Positions 1 to 64,000 of a DNA stretch of 64,000 nucleotides are shown here, in pieces; the stretch's first letter is position 1, and every line of letters begins with the position of its first letter. The stretch comes from Methylotenera sp. (lineage in GTDB: Bacteria; Pseudomonadota; Gammaproteobacteria; Burkholderiales; Methylophilaceae). The stretch lies in assembly GCA_030652995.1 (NCBI GenBank), contig JAUSAG010000033.1, forward strand, positions 1 through 64,000, written 5' to 3'. Both the position numbers and the translations under genes were made by a program. Below the pieces are notes generated by a model. That model had not been told where the DNA came from. It made no database searches and saw nothing but the letters and a program-made list of their open reading frames with translations.

Positions 1-90
1 AGATGCGGATCTTAGTGGCGGTTAGCATGAATGTTATTGTATATAATATATTGTATTTACAGTAAGCAAAGGATAACTTCGTCATCCGCG

Positions 91-183
91 CTATTCATCT
101 CCGCCGTGAACGGCAAAGATTTCCGCGCAATAAGTGTTAAATAGTTCGCCAAACATGTCGCCTAATAAATCATTAAGGGGCAT
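91..183 (-). CDS. possible 30-residue peptide or gene remnant
   Basis: A short ATG-to-stop frame of 30 residues begins MPLNDLLGDMFGELFNTY and ends HGGDE. The frame is closed by a TAG five codons upstream of the ATG, and no clear Shine-Dalgarno sequence precedes it. The amino-acid composition looks protein-like (hydrophobic and acidic helix pattern), so it could be a small gene or the tail of a decayed one. I do not recognise the family. It lies downstream of fliR, where other genomes often carry flhB or unrelated genes. Confidence 0.2.
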   Translation of the reverse strand: MPLNDLLGDMFGELFNTYCAEIFAVHGGDE

Positions 184-252
184 TTGGTAGAGAATCTATT
201 TGCAAGCTTACGGATTTCAGAATAAGCCAACTTATTTCAAGTTAAGCCAACT

Positions 253-1053
253 TTAGGGTGTTAGTGTCGGCACAGTAGTTTTAGGTATTGCAACCTGATT
301 CATATTATTTGCGCCCTGCTCTATAAAGCTAACAATCGGCTTCTGCATCCCGGGTAGCGCCAAAGCGAGTACCAAAAAACCAATCCCTAACGTAATAGGA
401 AAACCAATACCAAAGATATTAAGCTGAGGTGCTGTTCTTGTGAGAATCCCCAAGGCCATATTGGTAATGAGTAATGCCGTGATGGCAGGCAAGGCTAGTA
501 ACAAGCCCACGCTAAATATAGTTTCACCCCACAGTGCAATTTTCATCGCATCTATGCCACTGCTAGTCATTGCAATTGGCATAGTGACAAAGCTATTAGC
601 CACAGTGGTTACAATAATCAAGTGCCCATCTAAGCTTAAAAAAATGAGCATCGCCAGCAACACCAAAAGCTGATTCAACGCGGTCGATTGCCCTCGCGTT
701 TGCGGATCAAAAAACGAAGCGAAACCCAAACCCATGGTCATGCCTATCATTTGACCAGCCAGATCAACGGCAGCGAATACCATACGCATGCTAAAACCAA
801 TCGCCAGCCCAATAATTACTTGCTGAATTAAAATGAGTAACCCCTGTAATGAGAAAATTTCAAATGCAGGTAGTGGCGGGATATTGGGTAGAATAATGAG
901 TGTGAGCGTAATGCCGAGCCCGAGCTTAGCTTGGGCAGGGATGGCACTATGGCTAAAAATTGGGACAATAGCGATTACCGCTAAAATGCGAGTCAATGGC
1001 CATAGCAGGGCTATAATCCAGGTTTGTAATAGCTCACTGCTGAAAGAAATCAT
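253..1053 (-). CDS. fliR: flagellar export gate protein FliR
   Basis: FliR is an integral inner-membrane component of the flagellar type III export gate, where it forms the FliP5-Q4-R1 pore complex. The 266-residue product is a run of hydrophobic segments starting MISFSSELLQTWIIALLWPL, with the family-typical stretch FASFFDPQTRGQSTALNQLL in the first half; its length is normal for FliR. It is the last gene of the fliF-fliR operon, 30 bp after fliQ. The ATG at 1053 is well placed. Assignment rests on family pattern and on the fliP-fliQ-fliR order. Confidence 0.95.
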   Translation of the reverse strand: MISFSSELLQTWIIALLWPLTRILAVIAIVPIFSHSAIPAQAKLGLGITLTLIILPNIPPLPAFEIFSLQGLLILIQQVIIGLAIGFSMRMVFAAVDLAGQMIGMTMGLGFASFFDPQTRGQSTALNQLLVLLAMLIFLSLDGHLIIVTTVANSFVTMPIAMTSSGIDAMKIALWGETIFSVGLLLALPAITALLITNMALGILTRTAPQLNIFGIGFPITLGIGFLVLALALPGMQKPIVSFIEQGANNMNQVAIPKTTVPTLTP

Positions 1054-1083
1054 TTTTTAAAGCGACTTGAAAGGTCTTTGACC

Positions 1084-1353
1084 TTAATTTGCCATCGCAG
1101 GTATATTGGTAAAAACCAAACGCATATAATCCACCATCGTTGTCAGCATCCAAGGGCCAGCAACCATGAGAGCAACAAAAACGCCGACTAACTTAGGAAT
1201 AAACGACAAGGTTTGTTCGTTAATTTGGGTGGCGGCCTGAAATATACTTACCAGCAAGCCAATTGCGAGAACAGTTAACAAAATAGGCGCCGCAATCATC
1301 AATGTCACTTCCATGGCATCACGACCTATCGTCATCACACTTTCTGGTGTCAT
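1084..1353 (-). CDS. fliQ: flagellar export gate protein FliQ
   Basis: FliQ is a small inner-membrane subunit of the flagellar export gate. The 89-residue protein begins MTPESVMTIGRDAMEV and has two long hydrophobic helices (about residues 14-38 and 52-76) joined by a polar loop containing the family-typical QAATQINEQTLSFIPK. Both length and topology match the family. It lies between fliP and fliR in the conserved order. Confidence 0.95.
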   Translation of the reverse strand: MTPESVMTIGRDAMEVTLMIAAPILLTVLAIGLLVSIFQAATQINEQTLSFIPKLVGVFVALMVAGPWMLTTMVDYMRLVFTNIPAMAN

Positions 1354-1402
1354 TAAAACTCCCTAATCATTCCAAAAGCTTTGCAAGTGCCTACGCAAGT
1401 TA

Positions 1403-2158
1403 TCATGTGTAAAAGCTCTGCACAAGTGAGCCTAGTAGCAGTTGCCAGCCATCTACTAATACAAATAACATCAATTTAAACGGTAGCGCCACAATCGCTG
1501 GCGACACCATCATCATCCCCATCGACATCAACACGCTAGCGACCACCATATCAATAATCAAAAATGGGATAAATATCGCAAAGCCAATTTGAAAAGCTGT
1601 TTTTAACTCACTGGTCACAAAAGCTGGCACTAACACTTTTAGTGGCACTTGTTCTGGCGACTCAATTTGCTCAACCTGTGCCATTTTAACAAACAAGGCT
1701 AAATCACCTTCTCGCGTTTGTTTTAACATAAACTCTTTAAGTGGCGCCACGCCTTTCTCTGCAGCCTCTAGCATGGTGATTTTGTTTTCTGATAGAGGCT
1801 GATAAGCATCAATATAAATTTTATCGATCACTGGGCTCATCACAAAAAAAGTAAGGAACAAAGCCAAACCCACCATCACCTGGTTTGGCGGTGCTGATTG
1901 CGTACCCAACGCTTGGCGCAAAAGTGACAGCACAATAATGATGCGGGTAAAGCCTGTCATCATCAGCAAAGCTGCCGGCAAAAAAGTAAGTGACGTGAGT
2001 AAAATCAGCATCTGCAGGCTCAGAGAATAATCCTGACCGCCACCAGCGCTAGGCGTAGCATTGATGAGTGGCAAACCATTTTCAGCAAATAACACCGTTG
2101 GCAACAGCATTAAGCCGGTAGCCATGATTATCTGTAAAAGCTTCTTATTATTTTGCAT
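1403..2158 (-). CDS. fliP: flagellar export gate protein FliP
   Basis: FliP is the main pore-forming subunit of the flagellar type III export gate in the inner membrane. The 251-residue precursor has a cleavable-looking signal peptide (about residues 1-25), as is known for FliP, then four hydrophobic segments. Family signatures are [18 protein letters not shown]-like text (here [18 protein letters not shown]) and the C-terminal [20 protein letters not shown]. It overlaps the end of fliO by 11 bp, which suggests translational coupling. Confidence 0.96.
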
Positions 2159-2627
2159 TATTGTTCTCAGAAAACTTGCTAGCCGATTTTTTTAGACGTT
2201 GTGCGAGTAAGGCAGCAAAGCTTTGCTGTTGAGGATCGACAGCATGGCGGGAATTTAAACCACCATCTGTATGAGATATGTCCGCATCAATATCAGCCCC
2301 TATGTCTAAGTTAGCAATGGCATTCACGCGCCCGGGCGCCACCCCCACCACTAACCAACGCCCTGCAACCTCTAGCACCACAATGCGCTCACGTGAACCA
2401 ACGCTTACGCCACCTACAATGCGTACCGCTGATTGTTGCCCACCGACACCTGGCATCATGCGCTTTAACGCCCATGTCACCAGGGCCATTACGCCTAATA
2501 CCACAACTAGCCCGAATAGCATTTTTAATATACCACTCGTCGGTGTTGGTGTAACGGCTTCGGCTGCCCATAGTGAACTACCACTGGCAGACACAACAAA
2601 TACCAGAAATTTTAATAAAATTTTCAT
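2148..2627 (-). CDS. fliO: flagellar biosynthetic protein FliO
   Basis: FliO assists assembly and stability of the FliP ring. The 159-residue protein has an N-terminal signal-like segment (about 1-21), a single membrane helix (about 33-52, [18 protein letters not shown]) and a short cytoplasmic FliO domain with the motif [20 protein letters not shown]. The hydrophilic tail is variable. It sits between fliN and fliP and overlaps fliP by 11 bp. Confidence comes from both motif and position. Confidence 0.92.
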
Positions 2628-2685
2628 TGGGGATTTATCTAATTAAGCATTGGTGCATGAGTTTAAAGATGATGAAACACTCAAT

Positions 2686-3162
2686 CTAGCGATTAATTTT
2701 TCTAATGCGTTCAGCAGGGGTAATAATATCGGTTAAACGAATACCAAATTTGTCGTTCACCACTACAACTTCACCTTGTGCAATCAGGCAGCCGTTCACC
2801 AAAACATCCATTGGCTCGCCCGCCATGCCGTCCAGCTCAACCACAGAGCCTTGTGCTAACTGCAGTAAGTTTTTAATTGCAATTTTAGTGCGGCCTAGTT
2901 CCACGGTCAGTTGTACTGGGATATCTAAAATAAAATCAATGTCGTTTTGCGTTTCTTGCATTTTATTTTTAGCCGTAAATTCAGTAAAGACCTGCGTCTG
3001 CTCAGCTTTGCTGGTCTGTAGCACTGCGGCTTGCTCATCCATTGCAGCGCCCCAATCATCAACCGGCTCAGTAGGGTCGGCTGAAGCCTGCTCCGCCATT
3101 GCAGCACCCCAATCATCCTCCGCAATTGTTTCTATGCCGCCATCAGCTGGATCAGTCGCCAT
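2686..3162 (-). CDS. fliN: flagellar motor switch protein FliN
   Basis: FliN is a C-ring subunit that, with FliM, forms the SpoA-domain base of the switch and docks the export ATPase complex through FliH. The 158-residue protein carries its SpoA domain at about residues 78-155 (DIPVQLTVELGRTKIAIKNL, then the FGIRLTDIITPAERI end). The N-terminal extension holds a direct duplication, DDWGAAMAEQA at 16-26 and DDWGAAMDEQA at 35-45. The family usually shows one such W..A..EQ element. It overlaps fliM by 11 bp. Confidence 0.95.
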   Translation of the reverse strand: MATDPADGGIETIAEDDWGAAMAEQASADPTEPVDDWGAAMDEQAAVLQTSKAEQTQVFTEFTAKNKMQETQNDIDFILDIPVQLTVELGRTKIAIKNLLQLAQGSVVELDGMAGEPMDVLVNGCLIAQGEVVVVNDKFGIRLTDIITPAERIRKINR

Positions 3163-4156
3163 AAGGTTCTCCTTTGATATATTCAGTTGAATTTGATCTT
3201 AAAAGCTTTTCTACACGTAGGGCATACTGACCGTTAAACACCCCGTATTTACATAACATGACCGGCACACCATCCACTTTTGCCTCAACAGCCTCGTCGA
3301 TATTAAGCGGAATCACATCGCCCACTTTCATATTTAACACATCACCTAATTCCATTTTAGTTTGTGCTAAATCAGCCACAATTTCTATTTCTGCAGCCTG
3401 AACCTGCTGCGTCATCAGTTTAACCCAGCGCTTATCAGCACCAAGTACCTCACCTTGTAATGGTGATGATAAAATATCACGTAGCGGTTCCACCATAGAA
3501 TAAGGCATGCAAAAATGAATCTCACCACTAGCTGGGCCTAGTTCTACATTAAAAGTAGTCACTACAACTACTTCATTCGGAGTCGCAATATTGGCAAACT
3601 GGGTGTTCATTTCTGAGCGAATATATTCAAAAGTTACAGGGTACACCGGCTCCCACGATTTAGCGTAAGTTTCAAATACAATATTGAGAATACGCTGAAT
3701 AATTCGTTGCTCAGTTTGGGTAAAATCTCGTCCTTCAACCCGAGTATGAAAGCGGCCATCGCCGCCGAACATCGTGTCCACGACTAAAAAAACCAGCGTT
3801 GGATCAAACACCATCAATGCGGTACCGCGTAATGGCTTTACTGATACAAGATTTAAATTGGTAGGCACAACCAAATTACGAATAAAGTCGCTATATTTAG
3901 TAATGCGCACTGGGCCAACTGAAACCTCAACTGTACGCCGTAAAAAGTTAAACAACTCAATACGCACAAGACGCGCAAAGCGTTCATTGATAATTTCGAG
4001 CGTAGGCATACGCCCACGCACTATACGCTCTTGCGTCGCTAAATTATAATCACGCACACCTGTAGTTTCACCTACTGGGTTTTCGTCATCCGAATCTCCA
4101 CCAACGCCTTTTAATAAAGCATCAACTTCATCCTGTGATAAAAATTTATCCGCCAT
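3152..4156 (-). CDS. fliM: flagellar motor switch protein FliM
   Basis: FliM is the C-ring protein that binds CheY-phosphate and switches rotation direction. The 334-residue product has the N-terminal CheY-P binding peptide LSQDEVDALL (residues 6-15), the middle FliM domain beginning around RMPTLEIINERFARLVRIEL, and a C-terminal SpoA domain (about 250-325). Length is normal. Its 3' end overlaps fliN by 11 bp, and fliL precedes it by 18 bp. Confidence 0.97.
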   Translation of the reverse strand: MADKFLSQDEVDALLKGVGGDSDDENPVGETTGVRDYNLATQERIVRGRMPTLEIINERFARLVRIELFNFLRRTVEVSVGPVRITKYSDFIRNLVVPTNLNLVSVKPLRGTALMVFDPTLVFLVVDTMFGGDGRFHTRVEGRDFTQTEQRIIQRILNIVFETYAKSWEPVYPVTFEYIRSEMNTQFANIATPNEVVVVTTFNVELGPASGEIHFCMPYSMVEPLRDILSSPLQGEVLGADKRWVKLMTQQVQAAEIEIVADLAQTKMELGDVLNMKVGDVIPLNIDEAVEAKVDGVPVMLCKYGVFNGQYALRVEKLLRSNSTEYIKGEPYGD

Positions 4157-4174
4157 GGTTAGAAAACACGCACT

Positions 4175-4678
4175 TTACTGAATCACAAAAGAGGTAAAAA
4201 ACACACCTAAAACTTCTTGTGGTTTGCCTCCGGTAGCAAAAGGTTTTTTAACTTCAGCAACAATTTCTTCTGTTAATTCTTGCTTACCTTCTACGGTAGA
4301 AATTTCAGAGGCACTTTTGCTGGTTAACAGCATTAATAAACGGCTACGCACTGCTGGCATTTGCACTTTTATGGCTTCAGCGGCTTCTGGTGTCGGCACT
4401 TGTAAAGACAAATCTAATTGTAAAAACTTCTCATCCGGATCAGCCTGCAGGTTCACGGTAAAAGTCTCAAGCGTCAAAAATACTGGCGCTGGCGCTGGCT
4501 TTTCTTGTTTAACTTCCACTTTTTTATGGTCTGATTTTTGTTGTGTTAAAAACCAGGTAGCACCGCCGCCGCCAGCTAATAGTAGTACTGCGGCAATGAT
4601 GATAATCAGTTTTTTCTTCGATGCTGGTGCAGCTTCTTCTGCATCAGATTTTGGATCTTGTTTTGGATCTTGCGCCAT
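4175..4678 (-). CDS. fliL: flagellar basal-body-associated protein FliL
   Basis: FliL is a single-pass inner-membrane protein that supports the stators around the motor. The 167-residue protein has a short charged cytoplasmic leader, one membrane helix (about 24-45) and a periplasmic stomatin-like FliL domain (about 60-167) containing FTVNLQADPDEKFLQLDLSL and ending GVFFTSFVIQ, typical for the family. It leads the fliL-M-N-O-P-Q-R sub-operon after a roughly 200-bp spacer following fliK, so an internal promoter is possible. Confidence 0.95.
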   Translation of the reverse strand: MAQDPKQDPKSDAEEAAPASKKKLIIIIAAVLLLAGGGGATWFLTQQKSDHKKVEVKQEKPAPAPVFLTLETFTVNLQADPDEKFLQLDLSLQVPTPEAAEAIKVQMPAVRSRLLMLLTSKSASEISTVEGKQELTEEIVAEVKKPFATGGKPQEVLGVFFTSFVIQ

Positions 4679-4883
4679 ATAATTACCTTTTTCGTTTTAA
4701 CTTTTACATGAGTCGCTTATTATGCGGCCTCAGTAAGCGTTATTGACTATATTATAAAAAAAAGACCTTGTAACAAGCGCAGATAAGACGTGAAAAAAGG
4801 CGCTAGACTATGGTTTTCTATTCAACCAGTCAATCCCTTACTGATGCCAACATCTCGGTCGATCAAGCATGCTACACATAGCT
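4679..4883. other. fliK-fliL spacer
   Basis: This 205-bp spacer is longer than most gaps in the operon. It contains AT-rich stretches (around 4748-4770) that could hold a promoter for fliL and the downstream genes, but I see no exact sigma-28 or sigma-54 match and no strong terminator hairpin. Confidence 0.4.
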
Positions 4884-6191
4884 TTAAGCAAATGTATCTA
4901 CTAAGCCATTGGCTACCCTAACAACAGGACTAGTTTTGACTGCAGTTTCCGCTTGCGCTAAATTGGCATTGCTCTGTGCCTGTGTAAGCGCCCTATTTTG
5001 CTCAGCTTGCTGAAAACCTTGTTGTGATTGCTGACTAGTACTAACATTGGCTTGACCAAGCTGAATGCCTGATTCTTGCATTCTATCGCGCAAGTTTGAT
5101 AAGCCATGCTCTAAAGCTTTTCTAACCTCATCATTATCTGAAATAAATGTCGCGTCAGCCTGATTATTATGTACATGAATCACCACTTTTAGCGGGCCTA
5201 AATCTGGTGGATTTAATGTTAGCGACGCCGATTGCTCGCCCGCGCCAACCATCCACATTACTTTTTGGCTAATGGCTTGATCCCAACCAGTTTTACCAGG
5301 AAAAACATTGATAGTATTTGCACTGCCTGCTTGCTGTGCTGCCAATGGATTATTGGCTTGCGCGCTAGCCACCTGCGCCGCAGGCACCTGATGCACCGTT
5401 GTAACATTGTTTGCAACTTCTTTACCCGCAAACTCTTTAACTGCATTAAGTATGCTTTTATTTGCACTTAAATCCTCAACCGTAGCTTTAGTAGCAATAT
5501 TCTCAAAATTACCTTCACTAGGTCGCTGCATTCCTCTGGCCTTGCTATCAGCGCTATCAACCGCACCTTTTTCGTGAGTACTTTTAGCTTGAGACAAAGC
5601 ATTTCCTAGCATTGTATCTAGGTTTTTCTGTGTTTTAGCAACTGTATCCACGCCCAAAGATAATTGCGTGTTTGTATTAGCCTCTGCCGAAGTTAAGGTG
5701 TTCTGCGAATTAAGCAATGCGGTAATATGCGCGATTGCACCAAGGTTAGGGCTCGCAACACTTTGTGTGGTTAGATCGTCGAAGCTCAAAGCACGCGCAT
5801 TAACACTCGCATCTTTTTCACCTTTGGCAGCCAAAGATAATTCAATACCGTCTAATTGATCACTCACAGTCAAGCTCGACTGCATGTCTTGGGCGGCAGT
5901 TGCAACCTGGTTAAGCGCTTCATCAGCAGTCACTTTTGTTGCCGCCTCTTGCTTATTTGCGGTAGATGGTTTTGCCGCTTGCGTATTTTGCGGCGTTTTA
6001 TTTTGTGCATTTACCTGCGGCGCTTGCTTTGGTTGAGATGACTGCTTTTTAGCTTGCCTAGCCAACTCTACTTGAAAAGGCGTTTTTGTAGTGCTAGATG
6101 TCGATTTATTTAAAATAGGCTCACTTTTGCTAGCAAGCTCAGTTATATTTTTTTGAGCGGACAGAGGTGCTTTTAATAATGAAGTTTGCAT
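4884..6191 (-). CDS. fliK: flagellar hook-length control protein FliK
   Basis: FliK is the secreted molecular ruler that measures hook length and triggers the FlhB export switch. From the ATG at 6191 the protein is about 435 residues. The N-terminal two thirds are low-complexity and rich in Gln, Ala, Lys and Thr. The conserved FliK C-terminal domain lies at about 315-390, with the hallmark ASLTLNPPDLGPLKVVIHV. A TTG three codons upstream keeps the frame open, but AAAGG sits about 9 nt before the ATG, so the ATG is preferred. It follows fliJ in the operon. Confidence 0.93.
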   Translation of the reverse strand: MQTSLLKAPLSAQKNITELASKSEPILNKSTSSTTKTPFQVELARQAKKQSSQPKQAPQVNAQNKTPQNTQAAKPSTANKQEAATKVTADEALNQVATAAQDMQSSLTVSDQLDGIELSLAAKGEKDASVNARALSFDDLTTQSVASPNLGAIAHITALLNSQNTLTSAEANTNTQLSLGVDTVAKTQKNLDTMLGNALSQAKSTHEKGAVDSADSKARGMQRPSEGNFENIATKATVEDLSANKSILNAVKEFAGKEVANNVTTVHQVPAAQVASAQANNPLAAQQAGSANTINVFPGKTGWDQAISQKVMWMVGAGEQSASLTLNPPDLGPLKVVIHVHNNQADATFISDNDEVRKALEHGLSNLRDRMQESGIQLGQANVSTSQQSQQGFQQAEQNRALTQAQSNANLAQAETAVKTSPVVRVANGLVDTFA

Positions 6192-6265
6192 ATCACTCAA
6201 CCTTTAAGACGTAGTTCAATATTAGCGTTTGTGTGGTTATTTCAATTGATTAAAATAAAGCCTAA

Positions 6266-6712
6266 TCAACGCTTAGTTCTGCTTATTCGTGTTGCATATT
6301 CATCTGTCATTTTTTGATCTTTCTTTTGCTCAACTTTAAGCTCGCGCTTGTCTGAGCGACTTATCAGCACATCATACGAACGTTTTTTACGCTGGCTTTC
6401 TTGCCAAAGCTCTCGATGCAAGCTGACTTGCCGCCTAGCCGTTTCCAACACATCTTGTTGACCGGCAATCGCTTGATCAAGCTTTTTAAAAAAGTTTTGA
6501 AAGTTCTGGTAAGCCTCAGCGTTCATGCCAATGGCAAGTGACTTATTTAAATTATCAAGATAACCTAGCCGATACTCAATTAACATGTCATATTTTTTCT
6601 GCGCATCATCTGCGACTTTCATAGCGCTAGCTAAAGCTTCAGTAGCCAACTCCACTTCTTTAGTGGCAATTTCATCCAACATTTTTAACACATTTTTTGA
6701 TTGTGAAACCAT
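6266..6712 (-). CDS. fliJ: flagellar export chaperone/stalk protein FliJ
   Basis: FliJ is the central coiled-coil stalk of the flagellar export ATPase and links FliI to FlhA. The 148-residue protein is almost wholly charged and helical with heptad-like spacing and no membrane segment, as expected for FliJ. It ends with a strongly basic tail. Identification relies on length, coiled-coil character and position between fliI and fliK. Confidence 0.9.
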   Translation of the reverse strand: MVSQSKNVLKMLDEIATKEVELATEALASAMKVADDAQKKYDMLIEYRLGYLDNLNKSLAIGMNAEAYQNFQNFFKKLDQAIAGQQDVLETARRQVSLHRELWQESQRKKRSYDVLISRSDKRELKVEQKKDQKMTDEYATRISRTKR

Positions 6713-6742
6713 GGCTTATTCCTATGTGTTTTCCAAATAAGT

Positions 6743-8191
6743 TTAATTCAACGGGATTCCATCTAACACACCGGCTAAAAAGTGAATACTTTCATCCCAA
6801 TCTGCACGTTGCGACACATCTTGCTGTAAAAACTGCTCAATAATTTCATGTCTGGCAATCGCTAAATCCAGTAAGGCATCACTACCCGCTTCGTAAGCAC
6901 CAACGTTGATTAAATCGATACTCCGCATGTAACGCGAATTAAGCTGCTTTAACTTCTGCGCCAACTTTTGGTGCGCGGGACTAGTAATGTTATGCATGGC
7001 ACGGCTAATTGACTGCTCAATATCAATCGCAGGATAATGGCCGCTTTCAGCCAAGCTACGGCTTAAAACAATATGGCCATCTAAAATTGCACGTGCGGCA
7101 TCAGCAATAGGGTCTTGCTGATCATCACCCTCTGTCAATACTGTATAAAAAGCGGTGATTGAGCCCTCGCCTCGCAAACCATTGCCTGTACGCTCTACCA
7201 ATGCCGGCAATTTAGCAAATACAGATGGCGGATAACCTTTAGTTGCTGGCGGCTCGCCAATCGCCAGTGCTATTTCACGTTGCGCCATGGCGTAACGTGT
7301 CAGTGAATCCATAATCAACAACACATTTTTACCTTGATCACGAAAATTCTCAGCAATGGTTGTTGCATAATTAGCGCCTTGCAGACGCATTAAGGCAGAA
7401 GCATCGGCAGGGGCGGCCACCACCACAGAGCGTGCCAGCCCTTCAGGGCCTAAAATCTGCTCGATAAACTCTTGTACTTCACGTCCACGCTCACCGATCA
7501 AACCCACCACAATCACGTCAGCCGTGGTATAGCGTGCCATCATGCCTAACAGCACACTTTTACCCACGCCTGAGCCCGCAAACAAACCCATCCGCTGGCC
7601 ACGGCCAACGGTTAACATGCTGTTGATAGCACGCACACCTACATCTAATACATCTTCAATAGGTGCGCGCATTAGAGGGTTCATCGGTCGCGAGGTTAAT
7701 GCCGCACTTTGTGTTGCTCGAACAGGTCCGAGGCTATCTAATGGATTACCTGCGCCGTCCAATACGCGACCTAGCAGCTCATTACCAACGGGTAAATGGC
7801 GCGCTCTATCAGTCACGCGTCTGCGTGGCGGTTGCCCATGATGAGGCTTGGGTAAGCTTTCCGCCACTTCCAAAGCAAATACTTTGGCACCAGGCACTAC
7901 GCCATCGACGCTACTTTGCGGCATCAACAACATACGCTCGCCATCAAAACCAACCACTTCAGCTTCAAGCCGGTGCCCTTCGCTCAACGGCACAAAACAA
8001 GCACTTCCAATCGGCAATTTAATCCCGACCGCCTCCATCACCAACCCGGTTAACTTAACAATGCGTCCAGCAACTTCTAAAGGCTCAACGATACGTAAAA
8101 TTTCTTTACAGTCACGAATATGGTCATGCCAGCGTTGCTGATGAACGTTAGGCTGTTGCTCACCTGAAGTTTTCAGCAGTTGCTGATTCAC
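6743..8191 (-). CDS. fliI: flagellum-specific ATPase FliI
   Basis: FliI is the hexameric ATPase that energises flagellar protein export, working with FliH and FliJ at the cytoplasmic face of the gate. The 482-residue protein has the F1-beta-like fold with Walker A GSGVGKS at 206-212, Walker B LLIMDS at 291-296 and the family [12 protein letters not shown] segment at 233-244. The start is a GTG whose last bases form the fliH stop (GTGA, 4-bp overlap), indicating coupled translation. Confidence 0.97.
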
Positions 8192-8859
8192 GCCAACAAC
8201 CAGTCATTATTTTGCGCCAATGCCTCGGTAATTCTCTTCCAGCGCATTTCATTGGTAGCATCCACCTGGTTAGCCCCCGTTTCAACCTGGCAACCACCAC
8301 GCTCGATATTACTATCTTCGTGTATTTGCCAATGGTCATTGGCAATTTCATCAGCCATATATTCGCGTAACAACTGCATATCATCACGATGCACTAAAAT
8401 TCTGGCGGGCTTTTGAATATGCGGTAAATAATGAATGGCATCCAACACAACAGGCAACAAAGTCTGCGTATCAACACTTAACTTAACTTTCAGCATTGCC
8501 TTTGCAATATCTAAAGCTAACGATAAAACGTCATCTGCAATCTGCTCATCGGACTGCTCCAAAGCATGGCTAAACGCATTCATTAATGTTAAAAAGCTTT
8601 GTTGATCTTCTTGTCCGCGCTCTCTTGCATTTGCCATACCCACAGCAAACCCTTCCTGCATGCCTTTACTATAAGCCTCTTTACGTGCGCTTTCAAAAAT
8701 TTTGGCTATTTGTTCCGTCTCAACAGCAGGGCCTTTTTTCTGAGGTGAACTTGCGTTGCCACGTGCGCCGGTCAGGCTTTGATTAGCATCTGCAAATGAA
8801 GCCATCTCCCAGCGTTCATAGGCAGTTTGCTGCTCCTTAGGCACCTTCACGTTAGACAT
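8188..8859 (-). CDS. fliH: flagellar assembly protein FliH
   Basis: FliH is the regulator and peripheral stalk of FliI and tethers the ATPase to FliN in the C-ring. The product of about 223 residues from ATG 8859 has an aromatic N-terminal patch ([10 protein letters not shown]), a charged helical region and the C-terminal FliH/V-ATPase-E-like domain (about 110-215). A TTG three codons upstream also keeps the frame open, but AAGG lies 9 nt before the ATG. It overlaps fliI by 4 bp. Confidence 0.93.
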
Positions 8860-8870
8860 TCTGAGCAACC

Positions 8871-9869
8871 TTATACATATTGATCATCGCCACCCTTACC
8901 TGCCAGCTGAATTTGACCTTCATCCGCAAGCCTACGTACTATCTGCAGAATTTGTTTCTGCTGCGCTTCAACTTCAGATAATTTAACTGGGCCTTTGGAT
9001 TCCAAATCTTCTCGCATCATCTCTGACGCGCGTGACGACATGTTTTTAAATATTTTTTCACGCATTTCTTCCGTCGTGCCTTTTAGCGCAATAATCAGTG
9101 TTTCAGATTGCACCTCACGCAACATGACTTGAATACCTTTATCGTCTATATCCATGATGTTATCGAAGACAAACATCTCATCCATAATTTTTTGCGCCAT
9201 ATCGTCATCGTAATTCTTCAAGCCCTCCATAATAACGGCTTCGTTGTCACCGCTCATAAAGTTCATGATTTCGGCAGCCACTTTAATACCGCCCATGTTT
9301 TGCTTTTTGATATTCTCATTACCAGTCAGCAATTTAGTCATCACATCATTCAACTCACGTAAAGCCACCGGCTTAACCCCATCAAGCGTAGCAATACGCA
9401 ACATAACATCTTGGCGCATTCTTTCAGGAAAATGCCCGATAATTTCTGACGCTTGATCCGGCTCTAAATGCACTAAAATTGTTGCAATAATCTGTGGGTG
9501 CTCATTTTTAATAAACTCAGCTACCGTGTGCGCATCCATCCACTTTAAGCTTTCAATACCGCTGGCATCACGCGTTTGCAAAATACGGTTAAGTAAACTA
9601 GAGGCTTTGTCTTCACCCAACGCTTTATTTAACACAGAGCGAATATATTCATCAGAATCCAAGCCAAGATTACTACTTAACCCAGCCTCTGTCAGAAAAT
9701 CCGTGACCGCAGTTTCTACTTGCTCACGCCCAACTGATTTCATGGTGGCCATGGCGGCCCCCAATTTTTGCACTTCTTTCGGACTCAAAAACTTCATCAC
9801 CTCTGCGGCTTCATCTTCGCCAAGCGCCAGCATCAATACGGCACTGCGCATTACCCCTGCATCACTCAT
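8871..9869 (-). CDS. fliG: flagellar motor switch protein FliG
   Basis: FliG joins the MS-ring to the C-ring and carries the torque-generating residues that meet the MotA stator. The 332-residue protein shows FliG N, middle and C domains in order. The conserved EHPQ motif (EHPQIIATILVHLEPDQA) lies in the middle domain, and the charged C-terminal helix region contains MREDLESKGPVKLSEVEAQQ. Its ATG at 9869 is 2 bp from the fliF stop. Confidence 0.97.
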   Translation of the reverse strand: MSDAGVMRSAVLMLALGEDEAAEVMKFLSPKEVQKLGAAMATMKSVGREQVETAVTDFLTEAGLSSNLGLDSDEYIRSVLNKALGEDKASSLLNRILQTRDASGIESLKWMDAHTVAEFIKNEHPQIIATILVHLEPDQASEIIGHFPERMRQDVMLRIATLDGVKPVALRELNDVMTKLLTGNENIKKQNMGGIKVAAEIMNFMSGDNEAVIMEGLKNYDDDMAQKIMDEMFVFDNIMDIDDKGIQVMLREVQSETLIIALKGTTEEMREKIFKNMSSRASEMMREDLESKGPVKLSEVEAQQKQILQIVRRLADEGQIQLAGKGGDDQYV

Positions 9870-9871
9870 AT

Positions 9872-11509
9872 TTACGACTCATTTCCGTTGGTCCAATTTG
9901 CCACAACACTAGCAACCATTCTGGGGTTATCTTTTGCTAATTGTTTGGCTGCCTCTAAATTTTGATCATACGCGGCCTTAACAATAGGCATTCCTTGTTC
10001 ACCACTTAAACTCACTACCGTATCTACCGCCTCAAGTTGCGGCACAGATGGCTTTGAAAGTGTCGTAAGTTTACCCATTAACGGCTTCAATACGCGTGAA
10101 TAAAGCAACATCAACACCACAATACCCACAATAAAACGTAGCGCATCCTTGCCATACTCAATCACGCGTTGATTCTCCCACAAAGGTACAGCAGGCAATA
10201 CTTCTCTAGGTTCACCAGCAAAGGGCGTATTCACAACCGTGAGCGAGTCACCGCGCTCTTTATTAAAACCCATCGCCTGCATTGCAAGGTCATTGATTTG
10301 TGTTTTTTCAGCGGCTGTCAGTGGACGATAAGTCACTTTACCCGCCTTATCCACCACTTGCATGTTATTCACCACCACCGCCACATTCAATCGCTTAATG
10401 CCACCCATTGGCTGCTGCGTATAACTTACGGTTTTATCTACCTCATAATTGGTAGTGAGGTTTTTTTCACTGTTAACAGGCGTGGTATTCACAGCACCAA
10501 TGTCGCCAGAGTTAGCAGGGGCATTGATCGGCGCCGTAGCATTGGCCTGCGGCTGATTAGACAACGCACCAGGTACCCCGGCTACATCACCATTGCTGGT
10601 TTGTGATTCATTGGTTTGCATGCTACGTATGGCCGCGGCATCTGGTTGCTGATTTGGCTTGTAGATTTCTGCCGCTTGCTCCTGAGTAGAAAAATCAACT
10701 TCTACACTCGCTTCTGCACGCACATTTTTAAGCCCAACGATAGGCGTAATGATCGATTCAATCCGTTTTGCAATACTTTGCTGAATATCTTCAACGTACT
10801 TAAGCTGTGCCGGGTCCAGATTTTTGTTACCCATTTTTTTAGAAGTATCTGAAAGCAAATTGCCATTTTGGTCCACTACCGTTACATTCGCGGTCGGCAA
10901 ATTAGGCACACTACTCGCCACCAAATGCACAACGGCACTCACCTGCTGTGCATCCAAGCTGCGTCCTGAGCGTAAATTAAGCAACACTGAGGCTGTTGGT
11001 TTTTGTTGATCCCGCGCGAAAACTGAAGGCTTAGGGATAGCCAAATGAATTCTCGCGCCTTCTACCACACCAATAGACTGAATACTCCGTTCTAGCTCAC
11101 CTTCTAGTCCACGCTGAAAATTCACTTGCTCTACAAATTGCGACACACCGAATTTTTGATTCTCTAACAACTCAAAACCAATGTTACCGCCCTTAGGCAA
11201 ACCATCTGATGCAAGTTTTAATCGCGCCTGATGCACCTGCGAAGCGGGGACTAAAATCGCTGAACCACCGTCAGAAAATTTATACGGCACATTCATTTTT
11301 TCTAGCGCAGCTACAATCGCGCCACCATCCCTATCAGAATAGTTAGAAAATAAAACGCGATAATCAGGTTGCTGACTCCAAAGCCAAAATACCACCATGA
11401 CCGCCACCACTGCTGCAATCCCTGCAACCAACAGCAGCTTACTTCCCATTTGAGAAAATGCGCCTGTTGCACCACCACTAGCCAAGGCGGCGTCTGTTGC
11501 TGCTGCCAT
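9872..11509 (-). CDS. fliF: flagellar MS-ring protein FliF
   Basis: FliF forms the inner-membrane MS-ring on which the motor and export gate assemble. The 545-residue protein has an N-terminal membrane helix (about 24-44), periplasmic ring-building motifs (about 50-440) and a second membrane helix (about 455-476). The C-terminal cytoplasmic tail, ending VVANWTNGNES, carries the FliG-binding region. It is the first gene of the minus-strand operon. The divergent fliE shares the 226-bp spacer. Confidence 0.97.
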   Translation of the reverse strand: MAAATDAALASGGATGAFSQMGSKLLLVAGIAAVVAVMVVFWLWSQQPDYRVLFSNYSDRDGGAIVAALEKMNVPYKFSDGGSAILVPASQVHQARLKLASDGLPKGGNIGFELLENQKFGVSQFVEQVNFQRGLEGELERSIQSIGVVEGARIHLAIPKPSVFARDQQKPTASVLLNLRSGRSLDAQQVSAVVHLVASSVPNLPTANVTVVDQNGNLLSDTSKKMGNKNLDPAQLKYVEDIQQSIAKRIESIITPIVGLKNVRAEASVEVDFSTQEQAAEIYKPNQQPDAAAIRSMQTNESQTSNGDVAGVPGALSNQPQANATAPINAPANSGDIGAVNTTPVNSEKNLTTNYEVDKTVSYTQQPMGGIKRLNVAVVVNNMQVVDKAGKVTYRPLTAAEKTQINDLAMQAMGFNKERGDSLTVVNTPFAGEPREVLPAVPLWENQRVIEYGKDALRFIVGIVVLMLLYSRVLKPLMGKLTTLSKPSVPQLEAVDTVVSLSGEQGMPIVKAAYDQNLEAAKQLAKDNPRMVASVVANWTNGNES

Positions 11510-11735
11510 TATATTTCTCCAATTTTTTATGCATAAAATACTTTAACCAAACGCTTGCCACCTAAAAAATAATTGCTTTGGTGACTTATTGAATAGCATT
11601 ATGCCAATGTCTAACAATATCAAACTTAGGAATAGAGCAATTTTCATTGGTTTATTTACAGACTGACTCTTTACGCAAAGTGTTAAATTAGTCATAAGAA
11701 AAATTTTAGGTTAAATTGAACTACGGAGACCAACC
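11510..11735. promoter_or_regulatory. divergent fliF / fliE promoter region
   Basis: This 226-bp spacer separates the fliF operon (minus) from fliE (plus) and must hold promoters for both. I see no perfect sigma-28 element. A minus-strand TGGCAAGCGTTTGGT at 11546-11560 resembles a sigma-54 site but has GT instead of GC at -12, so it is not called. Confidence 0.5.
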
Positions 11736-12098
11736 ATGAAAGCAGGTGGAATTGATTCAAGCAGAATAGAATCTATGCTTGCACAGATGAAACTGGCAGC
11801 CCAGCGCCCTCAAACTGAGGCGCTAGGCGGTCTCGCATCATCAATCGGCGTACAAAAATTACAAACTACCGGCAAAGTTGACTTTGCCGACGCGTTAAAA
11901 GCATCACTAAACAAAGTAAACGAAGTGCAACAAGCGTCGTTAAAACTAGGTAAAAACTTTGCCATGGGCGACGACAGCGTTAGCTTGTCCGATGTCATGA
12001 TTGCAGGCCAAAAAGCCAGTATCGCTTTTCAAACCACCATACAAGTGCGAAACAAATTGGTTTCAGCGTACCAAGACATTATGAATATGCAGGTTTAA
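11736..12098 (+). CDS. fliE: flagellar hook-basal body protein FliE
   Basis: FliE is the adaptor between the MS-ring/export gate and the proximal rod. The 120-residue protein has the conserved helical C-terminal half: FADALKASLNKVNEVQQASL, then the SVSLSDVMIAGQKASIAFQ stretch, then QVRNKLVSAYQDIMNMQV, the invariant FliE ending. It is transcribed alone and divergently from fliF, an arrangement seen in many enterobacteria and betaproteobacteria. Confidence 0.96.
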   Translation: MKAGGIDSSRIESMLAQMKLAAQRPQTEALGGLASSIGVQKLQTTGKVDFADALKASLNKVNEVQQASLKLGKNFAMGDDSVSLSDVMIAGQKASIAFQTTIQVRNKLVSAYQDIMNMQV

Positions 12099-12118
12099 CC
12101 CACTTGCTTCAGGCCGTT

Positions 12119-12143
12119 TTCCCTGAGTTTGTCGAAGGGTGAC
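12119..12143. repeat. REP-like half-site (CCTGAG..TTGTCGAAGGG)
   Basis: This stretch contains CCCTGAGTTTGTCGAAGGGT, the half-site that also forms the perfect-looking palindrome between psd and rppH. It is a common short interspersed palindromic motif in proteobacteria. Here only one arm is obvious. Confidence 0.45.
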
Positions 12144-12306
12144 AGGTCAAAGAGTGACAGAAAGGACGCTGACAAATAGGTAATCCTATAAAAAGCAGTT
12201 GGTCCACGAAAAACACAAAATACACGAAAAAATTTAATTGATTACACAGATTTACGATGACACCCAATAGGTTAAATTGAAAATTGAATGATGCATCTGA
12301 TTTTAG

Positions 12307-12328
12307 GCAGCATCATGCTGCTCTTTTT
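12307..12328 (+). terminator. possible fliE terminator
   Basis: A short stem, GCAGCA-TCA-TGCTGC, is followed by TCTTTTTG. The stem is only six pairs, so this is a modest candidate for ending fliE transcription about 210 bp past its stop. Confidence 0.35.
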
Positions 12329-12371
12329 GCACTTCAACCTTGAAACCGCCCTGTTTTTAGGATAACCCGGG

Positions 12372-12734
12372 TTAAATAATCACATCCTCTTCGTCGGCTT
12401 TATTTTCTTCTAACCGATATAACCACGCTAAAATTTCAGCAATAGCCTGATACAGCGCAGGCGGTATGTGGTCATCTATATCCACCTGCATCAGTAGCGC
12501 TACCAAGTCTTTAGATTCGTGCACAAAAATACCATGTTGCTTGGCTCTGGCAATAATTTGCTCGGCAATTAAGCCGCGTCCTTTTGCAACGACCTTAGGC
12601 GCATAATCCCCTGACGCGTAGCTTAAGGCAATCGCATGTTGGTTAGGGTTTGGGCTATTACTCACAGTTAACTGCGGGTTGGGCGCAAGCCCAAGCGTCA
12701 CGTTTTTCCCAGCAAGTATGTCAGGGTTACTCAT
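12372..12734 (-). CDS. stand-alone FlhB C-terminal-domain protein (FlhX/YlqH-like)
   Basis: The 120-residue protein matches only the cytoplasmic C-terminal domain of FlhB, the export specificity switch. It shows HAIALSYASGDYAPKVVAKG, AEQIIARAKQHGIFVHE and a C-terminal IPPALYQAIAEILAWLYRLE. The self-cleaving NPTH motif of FlhB is replaced by NPNQH, so autoproteolysis is unlikely. The four membrane helices of FlhB are absent. It overlaps by 8 bp the FliK-like gene, the same pairing as ylqG-ylqH in Bacillus. A role in tuning export is plausible but unproven. Confidence 0.85.
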   Translation of the reverse strand: MSNPDILAGKNVTLGLAPNPQLTVSNSPNPNQHAIALSYASGDYAPKVVAKGRGLIAEQIIARAKQHGIFVHESKDLVALLMQVDIDDHIPPALYQAIAEILAWLYRLEENKADEEDVII

Positions 12735-13683
12735 ACGGCTTCACCGTCAACGCATCTAGTTGCAAGCCGCTATCAGTCATTGCTTGTGTTAAATGATCAC
12801 TTTTATTTTTAAGCGTGTCTAAAGTAGCGGTTTGCTCCGCTAATATATTGATGCGTACATGCTCACCTACTAAGCTTAACTTAGCCGTCACTTTACCTAA
12901 GTTAGGTAAATGCAGAGTAATCTCGCTGGCAAAGGGCCGGCTTTCATCCAAGTCCTGCTGCTCAGACTCTTCAGCATTCGTGCGCTCTTGCAGGTGTACA
13001 TCCCAATCCATTTCTTGCCCAGGCCAAACCTCACCGTGCCAAGACAAACGTTGATTATCTAACACGGCTAATTGCTGCGCCATTAAAGTAGCGATTTGTG
13101 CATTATGTTGATTTTGGGGTTCTTGCATCAATGCGGCTACGGTGCGCTGCCCTTGCACCATTGCATTTAAGTGTGATTCATAAAACAAGCCACTGTTGCT
13201 TAACGCCTGTCTTAAATCCTGCGCCATCAATTGTGGGTTCTTAGGTGAATGTGTCACCACCGACAAGGCTTCGCGCCGGGTTGAGGCTCCAGCACTTTCG
13301 GCCTCTTTCAAATAACGCCCAATCAACTGAGCCGCAGGGCTTAACTCAGTTGCCGCGCCTGACGACTTTGCAGTAAGAGGTGCAAGTAAAAATGTAGGTA
13401 CGGGGCTATCTTGCATATAGCGCAGTAATAAAGTTTGACCCGCGCGCGCCGCTGTTCCCAACTCCATTTTAAGCATGGTTTGATCAACCTTAACCAGATA
13501 CGCCTTATCATCTAGCTTGGTCACCACCTGCGCCAAATACTCCTGCCCTTTAACAAACGACTCCGCGCGGGCATTAAGCTCCTGCGTTGCACTGCCAATG
13601 TTATCAGTCGCTAACACTGGCAGCACTCTAGCTACTGGGTTAACCACAGTACCGATGCTTAAATTATCAGGTAGTTTTAGCAT
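12727..13683 (-). CDS. FliK C-terminal-domain (hook-length-control-like) protein
   Basis: The 318-residue protein has a non-conserved N-terminal two thirds and a C-terminal FliK-like domain (about 225-310), with EITLHLPNLGKVTAKLSLVG followed by VRINILAEQTATLDTLKNK. This resembles the LxLxPxxLGxVxVxL pattern of FliK. It is distinct from the fliK in the main operon. It is coupled to the downstream FlhB-like gene, suggesting a paired regulator of the type III export switch, and follows fliT by 15 bp. Confidence 0.8.
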   Translation of the reverse strand: MLKLPDNLSIGTVVNPVARVLPVLATDNIGSATQELNARAESFVKGQEYLAQVVTKLDDKAYLVKVDQTMLKMELGTAARAGQTLLLRYMQDSPVPTFLLAPLTAKSSGAATELSPAAQLIGRYLKEAESAGASTRREALSVVTHSPKNPQLMAQDLRQALSNSGLFYESHLNAMVQGQRTVAALMQEPQNQHNAQIATLMAQQLAVLDNQRLSWHGEVWPGQEMDWDVHLQERTNAEESEQQDLDESRPFASEITLHLPNLGKVTAKLSLVGEHVRINILAEQTATLDTLKNKSDHLTQAMTDSGLQLDALTVKPYE

Positions 13684-13698
13684 CTTTAGCCATATAGA

Positions 13699-14022
13699 TT
13701 ACTGACTATAAGCTTGCGTCAATCGCTGTTCAGTTTGGTGAGTATTCATCAGTTTATTTAAACGCGCCATCCATGGAGATACCAAATTGCGTATTTCACG
13801 GTCATGGGCAAGAATACTTTTAATGCTAGCCACTTTACGTTTAAGCGCATCCCCTGGCAACGGCTCTGAGTTTTCTAATGTTTTTAGCTGGGCTACTTGC
13901 AGTGAGCAATTCACCTCAAGCTCGGTAAGCGCATCCCAATTTTGCATTCTGGCCGCATGCAACATTTGCTGCATAATGTCAGCAACAGATTCATATAACA
14001 CGATTGTATTTTGATGTTCCAT
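13699..14022 (-). CDS. fliT: flagellar export chaperone FliT
   Basis: FliT is the FliD-specific export chaperone and in enterics also restrains FlhDC. The 107-residue protein is helical and acidic to neutral with no membrane segment. It begins MEHQNTIVLYESVADIMQQM and holds a typical WDALTELEVNCSLQVAQL segment. It lies in the conserved fliD-fliS-fliT order, 21 bp after fliS. Confidence 0.87.
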   Translation of the reverse strand: MEHQNTIVLYESVADIMQQMLHAARMQNWDALTELEVNCSLQVAQLKTLENSEPLPGDALKRKVASIKSILAHDREIRNLVSPWMARLNKLMNTHQTEQRLTQAYSQ

Positions 14023-14043
14023 GCGATTTACCTTTGATTAAAC

Positions 14044-14562
14044 TTATGCCAAGTAGGCAAGGCTACGATTAATGCCAGCACCTTGCTGAAGTGTATTTTG
14101 TTGATGTGCGCCAGCCTGATTAACGCCAGTTTGGCTAACGCCGGCTTGATTAACAACCTGAGCCACGGCTTTATTTTGATCAATCGCCTCCCAAGAACTT
14201 TTTAGTTCAGTTAAAAGCTTAATTATCTCTTGCACTATTTCCGGCTGGTTGCGCACATTGGCGGCAGTTAAGCGAGCACTCATGTAGGCGTAAAGCGCAT
14301 CTAAGCTTTCAGCAATTTCGCCGCCGGCTTTTTTATCTAAACTCAACCGCAAACCAGTTTCAATAATAATAATCGCCTTACTCAACATCGCTCCTTTTTG
14401 TTGAATGTTTTTGCTCTGCATATGCGTAATCGCGCTATGACAAGCGGTAATCGCCCCATCATAGAGCATCACAATCAACTTTGCCGGGCTAGCTGCAAGC
14501 ACCCCAGTTTCAACACCAATTTTGGCATAGCCATTAACCCCTTGTTGATTCAGACCAAACAT
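14044..14562 (-). CDS. fliS: flagellin export chaperone FliS
   Basis: FliS binds the C-terminal helices of flagellin and prevents premature polymerisation. The 172-residue product has the conserved core at about residues 10-135, including VGVETGVLAASPAKLIVMLYDGAI-type text (visible as ASPAKLIVMLYDGAITACH) and SLDALYAYMSARLTAANVRN. The C-terminal 40 residues form a short Gln-rich repeat (NQAGVSQTGVNQAGAHQQ) beyond the usual length of about 130. It follows fliD by 21 bp. Confidence 0.95.
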   Translation of the reverse strand: MFGLNQQGVNGYAKIGVETGVLAASPAKLIVMLYDGAITACHSAITHMQSKNIQQKGAMLSKAIIIIETGLRLSLDKKAGGEIAESLDALYAYMSARLTAANVRNQPEIVQEIIKLLTELKSSWEAIDQNKAVAQVVNQAGVSQTGVNQAGAHQQNTLQQGAGINRSLAYLA

Positions 14563-14583
14563 AATAATCTCCTTTGCATATTT

Positions 14584-16278
14584 TTAATTTCTGTTTGCAT
14601 TGATTGAAGCTATCTGCTGCGTAAGAAAACTGCTGGTAGTAGACATACTCGAGAGCAAAGTATCAAGCCTAGTAAACTGAGCGCGGTAACGTGCTTCAAC
14701 CGAGGCCAAACGTACATTAAGCGCCTCAGTTTGTTTATCCAGTCGTTTAATCGAGTTGCTGATGCCGTCTGTTCTTGAGGCCAAAATACCAGTATCACTC
14801 AGTAAGTTTTTAATCACGCTATCTAACTGTGCGGCATACCCAATACTAAAGTTAATCGTACCGCGCGCACCCAAGGCACCGCCTGCCACTTTTAAACTTA
14901 AACCCTCACTCGCATCACCTAGTGCGCCTATTAAATTAGCGCCACTGCCAGTTGCCGTTACGCCGTTAACCGTGCCCTGAGCGTTTACCAAGCTAGTACC
15001 AAGTTGACCCACGGTAACGGCATAAGTGCCGGCTTGAGTTTTGCTGGTGCTGGCTACGTAACTAATTTGCGGGTCTGTGGCTTTAGCTGTGGCTGCAAAT
15101 AAGCTGGCAATATCGCCAAAGTTATTAGTAATTGCACTAGTGAGTTTAGTAGCATCAAGGGCTAGCTGCCCCGTGCGCTGAAAAGACACGCCAATTTGGC
15201 TAAGTGAATTAAGCGAACTGCCGTTAGCAATCGTGTTTGTCATCACCGCTCTGATTTGGTTAATCACGTTTCTTGCGGTGGCGTCACCTAACAGTGCGCC
15301 GGAGGCCTTGCCTGCCTCATCAAGCTTGGTCAAATTACGCAAGGTGGTATCTAATTTATTAAACGCATCCACAAAAGCAGTGACAGAGGTTTTTATGGCC
15401 TCTTGGTTGCTGGCAACGCCTAAACTCACAGCGTTACCGGCACTGGTTGTGAGTAAATTGAGCGTCACGCCCTCAATCATATCGGTAATCGTGTTACTAG
15501 GTTTAACCACCGCAATGCCGTCAACTTCTAAAATCGCATCTTTAGCAGCTTGCACTTGTGTTAAGTTTTTACCTGCACCCGCAGTCGCCGTTGGGTCATA
15601 AGCTAATTGCGACAAACCAACCGCATCCAGATGATTAGTGTCATCATCCGCCACAGCTATTTTTAAGCTATTCACTTCACCAGTGTCTTTAGAGGTAATC
15701 ACCAACCGATTACCGGCACCGTCATTCACAATGGTTGCACTTACACTACTGTTTGCGGCGTTAATCGCATCACGCACACCAGCCAGTGTATTATTGGTGC
15801 TATCTATAGTAATCAATACATCTGTTTTAGTAGCATTAGGTGAAAATGTACTGGGTGATGCTGGCGAAATTACCTCGGGGGTAAATGTGCCAAATGAAAT
15901 TGTAAGTGTACCGGTACCCACAACATCTGATGTATTGGCAAAGCCGCCTAGTGCCAGCTTTTGAGATTTTGCCAATTGGCTAACCGTCACCGCATAGTCA
16001 CCGATAGTAGCGTTGCCGTTAGAAGTAGCGCTAAATACACTGGTATTAGATGAGGACACCGTTTGCGCATTAAATTGAGCGGCGCCAGCAAGCGCGCCAA
16101 CGGAAGTTTGAAATGCTGACAAAGCACTTTTCAAAGACCCATAAGCTGAAATCTGCGATTGGTAGTCTGTTTTTTGTTTTGCCACTGCGTTTAATGGCTT
16201 TTTCTCAACATTCATCAAACTGGTCACAATGCCGTTTACGTCAAGGCCAGATCCAATCCCTGCGGATGAAATTCCCAT
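14584..16278 (-). CDS. fliD: flagellar filament cap protein FliD
   Basis: FliD (HAP2) forms the pentameric cap under which flagellin polymerises. The 564-residue protein begins MGISSAGIGSGLDVNGIVTS, the classical FliD N-terminus, and has the N-terminal D0/D1 region (about 1-110), a Ser/Thr/Ala-rich central part and the FliD C domain (about 270-550) ending in a coiled coil. Length is somewhat above the enteric protein. It is the first gene of the fliD-S-T group. Confidence 0.96.
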   Translation of the reverse strand: MGISSAGIGSGLDVNGIVTSLMNVEKKPLNAVAKQKTDYQSQISAYGSLKSALSAFQTSVGALAGAAQFNAQTVSSSNTSVFSATSNGNATIGDYAVTVSQLAKSQKLALGGFANTSDVVGTGTLTISFGTFTPEVISPASPSTFSPNATKTDVLITIDSTNNTLAGVRDAINAANSSVSATIVNDGAGNRLVITSKDTGEVNSLKIAVADDDTNHLDAVGLSQLAYDPTATAGAGKNLTQVQAAKDAILEVDGIAVVKPSNTITDMIEGVTLNLLTTSAGNAVSLGVASNQEAIKTSVTAFVDAFNKLDTTLRNLTKLDEAGKASGALLGDATARNVINQIRAVMTNTIANGSSLNSLSQIGVSFQRTGQLALDATKLTSAITNNFGDIASLFAATAKATDPQISYVASTSKTQAGTYAVTVGQLGTSLVNAQGTVNGVTATGSGANLIGALGDASEGLSLKVAGGALGARGTINFSIGYAAQLDSVIKNLLSDTGILASRTDGISNSIKRLDKQTEALNVRLASVEARYRAQFTRLDTLLSSMSTTSSFLTQQIASINANRN

Positions 16279-16487
16279 GCCAATCTCCTTCGTTCACGAT
16301 AACCAATTAAAAAAAAGCTCATTCATTAAACATTTATTTATTAAACACCTAATAAAATCACCAATGAACAAACCGCTCTATTACACTAACGGCAGAATAT
16401 CAGCAAAATTTAGTTATTCAAGCGAGGAATTAAGTGTATTTAATCTATCTATTTAACTTAAAGGCACCATCATCGGTGACGGCTCAC
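16279..16487. other. fliD upstream region
   Basis: This AT-rich intergenic DNA should hold the fliD promoter. I see a ribosome-binding GGAGAT immediately before fliD but no exact sigma-28 match, and no credible gene. The region is bounded on the other side by the MITE-like element starting at 16488. Confidence 0.4.
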
Positions 16488-16653
16488 CTATCAGTCTGTC
16501 GGACTTAAAGAATCGAAGCGAGAATTTGACTGTACGAGGGCAGATTTTGCAAATTTTTTAGTTAATAGTTATTCTATTGACTAAAAAAAGGTGGGATATG
16601 AACCGTTCAGACAAATTTGCAGCCGACTTCCTTTAAGTCCGACAGGCTACTAG
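16488..16653. mobile_element. MITE-like element with 18-bp terminal inverted repeats
   Basis: The left end AGTCTGTCGGACTTAAAG (16493-16510) and the right end CTTTAAGTCCGACAGGCT (16631-16648) are inverted repeats with one mismatch. The similarity extends to CTA/TAG at the outer edges. There is no coding sequence between them (about 120 bp). The structure looks like the two ends of an insertion sequence joined by internal deletion, lying between flaG and fliD. Confidence 0.65.
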
Positions 16654-16785
16654 GGCTTGTAGAAGTGGTGTTTTTCAACCTGTTGATTTGCATGTGCTAA
16701 ATATCGACCAAGCGCTTCCAAGCAAGGTCGATTGAGGTTTACAACTGCCATTTGTGCTAGGCCGGCCAAGCCATGAGCACTGGAA

Positions 16786-17157
16786 TTAAGCAGTTTGCCT
16801 AATCACTAAGCCTTGTAACCGACCTAACGTTTTAGAAAATGCCAATACTTCTTCATTAGGAATTTGCCTCAACACTTTTTGTGTGGAGGTATCGACTACT
16901 TTAACCACCATACGGTCAGACTCTTGATCCATTGAAAACTCAATGTTTTGCAAAGTAGGCGCGACCAGCTCATTCAATTTTTTAACTGCTGCATTAAGCG
17001 AAGCTTTATCAACCTCTACTGGTGGTTTGTTTTCAACAGACTTCACCCCTACCGCAACGCTTGCTAGCTTATCAACAGCACCTGGCGCGCCAGCAGCATT
17101 CTGCGGGGCAGCTGGTCTTTTTACAGCGCCATAAGCCTCTAATGATGAATTGAACAT
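16786..17157 (-). CDS. flaG: flagellar protein FlaG
   Basis: FlaG influences filament length and is usually encoded beside fliC and fliD. The 123-residue protein has a disordered Ala/Pro-rich N-terminus and the conserved FlaG domain at about 60-120: EFSMDQESDRMVVKVVDTST followed by KVLRQIPNEEVLAF. A perfect-spacing sigma-28 promoter lies upstream at 17300-17326. It is transcribed in the same direction as fliC. Confidence 0.92.
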   Translation of the reverse strand: MFNSSLEAYGAVKRPAAPQNAAGAPGAVDKLASVAVGVKSVENKPPVEVDKASLNAAVKKLNELVAPTLQNIEFSMDQESDRMVVKVVDTSTQKVLRQIPNEEVLAFSKTLGRLQGLVIRQTA

Positions 17158-17299
17158 AATTATCTCCTTTGTAAAACCCTACATAACGATCAATCATGTA
17201 GGTGATAGCGTGATTAAATTCTTTAACTTTATTAAAATTAACTACAAATGCCTTCGCCGAATGTAAAACTTAACTCGGCTTTATCTGCTTCTACTTTTA

Positions 17300-17326
17300 T
17301 TATCGGCAGCGTTTGTTGAAAATTTA
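17300..17326 (-). promoter_or_regulatory. sigma-28 (FliA) promoter of flaG
   Basis: Read on the minus strand this is TAAA, 15 nt, GCCGATAA: the -35 tetramer at 17323-17326 and the -10 octamer at 17300-17307. This matches the FliA consensus exactly, both in the conserved bases and in spacing. It lies about 140 bp upstream of the flaG start. Confidence 0.9.
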
Positions 17327-17398
17327 GGGCTAATGCTAAATATTTTTAATTATTTTTTACAAAACTCAACTATCAGGAGAAAATCCCACAGATCGTAT

Positions 17399-17473
17399 GT
17401 AGGTGCGCAATTTATTGCGCGATGTAGCTGACAGTTACCAGCATTGCTTTCGCGCAATAAATTGCCTTCCTAC
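17399..17473. repeat. long imperfect palindrome (GCGCAATTTATTGCGCG arms)
   Basis: The arm at 17399-17421 (GTAGGTGCGCAATTTATTGC onward) pairs with the arm at 17451-17473 with about one substitution and one offset, leaving a loop of roughly 30 bp. A related half (GTAGGCGCGCAATTTTT) occurs near 60892. This suggests an interspersed palindromic repeat rather than a site specific to flaG or fliC. Confidence 0.6.
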
Positions 17474-17567
17474 CAAACAGTGCTATTGTTTATGAGAACA
17501 GCTATACATCAAGGCCACATGGCTAATCACTAAATATTTTTGAGGGACGTTCGAAGATTTTTCACAT

Positions 17568-17603
17568 AAAAAAACCCACAGAACGCTTGGTCCAGTGGGT
17601 TTT
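17568..17603 (-). terminator. intrinsic terminator of fliC
   Basis: On the minus strand a stem AAAACCCACTG...CAGTGGGTTTT-like pairing (AAACCCAC against GTGGGTTT) is followed by a run of T. It lies about 45 bp after the fliC stop. A strong terminator is expected for an abundant filament mRNA. Confidence 0.85.
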
Positions 17604-17648
17604 AAGTCGCTTTATTACGTATGTTTGATACGTAACGGCTCGCTAAAC

Positions 17649-18446
17649 TTAGCCTCTTAACAGTGCTAACACACCATTAGGAAGTGAGTTTGCTTGCGCT
17701 AACATCGCAGTACCTGCTTGTTGCAAGATCTGACCACGTGTTAAGTTAGCTGTTTCTGCCGCAAAGTCAGCATCCATGATGCGTGACTTGGCTGCTGATT
17801 GGTTCTCTACAGACACTTGCAAGTTACTTACGACTGACTCAAAACGGTTTTGAATCGCACCCAGTGTAGCGCGGTTAGTATTAGCCGTGCTTAATGCAGT
17901 GTCAAGTGCTGCCACCGCTGTTGAAGCACCCGCTACAGTTGAAATACTGCCTGTGATTGTAGCAGCTGCTACTGCAGCTGTACTAATCGTATCGCCTGCA
18001 TCAGCCCCCACTTGGAATGTTTGTGCTGCACCAAACGCACCTGCACCGTTGAATTTAGTTGCAGTTGCCAAACGCAAGACCTCCGCTGACAGTTGTGTAA
18101 ACTCAGCCTCAAGGTTTGTACGGTCTGTACTTGTATTAGTACCGTTAAGTGACTGCACAGCCAATTCACGCATACGTTGTAATGCGTCTGTTTGTTTAGA
18201 CAAGCCACCCTCAGCAACCTGTGCGAAAGAGATAGCGTCGTTAGCGTTTCGAATCGCAACTTGTTGACCACGTACTTGTGAGTCCATACGTGTAGCAATT
18301 GCCAAGCCAGCAGCATCATCTTTAGAGCTGTTGATACGTAAGCCTGATGACAAACGTTGCAATGATGTATTTAATGCACTTTGTGATGATGATAAGTTAC
18401 GTTGTGTGTTTAGTGACGCAATGTTTGTATTGATAACTGAAGCCAT
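17649..18446 (-). CDS. fliC: flagellin FliC
   Basis: This is the filament subunit, exported through the flagellar type III system. At 265 residues it is a short flagellin with essentially only D0/D1: the N-terminus [18 protein letters not shown], then [15 protein letters not shown] (the TLR5-recognition type segment), a small Ala/Thr/Ser-rich centre (about 140-185), and the C-terminus [18 protein letters not shown]. The surface-exposed D2/D3 domains are missing, leaving the Ser/Thr-rich middle as the natural site for O-glycosylation. It is driven by its own sigma-28 promoter. Confidence 0.97.
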
Positions 18447-18537
18447 GATAATTCTCCTAATATTTAGTTAATTACAACTACATCTTATTGCCTTTAGCTT
18501 TGCATATTCAATTCAATTTGCGCTGCTGTTATTTCTG

Positions 18538-18564
18538 TTATCGGTAAGTTTTTTAGAAAGTTTA
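18538..18564 (-). promoter_or_regulatory. sigma-28 (FliA) promoter of fliC
   Basis: On the minus strand TAAA (18561-18564), 15 nt, ACCGATAA (18538-18545) is one base from the FliA -10 consensus GCCGATAA, with ideal spacing. It lies about 90 bp upstream of the flagellin ATG and separates fliC transcription from the glycosylation genes upstream. Confidence 0.9.
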
Positions 18565-18799
18565 GGTCCAGATTTAAATATTTTTTAAATTCTGATTTTT
18601 CCTACGAAATACTTTCTTGCTCACCTATCAATTAAGCAATACTGATGTTTAGGATATCGGTTAGATCAGACAAATCTTTAGGAGATTTCTTTAAGAACTA
18701 CGTTATTTTAATGACAAATTGACACTAAATAAAACTTAACCAATTGATTAAATTAGGTTAAGTAAAACTTTGATGAAGAGAATTACTGCGGACTATAAA

Positions 18800-20878
18800 T
18801 CAATTACGCTGGGTTTTGAATGGAATTGCTGGTTGATTTTCGCACCAACGTTCCCACATTTGGCGGAATGCGAGCACTAAATGATAACTTATTATGCCTG
18901 CTTGATTAAGTGCAGAGGTATAAAATTGTTTACGTAAACTGGATCTAACTTTAGATAACTGTTGCATATGCTGCGACCAATAAATGCCCTGACTCACAAA
19001 ACCATCATGAGACTGCACTACAAAGTCAGATAAATTCAAATGCAACATAATAGCCATTGCTCCACGGCTCATGAGGCTTTTACCTTCAACGCACAAAGTT
19101 GGCACCCCCATCCATGCTGCATGACAAGTGGTCGTCACCCCATTAGATGGAAATGTATCTAAACAAATATCAACCTGATGATGTAACTTTAAATAATCCG
19201 CCATTGAATTACGATTGTAAATAATCAATCTATCGATACTCACACTATGCTCCGCAAACGTGTTGATGATTGCATCGTAGCTGCCGTCTTGCGGCATTGA
19301 GCCCAGCAATAGCTTTGAATGAGGAATTTCATTCAGCAGCTTTGACCATAACCCAATGACGGCGGGCGTGATTTTTTCTACCCGGTTAAAGCACCCAAAG
19401 GTAATAAATCCATTACCAAGTGCTGGTAACGCATTCACATCTGGTGATAAGTCGTACGGGGTAAATGGTGCGTTCGCAGGTAATTGAACAACCTTTTCCG
19501 TAAATTGCCCATCAAGCTGACTAGGTGGCAGCAGATAATCATCAGCCAGATAATAATCCATCGCAGTCAAACCAGTAGTCGCCAGATAGCCTAGCCAACT
19601 AATTTGTATTGGCGCAGGCTTCATTGCAAAAGTTACCAGTCGATTACCTGAAGTATGTCCGTCCAAATCTACTAGGATATCAATCTGATCTTTTTTAATC
19701 TTTTCAGCCAAAATTACATCTGTTAGTTCATCGACTTTGAACCAATGCTTAAATTTTGGTTTCAGTCGCTGCGTGACATCATCTTCAATCGCGCCAGTTG
19801 AGTAAGCGTATAAAGAAACATCTGTAGCCTGTGATAAATGATCAAGCACCGGCTCAAAAAAATTGACTAAAGAATGCTCTCTGAAATCTGCAGAGACAAA
19901 TCCGACATTCAGGCATTTTTTTGAATCACTTTCATGTGAATGTTTTGGCCATACTGATTGATATATGGCCTCATAATGGTAGCCAAACTTGCGATGTTCA
20001 GCAAATAAATCTTCGGCACTTAAAACATCCGCATGCGAAAGACAAAACAATAAATTGCTGTAACAACTTGCATAGCCGGGGTTAATCTCAAGCGCTTTTC
20101 GGTAATAACCAACGGCAGAGGCTACATCCCCCATATCTTTAGTGACAATGCCTAAATTATTATAAGCAGCCGCGTAGTCAGGCTGAAGCTTGATGGCATA
20201 TTTGAAAGCATCAGCCGCATTGCTGAGGTCACCCTTCCCCTTTAGCACCAGACCGTAATAGCAGTGCTCTTTGGCATCATTCATATTCAGAGCTAAAGCC
20301 CGGCTTGCCGCCAATGTGGCATCTTTCTTTTGCACAAGCAATGTATCGCTCATGATTTTCCAGCCATCAAGCCAGTTCGGATATTGCGCAAGCAATTGAT
20401 CCAAAGCGATTTCAACTACCTGGTACCGCTTATTGAGAAATAACTGTATCAGTTTTTCCTGTTTGTGCGCATCTGGTGTGCCTGCAGATTCTGTCGCACT
20501 TCGCTCGGTTTGTCGCTTAACAAGCAGTTGTTCTAACTGCTCAACAGACTCTCCGCCAAGTCCTGCATCACGTCCATATGAAAGCACCAGCTTAGCATTT
20601 TCATAGTGGGCTGCCTCTATCAATGCCGTGATATAACTCAACCAATACGCGGCCTGTTGTGGATCAGACTCCAATGCCGCATTAAAATAAGGCAAGCTAT
20701 CTAGAGTGCGAAAACTTTCAAGCAATAGCGTGCCTAAATAGTGGTTTGCCTGAGGCTGATGCGCATCTAGCACCAATATGGCGCGCAACCTATCTTCAGC
20801 ACTTAGCAAATCACCTGATAGATATAAGTCCGCCGCCCATTCAAGCTCGCGTGTGACATCCTTAACATCTTGAATCAT
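18800..20878 (-). CDS. TPR / SPINDLY-type O-linked glycosyltransferase, probable flagellin glycosyltransferase
   Basis: The 692-residue protein combines N-terminal TPR repeats (about 11-290) with a GT41-like catalytic region (about 310-685). Catalytic-region signatures are VGFVSADFREHSLVNFF, LVDLDGHTSGNRL, APIQISWLGYLATTG and CLDTFPSNGVTTTCHAAWMG. This family transfers GlcNAc or related sugars from nucleotide donors to Ser/Thr of cytoplasmic proteins. It is encoded immediately upstream of fliC, a frequent arrangement for flagellin glycosylation. Residues 11-121 resemble TPR modules in two neighbouring proteins. The donor sugar cannot be read from sequence. Confidence 0.88.
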   Translation of the reverse strand: MIQDVKDVTRELEWAADLYLSGDLLSAEDRLRAILVLDAHQPQANHYLGTLLLESFRTLDSLPYFNAALESDPQQAAYWLSYITALIEAAHYENAKLVLSYGRDAGLGGESVEQLEQLLVKRQTERSATESAGTPDAHKQEKLIQLFLNKRYQVVEIALDQLLAQYPNWLDGWKIMSDTLLVQKKDATLAASRALALNMNDAKEHCYYGLVLKGKGDLSNAADAFKYAIKLQPDYAAAYNNLGIVTKDMGDVASAVGYYRKALEINPGYASCYSNLLFCLSHADVLSAEDLFAEHRKFGYHYEAIYQSVWPKHSHESDSKKCLNVGFVSADFREHSLVNFFEPVLDHLSQATDVSLYAYSTGAIEDDVTQRLKPKFKHWFKVDELTDVILAEKIKKDQIDILVDLDGHTSGNRLVTFAMKPAPIQISWLGYLATTGLTAMDYYLADDYLLPPSQLDGQFTEKVVQLPANAPFTPYDLSPDVNALPALGNGFITFGCFNRVEKITPAVIGLWSKLLNEIPHSKLLLGSMPQDGSYDAIINTFAEHSVSIDRLIIYNRNSMADYLKLHHQVDICLDTFPSNGVTTTCHAAWMGVPTLCVEGKSLMSRGAMAIMLHLNLSDFVVQSHDGFVSQGIYWSQHMQQLSKVRSSLRKQFYTSALNQAGIISYHLVLAFRQMWERWCENQPAIPFKTQRN

Positions 20879-20919
20879 ATCAAAGATTTACATCCATCAT
20901 GCGCTACATACATAAACAA

Positions 20920-21948
20920 TCATCTGGATTTTAATAGTTCAGCAAGTTCACCAGCCAAAACCTGTGCTGTTTCAGGCTTTAAGCCATGCTGCTGACCTAA
21001 CACCAACATATCTGGGATTGAGTGAGTAATACCTGACACCACCAAAGCATCCACATAGGTTACCCAATATTGTTCAACAGCGGGGTTAGATTCAACTGCA
21101 GCCTCTAACCGTGGCAGTGCATCCGCTGCACCTTTTTGGTTAGCTTCAATCAGGCCTAAGCCATAATTAGCTTCAGCATGCCGTGGCTCAATATTTAATA
21201 TTTCCAGAAATAAGCTTTTGGCTTCATCCAGGTTACCATCGCGTTGATGATTCTGCGCAAGCGCCAATACATCCTGGATAGCCTGCTGCATATTCTGCGC
21301 GTCTGAATTACTTTGGCTTAAATCAACAGGCTGCTCAGGTAAATGCTGCCTAGCCAGATTCAATGATTGCTCATCACCCACATTAGATACGCAAGCTAAC
21401 GCCCATAAATCAAAATAATTTGGCCTGCAGCTTCCTACTGCTTTTGAAAAACCAGCAGACTCTAAAGTACCTAACAATACGTTTAATGTAAAACCACAAC
21501 GATGCGACATGTAAAGGTTGCCTTGGCTCATCGGAGGGCGGTGACCGTACAAAATGTCTAATGGCGCAATCGGCCCAGCGGGAGAAATGTATGCTGGCTC
21601 GGTTAATTTACCCTGTGCAACTAATGCGCAAACTGATTGTAAATCTGGGCAAGTAATCACAACAAAACCATCGCTACGGAGTACGCGCTTAAACTCTGCC
21701 AGTGCAATTGGCACTTCATGCGGGTAAAGGTGTTCAATATTGTGAGATGAAAAGATTGCATCTACGCTACCAGAACGAACCGCAGACATATCGGTCATCG
21801 TTCCAACCACGTCAGGATTGACAGCTGGGTTAATGTCTAATCGCAACTCGTTCCAGCTACTAACATCAAACCCCTGAGGACGGCTTGGTTGCTTAGTCAT
21901 GGGGTCAACATAAAGAGGACCACAGCCCACATGTAAAAAAGTTTTCAT
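20920..21948 (-). CDS. SAM-dependent methyltransferase with C-terminal TPR module
   Basis: The 342-residue protein has a class I methyltransferase domain (about 1-190) with the nucleotide-binding motif FLHVGCGPLY at the start and the post-motif SSHNIEHLYPHEVPIALAEF of the methyltransferase type 11 family. A TPR-like module follows (about 230-340) that closely resembles modules in the 692- and 1693-residue glycosyltransferases. It sits 41 bp upstream of the SPINDLY-type gene, so it is likely co-transcribed. A role in methylating a glycan or the protein target is inferred. Confidence 0.8.
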   Translation of the reverse strand: MKTFLHVGCGPLYVDPMTKQPSRPQGFDVSSWNELRLDINPAVNPDVVGTMTDMSAVRSGSVDAIFSSHNIEHLYPHEVPIALAEFKRVLRSDGFVVITCPDLQSVCALVAQGKLTEPAYISPAGPIAPLDILYGHRPPMSQGNLYMSHRCGFTLNVLLGTLESAGFSKAVGSCRPNYFDLWALACVSNVGDEQSLNLARQHLPEQPVDLSQSNSDAQNMQQAIQDVLALAQNHQRDGNLDEAKSLFLEILNIEPRHAEANYGLGLIEANQKGAADALPRLEAAVESNPAVEQYWVTYVDALVVSGITHSIPDMLVLGQQHGLKPETAQVLAGELAELLKSR

Positions 21949-22386
21949 TCAACGACCCTCTTTTTAAAGTTACATCTATATGAGACTTTTGCACGAAGCA
22001 AGTTTAGTTAAGTAATACTTTACTACAATCAGATTTACTAGGTTTCAATCACTACCCGTGCTTAAAGTCGCTCTTTTATAATTCGCCAAACCTTCAATGC
22101 GTGGTGAGGTTTTAAACCTAAAAACACACTTGTGTGCATGCATTTTTCTTATACATCAATCTATCGTAAAACTACGTTGCATGAGGCTCATTTAGCCATG
22201 ATACACACTAGCTTTGCAGAGTTTAGATAGTTTCATTCCTCAGGAATACAGTCAAACCTTACTTAAGTCATAGTGAGTCATGCAAAAAATCTCTAAAAAT
22301 ACGACTCCTAAATAAAGCCGAGAATAATCATTTATCTCTAGTTACTCTTCAAGATGGTTAACATTCAACCAAAGTAGAAATCTGTG
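21949..22386. other. gene-free 438-bp spacer with possible degenerate repeat ends
   Basis: No credible coding frame is seen. GAGACTTTTGCACGAA at 21982-21997 differs by one base from the end of the 173-bp repeats at 38871 and 40817. A loose inverted counterpart, CATGCAAAAAATCTC, lies near 22280-22294. It may be the remains of a related palindromic element. It also marks a break between two transcription groups of the glycosylation island. Confidence 0.35.
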
Positions 22387-23091
22387 CTAAACCTTCTTCC
22401 ATAGGTAAATATAGTTAACAATACCTTCAGATTCAGCCAACTTCACTTTTCTGACAATATCAAAACCTGACGCTTGAATTGCTTGCTCATATCGTCCTTT
22501 GTCCCGATAGATAGTGATGTATGGGCCTGTCAATATTGAACGATCTCCTACGCAAGAGTTTAATGAATCTTTTGTAATAAGATAACCACCATCATTAACA
22601 GACTCAGAGAGTGAAGAAACCAGCCCGTCAAAAGCAATTTCACTTATTATGGTTGATGTAACTCCCATACAGGCCACCACATCATAATTACCTGATGGAA
22701 AACCATCCTCTAAATCCCTACTTTCAAACTCGACATGAGTATACTTATTTTTCAAAGCAGCCGCTTTTGCCTCGTCTATTAGTATTTCTGACAAATCAAA
22801 AGCAACAACGCTTTTAAGATAGTCGGCTAATACAAACGTGAATCTACCATTTCCACATCCGACATCTAAGCCAATCCTGTTATTCAAATCCAGACGCCTC
22901 AGCAAAGATTGGAGAATAATTTGCTGTCGATCATAGTATGTCGGATCACTAGCTAAGAACGTATTAGAACAACGCTTCCAATATTCATGAGCAAGAATGT
23001 GAGGGTTAATTTTATCTTTATCTAATTGCATAAAAATACTCGTTTTAAAATTTATACTCATCTGAGAACGGTACGTCAAAACTAAATACAT
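22387..23091 (-). CDS. class I SAM-dependent methyltransferase
   Basis: The 234-residue product has motif I LDVGCGNGRFTFVLA around residue 75 and an acidic AFDLSEILIDEAK motif II. This is the fold of small-molecule and glycan methyltransferases (Methyltransf_25/11). The substrate cannot be deduced. The start is uncertain: ATGs at 23091, 23061 and 23031 are in frame. The last gives a natural-looking N-terminus, MQLDKDKINPHILAHEYWKR; the first fits the tight operon spacing (8 bp after the aminotransferase gene). It is AT-rich like its upstream neighbours. Confidence 0.78.
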   Translation of the reverse strand: MYLVLTYRSQMSINFKTSIFMQLDKDKINPHILAHEYWKRCSNTFLASDPTYYDRQQIILQSLLRRLDLNNRIGLDVGCGNGRFTFVLADYLKSVVAFDLSEILIDEAKAAALKNKYTHVEFESRDLEDGFPSGNYDVVACMGVTSTIISEIAFDGLVSSLSESVNDGGYLITKDSLNSCVGDRSILTGPYITIYRDKGRYEQAIQASGFDIVRKVKLAESEGIVNYIYLWKKV

Positions 23092-23099
23092 GAGGATGA

Positions 23100-24206
23100 T
23101 TACAGACTATTACCCTCCGCTGTTAATACCGACACCACATAATCAACATCACCCGCATTTAAATGTGGACCTATCGGTAAACTCAAGACTTCTTTTGCTA
23201 AGCGCTCTGCAACTGGCAGAGTTCCAGCTTTAAGCGCTAGCGCCTGATATGCCTTTTGCAAATGTGGGGGTACTGGATAATGAATCAATGTCTGTATGCC
23301 AGCGGATGCCAAACGTGACTGTAATGCATCACGCTCAGGTGTAGCAACCACATATAAATGCCAGACTGGTTCTGCCCACGTTGGTACATTTGGCAAACCC
23401 AACCCTAAACCGCTCAATGCCTGACTATAAATTGTTGCAATATGCTTACGACGTTTATTCCAACCATCAAGATACTTAAGCTTCACTGAGAGTGCTACCG
23501 CTTGAATTGGGTCTAAGCGGCTATTAACGCCGCGCTCTTCATTGAAGTATTTAACAGTCGACCCATAATTACCTAATTCACGCACCCTAGAGGCGATTGC
23601 CTCATTATTGGTCGTAATTGCTCCACCGTCACCCAATGCACCGAGGTTCTTACCTGGGTAGAAGCTCCATGCGACCACATCACCATGGCTGCCAATTTTT
23701 TTGCCTCCAACCATCGCACCATGTGCTTGTGCTGCATCTTCAATCACAGTCAAGCCATGTTTTTTTGCTAAAGTACAAATTGCCTCAATGTCTACAGGCA
23801 TGCCGTATAAATGTACGGGCATAATCGCTTTAGTCTTAGATGTAATGCAACGCTCAATACTAGCAACGTCAATGTTATAACTACCTGATACAGGCTCTAC
23901 TGGAACAGGCTTTGCACCAACTGCACTGACCGCAAGCCAAGTAGCAATAAAGGTATGTGAAGGTACAATGACCTCATCCCCTGCACCGATGTCTAAAGCA
24001 CGCAATGCAAGCGTTAATGCGTCTAGCCCATTACCAACACCTACACAACACTTAGCTTCTGTATAAGCAGCAAAATCCGCTTCAAAACTTTCTACTTCTG
24101 GGCCACCTATGTACCACCCAGAATGACTAGCCCTAAGGACAGCTTCATCTAACTCACGGCTTAATTCACTGTAAGCAGCTTTAAGGTCTAAAAATGGTAC
24201 GCGCAT
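23100..24206 (-). CDS. DegT/DnrJ/EryC1/StrS sugar aminotransferase (FdtB/QdtB-like)
   Basis: This is a PLP-dependent aminotransferase of nucleotide-sugar biosynthesis. About 368 residues from the ATG at 24206; a TTG three codons upstream also keeps the frame open, but the ATG gives the usual MRVPFLDLKAAY start. Signatures are GVGNGLDALTLALRAL, EDAAQAHGA (PLP-aspartate) and SFYPGKNLGALGDGGAI with the Schiff-base lysine. It directly follows a FdtA-like ketoisomerase, so the expected reaction is transamination of a dTDP-3-keto-6-deoxyhexose to the 3-amino sugar (Fuc3N or Qui3N). Confidence 0.9.
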   Translation of the reverse strand: MRVPFLDLKAAYSELSRELDEAVLRASHSGWYIGGPEVESFEADFAAYTEAKCCVGVGNGLDALTLALRALDIGAGDEVIVPSHTFIATWLAVSAVGAKPVPVEPVSGSYNIDVASIERCITSKTKAIMPVHLYGMPVDIEAICTLAKKHGLTVIEDAAQAHGAMVGGKKIGSHGDVVAWSFYPGKNLGALGDGGAITTNNEAIASRVRELGNYGSTVKYFNEERGVNSRLDPIQAVALSVKLKYLDGWNKRRKHIATIYSQALSGLGLGLPNVPTWAEPVWHLYVVATPERDALQSRLASAGIQTLIHYPVPPHLQKAYQALALKAGTLPVAERLAKEVLSLPIGPHLNAGDVDYVVSVLTAEGNSL

Positions 24207-24215
24207 ATCACTCAA

Positions 24216-24626
24216 TTACTTTACCCATCTGGCTTTCATAAAATCATCATAATTTCGGTAATAGTCATCTTCACTATATTTATTAGAAGCTAACACCATC
24301 AACACCGAGCCTGAAGAAAAGTTATCCATCTCGCGCCAGATCATTGGGCATACATACAAGCCGTAGTAGGACCGTGCCAAATGAAAGGTTTTCTTATCTT
24401 TACCATCATCCAAGGTAATATCAAAGCTGCCAGACATTGCAATAATCAACTGATGTAAACCTTTATGCGCATGCCCCCCACGATCAGAGCCGCCCGGTAC
24501 ATCATATACGTAGTACACACGCTCTATTGCAAATGGGATATGGTTATTGCTTTCCACAAACGACAAATTTCCGCGAGGCTCGTGGATTTTGGGGAGTTCA
24601 ATGATTCTGCAGTCTTCTAAAGCCAT
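24216..24626 (-). CDS. dTDP-4-dehydro-6-deoxyglucose 3,4-ketoisomerase (FdtA/QdtA-like, WxcM cupin)
   Basis: The 136-residue single-domain cupin has the FdtA/WxcM signatures HEPRGNLSFVESNNHIPFAI, RVYYVYDVPGGSDRGGHAHK and a C-terminal LASNKYSEDDYYRNYDDF. It converts dTDP-4-keto-6-deoxyglucose to the 3-keto isomer in the cytoplasm. It is 9 bp upstream of the matching aminotransferase. The galacto or gluco outcome (Fuc3N or Qui3N) is decided by residues I cannot resolve by eye. Confidence 0.9.
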   Translation of the reverse strand: MALEDCRIIELPKIHEPRGNLSFVESNNHIPFAIERVYYVYDVPGGSDRGGHAHKGLHQLIIAMSGSFDITLDDGKDKKTFHLARSYYGLYVCPMIWREMDNFSSGSVLMVLASNKYSEDDYYRNYDDFMKARWVK

Positions 24627-24649
24627 TAGTATTAATTTTCCACTATTAA

Positions 24650-25393
24650 TTATTTAAGTCTACAATTTGCTGCAATAACTGCTGCGCGGGCTAGCTCAGA
24701 GTTAGAATCAATAAACTTCATTTTATTTCTAACACTTGAATTAATAAATGGTGTTAATTCTGTACATCCGATAACGATTGAGTCAACCCCACTTTGCTCC
24801 AAGTGATCAACTAACGTATTAAAATCAGCCAAACACTCTTCATTTGGCACTGCATTCTGTTTAATATTTTCGATAAAGCTAGCAATCATTTTAGCTTGAT
24901 GATCAGCCATTGCGTAATAAGTAAATCCTCTTTGAGTAATTCTACTTTCGTATAACTTACTCTTCCTTAAATTTAAAGACTCAAATACAGCGACTACCTC
25001 CCCTCCTAAGTAAGAAAGTCTATCGCAACAGGCATCGATAATATTAGGAATAATCACTGGGGACTCTGATGCCCATCTATCAAATAGAATGTGTGCAGTA
25101 TTACAAGGGACTACAACAACACCTGCGCCAGAATTAAACAACTCCAGAATAGTTGCTTTTATGTAAGGTGAGGGATCTCTCTCGTGAAGTTCAAAGTATC
25201 GCCCTCGACTCGGAATTTTAGCATTTGCATCAATAATTACTCTGGGGTAATGCCAATCTTTATTAGCAGAAATATACGAATATAATGCCTTACAGAATTC
25301 TAAAGTTGCCCATGGAGCAACGCCAACGACACCTATAACAAGCTCGCTCTCATCCCAACTTACTGATTCAGAGTAAGGAGTAACTTTAGGCAT
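24650..25393 (-). CDS. aspartate/glutamate racemase-family protein
   Basis: The 247-residue protein has the two-domain PLP-independent amino-acid racemase pattern with both catalytic cysteines: VVVPCNTAH (Cys97) and IVIGCTEL (Cys210). Such enzymes invert Asp, Glu or related carboxylates. Here it is co-encoded with nucleotidyltransferases, a ParB/SerK-fold protein and methyltransferases, which suggests it prepares an amino-acid-like building block for the surface glycan. It overlaps the upstream methyltransferase gene by 8 bp. The substrate is unknown. Confidence 0.82.
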   Translation of the reverse strand: MPKVTPYSESVSWDESELVIGVVGVAPWATLEFCKALYSYISANKDWHYPRVIIDANAKIPSRGRYFELHERDPSPYIKATILELFNSGAGVVVVPCNTAHILFDRWASESPVIIPNIIDACCDRLSYLGGEVVAVFESLNLRKSKLYESRITQRGFTYYAMADHQAKMIASFIENIKQNAVPNEECLADFNTLVDHLEQSGVDSIVIGCTELTPFINSSVRNKMKFIDSNSELARAAVIAANCRLK

Positions 25394-26093
25394 TAGTTTT
25401 ATTTCTAATTAAAAACAAATGTAACCTTGTCTCTTTATATTTATTTAAGATATGGCCTTCTTCAAACATGTTTTCATCCTTAACTAACTCCAACCCATTT
25501 ATCAATAGTGGTTTCAAATATTGATCACGTGTTCTATAAGTAGCCGAATAGTCAGATTGCAAATGTTCTGAAAATTTATTATTAATTTCATGCCTATCAG
25601 CGATAGCCATTCCTTCCCTCATTAAAAGTAAACCACCAGGATTAATAAGCTTTGGGAATTTTCTAACCAATGTTAAAAACTGGTCATCGTTCAAATACAC
25701 ACAAAGCCCAGAACAAAGTACTATGTCAAACTTTTCATCTGTATCAAACTCCTCAGCTGGAGATACTATAAATTGCAAATTTTGCACACCACGCTTATTT
25801 GCCTCTACTTCTCCAACATTAGCCAACTCTTCAGAAAACTCTATTGCCTTAACTGACTTTGCACCTTTTTCTATAAAACGAAAAGCCCATTGACCAACGC
25901 CTGCCCCTAGATCTAAAATCTTTTTACCACGAACATCACCAAGCCATGAAAACACCTTTTCTGACTCGTGATTTATTTTTAGGTGAAGATTTTTTTCATT
26001 TTGCTCTAGATTTGCAATACTCTCAAACGCCAGACTTTCATAAGTCTTTGCCCGAGCATCCCAAAATTGTTTTACCTTGTTTCTATCTAACAT
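25386..26093 (-). CDS. class I SAM-dependent methyltransferase
   Basis: The 235-residue protein has SAM motif I ILDLGAGVGQWAFRFIEKGA (about 56-75) and the acidic KAIEFSEELANVGE motif, then DIVLCSGLCVYLNDDQF. It is a Methyltransf_25-like fold with no membrane segment. It overlaps the racemase-like gene by 8 bp and follows the DUF711 gene by 13 bp. A plausible role is N- or O-methylation of the small molecule made by this group (inference). Confidence 0.8.
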   Translation of the reverse strand: MLDRNKVKQFWDARAKTYESLAFESIANLEQNEKNLHLKINHESEKVFSWLGDVRGKKILDLGAGVGQWAFRFIEKGAKSVKAIEFSEELANVGEVEANKRGVQNLQFIVSPAEEFDTDEKFDIVLCSGLCVYLNDDQFLTLVRKFPKLINPGGLLLMREGMAIADRHEINNKFSEHLQSDYSATYRTRDQYLKPLLINGLELVKDENMFEEGHILNKYKETRLHLFLIRNKTNA

Positions 26094-26106
26094 AGTCGAT
26101 CTCGTT

Positions 26107-27339
26107 TTAATTTAGATATACCCAATGATTAAAATTTACTGTATTAATTGCTTTGTCGATAACACCTGTATTCATTACTCTACTATCACACAAAAAGTCT
26201 AAATTAAAAGTTGCATACTCATTAATTATTTTATTGGGTATTGGCACAACACGCACACCCAGAGGCTTTTTTAATCTGACAGCAAGTGCCGAAATATCCA
26301 GAATAATCGAAGTTATGCTCTCTTCATATACAGACCCGGCGATTGGCACCATATCTATTCCACAACCACAAAGTGTTGAAAACAAAGCTAGCTTTTCGAT
26401 AGAAAGACTAGTTAGATTATTAGACGAGGCAAGCGTATTATCTTCTAAAACAGAATACATGACACCATTAAAGCCTGAGCAGCGTGCTTTAGACTCTAAT
26501 AGAGCAGCTTTTAGTGCATCCGTCAGAATACTAGTGGCAAACAACGTACCACTTGCCCCAACAGGGGATACGCCAAGCTTTTCGATCAAACTACCTACCG
26601 AGCTTTTTCCATCAGGGAAAGGAGCATATGATGCATCTAATCCACGATACTCAACTAATGAAATCTGCTCTAACGCAACACCAAACTGATTAGCTTGTTC
26701 TATATTTTTTAAAAGTGCATCTTTAATAGCAATTTGCATTTCATCAATTGCTGGATTAATAACACTTAAACGCTCAACTGCATCAATACAATCTAACGTA
26801 GTCTCAAGCGCGAGACTAAAACAAAGACGTTCACCATCGTGTCTTGAAAATGGGAAAAATGGTGTATTTGCCACACAAGCACTTGAAACACCGACTCGGA
26901 AATTATCAAAACCGTTAAAACTTCTGCGCGATAAGTTAATAATAAACTTTGCAGCAATCTGTGCCCCTCGGAGTGATATCTTTGATTCATCTGCCACAAT
27001 TAGATTAACGAATAACTTTTGGTCTTTAATGATGTAAGAAAGCAACTCATTTAAAATCGGCTCATAATCTATTTCATGCATCAAATTAATCGGCAAACAA
27101 TACCAACGAGAACCAGCTTTGCTAGCAATCTCTTGAACTAAGGACATAGTAGAAACTAGGGCACTAGGTTGCAACATCATATCAACAGGCATTGGGGGTA
27201 AAGTCAGCCTTGTTGTCCTAGCACTCATATTGCTCTGGGACATCAGCTTCTTAGACAGTTTCTCCAAATTAATAACATCTTCGGAGAGTTCTGTGGCCGA
27301 GCTAGTCCATATTGGAAGGCCAATTGTGATCGCACGCAT
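26107..27339 (-). CDS. DUF711 (UPF0210/COG2848-like) protein
   Basis: The 410-residue protein resembles the DUF711 family of unknown function. It starts MRAITIGLPIWTSS, shows paired Gly-rich and acidic motifs, and has the block SLIEKLGVSPVGASGTLFAT followed by FNGVMYSVLEDNTLA, matching the family's conserved GxxGT and SEDxG-like region. It overlaps the preceding nucleotidyltransferase stop by 1 bp (TAATG). Family members are normally about 450 residues and stand beside an ACT-domain protein; here it lies inside a glycan island instead. No reaction can be assigned. Confidence 0.65.
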   Translation of the reverse strand: MRAITIGLPIWTSSATELSEDVINLEKLSKKLMSQSNMSARTTRLTLPPMPVDMMLQPSALVSTMSLVQEIASKAGSRWYCLPINLMHEIDYEPILNELLSYIIKDQKLFVNLIVADESKISLRGAQIAAKFIINLSRRSFNGFDNFRVGVSSACVANTPFFPFSRHDGERLCFSLALETTLDCIDAVERLSVINPAIDEMQIAIKDALLKNIEQANQFGVALEQISLVEYRGLDASYAPFPDGKSSVGSLIEKLGVSPVGASGTLFATSILTDALKAALLESKARCSGFNGVMYSVLEDNTLASSNNLTSLSIEKLALFSTLCGCGIDMVPIAGSVYEESITSIILDISALAVRLKKPLGVRVVPIPNKIINEYATFNLDFLCDSRVMNTGVIDKAINTVNFNHWVYLN

Positions 27340-28013
27340 TATTTTCTACCAGCTTCACGAATCAAATTAAGATAGTCAGTAGGCGTATTAATCTCCCACA
27401 AAAAGTCTTTTTCAACATCAACGGATTTAATATTCGTTACATTGACTGGTAGTAACTGACCTGCGAATAAATTGCCATGCTGAAGACATTGATTACGCCA
27501 AGCTGTTAAGGCTTCTTTATTTGATATTTTAAATAATCCAGTGGTTTCTGGATGTGTACTGTTTTTTATAGGACCTTGGTACACATCAATAATATTGTTA
27601 TCTTTTGTAATTGCATGTATTGACGACAAAACACGATTTTCAGTGTTTCTAGTCAGTGCCAAGTCACTCACCTCATTATCCAACCTAGATACTAATTTTT
27701 TATCTAAGTAAATATCTCCAGGAACTACGTAGGTCGGTTCATTTGTTAATGCCAAGCCTAAACTCATTGCATTATTTGTTACGGCCCAATTAGGATTAAT
27801 CACATAATTTAATTGTGGATATTTCTGCATTATTTGTATTGCACTAAACCCGACAACAACCGTGATCACTTTCCCTTCAAACGCATCAATCATGCAATCT
27901 AATATTGTTTTTCTAGATATCGGGTGTTCAATTAACGCTTTATTCACACCGTCTAACTGCAAGCTTTTACCTGCAGCTAATATAATTACCTGATTTACTT
28001 TTGTATGACTCAT
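27339..28013 (-). CDS. LicC-like nucleotidyltransferase with altered signature
   Basis: The 224-residue protein has the nucleotidyltransferase fold of LicC, PntC and RfbA relatives: IILAAGKSLQLDGVNKAL at the N-terminus, VITVVVGFSAIQI, and the LicC-like WAVTNNAMSLGLAL, then a PGDIYLD metal-site region. The usual GxGxR of the activating loop is degenerate (GKSLQL). It probably activates a phosphorylated small molecule with CTP or UTP, or has lost catalysis. It follows the ParB-like gene with no gap. Confidence 0.75.
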   Translation of the reverse strand: MSHTKVNQVIILAAGKSLQLDGVNKALIEHPISRKTILDCMIDAFEGKVITVVVGFSAIQIMQKYPQLNYVINPNWAVTNNAMSLGLALTNEPTYVVPGDIYLDKKLVSRLDNEVSDLALTRNTENRVLSSIHAITKDNNIIDVYQGPIKNSTHPETTGLFKISNKEALTAWRNQCLQHGNLFAGQLLPVNVTNIKSVDVEKDFLWEINTPTDYLNLIREAGRK

Positions 28014-28406
28014 TTACTTAAGTAACTCCAAAGGAATTTCACATTTTGGCAATTTTATCTCGAATTCATGTTTAACAGTTTTATAAGGATAAGGCATCCC
28101 CTCTAGCGAACGTCTTGTTACTTCTTTCCAATCAAACTCATATTTAGGCCTCAAGCTCCACAGCTTAACTTTCGAATAGTCATATTTAATTACTGGGACG
28201 TTGGTCAATCCTAAAAACTTAGCTGCTTCCATTCGGTGCTGGCCATCTAGGACCAAATGATGCTCTAAATCTACAGCCAACGGTTTTGTCCAAAAGCTTT
28301 CTTTAATAATTTTCTCAACAAGCCAATCAACACGCTTTTTACTAAAGCCCTCAATATGGATAAGGCTATTAGTCGGAATAAATATTATCTCTGACTGCAT
28401 AGTCAC
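28014..28406 (-). CDS. ParB/sulfiredoxin-fold protein, SbnI/SerK-like small-molecule kinase candidate
   Basis: The 130-residue protein carries a ParB-N fold with the motif LVLDGQHRMEAAKFLGL (DGQHR at 54-58) and the tail YPYKTVKHEFEIKLP ahead of IPLELLK. Stand-alone proteins of this type include the free-serine kinases SerK and SbnI, in which the DGxHR histidine region binds nucleotide and serine. There is no DNA-binding extension of a partition ParB and no parA nearby. A kinase role for an amino acid is an inference. Start is GTG 28406 or ATG 28400. Confidence 0.6.
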   Translation of the reverse strand: MTMQSEIIFIPTNSLIHIEGFSKKRVDWLVEKIIKESFWTKPLAVDLEHHLVLDGQHRMEAAKFLGLTNVPVIKYDYSKVKLWSLRPKYEFDWKEVTRRSLEGMPYPYKTVKHEFEIKLPKCEIPLELLK

Positions 28407-29158
28407 TACTTAATCTTTAGATTTAAAAATTGGGAACAAGCGTCATTAAAAGCATCTTCATCATTAAATGATTTAGCATAGTATTCGCTCACATCTAATA
28501 TTCTTGATGGGAGCTTTTCAAAACCAATCACCCATGGAGTAAGGTAATATTGCTTTATTGACTTTAAAATTAACGCTTTCCTTATTTGGATATCCTCTTC
28601 AACCTGATTGGGGCCGACAGATACTATACCAAGCATTTTAGGCCATTGTTCGTAAACAGGCATATATGAAGGTGCATAAGCAATTCCATCAATCATTCCA
28701 GTAACATTTGCATGAACAATACCACCAGTTAAACTTTTCGAGTACTTTCCGTGCGTAATCCAAAAGCTATCCTCACTTTGATTTATGTTTTGATATATTT
28801 TTTGCCAGCATGCAGGCTCTAAAATAATATCTGTCTCAATAATATTGTATCCATTTGAAACGTTATTAAGCTTCGAGACACCTAAATTTACAGAATAGAT
28901 ATTTACATCATCTTGATAACGACAATTGTATACAATAGAAATATTGAGATGCTTATAACTATTCACCAAATCATTAATTTGCTCTGACTTATGCCCTGTC
29001 ACCACCACAATTTCTTGATCATTCAACTCTGAAATATTGTCGATTATCATTTTTAATAAAGGCACACCATTTACTTCTAACATTGATTTATGTGTTTTAT
29101 CTGTTAATGGTGACATCCTAGAACCACTTCCAGCAGCTAATAAAATATTTGGCTTCAT
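28406..29158 (-). CDS. LicC/PntC-like phospho-alcohol cytidylyltransferase
   Basis: The 250-residue protein has a canonical nucleotidyltransferase signature LLAAGSGSRMSPLTDKTHKS near its start and the LicC/PntC-type YQDDVNIYSVNLGVSKL, followed by the IIETDIIL metal site. Relatives activate phosphocholine, phosphoethanolamine-like alcohols or phosphonates with CTP. It begins the small-molecule group and overlaps the ParB-like gene by 1 bp. The presence of a CDP-glycerol-transferase-like domain in the neighbouring 1021-residue protein supports a CDP-linked product. Start is ATG 29158 (a GTG lies one codon upstream). Confidence 0.8.
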   Translation of the reverse strand: MKPNILLAAGSGSRMSPLTDKTHKSMLEVNGVPLLKMIIDNISELNDQEIVVVTGHKSEQINDLVNSYKHLNISIVYNCRYQDDVNIYSVNLGVSKLNNVSNGYNIIETDIILEPACWQKIYQNINQSEDSFWITHGKYSKSLTGGIVHANVTGMIDGIAYAPSYMPVYEQWPKMLGIVSVGPNQVEEDIQIRKALILKSIKQYYLTPWVIGFEKLPSRILDVSEYYAKSFNDEDAFNDACSQFLNLKIK

Positions 29159-29274
29159 CACTAATTAAATTCTCATCGCAAATTAAACTTTATTTGGTAA
29201 ATCTTTAGATCTACATCTGCTTCTCTCAACTCCATCCAAATCGCAGATAAACAAGTTACCTGCTAGGTAGGTGT

Positions 29275-32200
29275 TCACGCCATTTTCTTCATCAAGATTA
29301 GTCGATCAGTAGATTGATCAGTAACACTTTCATTAATGATATCTTGCAATTGCAAACAGAATCCTAATTGATGCATATATGAGTGGAATGCATCAATATT
29401 TCTTAAATTACGAACCCGTCCAGATGGATAAGACATGATTCTGTCTTGAATGAGTGAAAACTTGTCTATGACTAAAAAATACCCATTACTTTGAAGACTT
29501 AGCGTTGATTTACTAACCATTTTAGAGAAAACGTTATCGTCGAGTATACAACTAAAGAACTCATTGAAACTAATCAAGGTCAACTCAAGTTTAAGTGATA
29601 GATTTCGAAAATCTTTCACTTCAAAATCAATATTATTGACACTAGCTATATCAGCCTTTTTTTTTGCAAAATGGATAATTTTTTCTGAAATATCGCACGC
29701 ATAAACATGCTTGGCTTTATAAGCTAATGCTATTGTATAGGCACCTCTCCCACAACCAACATCAACGACCTCATCTAAAGTTTCTGGTAATAAATTTGAT
29801 CTTAATAGATTTTTAAAAACATCTATTTTAGCTTGATAATACTCATCTGACTCTGTCATCAGTGTGGGCGTATTTTTCCAGAAATAATCTACATGATTTT
29901 GCATAGAAACTGCACTATCATCATGAGTGCTCTCAGCAAGCTCAAGTTGCTGGAGCATTTCATTGGCAACATACGTAGCTATGCGTTGACCAGCCTTACC
30001 ATCTAAACCATATAAATACTGCTCTATTACTGAAATGCGCTCATCACGCATAGGATCCAGTCCTTTTGAAACCATCTCTATAAATTGCGAGATATCTTCT
30101 GATTTATCTGCTCTGTAATAATGATTAACCAAATCAGCATCATCATTTAAACCAAACCCATCTGGGTGATGCAAATACAAAATTGGTTTCTTAGTTGGTA
30201 AATACTCCAATAAAAATGAGCCAACATCCGTCATAATTGCTCTTGATGCTGAAAATGACTCTATATAATCGGCACTCTCATCTAGCCATAAATTGCCTTT
30301 TTCATCACATAACTTTCTAAATTCTGCTTCGTCATTTATGCTCCAAATATGCTGTTTAAGCATCTCTTTAAAAAATAATGGATGTGGTCTAATGATAAAA
30401 AAAACATCTTGCCTAGCAACCGTTTGTTGCATGATGACTTGGCTGTAAATTCTATAAGTTGACCAACTTGCTGGCAAACCCACTGAAAAATGAGGTGTCC
30501 ACAACACAACCGGCCGTCCTGCAATTTTAACTTTAAGTTGCTCATTGATTTTATAAGTATCAGTAATGACTTGTCCATCAAATTTGGGATGCCCCGTGAC
30601 AACAACATGTGAGTCACCTACATCACAGTATTTTGCGTACATCGCTTTATTACGTGAGGATCTTACAAAAATACGCCAAGCTAACTGTTGTACGTCTGCA
30701 TTGAACTGGTATTGATTATTCTCAAGCCCTCCACCCATTTCAATTCCATAAGGAACATACGCAACTTTTATACCTATAGTTGCCAACTGAGTACTATGAA
30801 GCGCTGGAAGACGAGTTGAATCATATGGGTTTTGCAAGAATGCTACATGAGGTTGAAACTCACGCAATACCAAATCAACATTTGTATCTGCATCAATGTT
30901 TTCGTTACGGCACAACATATCAAGTTGCGCCATATTGTCATCACTTGCAACCCCATGAATAAAGACTGATTTAATTACCTTAACCTCAACACCATCAATC
31001 GCCTTAAGTGATTGGAATACCGAACGCAATGATGACCAAATAGGTGCATACTGCAACACAAACAATATTCGCACTCTGTTTGATATAACTTTGCTATGGA
31101 TATTCTGATTATTTAAAGTCACTTCTGCCGTGCTAGCTACACCAAATAATTTAAGCGCCTCTGCTAACGCGTCGTAATCAATTTCAAAATCGGCATGGTT
31201 AATATCATTCCAGTTGCCAGTATCAACGACCTTCCCCAATACATAAGCAAGCTGATGCCCAATGGCAAAAGCAATATTACTAAAGTACCAATAATTGACA
31301 ACCTTAGCGTCATTCATCAATACAATAACTTTTGCACCTTCTGGCGCCCAAATCATATTTAATAAAGCAGCGCCTGATGCTGCCACAATACATTTTGCTT
31401 TACTAAAAAATCTAATTTGTTCGGAAAAGCTTAACGTACTAGGATCAATACTTACAAAACCCTCTGACTCTAACTTTTTCTGTATTACCTTCTCGTTCAC
31501 GACGGAACGTGCGTGATATCGCCTGCCAGTAAATCTTTTTATAAAAATTTTACTTGGCGCGCCTTCACAACCACTCTGCGCCAATAACTCAAGAAAATAG
31601 TTTCTAGTTGCTTTCAAAGCATCAGGGTGGAAAACAGCGTGCTGAGGAGCTGCCATTTTATCTAATGCATTTGGTCCAGTAGCATTAGGTCGTTGATATA
31701 CAACATTAGCGACGGGGCTAACCCACATAGCTTCTGGAAAGGAGTTAAGAGATAAACTTTCAATTTTAATGAGCTGCTCATCCCCGACCCCAAGCAGATA
31801 AATTGCTTCCAACATACTAGGATAAGCCCTAGCATCTATCGCTATTTTATATCCAGAAAAATCAACACCACATTTTTTTAGCAATACCAATTGCGGTAAA
31901 AACTCCGTCATCCAATGCGCGTAGTTATATGATCCATTACCGATCAAGCCAATTACTTTACAATCATATGATAGTCGCGATTTCAAGCTGCCATAGCCAA
32001 TTATATTTTGGTCTGGTTTAATTAAACAAACCCCCTCAGCTTGCTCCCAAAGCTCCCAAACATCTGGAGAAAAGTATTGATGACAGATACTCTTATTTTG
32101 AATAATAGGAAAAGCTGCACCTCCTATAATTTTACAATCAGTTACTTTTGTAAGATAGACCGCAGGATGCTTTAAGATATAGCTATTTTTAACTGCTGCA

Positions 32201-32340
32201 TTAGCGGACAACTCGCCAAATATAGGAATTGGTGGGGTCGTGTATGACACTTCATCGAGAAGTTTAACACCCTCAAATTTAAGTACGGCATCATTCACTG
32301 TACCTAGTTCGAACACCTCTACATTTTTACCATCACTCAT
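29275..32340 (-). CDS. three-domain fusion: GT61 glycosyltransferase, CDP-glycerol-phosphotransferase-like, SAM methyltransferase
   Basis: The 1021-residue protein has three apparent modules. Residues about 130-400 resemble GT61 ([31 protein letters not shown]). Residues about 423-800 resemble TagB/TagF CDP-glycerol glycerophosphotransferases ([59 protein letters not shown]). Residues about 805-1021 are a methyltransferase ([19 protein letters not shown]). One chain could therefore add a sugar, attach a CDP-activated phospho-group to it, and methylate the product. It overlaps the acetyltransferase gene by 8 bp. Confidence 0.8.
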
Positions 32341-32806
32341 TATTCATTACTTTTTTTATTAGCTTAGCAGGGTTCCCAGCTACGACCACATGATCAGCAA
32401 CGTCTTTCGTCACCACTGAACCAGCGCCTACCATTGCACCAACACCAACTCTAATACCTGGCAATAGCACCGCCCCTCCTCCGATAGATGCCCCTTTGCA
32501 AACAATTGTCTTTTCTAATGTAAATGCGGTGTTTTTAGATTTTGGGTATCGATCATTAGTGAAGGTTACATTGGGTCCAATGAACGCATCATCTTCTATC
32601 GTGATGCCATCCCATAGATAGTTTCCGCATTTAATCGTGACATTATCACCAATGACTACATCGTTCTCAATGAAACAATGTGCATTAATGTTGCAGTGCT
32701 TACCTATCTTGGCATTAGCTAATATAACTGTGAATTGCCATACTTGTGACCCCTCTCCGATATGTTCAGATTGGCAGTCGGCAAGCGGATGAATATTATT
32801 CGACAT
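32333..32806 (-). CDS. left-handed beta-helix N-acetyltransferase (FdtC/QdtC-like)
   Basis: The 157-residue protein is made of hexapeptide repeats ([60 protein letters not shown]) and ends [14 protein letters not shown]. The FTND(R/L)YP block is typical of dTDP-3-amino-3,6-dideoxyhexose 3-N-acetyltransferases. With the FdtA- and FdtB-like genes it would complete dTDP-Fuc3NAc or dTDP-Qui3NAc. The glucose-1-phosphate thymidylyltransferase and dehydratase (RmlA, RmlB) are not in the window. Confidence 0.87.
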
Positions 32807-32864
32807 ATAAAACCCTAATCACTACAGCACATTGTTACTAGCATCAATCAACTTAGTCTAACAC

Positions 32865-35800
32865 TTAAAACGCATCACAAAGCTGTGTTAGCTTGTGTTT
32901 AAAGGCTTCACTTGAACAGTTTGCCAAATAGAACTGCCTAGATTGCTGAGAAAACTCCTCGTGATTTTCCATCATGGTCATTAAACCAGATGTAAGCTCA
33001 GCAATACTTGTCCAAGTTAAGCCGATCTGTGCCTCTGCGCCAACATATAAATATCGTGGCGCATCTGCTGGCACATAAGCCAGCAAGGGATAGGCTGCAC
33101 CTGATGCCTCTAAGTTAGACTTTCCACCAGGGGTTGGTGCCGATCCTAAGAATATATGCGCATCATTACTACATAAACCGTCCCATAGAGATGGCACATT
33201 ACCCAAATACACAAATAGATTAATATTTATCGCCGCTTGTTGTAAGTCATTTTGAATCGTTTGAATCTTCTCTACCGAGAGTTCACCAAAATGGTAATGC
33301 TTTCCACCACAAACTTTCAAAGATTCAATGATAATTCGACTTAAACTCACCTCTCCCGTCATGGAAAACTTGCCAGCGGAGCCTGCAGTTACGGTTGAAA
33401 ATTGTTGAATAGGATAAACAAACTCTTTTGCACCTAAATCATTTGAAGACGTAGGTAGAGAAATAACTGGTTTATTCAGGTCTTGAGCACATAGTTTTGC
33501 TATTGACTCAAACAAATCAACATGATTAAAGTGAGCAACAGTGCACCCTAATGCTGGATTATGGTCGGCATGGTGCACAAAATAATACTGGGCATCTAAT
33601 GTTCTTTGACACGCGGCTATGGCGACTGCATCTTCATGGTGCGATAAAACAAACACGTTTTTTGCACAACTATTGATAAAGGCTGCCAATCTTTTAGCTT
33701 TATCTAAATAAGCTTCGTTAGGCAATATCAATACTGGACACTTAATGAATGTCGATGAAACCTGTTCAAACAAACGGTTCTTTGCAAACCTGTCATAGAC
33801 ATCGGTAATGATTAAAATTGGATTTTCAACCGACTCCAAAATCTCTTGAATGACTTTAGTATGGCCACCGTAATCGTAAACTTCTGACGCAATCACGACA
33901 TTTGCTAACTTACGATCCCGAGAAATAATATCGGTAATATCCAGATCGATATTTTCTAATACTTGATCAAAATATGGCGTAAATACTTTAGTGCCAACAA
34001 ATTCTTTTTGAAGTTTGATTGCACTGATTGACTTATAAATCAGCGCCAAAATCTCATTTTGTTTATGAATATTACTCAAGGCATTAATCGTTGTTTCAAA
34101 TGCTGATAAATCCAAGTGCGGAGAAATCGTACTTTTTAACTGTGCATGCTGTTCATTTAAATAAATCTCATTGAGATTAGTACTTAACATTTCTGTCAGA
34201 CATTGTGTGATTACCTCGTTTGAACACAATGGATTGATTGCTACTGGCTGTTCTTTAAATTCGACTTTTGGAGATTCAACCTTTTGAGATTCAATTTTTT
34301 CTAAAAAATCTGCTGCAATGATTTGCGCAGTTTCTATTGTTAATCCAAACTTCTGACCCAACTCTAGGGCTTCTAATACGGTTGTAACATCCGCAGACTG
34401 CATGAGTGCGTCAATGTATGTTACCCAATATTGCTCATCTTCTGGTTTACATTGCACCGCTTTTTCAAGATGAGGCAATGCTGTATGAACACCATTCAGA
34501 TTAAACTCAACAATCCCTAAACGATAATTAGCCTCTGCGTTATCAGGTTGGATATTCAAAACTTCTTGATATAAAAGCACGGCTTGCTCTAGTTCGCCTG
34601 CTGCTTCATGGCGCTCTGCCATCTGCATCACTTCAAGCATGGCATTTTGTAACGCAATTTGTTGTGAACTCCCACTTTCCCACTTGTTAAAGTAAAGTTG
34701 GCATTTCTGCGCCCAATGTGGCGAGCCAAATGCACCTTTACTTTGATGGGTTAGTTTGATTGGCCAAGTACCTAGGCTTAAACCCGCTTCCCTAGCACTT
34801 CTGCAAAAGTCTACGTCATAAAGATGGAAGTCAAACTGATGGTCAAATCTAACATGCGCTCCATTGAGTGTTAATTTTGTAGTGGCAATAAATACACCGT
34901 CCAACAACTCACAAGCGGCTGGAACATCGCCGTAAAACTTATCTTCGCCAAAAGCATGCAGGCCATGCGATACGGTTCCACTTAAGTATTCAGGCTCATC
35001 CCAATTAAGCGCTGTATCTACAAAGAGCCAAGCGGGCTGGTTAGGTAATCTACGCTTGTTACCTGCAACACCAATCACATCAAAGCGCTCAAGCCCTGCA
35101 ATTAGTGTATCGACAAAGTTAGCTTCATCAATCCATACGTCATCATGAACAAATACAAGAATAGCGCTATCATCGGCGCGTTCAATCGCCTGATTAAACA
35201 CGTCAGAAAGCCCTAATGTGTTATTAAAAGCAATACTTGCTGACATACCGCCACCTTGTTTCAAATGGCGGTGCAATGAAAGACCGAGTGCTGATTCACT
35301 CCAAAAGTCTGACTCTGAATATCGGGTCGCACTCACAATTTGCACATGACGGCTTTGGTGAGCTTTCATCTTCTGCTCATAAGCGTCTCTCGTTAAGGCT
35401 TTGTACTGTACTTCAATATTCGGCGATACGATCTCTGGCACTACTTTACTAGCATCAGGCGCAGGATAATGCTCATGCCACATTTCCCATAATGCAGTTT
35501 CCATATTTTTAGCAAATCGCTTTGCATCAAACAACGGTGAAGCTAGCACCTGTGCACGGAGCTTTGCTCTTAAGTTAGCCAGCTGATTAAAGTCACTGCA
35601 AAGTGCCAATGCTTTACTCAAATACTCAGCTTTAGTTTCAGCTATCCAATCAGCAAGACCCGCTGCACTCAGCATGCTGGCGCCTTGCCTTGCAATTAAA
35701 CTACCCCCCGCAAGCGTTAAGGTAGGAACGCCCATCCACAAAGCTTCGCAAGTTGTCGTTCCACCAGGGTAAGGGAAAGTGTCCAATATCACATCAACTT

Positions 35801-37946
35801 CATGATGCGCTAAAAAATAATCCTCGCGAGATACAGAACCTAAAAGTGTCAGCCTATCTGCACTAATTCCTAACTTAGCAAATCGGGAGATCATATCCAC
35901 CGTCACATCAGCATCACCAAAAGACTTACACTGCCAACGCAACTTAGCATCGGGCAATGCAAGCATCACATCTGCCCATAGTGCCAATACATCGTCACCT
36001 GCTTTTGCCAAGGTTTGAAAACTTGCAAATGTGATATAGCCATTTGTGAGCGCAGGCAAAGCTGACACATCAGTCGCTACATGAGGTGCCGTGAAGCACA
36101 ATCTAGTATCTGGTAAATATTTAATTTTTTCTACAAAGTTCGCGTCACCCCCTGCTGGCACACCCACTTCATCGGCGATAAAGTAATCCACACACTTCAT
36201 CCCAGTAGTCGCAAAATAACCTAGCCAACTGACCTGTATTGGCGCTGGCTTCCATGCCAGAATCTGTAACCGATTGCCAGAGGTATGCCCTGAAAGATCC
36301 AATAAAATATCAATACCATCGTCATGAATCAACTCCGCTGCAGCTTGATCTGTTAAACCAACCAAAGATTTCCAGTGAGAAAAGTTTGGTTTAATTCTGC
36401 CAGTAAAAGCATCTTCACGGGTATCCGTTAAATATGCAATTAACTCAAACTGGGAGAAATCAACATTTCTCACCCAATTTTCCAGAAAGTAAGCAACTGG
36501 ATGCTGGCGCAGATCACCAGACATTAAACCAATACGTAGTCGCCGACTGTCTGGGTGAGATTGCCAACTGGTGTACGCTTGCTCTACCTTGCCTGTCACG
36601 ACGTTATCAAACTCAAGCGCCTGTTGTAAACGATATTCGGCGCTGTGGTGTCCAGAGTAATTCATGGCAAACAATAAATTACTTCTCGCCTTGTTTGAAG
36701 CCGGATCATACTTAAGCGCCTCAAAGCACTCTGCCTCAGCCTCTTCTAGGCGACCCTGCCCAATATAATTGATGCATAAATTAATGTGCGCATTCACATA
36801 CTCAGGAGAAATCTCAACCGCTTTTTTAAGCATCAGCTCTGCTTTCTTGAGTTGCCCAAGCGCACCTAACGTCAACCCTAAATTACTGTAAAGTAAAGCC
36901 TCATCAGGATGCAATTCAATTGCTTTTTCGAACGCTCGTTCAGAGTCCTTATGGCGTTCCATTCTATGCCAAACAAGTCCTAGATTATTATAAGCCAACC
37001 AGTAATCTGGATCCAATTCAATGGCACGCCGATAGCATGCTTCTGCCTCAGAAAAAAATCCCTCATCCGCTTTTGCTACCCCAAGATCAACGTGGATATC
37101 TTTACGTGATGAATCAATCGACAACGCTTGAGTAAAGTATGGAATAGATTCGGGCGCACGCCCCAAGGTTCTTAAAAAAATGGCCATCTTGACATACGCA
37201 TCGACCGACTCTGGGTAAGCTAAAATAGCCGAATTCAGGCAAGCTTCAGCCTCATGTATTCTATCGGCCGAATGTAGCAAATCCGCGAGATTACCGTAAG
37301 CTTCAAACCCTGCACCATTCTCAATTGCTTTTCTGAAACGGGCTTCAGCTTCTTGAGATTGTCCAAGTGCTTTTGCAACAGCGCCTAATCCAGTTTGCGC
37401 TGCAATAAGATCCGGCTGAATTGTTAATATCTTTTCATAACACGCTTTTGCCTCAGCAAATCGGCTTTGCTCATAAAGTACATGTGCCAGATTATCGAGG
37501 ATCCAGACATTATCAACATCCAGCAACAAAGCATTGCGATAATTTTGTTCCGCCTGCTCCAATGAATCCTGATTTTTAAAAACATTGCCTAAGTTGTAGT
37601 GAGCTGGTGCAAAGCTGGAATTTAGCTGAATTGCCTTTTGATAACAGGCAGCAGCAGAATCGAGTTGCTGTTTGTCATAAAAACAGTTGCCTAAGTTGTA
37701 GTGGGCTTCGTAATCATCGGGGAGGCATTCTGCTGCTTTTTTTAATACATCAAGTGCTTGAGCCAGTCCTTGAGATTGATATATTGCCCCTAACACCTTC
37801 CAGCCAACACCCTGTTTCGGGTGACACTGTGTAATTTCTAGCGCCATTTTTTCAGCCAGATCCAGCTTACCCTGATTGAAAAGCGCAGCTAAGGCATTCA
37901 TCTCACCGACAGTCGGGGTTCCACCTTGCTTCACTTTAGTTGTCAT
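32865..37946 (-). CDS. giant four-module protein: TPR, SPINDLY/OGT-like, GT2-like, TPR, GT-B-like
   Basis: The 1693-residue protein contains about a dozen TPRs (about 15-430) and a SPINDLY/OGT catalytic region (about 465-825; IGLMSGDLRQHPVAYFLE, LLDLSGHTSGNRL, VSWLGYFATTGMKCVDYF, LDTFPYPGGTTTCEALWMG). A GT2-like domain follows (about 866-1090; ILVFVHDDVWIDEANF, YDVDFCRSAREAG), then a second TPR module (1105-1220), then a C-terminal region (about 1330-1693) resembling GT-B glycosyltransferases (SAPTPGGKSNLEASGAAYPLL). It starts the minus-strand island and is likely to be cytoplasmic. It probably builds an oligosaccharide on a protein such as flagellin. Confidence 0.82.
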   Translation of the reverse strand: MTTKVKQGGTPTVGEMNALAALFNQGKLDLAEKMALEITQCHPKQGVGWKVLGAIYQSQGLAQALDVLKKAAECLPDDYEAHYNLGNCFYDKQQLDSAAACYQKAIQLNSSFAPAHYNLGNVFKNQDSLEQAEQNYRNALLLDVDNVWILDNLAHVLYEQSRFAEAKACYEKILTIQPDLIAAQTGLGAVAKALGQSQEAEARFRKAIENGAGFEAYGNLADLLHSADRIHEAEACLNSAILAYPESVDAYVKMAIFLRTLGRAPESIPYFTQALSIDSSRKDIHVDLGVAKADEGFFSEAEACYRRAIELDPDYWLAYNNLGLVWHRMERHKDSERAFEKAIELHPDEALLYSNLGLTLGALGQLKKAELMLKKAVEISPEYVNAHINLCINYIGQGRLEEAEAECFEALKYDPASNKARSNLLFAMNYSGHHSAEYRLQQALEFDNVVTGKVEQAYTSWQSHPDSRRLRIGLMSGDLRQHPVAYFLENWVRNVDFSQFELIAYLTDTREDAFTGRIKPNFSHWKSLVGLTDQAAAELIHDDGIDILLDLSGHTSGNRLQILAWKPAPIQVSWLGYFATTGMKCVDYFIADEVGVPAGGDANFVEKIKYLPDTRLCFTAPHVATDVSALPALTNGYITFASFQTLAKAGDDVLALWADVMLALPDAKLRWQCKSFGDADVTVDMISRFAKLGISADRLTLLGSVSREDYFLAHHEVDVILDTFPYPGGTTTCEALWMGVPTLTLAGGSLIARQGASMLSAAGLADWIAETKAEYLSKALALCSDFNQLANLRAKLRAQVLASPLFDAKRFAKNMETALWEMWHEHYPAPDASKVVPEIVSPNIEVQYKALTRDAYEQKMKAHQSRHVQIVSATRYSESDFWSESALGLSLHRHLKQGGGMSASIAFNNTLGLSDVFNQAIERADDSAILVFVHDDVWIDEANFVDTLIAGLERFDVIGVAGNKRRLPNQPAWLFVDTALNWDEPEYLSGTVSHGLHAFGEDKFYGDVPAACELLDGVFIATTKLTLNGAHVRFDHQFDFHLYDVDFCRSAREAGLSLGTWPIKLTHQSKGAFGSPHWAQKCQLYFNKWESGSSQQIALQNAMLEVMQMAERHEAAGELEQAVLLYQEVLNIQPDNAEANYRLGIVEFNLNGVHTALPHLEKAVQCKPEDEQYWVTYIDALMQSADVTTVLEALELGQKFGLTIETAQIIAADFLEKIESQKVESPKVEFKEQPVAINPLCSNEVITQCLTEMLSTNLNEIYLNEQHAQLKSTISPHLDLSAFETTINALSNIHKQNEILALIYKSISAIKLQKEFVGTKVFTPYFDQVLENIDLDITDIISRDRKLANVVIASEVYDYGGHTKVIQEILESVENPILIITDVYDRFAKNRLFEQVSSTFIKCPVLILPNEAYLDKAKRLAAFINSCAKNVFVLSHHEDAVAIAACQRTLDAQYYFVHHADHNPALGCTVAHFNHVDLFESIAKLCAQDLNKPVISLPTSSNDLGAKEFVYPIQQFSTVTAGSAGKFSMTGEVSLSRIIIESLKVCGGKHYHFGELSVEKIQTIQNDLQQAAININLFVYLGNVPSLWDGLCSNDAHIFLGSAPTPGGKSNLEASGAAYPLLAYVPADAPRYLYVGAEAQIGLTWTSIAELTSGLMTMMENHEEFSQQSRQFYLANCSSEAFKHKLTQLCDAF

Positions 37947-38178
37947 GGTGATTCATTTAGCCAATCTTAAAATACATTCAGTGATTACAGCGAGAGCAGT
38001 AAATACTCAATGCCGGAATACTGACATTTTAAGAAAGTTAAGGCGAATGAATGCAGGAAACAGAGTAGTAAAAGTAGGTTAATTTAGCCTATATACTCTG
38101 AATCTTGTACACGAAATTTGCACGGAAGATGAGAGGCGACAGGTTTTGTTATATCACAGGCAAATATACGGATTGGAA
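37947..38178. other. spacer upstream of the glycosylation island
   Basis: This region must hold the promoter for the 1693-residue gene. There is no coding frame of note and no exact sigma-28 or sigma-54 match, so the island does not obviously share flagellin control. Confidence 0.35.
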
Positions 38179-38823
38179 TTAATCAACCAACATGTGCTTG
38201 AAAGCGTAATGCGTCAGATCAGAGTTATGACGTAACTGCATTTTGTCTAACAGACGGGCGCGATACATACTGATGGTTTTTACCGACAATGATAGTTTTT
38301 CTGCAATTTCGCTCACCGATGAACCTGATGCAATCAGAATCAGGGTTTGAAATTCACGGTCTGATAGTATTTCATGCGGCGCTTTGTTGTTTTCCATACC
38401 AACTTGGTTGGCTAGAATTTCGGCAACTTCAGGGGTGATAAATTTTTTACCTTTGGCAACGGTGTAAATCGCGTTAACCAGTTCTGACGATGCACTTTGC
38501 TTACACAAGTAGCCGGCAGCGCCTGCTTTTAAAGCTCGCACTGCGTATTGGTCTTCTTTATGCATCGATAGCATGAGTACAGCAATGTGATTATTTTCAC
38601 GTTTAATGTATTTCAATGCGTCAATGCCACTACGGTCTGGCATTGAAATATCCAGCAACATCACGTCCGCACCTGGCTGACAGCCAAGTTTAATCGCCTC
38701 ATTCGCATTTTGTGCTTCAGCAATCACGTCAATGTCTTCTGTTTCAGCCAAAATTTGTTTAAGCCCTGCCCTTAAAATGGCATGATCATCCGCAATGATG
38801 ACCTTGATTTTATTTTTTTTCAC
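38179..38823 (-). CDS. NarL/FixJ-family response regulator
   Basis: The 214-residue two-domain regulator has a receiver domain (about 7-122) with the phosphoacceptor Asp58 in VMLLDISMPDRSG, acidic pair DD at 12-13 and Lys in GYLCKQS. A LuxR-type helix-turn-helix follows at about 148-205 (LSDREFQTLILIASGSSVSE, SVKTISMYRARLLDKM). The start is GTG; no suitable ATG lies nearby. Its partner is probably the HisKA_3 kinase encoded upstream, from which it is separated by a 173-bp repeat. The target is unknown. Confidence 0.93.
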   Translation of the reverse strand: MKKNKIKVIIADDHAILRAGLKQILAETEDIDVIAEAQNANEAIKLGCQPGADVMLLDISMPDRSGIDALKYIKRENNHIAVLMLSMHKEDQYAVRALKAGAAGYLCKQSASSELVNAIYTVAKGKKFITPEVAEILANQVGMENNKAPHEILSDREFQTLILIASGSSVSEIAEKLSLSVKTISMYRARLLDKMQLRHNSDLTHYAFKHMLVD

Positions 38824-38870
38824 AATAAGCTACACCGTCATATTTAAAAATGCACAATAAATAATAAAAC

Positions 38871-39043
38871 GAGACCTTTGCACGAAACACTAAAAAGCCT
38901 ATTTTTATCAAGACCGCTAAAATCATGTCATTTCGAACGAAGAGAGAAATCTAATTAATTCAACACGTTGCAAAGATTCCTATCTTCGTTCGAAATGAAT
39001 ATTTGAGAATTTTTAGCTTTAAATCGGTTCGTGCAAAGCTCTC
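38871..39043. mobile_element. 173-bp MITE-like palindromic repeat, copy A
   Basis: It begins GAGACCTTTGCACGAA and ends TTCGTGCAAAGCTCTC, a 16-bp inverted pair with one mismatch. Inside is a second palindrome (GTCATTTCGAACGAAGAGAG and its near-complement around 38985). It is nearly identical in length and sequence to copy B at 40817-40989, in the same orientation. It has no coding capacity and lies between the response regulator gene and its putative kinase gene. Confidence 0.85.
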
Positions 39044-39047
39044 AAAA

Positions 39048-40274
39048 CTACGTAATAGGCAATCTTACCGTAACCACGGTACCACTCTCACCAGTTTGAT
39101 CGATATTAAAGCTACCATGTAATGCCGCCACCCGCTCTTGCATACCACGCAGGCCAAATGAATTGGCTTTAAACGTATCGCTAGATTTTATTCCGACCCC
39201 ATCATCACTAATCGTCAGTACAATTTCTTTAACCAATGCGCTGATATCCAAGCGTACTTTTTTCGCACATGCATGTTTTGAAATATTGGACATGGACTCC
39301 TGACATATACGAAACAAGGTGATCGCCTGCTCTGACGTCACGGCAATGTCCGCTTGATTAGACGTAAATTTGCAAGGGGTGGCGTTATGCTTCTCAAACG
39401 CCTGCGCCTGCCATTCTAACGCTGCCACAATACCTAAATCCAGTATGTTTGGTCTTAAATCGCTTGAAATTCTATGTACGGCTTCAAAAGTATTGTCAAT
39501 CACAGATTCCAGGTTCTGCGCTTGCTCCACTGATACTGTCTGCCCTGCTCCCAGACGTTTAATAATAGACGCCAAGCCTATTTTAATTGCGGTTAAATTA
39601 CCACCCAAATCATCGTGAATCTCACGCGCAATTCTGGTGCGCTCTTGCTCTTTAATTTGATTCAAATGCGTCGTGAGTTCAGCTAATTCTCGACGGGATT
39701 CTTCAATCTCATGTTTTTCATTCTTGCTTTGCGTGATGTTGATCATAATGCCTTCCCACTGCGTTTCACCAGTACTTATTACTCTGGGCGTGGACCGCAC
39801 ATTAATCCATTTATTATCCTGCCAATTATCAATCCAAACACGCCCTTCCCAATCTAACACATTAAGATTTTTAGCTGATAAAGCCAGGCGTTTATGCAAT
39901 GTAGCGCGATCTTTTGCGTTCATTAAGGCATAAAACAGCTTTGGATTTTGCTTTAACTCTTCAGCAGTTAAACCCAGTAACGCCTTACAGCCTTCACTTA
40001 AGTAGATAAATTTTATTTCCGCATTGGTATCAAGTTGAAACTGAAAAAACAAGCCTGGCATATTTGACACCATGGCATGGAAGCGAATTTCAACATCGCT
40101 TAACACCTGCACCGATTGCTCTTTACAAGCACTGCAATCTAAAGCTGGAGCAGGTACAACTTCAGCCACATAAACACCCTCTGGCCGCCCTTGCATCTTA
40201 CTATCATATAATGGTGCGTCATCGGGCAATGCCGTTTGCTTTGCTAGCTTTTGTTGATCAATAAATTTATGCAT
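39048..40274 (-). CDS. cytoplasmic PAS sensor histidine kinase (HisKA_3, NarX/DegS type)
   Basis: From ATG 40274 the protein is about 408 residues; the frame is open further upstream to a GTG at 40319, but GGA lies 9 nt before this ATG. A PAS/PAC region (about 60-190, including LSEGCKALLGLTAEEL) is followed by the HisKA_3 phosphoacceptor segment AREIHDDLGGNLTAIKIGL and an HATPase domain with NISKHACAKKVRLDI and SDDGVGI. There is no membrane helix, so it senses an internal signal. It probably phosphorylates the NarL-type regulator encoded 225 bp downstream. Confidence 0.9.
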   Translation of the reverse strand: MHKFIDQQKLAKQTALPDDAPLYDSKMQGRPEGVYVAEVVPAPALDCSACKEQSVQVLSDVEIRFHAMVSNMPGLFFQFQLDTNAEIKFIYLSEGCKALLGLTAEELKQNPKLFYALMNAKDRATLHKRLALSAKNLNVLDWEGRVWIDNWQDNKWINVRSTPRVISTGETQWEGIMINITQSKNEKHEIEESRRELAELTTHLNQIKEQERTRIAREIHDDLGGNLTAIKIGLASIIKRLGAGQTVSVEQAQNLESVIDNTFEAVHRISSDLRPNILDLGIVAALEWQAQAFEKHNATPCKFTSNQADIAVTSEQAITLFRICQESMSNISKHACAKKVRLDISALVKEIVLTISDDGVGIKSSDTFKANSFGLRGMQERVAALHGSFNIDQTGESGTVVTVRLPIT

Positions 40275-40475
40275 GCTGATGATTCCAATAGGTAGTTGCA
40301 CCATGCTAAAAACCAACACATTAGGCGCAACTAAACTTTAAACCTAAAAACTCTTTTTATCCATTAATGCAATTTATGGGTGGCTTCAGCTAATTTTTAA
40401 CACAAACCTTTCAACACCTGTTTTATTTTTACCTGATTTTAATATACCGTTACGCACTTAAATAATAAAATATGC

Positions 40476-40494
40476 GATAATAAGAACTATTATC
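40476..40494 (+). promoter_or_regulatory. Fur box upstream of feoA
   Basis: GATAATAAGAACTATTATC is a 19-bp palindrome-like match to the Fur consensus GATAATGATAATCATTATC (both outer hexamers exact). It lies 28 bp before the feoA start. Iron-dependent repression of feoAB is the expected consequence. Confidence 0.88.
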
Positions 40495-40522
40495 ATTTAA
40501 AAAATTCATACTTAAACCGAAT

Positions 40523-40750
40523 ATGCAATTTTTATCACAATTAAAAACTGGTCAACACGCTATTATCTCCGCCATAGAAGCTGAAGAGTCGCTATTTCAT
40601 CGCTTATCGGCATTAGGCTTTCGTGTGGGTAAGCCGTTGCGCATTATCCGTCGCGCTAATTTTAATGGTCCACTTCATGTACGTTTGGGTACCACTGATA
40701 TTATTTTACGCCTGGTCGATGCCACGCGCATTCATGTTAACCTAACTTAA
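40523..40750 (+). CDS. feoA: ferrous iron transport protein FeoA
   Basis: FeoA is a small cytoplasmic SH3-like protein needed for Fe(II) uptake with FeoB. The 75-residue product has the family pattern LKTGQHAIISAIEAEES, FHRLSALGFRVGKPLRIIRR and the C-terminal LGTTDIILRLVDATRIHVNL. A Fur box precedes it. Unusually, a 173-bp repeat and about 350 bp separate it from feoB. Confidence 0.92.
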   Translation: MQFLSQLKTGQHAIISAIEAEESLFHRLSALGFRVGKPLRIIRRANFNGPLHVRLGTTDIILRLVDATRIHVNLT

Positions 40751-40816
40751 CCATTTACCACTTAAAGTTAGCACCAGTGAGCTAAAATTTTGCTGCAATA
40801 TATTTAAAAGTAGTTA

Positions 40817-40989
40817 GAGACCTTTGCAAGAAACACTAAAAAGCCTATTTTTATCAAGTACGTTAAAATCATGTCATTTCGAACGAAGAGAGAAATCTAA
40901 TTAATTCAACACGCTGCAAAGATTCCTCTCTTCGTTCGGAATGGCAACTTGAGAATTTTTAGCTTTAAATCGGTTCGTGCAAAGCGCTC
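40817..40989. mobile_element. 173-bp MITE-like palindromic repeat, copy B
   Basis: Same ends (GAGACCTTTGCAAGAA and TTCGTGCAAAGCGCTC), same length and same internal palindrome as copy A, with roughly ten substitutions. It is inserted between feoA and feoB, in direct orientation relative to copy A about 1.95 kb away. It has no coding capacity. Confidence 0.85.
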
Positions 40990-41101
40990 AGGTAGCATCT
41001 TATGTTTGATTGGTCAGCAGTGATTTTTGTGAGTAAAAACCATGCTGATAAAAATCGCATTAAAAACCGTTTTATTTCGTTGAGTTATCAAAGGTAGTCG
41101 C

Positions 41102-42892
41102 ATGAAGCGTATCGCACTGTTAGGCATGCCTAACACAGGCAAGTCCACACTGTTTAACCGTATTAGCGGCGCTTCTGCCAGAGTGGGCAATTGGCCTGGC
41201 ATTACCGTTGATCTAATGAGCGCAAAAATACTCATCGGTGGCCACATGACTGAACTCATTGACCTTCCCGGTATTTATGATTTACACGGATTTTCTGACG
41301 ACGAACAAGTTGTTCGGCATTTTTTAGCCAACAACTCGGTAGATTTAGTCATTATTTTGCTCAATAGTTCGCAAATTGACCGTCAGCTTTCGTTAGCCCT
41401 GCAAATAAAAAAACTCAATTTACCTGCAGTGCTAGCTTTAAATATGATAGATGAAGCCAATCAGGCCGGCATCACAATCGACACCGATAACTTTGAAAAA
41501 GCATTACAAATGCCGGTGATACAAATCAGCGCCAAATATGGTGATGGCCTACCTAAAGCGCTACAAGCTGCCACGCTAATCATCAATAAAAATCAAAAAT
41601 CAACCAGCCCGCAAACGATTAGTCAGCTTTTAAAAGAAGATAGTCAAATTGAACAAGAGATGGAAGCCTTGATTCAACGTCACGTGCATATTCCGGTGAC
41701 ACTTTCAGATAATACCACTGACAAAATTGATCAAATTTTGCTACACAAATGGTTTGGGTTACCTTTATTTTTTATTGCCATGTATGCTCTGTTTGAGTTT
41801 ATTTTTACGGTCGGCAAACCGCTCCAAGATAGTCTGGCCTGGGCTTTAAATTTATTACGCACAGAGCTTTTAGACGCAGCTTTTGCCTCTAGCCCGGCAT
41901 GGCTAAGTGGCTTGATGTTAGATGGCGTTTACAATGGCGTAGCTACAGTAGCGGCATTTGTGCCCATCATTGTGCTGTTTTTTTTAGTGATGGCCATGGT
42001 TGAAGACAGCGGCTATTTATCACGCGCGGCTTTTTTAATGGATGCCTTGATGGCAAAAATGGGCTTGGATGGCCGCGGTTTTGTGATGATGCTAATGGGC
42101 TTTGGTTGCAACGTGCCAGCACTCATGGGGACGCGTGTAATGCGCTCGCGCCCTATGCGTTTACTCACCATGCTAGTAATTCCGTTCTCGCTATGCTCTG
42201 CGCGCTTACAAGTGTTTATTTTCATCATAGCAGCATTGTTTACCGCACAGCATGCGCCTATCGTACTGTTTTCGCTATATGCCATGAGTTTTTTAACCAT
42301 GTTTATCACGGCGTTGCTGTTTCAGGGGCAATACAAAAACTCAGAACCCTTTATATTAGAATTGCCGCCATACCGCTTCCCCACCCCACGGCAAATCGCA
42401 TTGCGTGGCTGGCATGAGGTCAAACACTTTCTAAATCGTGCCAGTAAATTTATCATTATCGGTGTGGTGCTGGTGTGGTTTATGACTAACTTTCCCAGCA
42501 ACGTAGCACCTGCTAGCGTTGGAACATATGCTGGCCAAATTGGTGTGCTGTTTGCACCACTATTAGACCCCATTGGCATCAACCACGAGCTTGCCATTGC
42601 ATTGATTTTTGGCTTTGTAGCAAAAGAAATTGTAGTGGGTGCATTAGCTGTGATTTACGGCTTGCAAGGTGACGCCCTAATGGCACAAATGGCCACCCAA
42701 ATTGACTGGGTGCAGGCGATGAGCTTTATGCTGTTCACTTTAATTTACACGCCTTGCCTTTCAACCATTGCCACGCTTAAGAACGAATCAAAAAGTTCGC
42801 TATTTATGTGGCTATCCATTGTTTGGTCGCTAGGTTTAGCGTGGGTGGTGAGCTTTGTGTTTTATCAAAGCGCAAGAGCGCTTGGTTTTTAA
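41102..42892 (+). CDS. feoB: ferrous iron transporter FeoB
   Basis: FeoB is the inner-membrane Fe(II) transporter with a cytoplasmic GTPase domain. The 596-residue protein has G1 GMPNTGKSTLFN near residue 8, the switch/GNWPGITVD and DLPGIYDL motifs, then about eight membrane helices with Gate motifs (FGCNVPALMGTRVM; SLCSARLQVF; FGFVAKEIVVG). It is shorter than the E. coli protein of about 770 residues, mainly through compact loops and a shortened C-terminus. The 5' spacer contains repeat B, so it may depend on read-through or its own promoter. Confidence 0.95.
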   Translation: MKRIALLGMPNTGKSTLFNRISGASARVGNWPGITVDLMSAKILIGGHMTELIDLPGIYDLHGFSDDEQVVRHFLANNSVDLVIILLNSSQIDRQLSLALQIKKLNLPAVLALNMIDEANQAGITIDTDNFEKALQMPVIQISAKYGDGLPKALQAATLIINKNQKSTSPQTISQLLKEDSQIEQEMEALIQRHVHIPVTLSDNTTDKIDQILLHKWFGLPLFFIAMYALFEFIFTVGKPLQDSLAWALNLLRTELLDAAFASSPAWLSGLMLDGVYNGVATVAAFVPIIVLFFLVMAMVEDSGYLSRAAFLMDALMAKMGLDGRGFVMMLMGFGCNVPALMGTRVMRSRPMRLLTMLVIPFSLCSARLQVFIFIIAALFTAQHAPIVLFSLYAMSFLTMFITALLFQGQYKNSEPFILELPPYRFPTPRQIALRGWHEVKHFLNRASKFIIIGVVLVWFMTNFPSNVAPASVGTYAGQIGVLFAPLLDPIGINHELAIALIFGFVAKEIVVGALAVIYGLQGDALMAQMATQIDWVQAMSFMLFTLIYTPCLSTIATLKNESKSSLFMWLSIVWSLGLAWVVSFVFYQSARALGF

Positions 42893-42996
42893 TATACGGC
42901 GCTTTAAATAGTCTGGACTTTAAATATATTGAGCACTAAACGTTTAGTACAGCAAGGCGAAGCTGACAACGTAAGTGTTGAATTTATATTAAAAAA

Positions 42997-43347
<351 letters not shown>

Positions 43348-43444
43348 CTAAATATGCGTTGGTAAAGTAATGTAATGTAATTATTAAGATTGATGTGATG
43401 AGCTAATTTGATTTTTTTATTAACATTAGAGGTTGCGCATTAGC

Positions 43445-45049
43445 CTAATTGAAATTGGTGAGCCTGACGGTAATCGGATGACGCCTGTCTTTACCAAAAC
43501 CTTTGTGCGTAATACGCACGCCTACGGGTGATTGGCGGCGTTTATATTCATTTCTGTCAATCATCGTGATTACACGGCTCACATCTTGCGCCAAGTAACC
43601 CTGAGCAATAATATCGTCTCGACTAAGGTCATCTTCAACATAGGCTTCAATAATGCCGTCCAACAAATTATAAGGTGGCAAACTGTCCTGATCTAACTGA
43701 TTCGCGCGCAACTCGGCCGATGGCGGACGTGTAATGATGCGTTCTGGAATTGCCCTTGACAAAGTATTACGGTAGTTTGATAGCTGATATATCAAGGTCT
43801 TTGGCACATCCTTTAATAAAGCAAAGCCGCCCGCCATATCACCATACAGCGTGCAATATCCTACTGCCATTTCACTCTTATTACCTGTTGTTACCACAAT
43901 GCTGCCAAATTTGTTGGATATCGCCATTAACAGCATACCGCGAATACGTGCCTGTAGATTTTCTTCAGTGGCATCAAATGCTAAATCACCAAATTGTGGC
44001 GCAAGCGCCGTTAAATAGCCGTCAAACAAAGATTTAATCGCAATTTCACTGTATTTTACATCCAGTATATTCGCCATTTCACGCGCATCATTCACGCTCA
44101 TATCCGCAGTAAATTCGGAGGGCATCATCACGGCATGTACATTTTCTGCGCCAAGTGCATCAACTGCAATTGCCAGCGTTAACGCCGAGTCTATGCCGCC
44201 AGACAAACCCAGCACCACACCAGGAAAGCCATTTTTGTGCACATAATCTGCAAGCCCTAGTTTTAATGCGCTATAAACTGAAGCTTCAATCGCCAGCGGT
44301 TTAACAATGCTACCGTGCACCGGCTTACCATGCTCAAATTCAACATAGGCTAAGACAGGCTCAAACGCAGGTAGCTCATGTGTTAACTCGCCTTTGGCGT
44401 TTAAAACAAACGATGCGCCGTCAAATACCAATTCATCTTGCCCACCCACTAAATTGGCATAAACAAAAGGCAATTGTGTTTCTGCAACGCGTTGGCGTAA
44501 CTGTTTTAACCGTGTCGATTGTTTTTCCATGTGGAACGGTGAAGCGTTCAGCGCTATCAGCAGCTGTGCGCCAGCAGATTTTGCAATCAGTGCGGGCGAT
44601 GACTCCCATACATCCGCACAGATTAGCACACCGACATTAACGCCCTGATGCTCAAACACTAACGCATCTCTGCCAGAGGTAAAGTATCTTTTTTCATCAA
44701 ACACACCGTAGTTTGGCAGGACATGTTTATGATAAGTCGCCAATATCTTACCGTTTTGCAAAACAGAGGCCGCGTTATAGCACTCATCGTCAACTTGATG
44801 CGGATGCCCCACAATGACAGTAACACCTGTTAACTGGGCACTGATGCGATTTAAAGCAGTAGCACATGCGGACAAGAAATCTGCGCGCAATAACAAATCT
44901 TCCGGTGGATAGCCACAAAGCGAAAGTTCAGGTGTCACCACTAAAGTTGCACCTTGTGCACTGGCCTCGGCAACACTCTCAATGATCTTTTTTGCGTTTC
45001 CAGCAATATCACCGACGATACAATTGATTTGCGCGATTGCGATTTTCAT
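43445..45049 (-). CDS. nadE: glutamine-dependent NAD+ synthetase
   Basis: The enzyme amidates nicotinate adenine dinucleotide to NAD+ using glutamine-derived ammonia. The 534-residue protein has an N-terminal nitrilase-type glutaminase domain (Glu in VVTPELSLCGYPPEDL, Lys in HKHVLPNYGVFDEKRYF, Cys in VGVLICADVWES). The C-terminal synthetase has the P-loop VVLGLSGGIDSALTLAIA and VGYCTLYGDMAGGFALLKDV. Length matches the eukaryote-like/two-domain bacterial form. Confidence 0.95.
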   Translation of the reverse strand: MKIAIAQINCIVGDIAGNAKKIIESVAEASAQGATLVVTPELSLCGYPPEDLLLRADFLSACATALNRISAQLTGVTVIVGHPHQVDDECYNAASVLQNGKILATYHKHVLPNYGVFDEKRYFTSGRDALVFEHQGVNVGVLICADVWESSPALIAKSAGAQLLIALNASPFHMEKQSTRLKQLRQRVAETQLPFVYANLVGGQDELVFDGASFVLNAKGELTHELPAFEPVLAYVEFEHGKPVHGSIVKPLAIEASVYSALKLGLADYVHKNGFPGVVLGLSGGIDSALTLAIAVDALGAENVHAVMMPSEFTADMSVNDAREMANILDVKYSEIAIKSLFDGYLTALAPQFGDLAFDATEENLQARIRGMLLMAISNKFGSIVVTTGNKSEMAVGYCTLYGDMAGGFALLKDVPKTLIYQLSNYRNTLSRAIPERIITRPPSAELRANQLDQDSLPPYNLLDGIIEAYVEDDLSRDDIIAQGYLAQDVSRVITMIDRNEYKRRQSPVGVRITHKGFGKDRRHPITVRLTNFN

Positions 45050-45130
45050 TGATTGGACGTTATTCTTTTATGTAGTTAAAAACTAATGTGTATTGAGAAA
45101 CAAGAAATGACTAAACGCTAAAAGACCATT

Positions 45131-46084
45131 TTAATAACTGCCACCAGCGTCTTTAATCAGCTTGATAATCTCGGTATGCTGACCTTTTAGCGCATACACC
45201 AAAGCGGTTAAACCATATTGGTCTTTGGCTTTTACTTTGGCCTTGTTTTCAAGCAGTAATTCAACCATCTTGGTTTGGCCTTGATCCACGGCAATATGCA
45301 ATAACGGCGTACCTTCAGAATCTAAGTTATTCACGTCAGCGCCTACTGCAATTAACGCCTTTGCAGCTCCCAACTGTGATTTTTTAACCGCCCAGGTCAG
45401 TGCCGTCCATTTTGAAAAATCTTTTTGATTCACCACTGCGCCACGCTGAACCAATAAATTGATCACGGGCGCATGGCCTTCACGTGCGGCAATCATTAAG
45501 GCCGTGGCCCCCAATTTATCACGTGCTAGTAAATCTGCTTTATTATCAACCAGCGCCCCTACGGTGGCAATATCGCCACTTTTTGCCGCGTACATCAATA
45601 CGGTTTTGCCATCATCACTTTTAATATTAACATCCGCGCCATGCTTCACCAGCAGCTCAACCGTTTGAGAAAAACCTGCCACCGCCGCCAAACCAAATGC
45701 ACTCCAACCTGAACTATCTCTAACTTTAGAATCAGCGCCATGTTCTAACAATACTTTTACTGAAGCAGCGCTGTTTTTCTTGGCAGCGTACATAAGTGCT
45801 GTCCAACCGTCTTTATCTTTGGCATTGACATCAGCGCCTTTGCTAATCAATGCAGAGATTACTTCGGCTTTATCTTTACGTGCTGCATACATTAGCGCCG
45901 TAATGCCATCTTCATCTTTGGTATTGGCGCTAGCACCACTATCGAGCATGGCTTTCACCATGGCTAAATCACCTTTAGAAGCCGCTGTAATTAGATAAGA
46001 AATATCTTCAGCAACCGCCACTTGAGGGTTAGCGATGAACAACATTAAAAATATGGTGATAAAACGTTTGAGTAAGCTAAACAT
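45131..46084 (-). CDS. exported ankyrin-repeat protein
   Basis: The 317-residue protein has a signal peptide (about 1-25, ending ANPQVAVAED) and then about eight tandem ankyrin repeats of 33 residues with the DGxTALMYAA consensus. It is expected to be periplasmic and to mediate protein-protein binding. The partner is unknown. It stands alone between nadE and sucD. Confidence 0.85.
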   Translation of the reverse strand: MFSLLKRFITIFLMLFIANPQVAVAEDISYLITAASKGDLAMVKAMLDSGASANTKDEDGITALMYAARKDKAEVISALISKGADVNAKDKDGWTALMYAAKKNSAASVKVLLEHGADSKVRDSSGWSAFGLAAVAGFSQTVELLVKHGADVNIKSDDGKTVLMYAAKSGDIATVGALVDNKADLLARDKLGATALMIAAREGHAPVINLLVQRGAVVNQKDFSKWTALTWAVKKSQLGAAKALIAVGADVNNLDSEGTPLLHIAVDQGQTKMVELLLENKAKVKAKDQYGLTALVYALKGQHTEIIKLIKDAGGSY

Positions 46085-46174
46085 GAGATTGAATAAAAAT
46101 CGCTTTTCTAATATAAAGTATTAAGTGAACGTATTAAATAAAAGTTTTAAATAAAAAATTGAATGATTATTTTT

Positions 46175-47056
46175 CTATCTTTTTTTATTATGGATGGCAG
46201 CAAGCACTGCCTCACCCAAGCCAGCAGGCGAACTAGCCACCACTGCGCCTGCAAGCTCCAATGCGCGAATTTTATCTGTAGCTTTACCGCTACCACCAGA
46301 GATAATCGCCCCAGCATGCCCCATGCGCTTGCCTGCAGGCGCTGTTTGCCCAGCAATGTAGGCAGCAACCGGTTTAGTCACATTACTTTTAATAAACTCC
46401 GCCGCGGCTTCTTCATCCGAGCCGCCAATTTCGCCCACCATAATAATGGCTTCAGTTTCATCATCGGCTTCAAACATCTGCAAGCACTCAATAAAATTGA
46501 GACCTTTAATCGGGTCGCCACCAATGCCCACGCAGGTGCTTTGGCCTAATTTCAACGCCGTAGTTTGATGCACAGCCTCGTAAGTCAGCGTACCAGAGCG
46601 CGAAACCACGCCTACCTTGCCGCGCAAATGAATACTGCCCGGCATGATGCCAATTTTACATTCGTCCGGCGTAATCACACCTGGGCAGTTTGGGCCGATC
46701 AATCTAGTACCAGTCGCCCTTAAAGCAGCTTTTACATTGAGCATATCCAATACCGGAATACCCTCGGTAATACATATAATCAGCTCAATCCCCGCGTCGC
46801 ACGCTTCTAAAATTGAATCCGCCGCAAACGCTGGCGGCACGTAGATCACGCTCGCATTTGCACCCGTAGTGCGCACCGCTTCACGCATGGTGTTAAATAC
46901 TGGTAAATTAAGGTGTAACTGCCCACCCTTGCCTGGCGTCACGCCACCCACCATTTTTGTGCCGTAAGCGAGTGCTTGCTCTGAGTGAAACGTGCCTTGC
47001 TTGCCTGTAAAACCCTGGCAAAGCACTTTAGTGTTTTTATTGACTAAAATACTCAT
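46175..47056 (-). CDS. sucD: succinyl-CoA synthetase alpha subunit
   Basis: SucD carries the phosphohistidine and CoA site of succinyl-CoA synthetase in the TCA cycle. The 293-residue protein has [20 protein letters not shown] at the CoA end and the phospho-His loop [16 protein letters not shown]. It overlaps sucC by 4 bp (ATGA), so the pair is translationally coupled. Confidence 0.97.
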
Positions 47057-48216
47057 CCTACCACCGCCTTCACAGCCTGTTGTGCAGCATCGGTTAAACC
47101 ATCCGCAGAAATAATATTCAAGCCGCTTGTCTGTAACATTTTTTTACCTAAATCCACATTTGTACCTTCTAAACGCACGATGACAGGGATTTGCATCCCG
47201 ACTTCTTTCACCGCAGCAATAATACCCTCGGCGATAATGTCGCAACGCATGATACCGCCAAAAATATTCACTAAAATCGCCTTGACATTACTATCCGCCA
47301 AAATAATTTTAAAGGCTTTGGCTACAGTTTCAGCCGTCGCACCGCCGCCCACATCCAAGAAATTAGCAGGCGCGCCGCCATGCAGTTTAATTAGATCCAT
47401 GGTCGCCATGGCAAGCCCGGCGCCGTTTACCATGCAGCCAATGTTGCCATTTAACGCAATGTAATTTAAGCCCGCATGATGCGCAATCGCCTCTTTGCTG
47501 TCTTCCTGGCTCCAATCACGTTGCTCGGCCAAGGCTTTTTGTCGATACAGTGCGTTATCATCCACGCTCATTTTGCAATCTAACGCATATAACTTGCCAT
47601 CCGTTGTCACTACAAGCGGATTGATTTCCAGCAACGCTAAATCATTTTCTTTAAACAAGCGATACAAGCCTTTAAGCAACTTGGCAAAAGCACCCACTTG
47701 ATCACCTGCTAAGTTTAACTTAAACGCTAAATTACGTGACTGAAAATCCACCAAACCGTTGAGTGGATCACATACTTCCTGCAGGATTTTCTCAGGGCTG
47801 GTTTGCGCAATTTCTTCAATATCCATACCGCCTGCACTGGACGCCACCACAACAATACGTTCTAAAGTTCGATCAACCAACATAGATAAATAAAGCTCAC
47901 GTGCGATGGGTAATGTTTCCTCTATCAGCACTTGATTAACCGGCTGACCATCGGGTGCATTTTGGTATGTTACCAAGGTTTTTCCCAACAATTCACTCGC
48001 CACATTTTGCGCTTCTATAGCTGACTTAACCAGCTTAACGCCGCCGGCTTTACCACGACCTCCCGCATGAACTTGGGCTTTTACCACCCAAGCTTCACTG
48101 TTAATTTCAGTAGTGACGGCAACAGTCTCTTTAGCCACTGCAACCACTTGCCCGCGTGGCACAGGAATGCCGTATTTTTGTAGTAGCGTCTTAGCTTGAT
48201 ATTCATGCAAATTCAT
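47053..48216 (-). CDS. sucC: succinyl-CoA synthetase beta subunit
   Basis: SucC is the ATP-grasp subunit that binds nucleotide and succinate. From ATG 48216 it is 387 residues and begins [20 protein letters not shown], the invariant family start; the frame is open 35 codons further upstream, but that part is not conserved. Later motifs include [16 protein letters not shown] and [15 protein letters not shown]. It lies upstream of sucD and divergent from serB. Confidence 0.96.
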
Positions 48217-48359
48217 AAAAAATAACTCTAATTGAAGGTTAGGTACATTTTCTCGCAATTTAGACAAATGCGCCAGCAAAGTAATGGATTTGAGATGGGT
48301 TAAAGTAAAGCTTATGTGCAAGTGTATAATTAAGCCTTTATAACAAAAATTATTCTTTT

Positions 48360-49196
48360 ATGCGTTTAGTTGTTCAGGGCTCAGCCATCAGCATTTCACA
48401 TTTAACTCATATTCATCGGCTATGTAACACTAGTGTGCAATTTGTACAAATTGCACAGCATGCCTACTACTTAGCTAATCAGCCACCATTGCCTAGCGTA
48501 CAACAATTTTGCGCAGACCAGCACATTGATTGCGCCTACGTTGACGATAAGCAGCACATCAACAACTTTGGCCTTTGTGTGATGGATATGGATTCCACGC
48601 TTATTAACATTGAGTGTATTGATGAAATCGCCGACATGATGAATTTAAAGCCGCAAGTTTCAGCCATCACCGAAAGTGCCATGCGCGGTGAAATTGATTT
48701 TGCAACCAGCTTAAAACAACGCGTAGCCTTACTTAAAGGTCTGGATGAAAGCGCACTACAACGCGTGATTGATGAACGGCTAAAACTCAACCCTGGCGCG
48801 CTGGAGTGGATTGCCGCATGCAAAGTCAATCACATTAAAACCATGGTGGTTTCTGGTGGCTTCACTTTATTTGCCAACCATGTACAAAAGCTACTTGGGC
48901 TAGATTACGCAGTTGCCAACACTTTTGAAGTGATTAGCGGAAAGTTAACAGGCCAGATATTAGGTGACATCGTGGATGCTGACCGTAAAGCGCAGGAGCT
49001 GGTGAAACTACGTGATGATTTAGGCCTAACGCCTGACCAAACTATAGCCATTGGCGATGGTGCCAATGACCTTAAAATGATGTCAGCCGCCGGGGTGGGC
49101 GTAGCTTACCATGCAAAACCCATCGTGCAGCAGCAAACTAACTACGCACTCAATTTTGTTGGGCTCGATGGTATAGCCAATTTACTCATCACTTAA
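48360..49196 (+). CDS. serB: phosphoserine phosphatase
   Basis: SerB is a HAD phosphatase that catalyses the last step of serine biosynthesis. The 278-residue protein has the catalytic DxDxT motif in VMDMDSTLINIECIDEIAD, motif II VVSGGF and motif III AIGDGANDLKMMSAAGVGVA. The N-terminal 75 residues form the regulatory segment typical of proteobacterial SerB. It is transcribed divergently from sucCD. Confidence 0.96.
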   Translation: MRLVVQGSAISISHLTHIHRLCNTSVQFVQIAQHAYYLANQPPLPSVQQFCADQHIDCAYVDDKQHINNFGLCVMDMDSTLINIECIDEIADMMNLKPQVSAITESAMRGEIDFATSLKQRVALLKGLDESALQRVIDERLKLNPGALEWIAACKVNHIKTMVVSGGFTLFANHVQKLLGLDYAVANTFEVISGKLTGQILGDIVDADRKAQELVKLRDDLGLTPDQTIAIGDGANDLKMMSAAGVGVAYHAKPIVQQQTNYALNFVGLDGIANLLIT

Positions 49197-49380
49197 AAGT
49201 GTTATAAATCACTGGCCTATGCTGGCTGACAACAACATTTACATACATCAATACCCTTAGTATAACAAGGTTATACAAACCCTAACACTTTCATTATTAA
49301 CACTTTCATCCTTGACCAAACACGCTCAAACCGTTATCGTTCAGGGTTACCTAATAAACTATTAAAAATCAAAAAGATTT
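49197..49380. promoter_or_regulatory. ilv upstream region
   Basis: This 184-bp spacer precedes the ilvIHC block. TTGACC near 49312 followed about 17 nt later by TATCGT could serve as a sigma-70 promoter. I see no leader peptide rich in Ile/Val/Leu and no clear attenuator. Confidence 0.3.
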
Positions 49381-51120
49381 ATGGCAGATACCGCACATCC
49401 GCATCAAATCACGGGCGCAGAAATTGTTATCCGTTGCTTGGAACAAGAAAAAGTTAAATTTATTTTTGGCTATCCAGGCGGCGCAGTTTTACACATCTAT
49501 GACGCGATTTACAACCAAGACCACTTTAAGCATATTTTAGTGCGTCACGAGCAGGCTGCCGTACATGCGGCTGACGCTTTCTCGCGCGCTACAGGCGAGG
49601 TGGGCGTGGCTTTGGTCACCTCAGGTCCAGGGGCTACCAATGCCATCACAGGCATTGCGACTGCTTATATGGACTCAATTCCACTCGTTGTCATTAGTGG
49701 TCAAGTACCGGTTCCCGCCATTGGTTTAGATGCATTTCAGGAAGTTGACATGGTTGGCGTTACGCGCCCCTGTGTAAAACATAACTTTCTAGTAAAAGAT
49801 GTCAAAGACATCGCCATTACCATGAAAAAGGCTTTTCACATTGCCAGAACTGGTCGTCCAGGCCCAGTGGTTGTGGATATCCCTAAAGATATTACCGCCC
49901 ATTTCAGCGAGTTTATCTACCCAGATACAGTAGAGATGCGCTCTTATAACCCGGTGACCAAGGGTCATAGTGGTCAAATTAAAAAAGCGATGAAGTTACT
50001 GCTTGAAGCCAAACGTCCAATGGTTTACACCGGTGGTGGCGTTGTGCTGGGTGATGCCTCTGTAGCCTTAGTGAAGCTAGTAAAAGCATTAGGCGTCCCT
50101 GTTACCAATACATTGATGGGCTTAGGTGGCTACCCCTCAACCGACAAGCAGTTTGTCGGTATGTTAGGCATGCACGGCACTTATGAAGCCAATATGGCGA
50201 TGCAAGACTGCGATGTCCTACTTGCCGTAGGCGCACGCTTTGATGACCGCGTCATCGGCAACCCAGACCACTTTTACAGCAAAGATCGTATCATTATTCA
50301 TGTCGACATTGATCCTTCTTCAATTTCAAAGCGGGTCAAAGTGCACGTGCCGATTGTGGGTGATGTAAAATCCGTACTCGCTGAAATGAACGAGCTGGTT
50401 GCGGCAGAAACACCTAACCAATCGCCCGCGTTAAAAGCCTGGTGGGCGCAAATTGATGCATGGCGCGGTAAGCTCTGTTTAAATTATGACAACAGCAACG
50501 GTTTGATTAAGCCGCAATACGTGGTTGAAAAACTATGGGAAGTCACCAAAGGCGAAGCTTATGTGACCTCTGACGTTGGTCAACATCAAATGTGGGCGGC
50601 TCAATATTACAAATTTGACCAACCACGCCGCTGGATTAACTCAGGCGGCTTAGGCACGATGGGCGTAGGTTTGCCTTATGCCATGGGCGTACAATTTGCA
50701 CACCCTAACGCGCAAGTGGCTTGCGTCACGGGTGAAGGCAGTATTCAAATGAATATTCAGGAGCTTTCAACCTGCAAACAATATCACTTACCTATTAAAG
50801 TGATTTTGCTCAATAACCGCTATTTAGGCATGGTGCGTCAGTGGCAAGAGTTTTTCTATGAAAATCGCTACTCAGAATCTTACATGGATAGCTTGCCTGA
50901 TTTTGTTAAACTGGCTGAATCTTACGGGCATGTAGGGATGCAAATTACCAAGCCCGAAGATGTTGAAGGCGCGCTGAAAGAAGCGTTTGACATGAAATCA
51001 CGCTTTGTATTTATGGACTTTATTACAGACCAAAAAGAAAACGTGTTTCCGATGATTGCAGCAGGCAAGGGTTTATCTGAAATGATTATGTCTAACAACA
51101 TTGGCGCGGAGGATTTATAA
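49381..51120 (+). CDS. ilvI: acetolactate synthase large subunit
   Basis: This ThDP- and FAD-dependent catalytic subunit makes acetolactate or acetohydroxybutyrate in branched-chain amino-acid synthesis. The 579-residue protein has the FGYPGGAVLHIYDAI start with the catalytic Glu in VRHEQAAVHAADA, and the ThDP/Mg motif GEGSIQMNIQELSTCKQY to LLNN. It overlaps the small-subunit gene by 1 bp. The symbol ilvB would be equally acceptable. Confidence 0.96.
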   Translation: MADTAHPHQITGAEIVIRCLEQEKVKFIFGYPGGAVLHIYDAIYNQDHFKHILVRHEQAAVHAADAFSRATGEVGVALVTSGPGATNAITGIATAYMDSIPLVVISGQVPVPAIGLDAFQEVDMVGVTRPCVKHNFLVKDVKDIAITMKKAFHIARTGRPGPVVVDIPKDITAHFSEFIYPDTVEMRSYNPVTKGHSGQIKKAMKLLLEAKRPMVYTGGGVVLGDASVALVKLVKALGVPVTNTLMGLGGYPSTDKQFVGMLGMHGTYEANMAMQDCDVLLAVGARFDDRVIGNPDHFYSKDRIIIHVDIDPSSISKRVKVHVPIVGDVKSVLAEMNELVAAETPNQSPALKAWWAQIDAWRGKLCLNYDNSNGLIKPQYVVEKLWEVTKGEAYVTSDVGQHQMWAAQYYKFDQPRRWINSGGLGTMGVGLPYAMGVQFAHPNAQVACVTGEGSIQMNIQELSTCKQYHLPIKVILLNNRYLGMVRQWQEFFYENRYSESYMDSLPDFVKLAESYGHVGMQITKPEDVEGALKEAFDMKSRFVFMDFITDQKENVFPMIAAGKGLSEMIMSNNIGAEDL

Positions 51121-51611
51121 TGCGTCATATTATTTCACTGTTAATGGAAAACGAAGCAGGTGCCTTATCACGCGTAGCAGGTTTATTTTCTGCACGCGGC
51201 TACAACATTGAGTCACTCACAGTTGCACCGACTGAAGACCCTACACTTTCACGCATGACCATCGTCACATCAGGTTCTGAAGATGTCATTGAGCAAATCA
51301 TCAAGCAGCTCAATAAGCTCATTGATGTGGTTAAAGTATTGGATTTAAACGATGGAAAATTCATCGAACGCGAGTTAATGCTGGTAAAAGTCAAAGCAAC
51401 CGGCACGTTCCGTGAAGAAATGAAACGTATGTGCGATATATTCCGCGGCCGTATTATCGATGTGGCCGACGGTAGCTTTACTATTGAGCTTACCGGCTCA
51501 GGCAATAAGTTAGATGCTTTTATCGAAAGTTTAGATAAAACCGCGATTTTAGAAACAGTGCGCACCGGCGCATCTGGTATCGGTCGTGGTGATAGAATTT
51601 TAAAAGTTTAG
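51120..51611 (+). CDS. ilvH: acetolactate synthase small (regulatory) subunit
   Basis: This ACT-domain subunit binds valine and activates or inhibits the large subunit. The 163-residue protein begins MRHIISLLMENEAGALSRVA and has SARGYNIESLTVAPTEDPTL, the classical ACT ligand region. It overlaps ilvI by 1 bp (TAATG) and precedes ilvC by about 110 bp. Confidence 0.97.
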   Translation: MRHIISLLMENEAGALSRVAGLFSARGYNIESLTVAPTEDPTLSRMTIVTSGSEDVIEQIIKQLNKLIDVVKVLDLNDGKFIERELMLVKVKATGTFREEMKRMCDIFRGRIIDVADGSFTIELTGSGNKLDAFIESLDKTAILETVRTGASGIGRGDRILKV

Positions 51612-52736
<1,125 letters not shown>

Positions 52737-52740
52737 TCGT

Positions 52741-52786
52741 GTAGGTCAGGCTTTAGCCTGACATGTCGGGTTGAAACCCGACCTAC
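52741..52786. repeat. REP-like double hairpin (GTAGGTC ... GACCTAC)
   Basis: The outer arms GTAGGTC and GACCTAC enclose two small stems (TCAGGC/GCCTGA and TCGGGTT/AACCCGA). It immediately follows the ilvC stop. This is the form of a common interspersed extragenic palindrome. Confidence 0.7.
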
Positions 52787-52798
52787 AAGATTAAATGG

Positions 52799-52830
52799 GG
52801 CGGGACGCTAAATAGCCTCTCGCCTTTTTT
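52799..52830 (+). terminator. intrinsic terminator of the ilv block
   Basis: A stem of about twelve pairs with one mismatch (GGCGGGACGCTA with TAGCCTCTCGCC) and a two-base loop is followed by six T residues. It lies about 65 bp after ilvC. Confidence 0.8.
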
Positions 52831-52838
52831 ATTTCAGC

Positions 52839-52969
52839 GTCATTCCGACGTACCAGTGCTTGGCATCACCGCTCATCTAAGACGCTAAAGCGGCAATATG
52901 AAGCGCGAAAAGTCGGAATCCAGTGGCGTACAATAAAAGTTATTAGATTCTGGCCTTCGTCCGAATGAC
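52839..52969. repeat. 131-bp inverted-repeat element (GTCATTCCGAC ... GTCCGAATGAC)
   Basis: The ends GTCATTCCGAC and GTCCGAATGAC pair with one mismatch, and GTCGGAATCC lies inside. It resembles the ATTTCG/CGGAATGAC palindromes at 38871, 40817 and 61862, though it is not identical to them. It occupies most of the ilvC-psd spacer. Confidence 0.5.
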
Positions 52970-52987
52970 AACCCAGTAGGAAACACC

Positions 52988-53836
52988 ATGAAATTAGCCG
53001 TTTTATTACAATACCTAATGCCCAAACAAGCTATCACCGCGCTTGCTGGCAAGCTTGCACATCTAGAGGGTGGCAATGTCACCACAGCAGTCATTACTTG
53101 GTTTGTAAAGCGCTATCAAGTGAATATGGCCGAAGCCGCTAATCCTGATGTTGCCTCATATAAAACCTTTAACGAATTTTTTACACGTTCACTTAAAAAT
53201 GGGGCGCGTCCAATTGCGCAGGCTGATTTTATTTGCCCAGTGGATGGTGCGATTAGTCAATTTGGCGCCATAGAAAAAGACCAAATATTTCAAGCCAAGG
53301 GTCATGCATATTCAACGACAGCCCTAGTCGGCGGAGACCAAACAATAGCCAAAAAATATGAAAACGGTCACTTTGCCTGCCTGTACCTAAGCCCAAAAGA
53401 CTATCACCGCATCCATATGCCTTGCGATGGCACGCTAAAAAGCATGACCTATGTGCCAGGTGCGTTATTCTCGGTAAACCCAACTACCGCACAGGGTGTG
53501 CCCGGCTTATTCGCACGCAATGAGCGTGTAGTATGTGAGTTTACCTCAGCCACGCATGGTAGCTTTGTCATGGTACTGGTGGGCGCCACCATTGTGGGTA
53601 GCATGGCAACGGTTTGGCATACTTCAAAAAACGGCATCATCAATCCGCCTCGCTTGCCTAACCTTCAGACATGGTCATACACCGATCAAAACATCAGCCT
53701 GAAACAAGGCGATGAAATGGGGCGGTTTTTGCTCGGCTCAACGGTAGTGATGTTGTTTGAAAAAGATGCGCTGCAGTTTAATGCCAATTGGCAACCCGCA
53801 GGCGCGGTTAAATTGGGTGAGTTGATGGGGCATTAA
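52988..53836 (+). CDS. psd: phosphatidylserine decarboxylase
   Basis: Psd makes phosphatidylethanolamine at the inner membrane and self-cleaves to form a pyruvoyl group. The 282-residue proenzyme has FNEFFTRSLKNGARPI, the catalytic His in DYHRIHMPCDGTL and the cleavage motif LLGSTVVMLFE (Gly-Ser bond). AGGA precedes the ATG by 7 nt. The type and length match the classical proteobacterial enzyme. Confidence 0.96.
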   Translation: MKLAVLLQYLMPKQAITALAGKLAHLEGGNVTTAVITWFVKRYQVNMAEAANPDVASYKTFNEFFTRSLKNGARPIAQADFICPVDGAISQFGAIEKDQIFQAKGHAYSTTALVGGDQTIAKKYENGHFACLYLSPKDYHRIHMPCDGTLKSMTYVPGALFSVNPTTAQGVPGLFARNERVVCEFTSATHGSFVMVLVGATIVGSMATVWHTSKNGIINPPRLPNLQTWSYTDQNISLKQGDEMGRFLLGSTVVMLFEKDALQFNANWQPAGAVKLGELMGH

Positions 53837-53840
53837 AAAC

Positions 53841-53905
53841 ATGTTCCCTGAGCTTGTCGAAGGGTGCGCCTTCTAAGGGTACCCTTTGACAAACTCAGGG
53901 AACAT
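53841..53905. terminator. large palindrome, probable bidirectional terminator between psd and rppH
   Basis: ATGTTCCCTGAGCTTGTCGA and onward pairs with its near-perfect complement ending AACTCAGGGAACAT, leaving a short GGTGCGCC-type loop. It lies between two convergent genes, with a following AT-rich tail. It shares the CTGAG..TTGTCGAAGGG core with the half-site after fliE. Confidence 0.65.
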
Positions 53906-53912
53906 AATATTT

Positions 53913-54398
53913 TTACTTAACAACCTTATGATGCAAATGCGGCGCTAACTCATTGAGTGCAGACTCATACACCCCGCGCTTAAACTCAATCACGTCTTCT
54001 AGCGGCACCCAATAATCACTCCAGCGCCAAGCGTCGAACTCAGGATGACTGGTTGCGCGTAATGACACATCGCTATCACGCCCTACCATGCGCAACAAAT
54101 ACCAAATTTGCTTTTGGCCTCGGTAACTGCCGCGCCACTCGCGCTTTACCCAACTAGTAGGCACTTCGTACCTAAGCCAATCTTTAGTGCGACCTAAAAT
54201 TTTAACATGCTCAGGTCTTAAGCCTACCTCTTCCATCAGTTCACGATACATGGCCTGCTCAGGGCTTTCGCCATAGTTAATTCCACCTTGTGGAAACTGC
54301 CAAGCATGCTCACGGATACGCTTACCCCAAAATACCTGATTGCTGGCATTACATAAAATAATGCCAACATTCGGGCGAAACCCGTCTCGATCTAACAT
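53913..54398 (-). CDS. rppH: RNA pyrophosphohydrolase
   Basis: RppH removes pyrophosphate from the 5' end of mRNA and starts RNase E-dependent decay. The 161-residue protein begins [18 protein letters not shown] and carries the Nudix box [20 protein letters not shown], plus [20 protein letters not shown]. Length and motifs match the family. It is convergent with psd. Confidence 0.96.
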
Positions 54399-54516
54399 AA
54401 CAATTTACTGCCTTAATTATTTAGTGCAATTTTTTCATATTTCTTGCATTATTGAAAGCAACCATTTGCTACAAAGCTAATTAAATCAACCTCAATCAAT
54501 ATCAATTGAATACAAC

Positions 54517-55503
54517 ATGCATATAAAACTCAGTACACGCTTTAAACCACGCTATTTTTTACCATTAGCAATCGCCAGCATCTTGTTAAGCGCCTGTAGC
54601 ACAACACCTCAGAACGCATATGCTTACATTACAAACCAAGGTGAAAATACCGTATCTATCATCAACACTGCGACAAATCAGGTTATTAATACCATTAAAG
54701 TAGGCAAAGCCCCTGTTGGCGTGGCAGTATCCGCCAAGTTGCAACGCGCTTATATTTCGAATGTTGAAAGCCAAGATATTTCTATCATCAACACGCAAAC
54801 CAATCAACTCATCGACACCATAAAAATAAAAGGCTCACCGGTAGGGTTAGCGTTATCACCAGATAATAAAATGCTTTATGTCGCCGACTGGTTTGATAAT
54901 CGCGTCATTGCTATTAACACAGAAAAACCCATTTTAATGCAAGAGGTTAGCGTAGGTGATGCCCCCGCAGGCTTGATAGTAAGCCCTGATAACCAATGGC
55001 TATATGTGGCTAATCGCGATAGTAATGATATCGCCGTGATAGAAACCGCCACGCTCAGCATCAAAAAACGTATTAACGTTGGTAAGCACCCTTTTGGCCT
55101 CGCATTAAGCAAAAGTGGAAACTTGCTAGCAAGTGTTAATGTACAAGAAGATACAGTAAGCATTATCAACACCAAAACCAATACACAACAAACCATAAAA
55201 GTGGGCTACCACCCCTATTGTGCCGCATTTAGCCTGGATGAAAAAACACTGTATGTCACCAACACCCAAGACGACAACGTCACCGTGCTTGATCTAGCAA
55301 CACAAAAGGCAATCGCCACCATCAACGTTGGTAGTACACCGGAGGGGATTAGTCTGGACCATGCCAAACAACGCGCTTATGTGGCTAATTGGGGTAGCAA
55401 TGATGTGAGCGTAATAGACACGCAAACCAATAAACTATTAACTACCATTAAAACGGGCGATAAAAGCCGTGCATTTGGGCAATTTGTATTGCCTAAACAA
55501 TAA
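54517..55503 (+). CDS. YVTN-family beta-propeller lipoprotein
   Basis: The 328-residue protein has a lipoprotein signal peptide with lipobox LLSAC (Cys27) and then about seven repeats of the YVTN/TNQV-ID type (for example AYITNQGENTVSIINTATNQ; LYVANRDSNDIAVIETATL). It should fold as a seven-bladed propeller anchored to a membrane. The ligand is unknown. Confidence 0.88.
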   Translation: MHIKLSTRFKPRYFLPLAIASILLSACSTTPQNAYAYITNQGENTVSIINTATNQVINTIKVGKAPVGVAVSAKLQRAYISNVESQDISIINTQTNQLIDTIKIKGSPVGLALSPDNKMLYVADWFDNRVIAINTEKPILMQEVSVGDAPAGLIVSPDNQWLYVANRDSNDIAVIETATLSIKKRINVGKHPFGLALSKSGNLLASVNVQEDTVSIINTKTNTQQTIKVGYHPYCAAFSLDEKTLYVTNTQDDNVTVLDLATQKAIATINVGSTPEGISLDHAKQRAYVANWGSNDVSVIDTQTNKLLTTIKTGDKSRAFGQFVLPKQ

Positions 55504-55723
55504 AAGTACCGTTTGTTTTAGGGCGACAACCCTATTAACACCTTGGCTATACCCTTCAAATAAAAAACATCAACGCAACGCAATCCGCCTCTGTCAACCA
55601 AGCCCCAACAATATCGTTGACACAAATACAATCGCCAATACATTCAATAAATTGTGTTTTCATTTATAATGTATCGTTGTTTTAAGTAAGCCCCTCACAG
55701 TCAAGAATTTTGGAGAAAAATGA

Positions 55724-56260
55724 ATGAAAAAAATCCTCGCGTTAATTGCACTTGGTTTAAGCGCAAGCTTAGTTTCTTTTACGGCAGCTGCACACGGCCC
55801 ATCACCGCTCAAAGTAGATAAATCCATCACTATCAAAGCTGACCCAGCTAAAGTTTGGGCATTGGTTAAAGACTTCGGTAATATGCACAAATGGCATCCA
55901 GCGATTGCGAGCACTAAACTAGAGAAAAAAGGCGATGACACATTCAGAACCTTAACCCTAAAAGACGGTGGCACAATTGTTGAAAAACTACGCAGTGCAG
56001 ACGACGCTGACATGAAACTCCGTTATGAAATCGTTACCAGCGGCTTACCACTCACTGATTACAATGCATTTATGATAGTGTCTAAAGGTGCGAACGCAGG
56101 TGAAGTTAACGTGCAATGGGTTGGTCGCTTCTACCGTTTATACAAATTGAACCCACCAATTCCAGCAGGTCAAGATGATGAAACCGCTTTAAATGCGATT
56201 AACGGTATTTTTGATGCTGGTTTAGCAGGCCTTAAAAAAGCGGGCGAATCGTCAAAGTAA
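55724..56260 (+). CDS. exported SRPBCC-fold protein
   Basis: The 178-residue protein has a signal peptide (about 1-23, AAAHG) and an SRPBCC/polyketide-cyclase-like domain (about 30-170) including SITIKADPAKVWALVKDFGN and WHPAIASTKLEKKGDDTF. Such domains bind hydrophobic ligands. GGAG precedes the start. A hairpin terminator follows at 56375. Confidence 0.85.
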   Translation: MKKILALIALGLSASLVSFTAAAHGPSPLKVDKSITIKADPAKVWALVKDFGNMHKWHPAIASTKLEKKGDDTFRTLTLKDGGTIVEKLRSADDADMKLRYEIVTSGLPLTDYNAFMIVSKGANAGEVNVQWVGRFYRLYKLNPPIPAGQDDETALNAINGIFDAGLAGLKKAGESSK

Positions 56261-56374
56261 TGGGCCAGGAAGCTGGCGCAACACCCGATCAAAAACCTTG
56301 GTGGAAGTTTTGGTAACAATAATAAAGTGACCTGAATGACACGCAAAGTGACAAATTTTGTCAGTGAATGATTT

Positions 56375-56402
56375 AAAAAGCGGGGGCAACCCCGCTTTTT
56401 TA
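56375..56402 (+). terminator. intrinsic terminator after the SRPBCC gene
   Basis: AAAAAGCGGGG-GCAA-CCCCGCTTTTTT is a symmetrical stem with a four-base loop and a T run. It also works in the minus direction. Confidence 0.85.
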
Positions 56403-56415
56403 CATAAAAAAATGT

Positions 56416-56431
56416 TGGCATAGCAATTGCA
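56416..56431 (+). promoter_or_regulatory. sigma-54 (RpoN) promoter of the pilin gene
   Basis: TGGCATAGCAATTGCA has GG (56417-56418) and GC (56429-56430) separated by exactly ten bases, matching the consensus TGGCAC-N5-TTGCA at all invariant positions. It lies about 85 bp before the pilin ATG, as in RpoN/PilR-controlled pilA genes. Confidence 0.88.
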
Positions 56432-56517
56432 TACATATTTTCAAGCGCGGCAGTTTGTTTAAATCAAAAACTTGCACGTGTATGGTAGTTTAAATTTTTT
56501 ACATAAAGGAAATTAAA

Positions 56518-56961
56518 ATGAAACAAGTACAAAAAGGTTTTACCTTGATTGAGTTAATGATCGTGGTTGCGATTATTGGTATTTTAGCGGCTACAGCAAT
56601 TCCAGCTTATCAGGACTATACCGTGCGTGCAAAAGTAGTTGAGGTAGTCAATTCAGCTATGCCATGTAAATTAGGTGTTGCTGAAGGCTACATGTCAAGC
56701 GGCGGCACTTTTCCAACAACACTTGCAGCAGCTGGTTGCGCCACAGCGGCAACAAAATTCGTAGCTTCTATTGCTGTTGGTGCAGCCGGCATTGTAACTG
56801 TACAAGCAGCAGCAGCCGGCTTAGGCGGCACCCCAACAGCCAACGGCGGTACAATCATTTTCACTCCAACATCACCAGCTGCTGCAAACGGCTCTGTTGA
56901 CTGGACTTGTACTGGCGGCACTATGCCAGGCAAATATCGCCCAGCTAACTGCCGTGTGTAG
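56518..56961 (+). CDS. pilA: type IV major pilin (PilA-like)
   Basis: This is a type IVa pilin subunit. The 147-residue protein has the class III leader MKQVQKG cleaved before [18 protein letters not shown] by a prepilin peptidase, the Glu5 of the mature protein, and a C-terminal Cys pair region (WTCTGG ... PANC) that makes the disulfide loop. It is preceded by a sigma-54 promoter and followed by a terminator. Confidence 0.93.
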
Positions 56962-56976
56962 TTAGAGCAAGCGTAG

Positions 56977-57003
56977 CCTCGATGCAATGAAATGAAATCG
57001 AGG
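56977..57003. repeat. REP-like palindrome (CCTCGAT ... ATCGAGG), left of the IS110 remnant
   Basis: CCTCGAT at 56977 pairs with ATCGAGG at 56997-57003. A very similar element (58245-58271) lies on the other side of the transposase remnant. Confidence 0.6.
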
Positions 57004-57054
57004 GGTAATGTAACCAAAAACCCCTTGATTCTCGCTTCGCTTCATCAAGACTAC

Positions 57055-57085
57055 AAAAAAAACCCATCTCACGGTGGGTTTTTTT
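57055..57085 (+). terminator. intrinsic terminator after pilA
   Basis: The stem AAAAAACCCA...TGGGTTTTTT (ACCC against GGGT with flanking A/T runs) lies about 95 bp past the pilin stop. Confidence 0.7.
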
Positions 57086-57127
57086 ACACCTGTCCAGCGA
57101 GCGTAGATACCGTTAGAACTCGCCAAG

Positions 57128-58029
<902 letters not shown>

Positions 58030-58244
58030 ATAATCCACCTTGCAAATGCGGGCTGCAAGGTGCTTGCAAGTCAAGTTTGACCAACAAAACACCTACGCCC
58101 AGGATACCGTTCAATTTATGCATGGAAAGTTGGCACAGCAGGCTAAATCTACGTTGCGGGTTTGGTTAACCTAAGCCTCGATACTTCTCTGCCGTGCCAG
58201 TACTCAGTCAATGCCTTAACTATAGTACAACATTATCATACAAG

Positions 58245-58271
58245 CCTCGATGCAACGAAGTGCAATCGAGG
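58245..58271. repeat. REP-like palindrome, right of the IS110 remnant
   Basis: It matches the left element at most positions (CCTCGATGCAACGAAGTGCA then ATCGAGG). IS110-family elements are known in several genomes to insert beside REP sequences, so these may mark the original target. Confidence 0.6.
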
Positions 58272-58368
58272 GTTTCGTGAGATTTCCCCACGATTTCGCT
58301 ACACCACATCGAGTCTACGCTTGCTCACGCTCACTGAGCCTGTCGAAGCGAACAATATCTCTGCACAT

Positions 58369-58400
58369 AAAAAAAGCCTCTACCGATAAAGGCAGAGGCT
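58369..58400 (-). terminator. intrinsic terminator of ompW
   Basis: On the minus strand AGCCTCTGCC-TTTATC-GGTAGAGGCT (with one mismatch) is followed by a T run. It lies about 60 bp past the ompW stop. Confidence 0.85.
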
Positions 58401-58459
58401 GACGTGGATCCAGAAAACTTATTGTCTTAAATTATTTAACTTTTATTAAAGCTTAACAA

Positions 58460-59179
58460 TTAGAACTTTTTACCGATACCAACACTGACCACCAATGGAT
58501 CGATGTCTAAGCTATCAATTTTACGATAGCCTGATGGTGTACCAACTAAACCTTGCGTGTCAATTTTAACGTCCGTATCAAACCAAATCTTTTTAACGTC
58601 AAAGTTAACTAACCAACCATCTTGCAAATTCACATCAAAACCAGCTTGGATTGCTGGACCCCAGCTATTACGATCAATACGAATTGGTCTTTCACCACCA
58701 ATTGTATTTGCTGACAACCCGTTATCCATGGCACGTACGTAAGAAATACCAGCACCAACATATGGATCGAATGTTTGATCTGGATTAAAGTGCCATTGCG
58801 CAGTCAAGGTAGGTGGCAACAGATTCACTTCACCTAATTTCCTCGAATTAAGTCCACCACCTGCACCTGACGTTTTAACATCATGTTTAGTACCCAAAGC
58901 CAAAATCAACTCTAACGCAATGTTTTTGGTCACATAGTAAGAAATATCTAACTCAGGAATGGTGTTGCTATCAACCTGCAGATTGGCACTTGCGCTCCCA
59001 TATAACAAATCAGCAGTCCCTACACCGTAGGCCTTGTCAGTAGTCTCGCCCAATTTACTGCTTTCTGATGGGTTAATATTCGTCGCACGTAAACGCACTA
59101 CCCAATCACCCGCTTCAGCTTGTGCCAAAACAGGCGCAAATGTAGCAGCAATTGCTAAAACTAATACTGATTTTTTCAT
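58460..59179 (-). CDS. ompW: outer membrane protein OmpW
   Basis: OmpW is an eight-stranded outer-membrane barrel that binds small hydrophobic molecules and is induced in low oxygen in E. coli. The 239-residue precursor has a signal peptide (about 1-22, ending LAQAEAGD), a conserved GDWVVRLRATNINP start, TLTAQWHFNPDQTFDPYVGA in the middle and the terminal KKF with final Phe for BAM recognition. A class II-type FNR site controls it (59258-59271). Confidence 0.93.
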   Translation of the reverse strand: MKKSVLVLAIAATFAPVLAQAEAGDWVVRLRATNINPSESSKLGETTDKAYGVGTADLLYGSASANLQVDSNTIPELDISYYVTKNIALELILALGTKHDVKTSGAGGGLNSRKLGEVNLLPPTLTAQWHFNPDQTFDPYVGAGISYVRAMDNGLSANTIGGERPIRIDRNSWGPAIQAGFDVNLQDGWLVNFDVKKIWFDTDVKIDTQGLVGTPSGYRKIDSLDIDPLVVSVGIGKKF

Positions 59180-59230
59180 CTTTTTATCTCCACATTAAAG
59201 TAAATAAATACACACAAATTCGATGGGTGA

Positions 59231-59236
59231 ATTATA
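59231..59236 (-). promoter_or_regulatory. ompW -10 element
   Basis: TATAAT (minus strand) is a perfect -10 hexamer. The predicted start near 59224 is 40-41 bp from the centre of the FNR-like box, matching class II activation. Confidence 0.7.
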
Positions 59237-59257
59237 CGGGCTAAATATGCGCTGCAT

Positions 59258-59271
59258 TTGATATGTATCAA
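59258..59271. promoter_or_regulatory. FNR/ANR-type binding site of ompW
   Basis: TTGATATGTATCAA matches the FNR consensus TTGAT-N4-ATCAA exactly. It lies 79 bp before the ompW start, and its centre is about 40.5 bp upstream of the predicted transcription start. Confidence 0.9.
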
Positions 59272-59434
59272 TAAAATCCGCTTCAAACAGCAGGTTGTTG
59301 TTGTTTTACAACAAAAGCTATGGCTATCATTGATAGTAGGAGCGTGCTCCGTTAGCCTGTCTAAAGGGTGACCGCGAACAAAGCCAACTATTTTTCTTTT
59401 CCAAAACCGCCGTTCGGCAGGCTCACGCAGCCAA

Positions 59435-60820
59435 TTAAATACGCTCAAATAACGCTATCGATTCCACATGTGCGGTATGCGGGAACATATTGATCACCCC
59501 TGCGGCCTTTAAAAGGTAACCTTTTTCATTCACCAATACCCCAGCATCGCGCGCTAAGGTTGCAGGGTTGCACGATACATACACAATCCGCTGCGGACTA
59601 TTGCTATTGTCTAGTGATTTAATCAACTCGAATGCACCATCACGCGGCGGGTCCACCAGCCATTTATCAAAAACACCTAAGTTTGTTAGCGCGTCTGGTG
59701 TCATTTTAAATAAATCAGCTACGCCAAACTTCACATGACTAATGTCATTCAGTTGTGCGCTTTCATTGGCGCGATCAACCAGATTAGCCAAGCCTTCTAA
59801 GCCCAGCACTTGTGCGCCGCTGCGCGCGATGGGTAACGTAAAATTGCCTATGCCACAAAAAAAGTCAGCTATATTCTCATGGGCTTGCGGTGCTAACAAC
59901 TGCATGGCACGGCGGATCATCACCTGATTGATTTGGGGGTTTACTTGCGTAAACTCATTGGGTTTAAATGGATAAGTTAAACCAAACTCTGGCAGGCTGT
60001 ATTGCAATTGTGCGCCGTCAAGTGGGTAAAATGGCTTTATGGTATCCGGCCCTTTGGTTTGCGTCCAAATTTGCACTGCGTGATCATCAGCAAAGGCTTT
60101 AAGCAACACCTCATCTTCTGGCATAAGGGCTGCCATAATGCGCAAAATCAACACAATCACGGGCTTGGCATTACCTTCAACGGGTTCACTCTCGTTATTG
60201 GCTTCGCCAACAGCTAACTCAATTTGAGGTAATTTATCGCGTATGCTAAGTTGCACAATCATATTTTGCAAAGGCTCAATCAGTGCAGAGACTTCTGGTA
60301 CCAACACCTCACAGCTATTCATCACCGCCACATAGCGTGTGGCTTTTTCATTAAAGCCCACCAGTACGCGCTGTTTTTTATCCACATACTTCACACTTAA
60401 GCGCGCTTTGTGGCGGTAACCCCAAGTAGGGCCATACAGCGGTGGTAACATGTTTTCAGCTTTAACTTTGCCAATATGCCATAAATCATTTTCAAGTAAA
60501 CGCTGCTTGGCGGCCACCTGTGCGGCAAAATCTAAATGTTGTAGCTTACAGCCGCCGCACAAACCAAAGTGCGGGCATTTTGGCGTCACGCGTTGATTTG
60601 ACTGCTTTAACACCTCAACCACATTAGCTACTTCATAACTCGGTTTAATACGAATTGATTGAAAGGTGACTTTTTCATTAGGTAGCGCGCCATCAACAAA
60701 AATAGTTTTGCCTTCTACATGGGCAACGCCCCGCCCTTCTTGGTCTAGCGACTCAATGGTGGCGTGTTTAATTTCGGGAACGACTGGCGTTTGATTGCGA
60801 TTTCTAGAGCGACGTGCCAT
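59435..60820 (-). CDS. rlmD: 23S rRNA (uracil(1939)-C(5))-methyltransferase RlmD
   Basis: RlmD methylates U1939 of 23S rRNA using SAM and a [4Fe-4S] cluster. The 461-residue protein has an N-terminal TRAM domain (about 15-75), the cluster motif [15 protein letters not shown] with a further upstream/downstream Cys, SAM motif [14 protein letters not shown] and the catalytic Cys in [14 protein letters not shown]. The start ATG 60820 gives the basic [16 protein letters not shown] leader. Confidence 0.93.
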
Positions 60821-60906
60821 GTAAAAACCTGTGTTTCAAAGAGAGGTGTGATTTTAACGCATTATCTAACAGAAATATTTTGCAACTTTATGTAGGCGCG
60901 CAATTT

Positions 60907-61040
60907 TTAGCAACACTTGCCAGTTTACTGGCTTAGTTGCTGGTTATCAGTTTGCCCTGATTAGCAACACTTGCCAGTTTACTGACTTAGTGTTGGTTAT
61001 CAGTTTATTCTTAGTGTTGATTATCAGCTTGCCCTAATTA
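60907..61040. repeat. tandem repeat of about 50 bp, 2.6 copies
   Basis: The unit starts TTAGCAACACTTGCCAGTTT and repeats at 60961; a third partial copy (TTAGTGTTGATTATCAGCTT) begins near 61011. Sequence divergence is small. It sits in the rlmD-exonuclease spacer with no coding sequence. Internal complementarity (ACTTGCCAG/CTGGTTATC-type) could fold into hairpins. Confidence 0.7.
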
Positions 61041-61057
61041 CGCGACCACATAATGGA

Positions 61058-61837
61058 TTAAAGCGTTCTCCAAGCCGCTAAAAACTCTGACCAATGCGGG
61101 GCTTCATAGTTGGTAAGCGTATCACGTACTAAATTAATTTCCGCCTCATAAGCCGCTGGCGTTAAATGCCCGCGCATCAACTGAAAGCGTAAAAACACAA
61201 GGTGAGTATTGGCAACATCCGTTTCACAGTAATTACGAATATCTTCAATGCCACCTGCTTTGTAGGCATCCCACACTTTACTGCCATCCATACCAAGCTT
61301 GCCCGGAAAGCCACATAATTTTGCCAAATCATCTAGCGGCGCATTGGCACGAGGATTGAACATCGCCATTACGTCCATTAAATCTAAATGGCGAGTGTGA
61401 TAACGGCTAATGTAATTATTCCACTTGAATTCTTTGTCATCCTCGCCTAAGTCCCAATAACGACTGGCGTTAATGCCATGGATTAAGCCACGATAATGCA
61501 ACACCGGTAAATCAAAACCGCCGCCATTCCATGAAATAATTTGTGGGGTGTATTTCTCAATGCCATCAAAAAAACGCTGAATAATTTCAGCTTCAGATGA
61601 GTCCGCATCGCCTAATGTCCACACTTTGAAGTTTTCACCTTCACGCAAAGCACAGGATATAGCGCAAATCCGGTGCTGATGCAGTGGCAAAAAGTCACTG
61701 CCGTTGTGTTGACGACGTTGATGCAGGGCAATATTGGCAACATCCTCAGCACAAAGCTCTAAAGGTAAATCCAATAATTTACGCAAACCATCCGTATCGG
61801 GGATGGTTTCGATGTCAAATACTAGGGTAGGGGTCAT
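61058..61837 (-). CDS. PolB-like 3'-5' exonuclease (DEDDy) protein
   Basis: The 259-residue protein has the exonuclease Exo I motif TLVFDIETIPDTDG at the N-terminus, an ExoII-type SWNGGGFDLPVLHYRG and ExoIII-type YCETDVANTHLVFLRF, with no polymerase domain. It matches the predicted 3'-5' exonuclease family related to DNA polymerase B (PF10108-like). Its role is unknown but is presumed to be in nucleic-acid processing. Confidence 0.85.
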   Translation of the reverse strand: MTPTLVFDIETIPDTDGLRKLLDLPLELCAEDVANIALHQRRQHNGSDFLPLHQHRICAISCALREGENFKVWTLGDADSSEAEIIQRFFDGIEKYTPQIISWNGGGFDLPVLHYRGLIHGINASRYWDLGEDDKEFKWNNYISRYHTRHLDLMDVMAMFNPRANAPLDDLAKLCGFPGKLGMDGSKVWDAYKAGGIEDIRNYCETDVANTHLVFLRFQLMRGHLTPAAYEAEINLVRDTLTNYEAPHWSEFLAAWRTL

Positions 61838-61861
61838 GTGGTATAAATGCCATAAAAATTA

Positions 61862-61980
61862 CTTAGAGATTCACAGAACAAGTGTCATTTCGAGCAAAGC
61901 GAGAAATCCAACCATTTGATTTAAAAAGATTCCTCTCTGCGTTCGGAATGACATAGGTGACTTATTCCGTGAGTCCTTAG
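61862..61980. repeat. 119-bp inverted-repeat element of the GTCATTTCG family
   Basis: The outer ends (CTTAGAGATTCACAGAACAA and the complement of CTTATTCCGTGAGTCCTTAG) pair imperfectly. The inner ends GTCATTTCGAGCAAAGCGAG and GATTCCTCTCTGCGTTCGGA pair better. It shares the ATTTCG...GAAATC/GGAATGAC core with the 173-bp repeats. Confidence 0.6.
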
Positions 61981-62001
61981 AGGTGCCTTTAATATCCGGT
62001 C

Positions 62002-62421
62002 TTATTTCTTCACCCAACCACCAGCACTTTGCACCCACCAACCCACTTGCGCTTTATCTATCCAGCGGCCTGCAAATGTACTTTGGATTTCCGCTTGCCA
62101 CTCAGGGTGGCCATTGGCGGTAGCGATTTCTTTATATAGCTTGTTACGATCTGCATTTTCTGCAGTCACAGCGCTATTTAAACCGCCACGATCTTTCAGC
62201 GGAACAGCATTCGCATCACGTACCGCAATCAAACCGTCTTTTGTTAAACCAATCGCGCCACTGGCATAGTGCGCAGCCAATTGCCCATGGCGTGCTTGCA
62301 TGCTATTTTTAATAGCCGAAATAGCTGGGGTGTTAACTTCCAAATCTGCTGCCGCAGCTACAAATTGACTAGTAAAAAAAGTACTCAATAGCAGCACTAA
62401 ACTGAATAATATCTTCTTCAT
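62002..62421 (-). CDS. ydbL: YdbL-like DUF1318 protein
   Basis: From ATG 62421 the precursor is 139 residues with a signal peptide (about 1-22, MKKILFSLVLLLS to VAAAA) and a DUF1318 region containing GLTKDGLIAVRDANAVPLKD and ENADRNKLYKEIA. GGAATC precedes the start closely. The upstream open frame to 62499 is not supported. It is the last gene of a ynbE-ydbL-ydbH group. It should be periplasmic. Confidence 0.88.
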   Translation of the reverse strand: MKKILFSLVLLLSTFFTSQFVAAAADLEVNTPAISAIKNSMQARHGQLAAHYASGAIGLTKDGLIAVRDANAVPLKDRGGLNSAVTAENADRNKLYKEIATANGHPEWQAEIQSTFAGRWIDKAQVGWWVQSAGGWVKK

Positions 62422-62443
62422 TTCGATTCCTTTATCTAGGGGA

Positions 62444-62632
62444 TTATTTTGCTGGTGTGGCTGGTTCAACACTGTTGACATTAGGCTTCTCAGCACCATT
62501 TTTTAATTGCCAGACATCATCAATGATTTTATCTGCAGCTTTTTCTGCAGCAGCTGCAGGAAAATAAATATTGATGGTGACACATGCAGGTAAAGCACAT
62601 GCTAGTGTCATACCAATCATCCAATTTTTCAT
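62444..62632 (-). CDS. ynbE: YnbE-like small lipoprotein
   Basis: The 62-residue protein has a lipobox LPAC (Cys17) after MKNWMIGMTLACALPACV, and then the conserved VTINIYFPAAAAEKAADKI segment of YnbE. The mature part is a short outer-membrane lipoprotein. In E. coli it works with YdbH in envelope lipid transport. It is 36 bp from ydbH and 22 bp from ydbL. Confidence 0.9.
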   Translation of the reverse strand: MKNWMIGMTLACALPACVTINIYFPAAAAEKAADKIIDDVWQLKNGAEKPNVNSVEPATPAK

Positions 62633-62668
62633 GTTCCATCCTTTGACTTAAAGTATTTTAAAGTTTAG

Positions 62669-64000
62669 TTACTTAATGATTGCCTTGCTGTTGCCGTCCG
62701 TCACACGCTTAATGCGCGCCAACAACTCACTCCAACCCACAGTTCGATTGTACCCCATCACAGTAATAGCAGGGATGCCACTGCCTTTAACGATTACATA
62801 CCCATGTGGCGTTGACTCAATACCGCCCATTTCACAAATATCATTACGCAATTGGCAGCTTAAGCCCATTTTTCCATAATTAAATTGCTCAAAAAACCGT
62901 AAAAAACTACGCTGCACCGCTGCTGCCGCACCGCCGCCACCTAACGCTGAAATGTTTTCTACCGCGCGTTGTGATATTTTTTTAGGATACTTGCCAGGGC
63001 TGCTCTGCACCATGGCATCAAACCGTACCGGCGTCCAGTTTTGCAGTTCTAAACCTTCAATATCACCATCCAGCTTACCTTCAATCGCACCAAATGAAAA
63101 TGTACGGGTTAAATCACCTAAATCCAAGTTTCTTAAAGCAATATCCGCATTAAGTTTAGGTGCAATACCAAGCGGGGATTGTATACGGAGCTGGGTGACT
63201 GTTACCGACCCATTAAACACATGAAGCACTACACTACCATCTGTGGTTAGCATACCTGCACTATAAGTAACCAGAGGAATTTCAGCCGAAGCTTTACCCT
63301 GCATTTTTGGCAAGTTAAGCTGTGTACTAAAATCCGCCATCGAAATGGGTTCTAACTTGGCACTCAAGTGCCAATACCATTGACCGCCAATGCGCGCGGC
63401 TGAAATATCGGACAAACGTAGTGCACCATCTAAAATTGGCAACCGAACATTAGGTGATATGAGCGAATAACGATTCACTTCGGCTTGTATATTGGTTTTA
63501 CCCAACGGTAAATTAAGCAACTCCCCGCTCTCGTAGTTCAAACTCACATTTTTGGGGCTATCAAAGCTCCACGGAAAGTTAGCATTGAGTTTATATAACG
63601 CAAACTTTTGATTTCTATCAGCGAGATCAACATCTTTCAGGCGCAATTCAAATAATTTTAGTTCTGAATTTATCATTTGCAATGACAGTGTTGCCTTACC
63701 TTCTATCTCAACATCATTAAATGCGGTTTTCTGTAATAGAGGTTTAAATAACAAAGGATAAGCGGTGTTTAAATTTAAATCGGGTAAGTTGGCATTTAAA
63801 TTTATCAGCTTAAAATCAGTAAGTTGCACCTGCCCGCCTGCAACAAGTTCACCCACGCTTTTAATTTTTAGTTGCGCGGTTTTAACTGTTAGTACATCAC
63901 CCTCAAAGCTTCCATTCGCTACCAGCGTATGTCCACCATTGGCCAAATAAAACGGCTGCCAAAACACTTCGCCCAATTGCCAATCCAGCGCGGTATTCCA
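62669..64000 (-). CDS. ydbH: YdbH-like intermembrane lipid-bridge protein, N-terminus beyond the window
   Basis: At least 443 residues of the C-terminal part are visible, and the frame continues past the window edge (64,000). The beta-rich sequence with a repeated pattern ends LARIKRVTDGNSKAIIK. The C-terminal DUF2125/DctA-YdbH-like region includes FDAMVQSSPGKYPKKISQRA and GSGIPAITVMGYNRTVGWSE. YdbH is an AsmA-like protein that forms a bridge for phospholipid transport between inner and outer membranes. It is followed by ynbE and ydbL as in enterics. Confidence 0.85.
   Translation of the reverse strand, partial: WNTALDWQLGEVFWQPFYLANGGHTLVANGSFEGDVLTVKTAQLKIKSVGELVAGGQVQLTDFKLINLNANLPDLNLNTAYPLLFKPLLQKTAFNDVEIEGKATLSLQMINSELKLFELRLKDVDLADRNQKFALYKLNANFPWSFDSPKNVSLNYESGELLNLPLGKTNIQAEVNRYSLISPNVRLPILDGALRLSDISAARIGGQWYWHLSAKLEPISMADFSTQLNLPKMQGKASAEIPLVTYSAGMLTTDGSVVLHVFNGSVTVTQLRIQSPLGIAPKLNADIALRNLDLGDLTRTFSFGAIEGKLDGDIEGLELQNWTPVRFDAMVQSSPGKYPKKISQRAVENISALGGGGAAAAVQRSFLRFFEQFNYGKMGLSCQLRNDICEMGGIESTPHGYVIVKGSGIPAITVMGYNRTVGWSELLARIKRVTDGNSKAIIK

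Follow-up and report, generated by a model that had tools for sequence, protein, structure and literature searches.

By sequence comparison, six genes in the flagellin island of a Methylotenera strain, together with the TagF-like and methyltransferase parts of a neighbouring protein, are one transferable unit. We put at about 0.65 the probability that this horizontally moved unit synthesizes and transfers a decoration derived from serine and linked through a phosphodiester. The product would probably be a CDP-activated, N-methylated and epimerised phospho-amino acid, derived from serine and destined for a Fuc3NAc-type flagellin sugar. An earlier, sequence-only reading of this DNA did not specify the amino acid; serine is indicated by conserved residues and by the gene context of relatives.

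Organization and recurrence of the cassette

The window, the whole 64,000-nucleotide stretch that was analysed, carries at 24650-29161 six minus-strand ORFs whose neighbours abut or overlap, judged from ORF positions, in the order NT28-SERK-NT27-DUF711-MT25-racemase. This confirms the six contiguous, mostly overlapping or abutting genes described earlier, and domain searches uphold the domain content then assigned to them. The same order is found in Xanthomonas, Pseudomonas mangrovi, Roseovarius and Desulfocapsa (five loci including the window). Because it recurs in four other loci, the block is not accidental, and chance clustering is ruled out. Upstream on the minus strand lies the 1021-residue protein (29275..32340; domain search), previously read as a CDP-glycerol-phosphotransferase-like domain plus a methyltransferase domain. 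Both were found (Glyphos_transf, 2.1e-5), but a GT61 domain at residues 140-339 (3.7e-24) had been overlooked. The protein comprises a GT61 part (residues 1-~387), a TagF/TarL-like CDP-donor phosphotransferase (~411-815; TarL in the PDB by profile, 2e-6) and a methyltransferase (~816-1021). The GT61 part is common to congeners, whereas the other two parts belong to the swapped unit.

The surrounding genes, all on the minus strand, include flagellin (17649..18446, from the ORF list), whose first 163 residues are 56% identical to P. mangrovi flagellin, and an FdtA/QdtA-like dTDP-4-keto-6-deoxyglucose ketoisomerase (24216..24626; domain search). A DegT-family sugar aminotransferase (23100..24215; NCBIfam) and a hexapeptide acetyltransferase (32333..32806; domain search and NCBIfam) we take to be FdtB-like and FdtC-like, respectively, from their positions. 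An rmlB gene was found in the strain's own genome.

A core of NT28, SERK and DUF711 is present in six of the eight strong loci retrieved with SERK queries (L011-L016, L064, L065) and in all three IMG/VR viral contigs retrieved with the DUF711 profile, one of which is L064 again; L066, a weak viral match, is left out of the counts. L016, L064 and L065 encode SERK and NT28 as a fusion. LicD adjoins the core in bacterium 1XD21-70 and the fusion in L016, which also has polysaccharide genes beside it. A methyltransferase is present at 8/9 core loci, the exception being L016. BLAST gave no match for NT27 or the racemase in L016 or the viral loci and none for the TagF-like part in L015; NT27 was seen only in the window, L011, L013, L014 and L015. 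L017 has a weak SERK match and no cassette match. Range searches with SERK matched 7/274 genomes of the strain's own class (its own and six partial), 3/187 of its own family (its own and two partial), 3/291 of the class of the L016 genome (the one already known and two partial), 2/198 of the family of the L011 genome (the one already known and G1240, where the small SERK adjoins SbnA/SbnB-type genes) and 1/248 of the family of the L014 genome (already known).

Predicted nucleotidyltransferases and amino-acid-modifying enzymes

NT28 (28406..29161, minus strand) is a LicC/PntC-like cytidylyltransferase candidate with a nucleotidyltransferase domain (1e-11). Its profile retrieves LicC first among PDB entries (1.4e-18), followed by the nucleotidyltransferase/aminotransferase 6pd1 (5e-14), and it carries the LicC/PntC signature (G..R...K plus an acidic metal ligand), with G11, R15, K25 and E109/D111 invariant in six of six members. 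NT27 (27339..28013, minus strand) has a weak MobA-like match (3.4e-7) and retrieves LicC alone (2.3e-5); K25 and D100 are retained, but the signature Arg is missing in 5/5. Of the two LicC/PntC-like enzymes claimed earlier, only NT28 thus has the full signature, and the two are not to be equated, because NT27 lacks the family's signature Arg; the nucleotidyltransferase tree carries a long-branch warning. We rejected a pseudogene and keep NT27 as a functional, LicC-fold enzyme with an altered signature, since its frame is open in all five loci at 46-59% identity to the window copy.

The DUF711 protein (26107..27339, minus strand; 1.5e-55) scores 189 bits against a PF05167 gathering score of 25 and retrieves 2ha9 from the PDB by profile (1.2e-30). 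A CGCG motif is present in 9/9 cassette members, whereas 4/4 canonical members have CSVG, and the cassette proteins form a separate clade with 100/100 support in a tree flagged for long branches. This clade was seen here only beside NT28 and SERK. The ACT-domain partner typical of DUF711/UPF0210 had no match among the 10 window proteins domain-searched, and our literature search found no described function for this old family.

The predicted PLP-independent racemase (24650..25393, minus strand) belongs to the Asp/Glu type, as proposed earlier (Asp_Glu_race, 9.7e-23), and both catalytic-type cysteines, C97 (PCNTA) and C210 (GCTE), are invariant in 5/5. The best NCBIfam model, matched by all five members, is the cysteate racemase CuyB, at 141 bits for the window protein against a curated cut-off of 190. 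A cysteate end product, at which this model hints, was rejected, with no PLP-enzyme match in the six genes. MT25 (25386..26093, minus strand; domain search) is a class I methyltransferase related to that of a trio resembling PA1088-1090 (32% for the P. mangrovi copy); the weak methyltransferase tree did not place the trio enzyme.

These enzymes might instead yield an amine of the phosphoethanolamine or phosphocholine type, with phosphoserine or CDP-serine being decarboxylated (perhaps by DUF711), N-methylated and moved by a TagF- or LicD-like enzyme. This is unlikely in our view, although the solved structure nearest to NT28 is indeed CTP:phosphocholine cytidylyltransferase, and both the LicD next to the L016 fusion and the widespread methyltransferase would fit. 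A precedent for the decarboxylation is Cj1436, which acts on phosphoserine according to PMC11800397. Yet an alpha-carbon racemase would serve no purpose on such a route, and it is present in five cassettes and also beside a HAD trio in L099. Decarboxylases of such a kind are not known to have the RNR/PFL barrel. DUF711 has this barrel fold, as given in PMC4390871.

A minimal SerK/SbnI-like protein

SERK (28014..28406, minus strand) is a 130-residue candidate free-serine kinase, identified by NCBIfam models, PDB profile and alignment, and carries E19, D54, H57, K109 and H113. It has no Pfam match above cut-off and matches the NCBIfam models SerK (5e-8) and SbnI (1e-4), both far under their cut-offs; it is not a full-length, two-domain SerK, with 32.4 bits against 380. 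Its profile places SerK (3.4e-10) ahead of ParB (4.5e-4), and among the aligned members 7/7 match the SerK model, 6/7 SbnI and 1/7 parB_part (E up to 0.01). The SerK/SbnI-like ParB-fold assignment made earlier is borne out, and a partition ParB is disfavoured by these matches and by the short length. SERK has a Glu at the position of SerK E30 and a D-G-x-H-R motif with its Asp and His; E19 aligns with a Glu that varies between SerK structure entries. E19, D54 and H57 are present in 40/40 small SERKs (11/11 cassette-type and 29/29 others), which are not independent, many coming from one genus. They occur in 0/6 controls; these controls are not partition ParBs but DNA methylases that carry a ParB-like domain (DNA methylase in 6/6, ParB_N above cut-off in 1/6). 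An SbnA-type gene adjoins small SERKs in 9/9 Pseudomonas neighbourhoods opened (of 21) and 7/11 plasmid records opened (of 97). Because relatives often adjoin SbnA-type siderophore genes and keep E19, D54 and H57, free L-serine is the likely substrate.

SERK could also be a nucleotide-binding regulator or a partner of NT28, with the activated amino acid or alcohol coming from elsewhere. PMC12704722 describes ParB-fold domains as able to bind CTP, ATP or GTP and an archaeal SerK-like protein as binding CTP, not ATP, which counts against the kinase reading, and the SERK-NT28 fusions would suit a partner. We nevertheless regard a role without kinase activity as distinctly unlikely, since the three residues are universal in small SERKs and missing from the controls, and in siderophore operons small relatives stand where SbnI, which makes phosphoserine, would be.

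Natural replacements at the same slot

The function of the slot can be read from its natural replacements. DNA identity to the congener G383 stops at 24626 (97% up to this left edge) and resumes at 31180 (85%), leaving a replaced segment, 24627..31179, without blastn match; G+C is 0.36 over 24650-31110 versus 0.434 in the remaining window. The slot of G383 holds a CDP-phosphoramidate-type cassette, typed by HMM, that includes a TagF-like domain of its own, and an ORF-by-ORF match places such a cassette at the same position in G384 and G394. Genes for a glutamine kinase-like protein and a gamma-glutamyl-CDP-amidate hydrolase are present in the congener L100. In Pseudomonas G577, a trio of methyltransferase, PSP-like HAD and nucleotidyltransferase replaces the six genes, while the rest of the island matches the P. 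mangrovi island at 63-88% identity; the trio is likened to PA1088-1090 by architecture, not by alignment with the PAO1 sequence.

The flagellin-island setting proposed earlier holds for the window and for P. mangrovi, where the cassette is flanked by fliC on one side and, on the other, by the gene that follows flgK (flgL, judged from its position and Flagellin_N domain), but the module is not restricted to it: window ORFs gave no flagellar BLAST match in ~30 kb either side of the Xanthomonas and Roseovarius cassettes. It is very doubtful that the phospho-amino-acid donor is made mainly for another surface glycan in the window strain, as those two flanks and the polysaccharide genes beside L016 might suggest, since the window unit shares its island with flagellin, the remaining island genes are conserved in congeners, and the P. 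mangrovi unit lies within the flgK...fliC stretch.

Comparison with known systems

The known products of the P. aeruginosa PAO1 b-type and C. difficile type A flagellin systems consist of an N-methylated amino acid joined to one sugar through a phosphodiester (PMC11833859, PMC10714395). That of PA1088-1090 in PAO1 is phosphodiester-linked N,N-dimethylthreonine. These systems (PA1088-PA1091; CD0240-CD0244) share with the window a methyltransferase, a LicC-like nucleotidyltransferase and a TagF-like phosphotransferase at the flagellin locus, and a similar trio fills the cassette's slot in another Pseudomonas. The window cassette differs in having a SerK-like kinase, a second nucleotidyltransferase, a racemase and DUF711, and in its FdtA/B/C-type sugar genes. 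A PSP/ThrH-like HAD (CD0241/PA1089) had no match among the window proteins domain-searched and is present in the L088 trio. The claim that the route is distinct from both is supported by the slot swaps with the PA1088-1090-like trio and the CDP-phosphoramidate-type cassette.

C. jejuni CDP-phosphoramidate (Cj1415-Cj1418) is likewise a CDP-activated phosphate group for sugars, and the congeners' slot is taken by a related cassette that includes a TagF-like domain. The C. jejuni donor derives from glutamine, according to PMC11800397, and the window cassette lacks the kinase, the hydrolase and the APS-kinase-like enzymes of that pathway; Pfam and NCBIfam searches of window proteins gave no match for the glutamine kinase-like protein or the gamma-glutamyl-CDP-amidate hydrolase. 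A phosphonate pathway was rejected, with no PEP mutase match among the window proteins domain-searched. SERK shares the ParB-type fold, the aligned Glu, DGxHR and a C-terminal KTxxH with SerK of Thermococcus and SbnI of staphyloferrin B synthesis. Those proteins, however, have about 242-256 residues and serve cysteine or diaminopropionate synthesis, whereas SERK lies in a glycan locus. LicC/LicD phosphocholine decoration resembles the cassette in that NT28 is nearest to LicC and LicD stands next to the L016 fusion; it has a choline kinase where the window has a serine-kinase-like protein.

Proposed pathway and implications

In the pathway that we propose, SERK would convert free L-serine to O-phospho-L-serine, which NT28 would couple with CMP to give a CDP-serine-type donor. 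MT25 would N-methylate the amino group, as is thought for the related PA1088 in PAO1. The racemase would invert the alpha carbon, most plausibly on the phosphorylated amino acid, because its nearest family acts on cysteate, a phosphoserine isostere. DUF711, a regular companion of NT28 and SERK, would carry out an obligatory conversion of the amino-acid part, and NT27 may provide a second, modified nucleotidyl transfer. Finally, the TagF-like domain would take the phospho-amino acid off CDP and attach it to the 3-acetamido-3,6-dideoxyhexose of flagellin, the presumed FdtA/B/C product. Of the phospho-amino-acid route suggested earlier, the kinase-like step, CDP activation, methylation and TagF-like transfer stand by inference from context; the racemase may act on phosphoserine, and, depending on the DUF711 step, the product may no longer be a serine derivative.

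A broader idea, which we hold tentatively and at slightly less than even odds, is that a distinct, mobile pathway, based on NT28, on a minimal serine kinase of the ParB fold and on a new branch of DUF711, makes a CDP-activated derivative of serine that has not been described before and may be D-configured and N-methylated. DUF711 would then be an RNR/PFL-fold enzyme without a glycyl radical, acting on a phospho- or CDP-amino acid; bacteria would apply the core to flagellin or surface glycans, and large viruses to their own glycans.

For DUF711, the pathway is now defined and the candidate substrates are few, and this narrowing makes its activity directly testable. Our results also suggest that phosphoserine-making kinases are to be found among many of the small proteins now annotated as carrying a ParB domain. 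Precise swapping at a single slot offers a simple means to read the products of unknown glycan-decoration cassettes, and it suggests a modular exchange of phosphate-linked decorations between flagellin islands.

A conserved six-gene cassette

The six genes of the cassette (24650-29161) are tightly packed on the minus strand, at the coordinates given by the sequence-only reading, and Pfam and NCBIfam bear out its domain calls: two nucleotidyltransferases (NT28 and NT27), a SerK/SbnI-like protein of 130 aa (SERK), DUF711, a methyltransferase (MT25) and a racemase, together with TagF-like and methyltransferase domains in the neighbouring 1021-aa protein (29275-32340). The same models place a GT61 glycosyltransferase domain at the N-terminal start of the latter. 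FdtA-, FdtB- and FdtC-like genes (24216-24626, 23100-24215 and 32333-32806) flank the cassette on both sides, and the genome also has an rmlB at another place, which scores 506 bits against a cut-off of 365. With FdtA/B/C functions as we presume them to be, these genes point to a putative dTDP-3-acetamido-3,6-dideoxyhexose as the sugar.

One scan of genome contigs gave SERK matches at seven loci, six of them strong. The order NT28-SERK-NT27-DUF711-MT25-racemase is identical in the window, Xanthomonas sp. XNM01 (L011), Pseudomonas mangrovi (L013), Roseovarius litoreus (L014) and a Desulfocapsa MAG (L015). A TagF-like gene and then FdtC, FdtB and FdtA follow the cassette in L011 and L013; in L014 the TagF-like gene precedes it, with FdtB and FdtA after it on the opposite strand, and in L015 BLAST with the window ORFs found no TagF-like match. 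In bacterium 1XD21-70 (L016; unclassified in the taxonomy), NT28 and SERK form a single protein, preceded by LicD (4.9e-44) and followed by DUF711. Across the eight strong loci from the SERK queries (L011-L016 and two viral contigs, L064 and L065), six contain both NT28 and DUF711. Judged from sequence, the six-gene cassette is a unit. Xanthomonas sp. XNM01 also has a second, lone cassette-type SERK (L012, about 9986-10378), 56% identical to that of the window.

IMG/VR contigs gave SERK matches in L064, L065 and, weakly, L066, and a DUF711 profile search recovered the 335-kb contig of L064 again plus L079 and L080; L064, L065, L079 and L080 are viral by their IMG/VR label. L064 encodes an NT28-SERK fusion, DUF711 and a methyltransferase, and both L079 and L080 carry NT28-SERK-DUF711-MT, placing NT28 and SERK in 3/3 contigs found via DUF711. 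Directly upstream in L079 and L080 lies a protein whose start resembles the sulfatase-family (PF00884) protein of L064. In L065, a 4.5-kb and possibly chimeric contig, NT28-SERK and a portal-like domain (PF23899) share a single open frame (1079-3778).

None of L011, L014, L015 and L016 gave a flagellar match in BLAST with window ORFs of at least 100 aa (E up to 1e-8), and extending L011 and L014 by another 20 kb in both directions gave none either. On these neighbourhoods, the cassette is evidently not confined to flagella.

Exchange of cassettes at one slot

In P. mangrovi the cassette sits between two sets of flagellar genes: before it come flgK (FlgK_D1 2e-79) and the gene of a Flagellin_N protein read as flgL, and after it come fliC, which matches both Flagellin_N and Flagellin_C, and genes resembling FlaG, FliD and FliS. 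A TagF-like profile matched 3/149 Pseudomonas genomes. Pseudomonas G577, without a SERK match in the search of the genus, has the same island as P. mangrovi (flgL 76%, TagF-like 67%, FdtC 75%, FdtB 63%, FdtA 88% and fliC 79% identical), in which a trio of methyltransferase, HAD protein and MobA/LicC-like nucleotidyltransferase replaces the cassette. The composition of this trio is as described for PAO1 PA1088-PA1090, whose cluster is reported to give phosphodiester-linked N,N-dimethylthreonine (PMC11833859). The best solved relative of the HAD protein is phosphoserine phosphatase (1f5s/1j97); CD0241, also modelled on 1j97, has been proposed as a phosphoserine:threonine phosphotransferase (PMC10714395). 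Since MT25 and NT27 of P. mangrovi resemble the trio methyltransferase and nucleotidyltransferase (32% and 27% identity), SERK, NT28, DUF711 and the racemase are what stands in for the HAD protein. In genome G020 (L099, 8167-12599), TagF-like, methyltransferase, HAD and nucleotidyltransferase genes occur together with a racemase 33% identical to that of the window.

Within the genus of the window, FdtA was found in 7/41 genomes, its own counted, and the other six loci were compared. The island of the window recurs in G383, G384 and G394 (flagellin 89-91%, FdtA 86-99% identical), but what separates FdtA from GT61 there is a different cassette; at that slot G411 and G430 lack any donor cassette, and in G399 FdtA/B lie within a different cluster. 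HMM typing covered the G383 cassette (L100, 9647-17842; also in L101 and L103), which encodes a nucleotidyltransferase, a relative of gamma-glutamyl-CDP-amidate hydrolase (9.9e-36, below the model cut-off), a PEP-synthase-like protein (798 aa, PRK05849 1.7e-269) and formyltransferase-like and APS-kinase-like proteins. Phosphoramidate is known from the Campylobacter capsule, and we take PRK05849 to be the Cj1418 counterpart. CDP-phosphoramidate 3'-phosphate is described as the product of Cj1415-Cj1418 (PMC11800397). In these congeners a GT61-TPR-Glyphos_transf protein and a CDP-phosphoramidate-type (Cj1415-1418-like) cassette lie together inside a flagellin island.

By blastn, window and G383 DNA are 97% identical up to 24626 and 85% again from 31180, with nothing matching in between; G+C of the unmatched segment is 0.36, versus 0.434 in the remaining window. 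The right border falls inside the 1021-aa gene: GT61 is common to both at 72%, and the TagF-like and methyltransferase domains travelled along with the six genes. In the congener, the counterpart of this protein is the GT61-TPR-Glyphos_transf protein (PF04464 1.6e-11). Because the border lies inside the gene and the congener has its own Glyphos_transf, donor synthesis and transferase change together. These comparisons show that the window unit is swappable.

SERK as a candidate serine kinase

Against the PDB, the SERK profile matches SerK structures best, then SbnI, then ParB (4.5e-4). The C-terminal PYPYKTVKH of the window family aligns with KTTRH, likewise C-terminal, of SerK, a match that is weak taken alone; the small SERK looks as if it were SerK with the middle removed. 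SbnI is reported to require Glu20 and Asp58 (PMC9641203), and SERK E19 aligns with a position that varies (Glu, Gln, Ala) among SerK structure entries. With repeated places and identical stretches removed, E19, D54 and H57 are kept in 11/11 cassette-type and 29/29 other small SERKs (many from one genus) and in 0/6 weak-match controls, all of them DNA methylases that carry a ParB-like domain, so that the contrast applies only to that ParB-like branch. Weak SERK matches from the class and family searches (L002-L006, L009) are N6_N4_Mtase DNA methylases with an N-terminal ParB-like stretch.

SERK matches occur in 22/298 Pseudomonas genomes, P. mangrovi included; nine neighbourhoods were fetched from the other 21, and all nine contain an SbnA-type cysteine synthase gene together with a gene of the SbnB or opine-dehydrogenase type. 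Among 97 matching plasmid records, 11 were opened: a cysteine synthase adjoins the small SERK in seven, and a TonB receptor, IucA/IucC genes or NRPS genes in the remaining four. In L068, L070, L073, L076, L077 and Pseudomonas L040-L048, the place of SbnI in staphyloferrin-B-like operons is taken by small SERKs, which the plasmid records label 'ParB N-terminal domain-containing protein'. On an Agrobacterium vitis plasmid (L071, 732-9860), genes for PEP mutase, a phosphocholine cytidylyltransferase family protein and a CDP-alcohol transferase lie immediately ahead of a group that comprises a small SERK and the genes for an ornithine cyclodeaminase, an alanine racemase and a cysteine synthase.

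SerK is described as accepting serine and neither threonine nor homoserine (PMC5120207). The conserved residues, the neighbourhoods of relatives and SerK specificity together make serine the likeliest substrate of this candidate kinase, but CTP binding is reported for a SerK-like protein (PMC12704722).

The remaining enzymes and the predicted route

NT28 copies form a clade (100/99, long branches flagged) apart from NT27, the trio and phosphoramidate nucleotidyltransferases and a LicC-like protein. NT27 keeps K25 and D100, and the signature-place Arg is missing in 5/5. Both racemase cysteines are kept in 5/5; among NCBIfam models the window racemase scores best, though below cut-off, with CuyB cysteate racemase, a model that 5/5 members match. 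Cysteate would resemble phosphoserine. The cassette DUF711 proteins group in a clade of their own (100/100), separate from four canonical ones, with CGCG versus canonical CSVG; C324, D329, K358 and R363 are common to both. Canonical copies in two annotated records come after an ACT-domain gene. Full-text search for DUF711 led to a paper on the RNR/PFL fold (PMC4390871), and among the papers that our search gave for UPF0210 or 'PFL family protein' no title addresses function.

Our literature search, with most subscription journals outside its reach, found no CDP-serine pathway of this kind described. The core idea of the sequence-only reading, a phospho-amino-acid decoration route, stands as a prediction from sequence comparison, now with better evidence, a more definite substrate and swappability.
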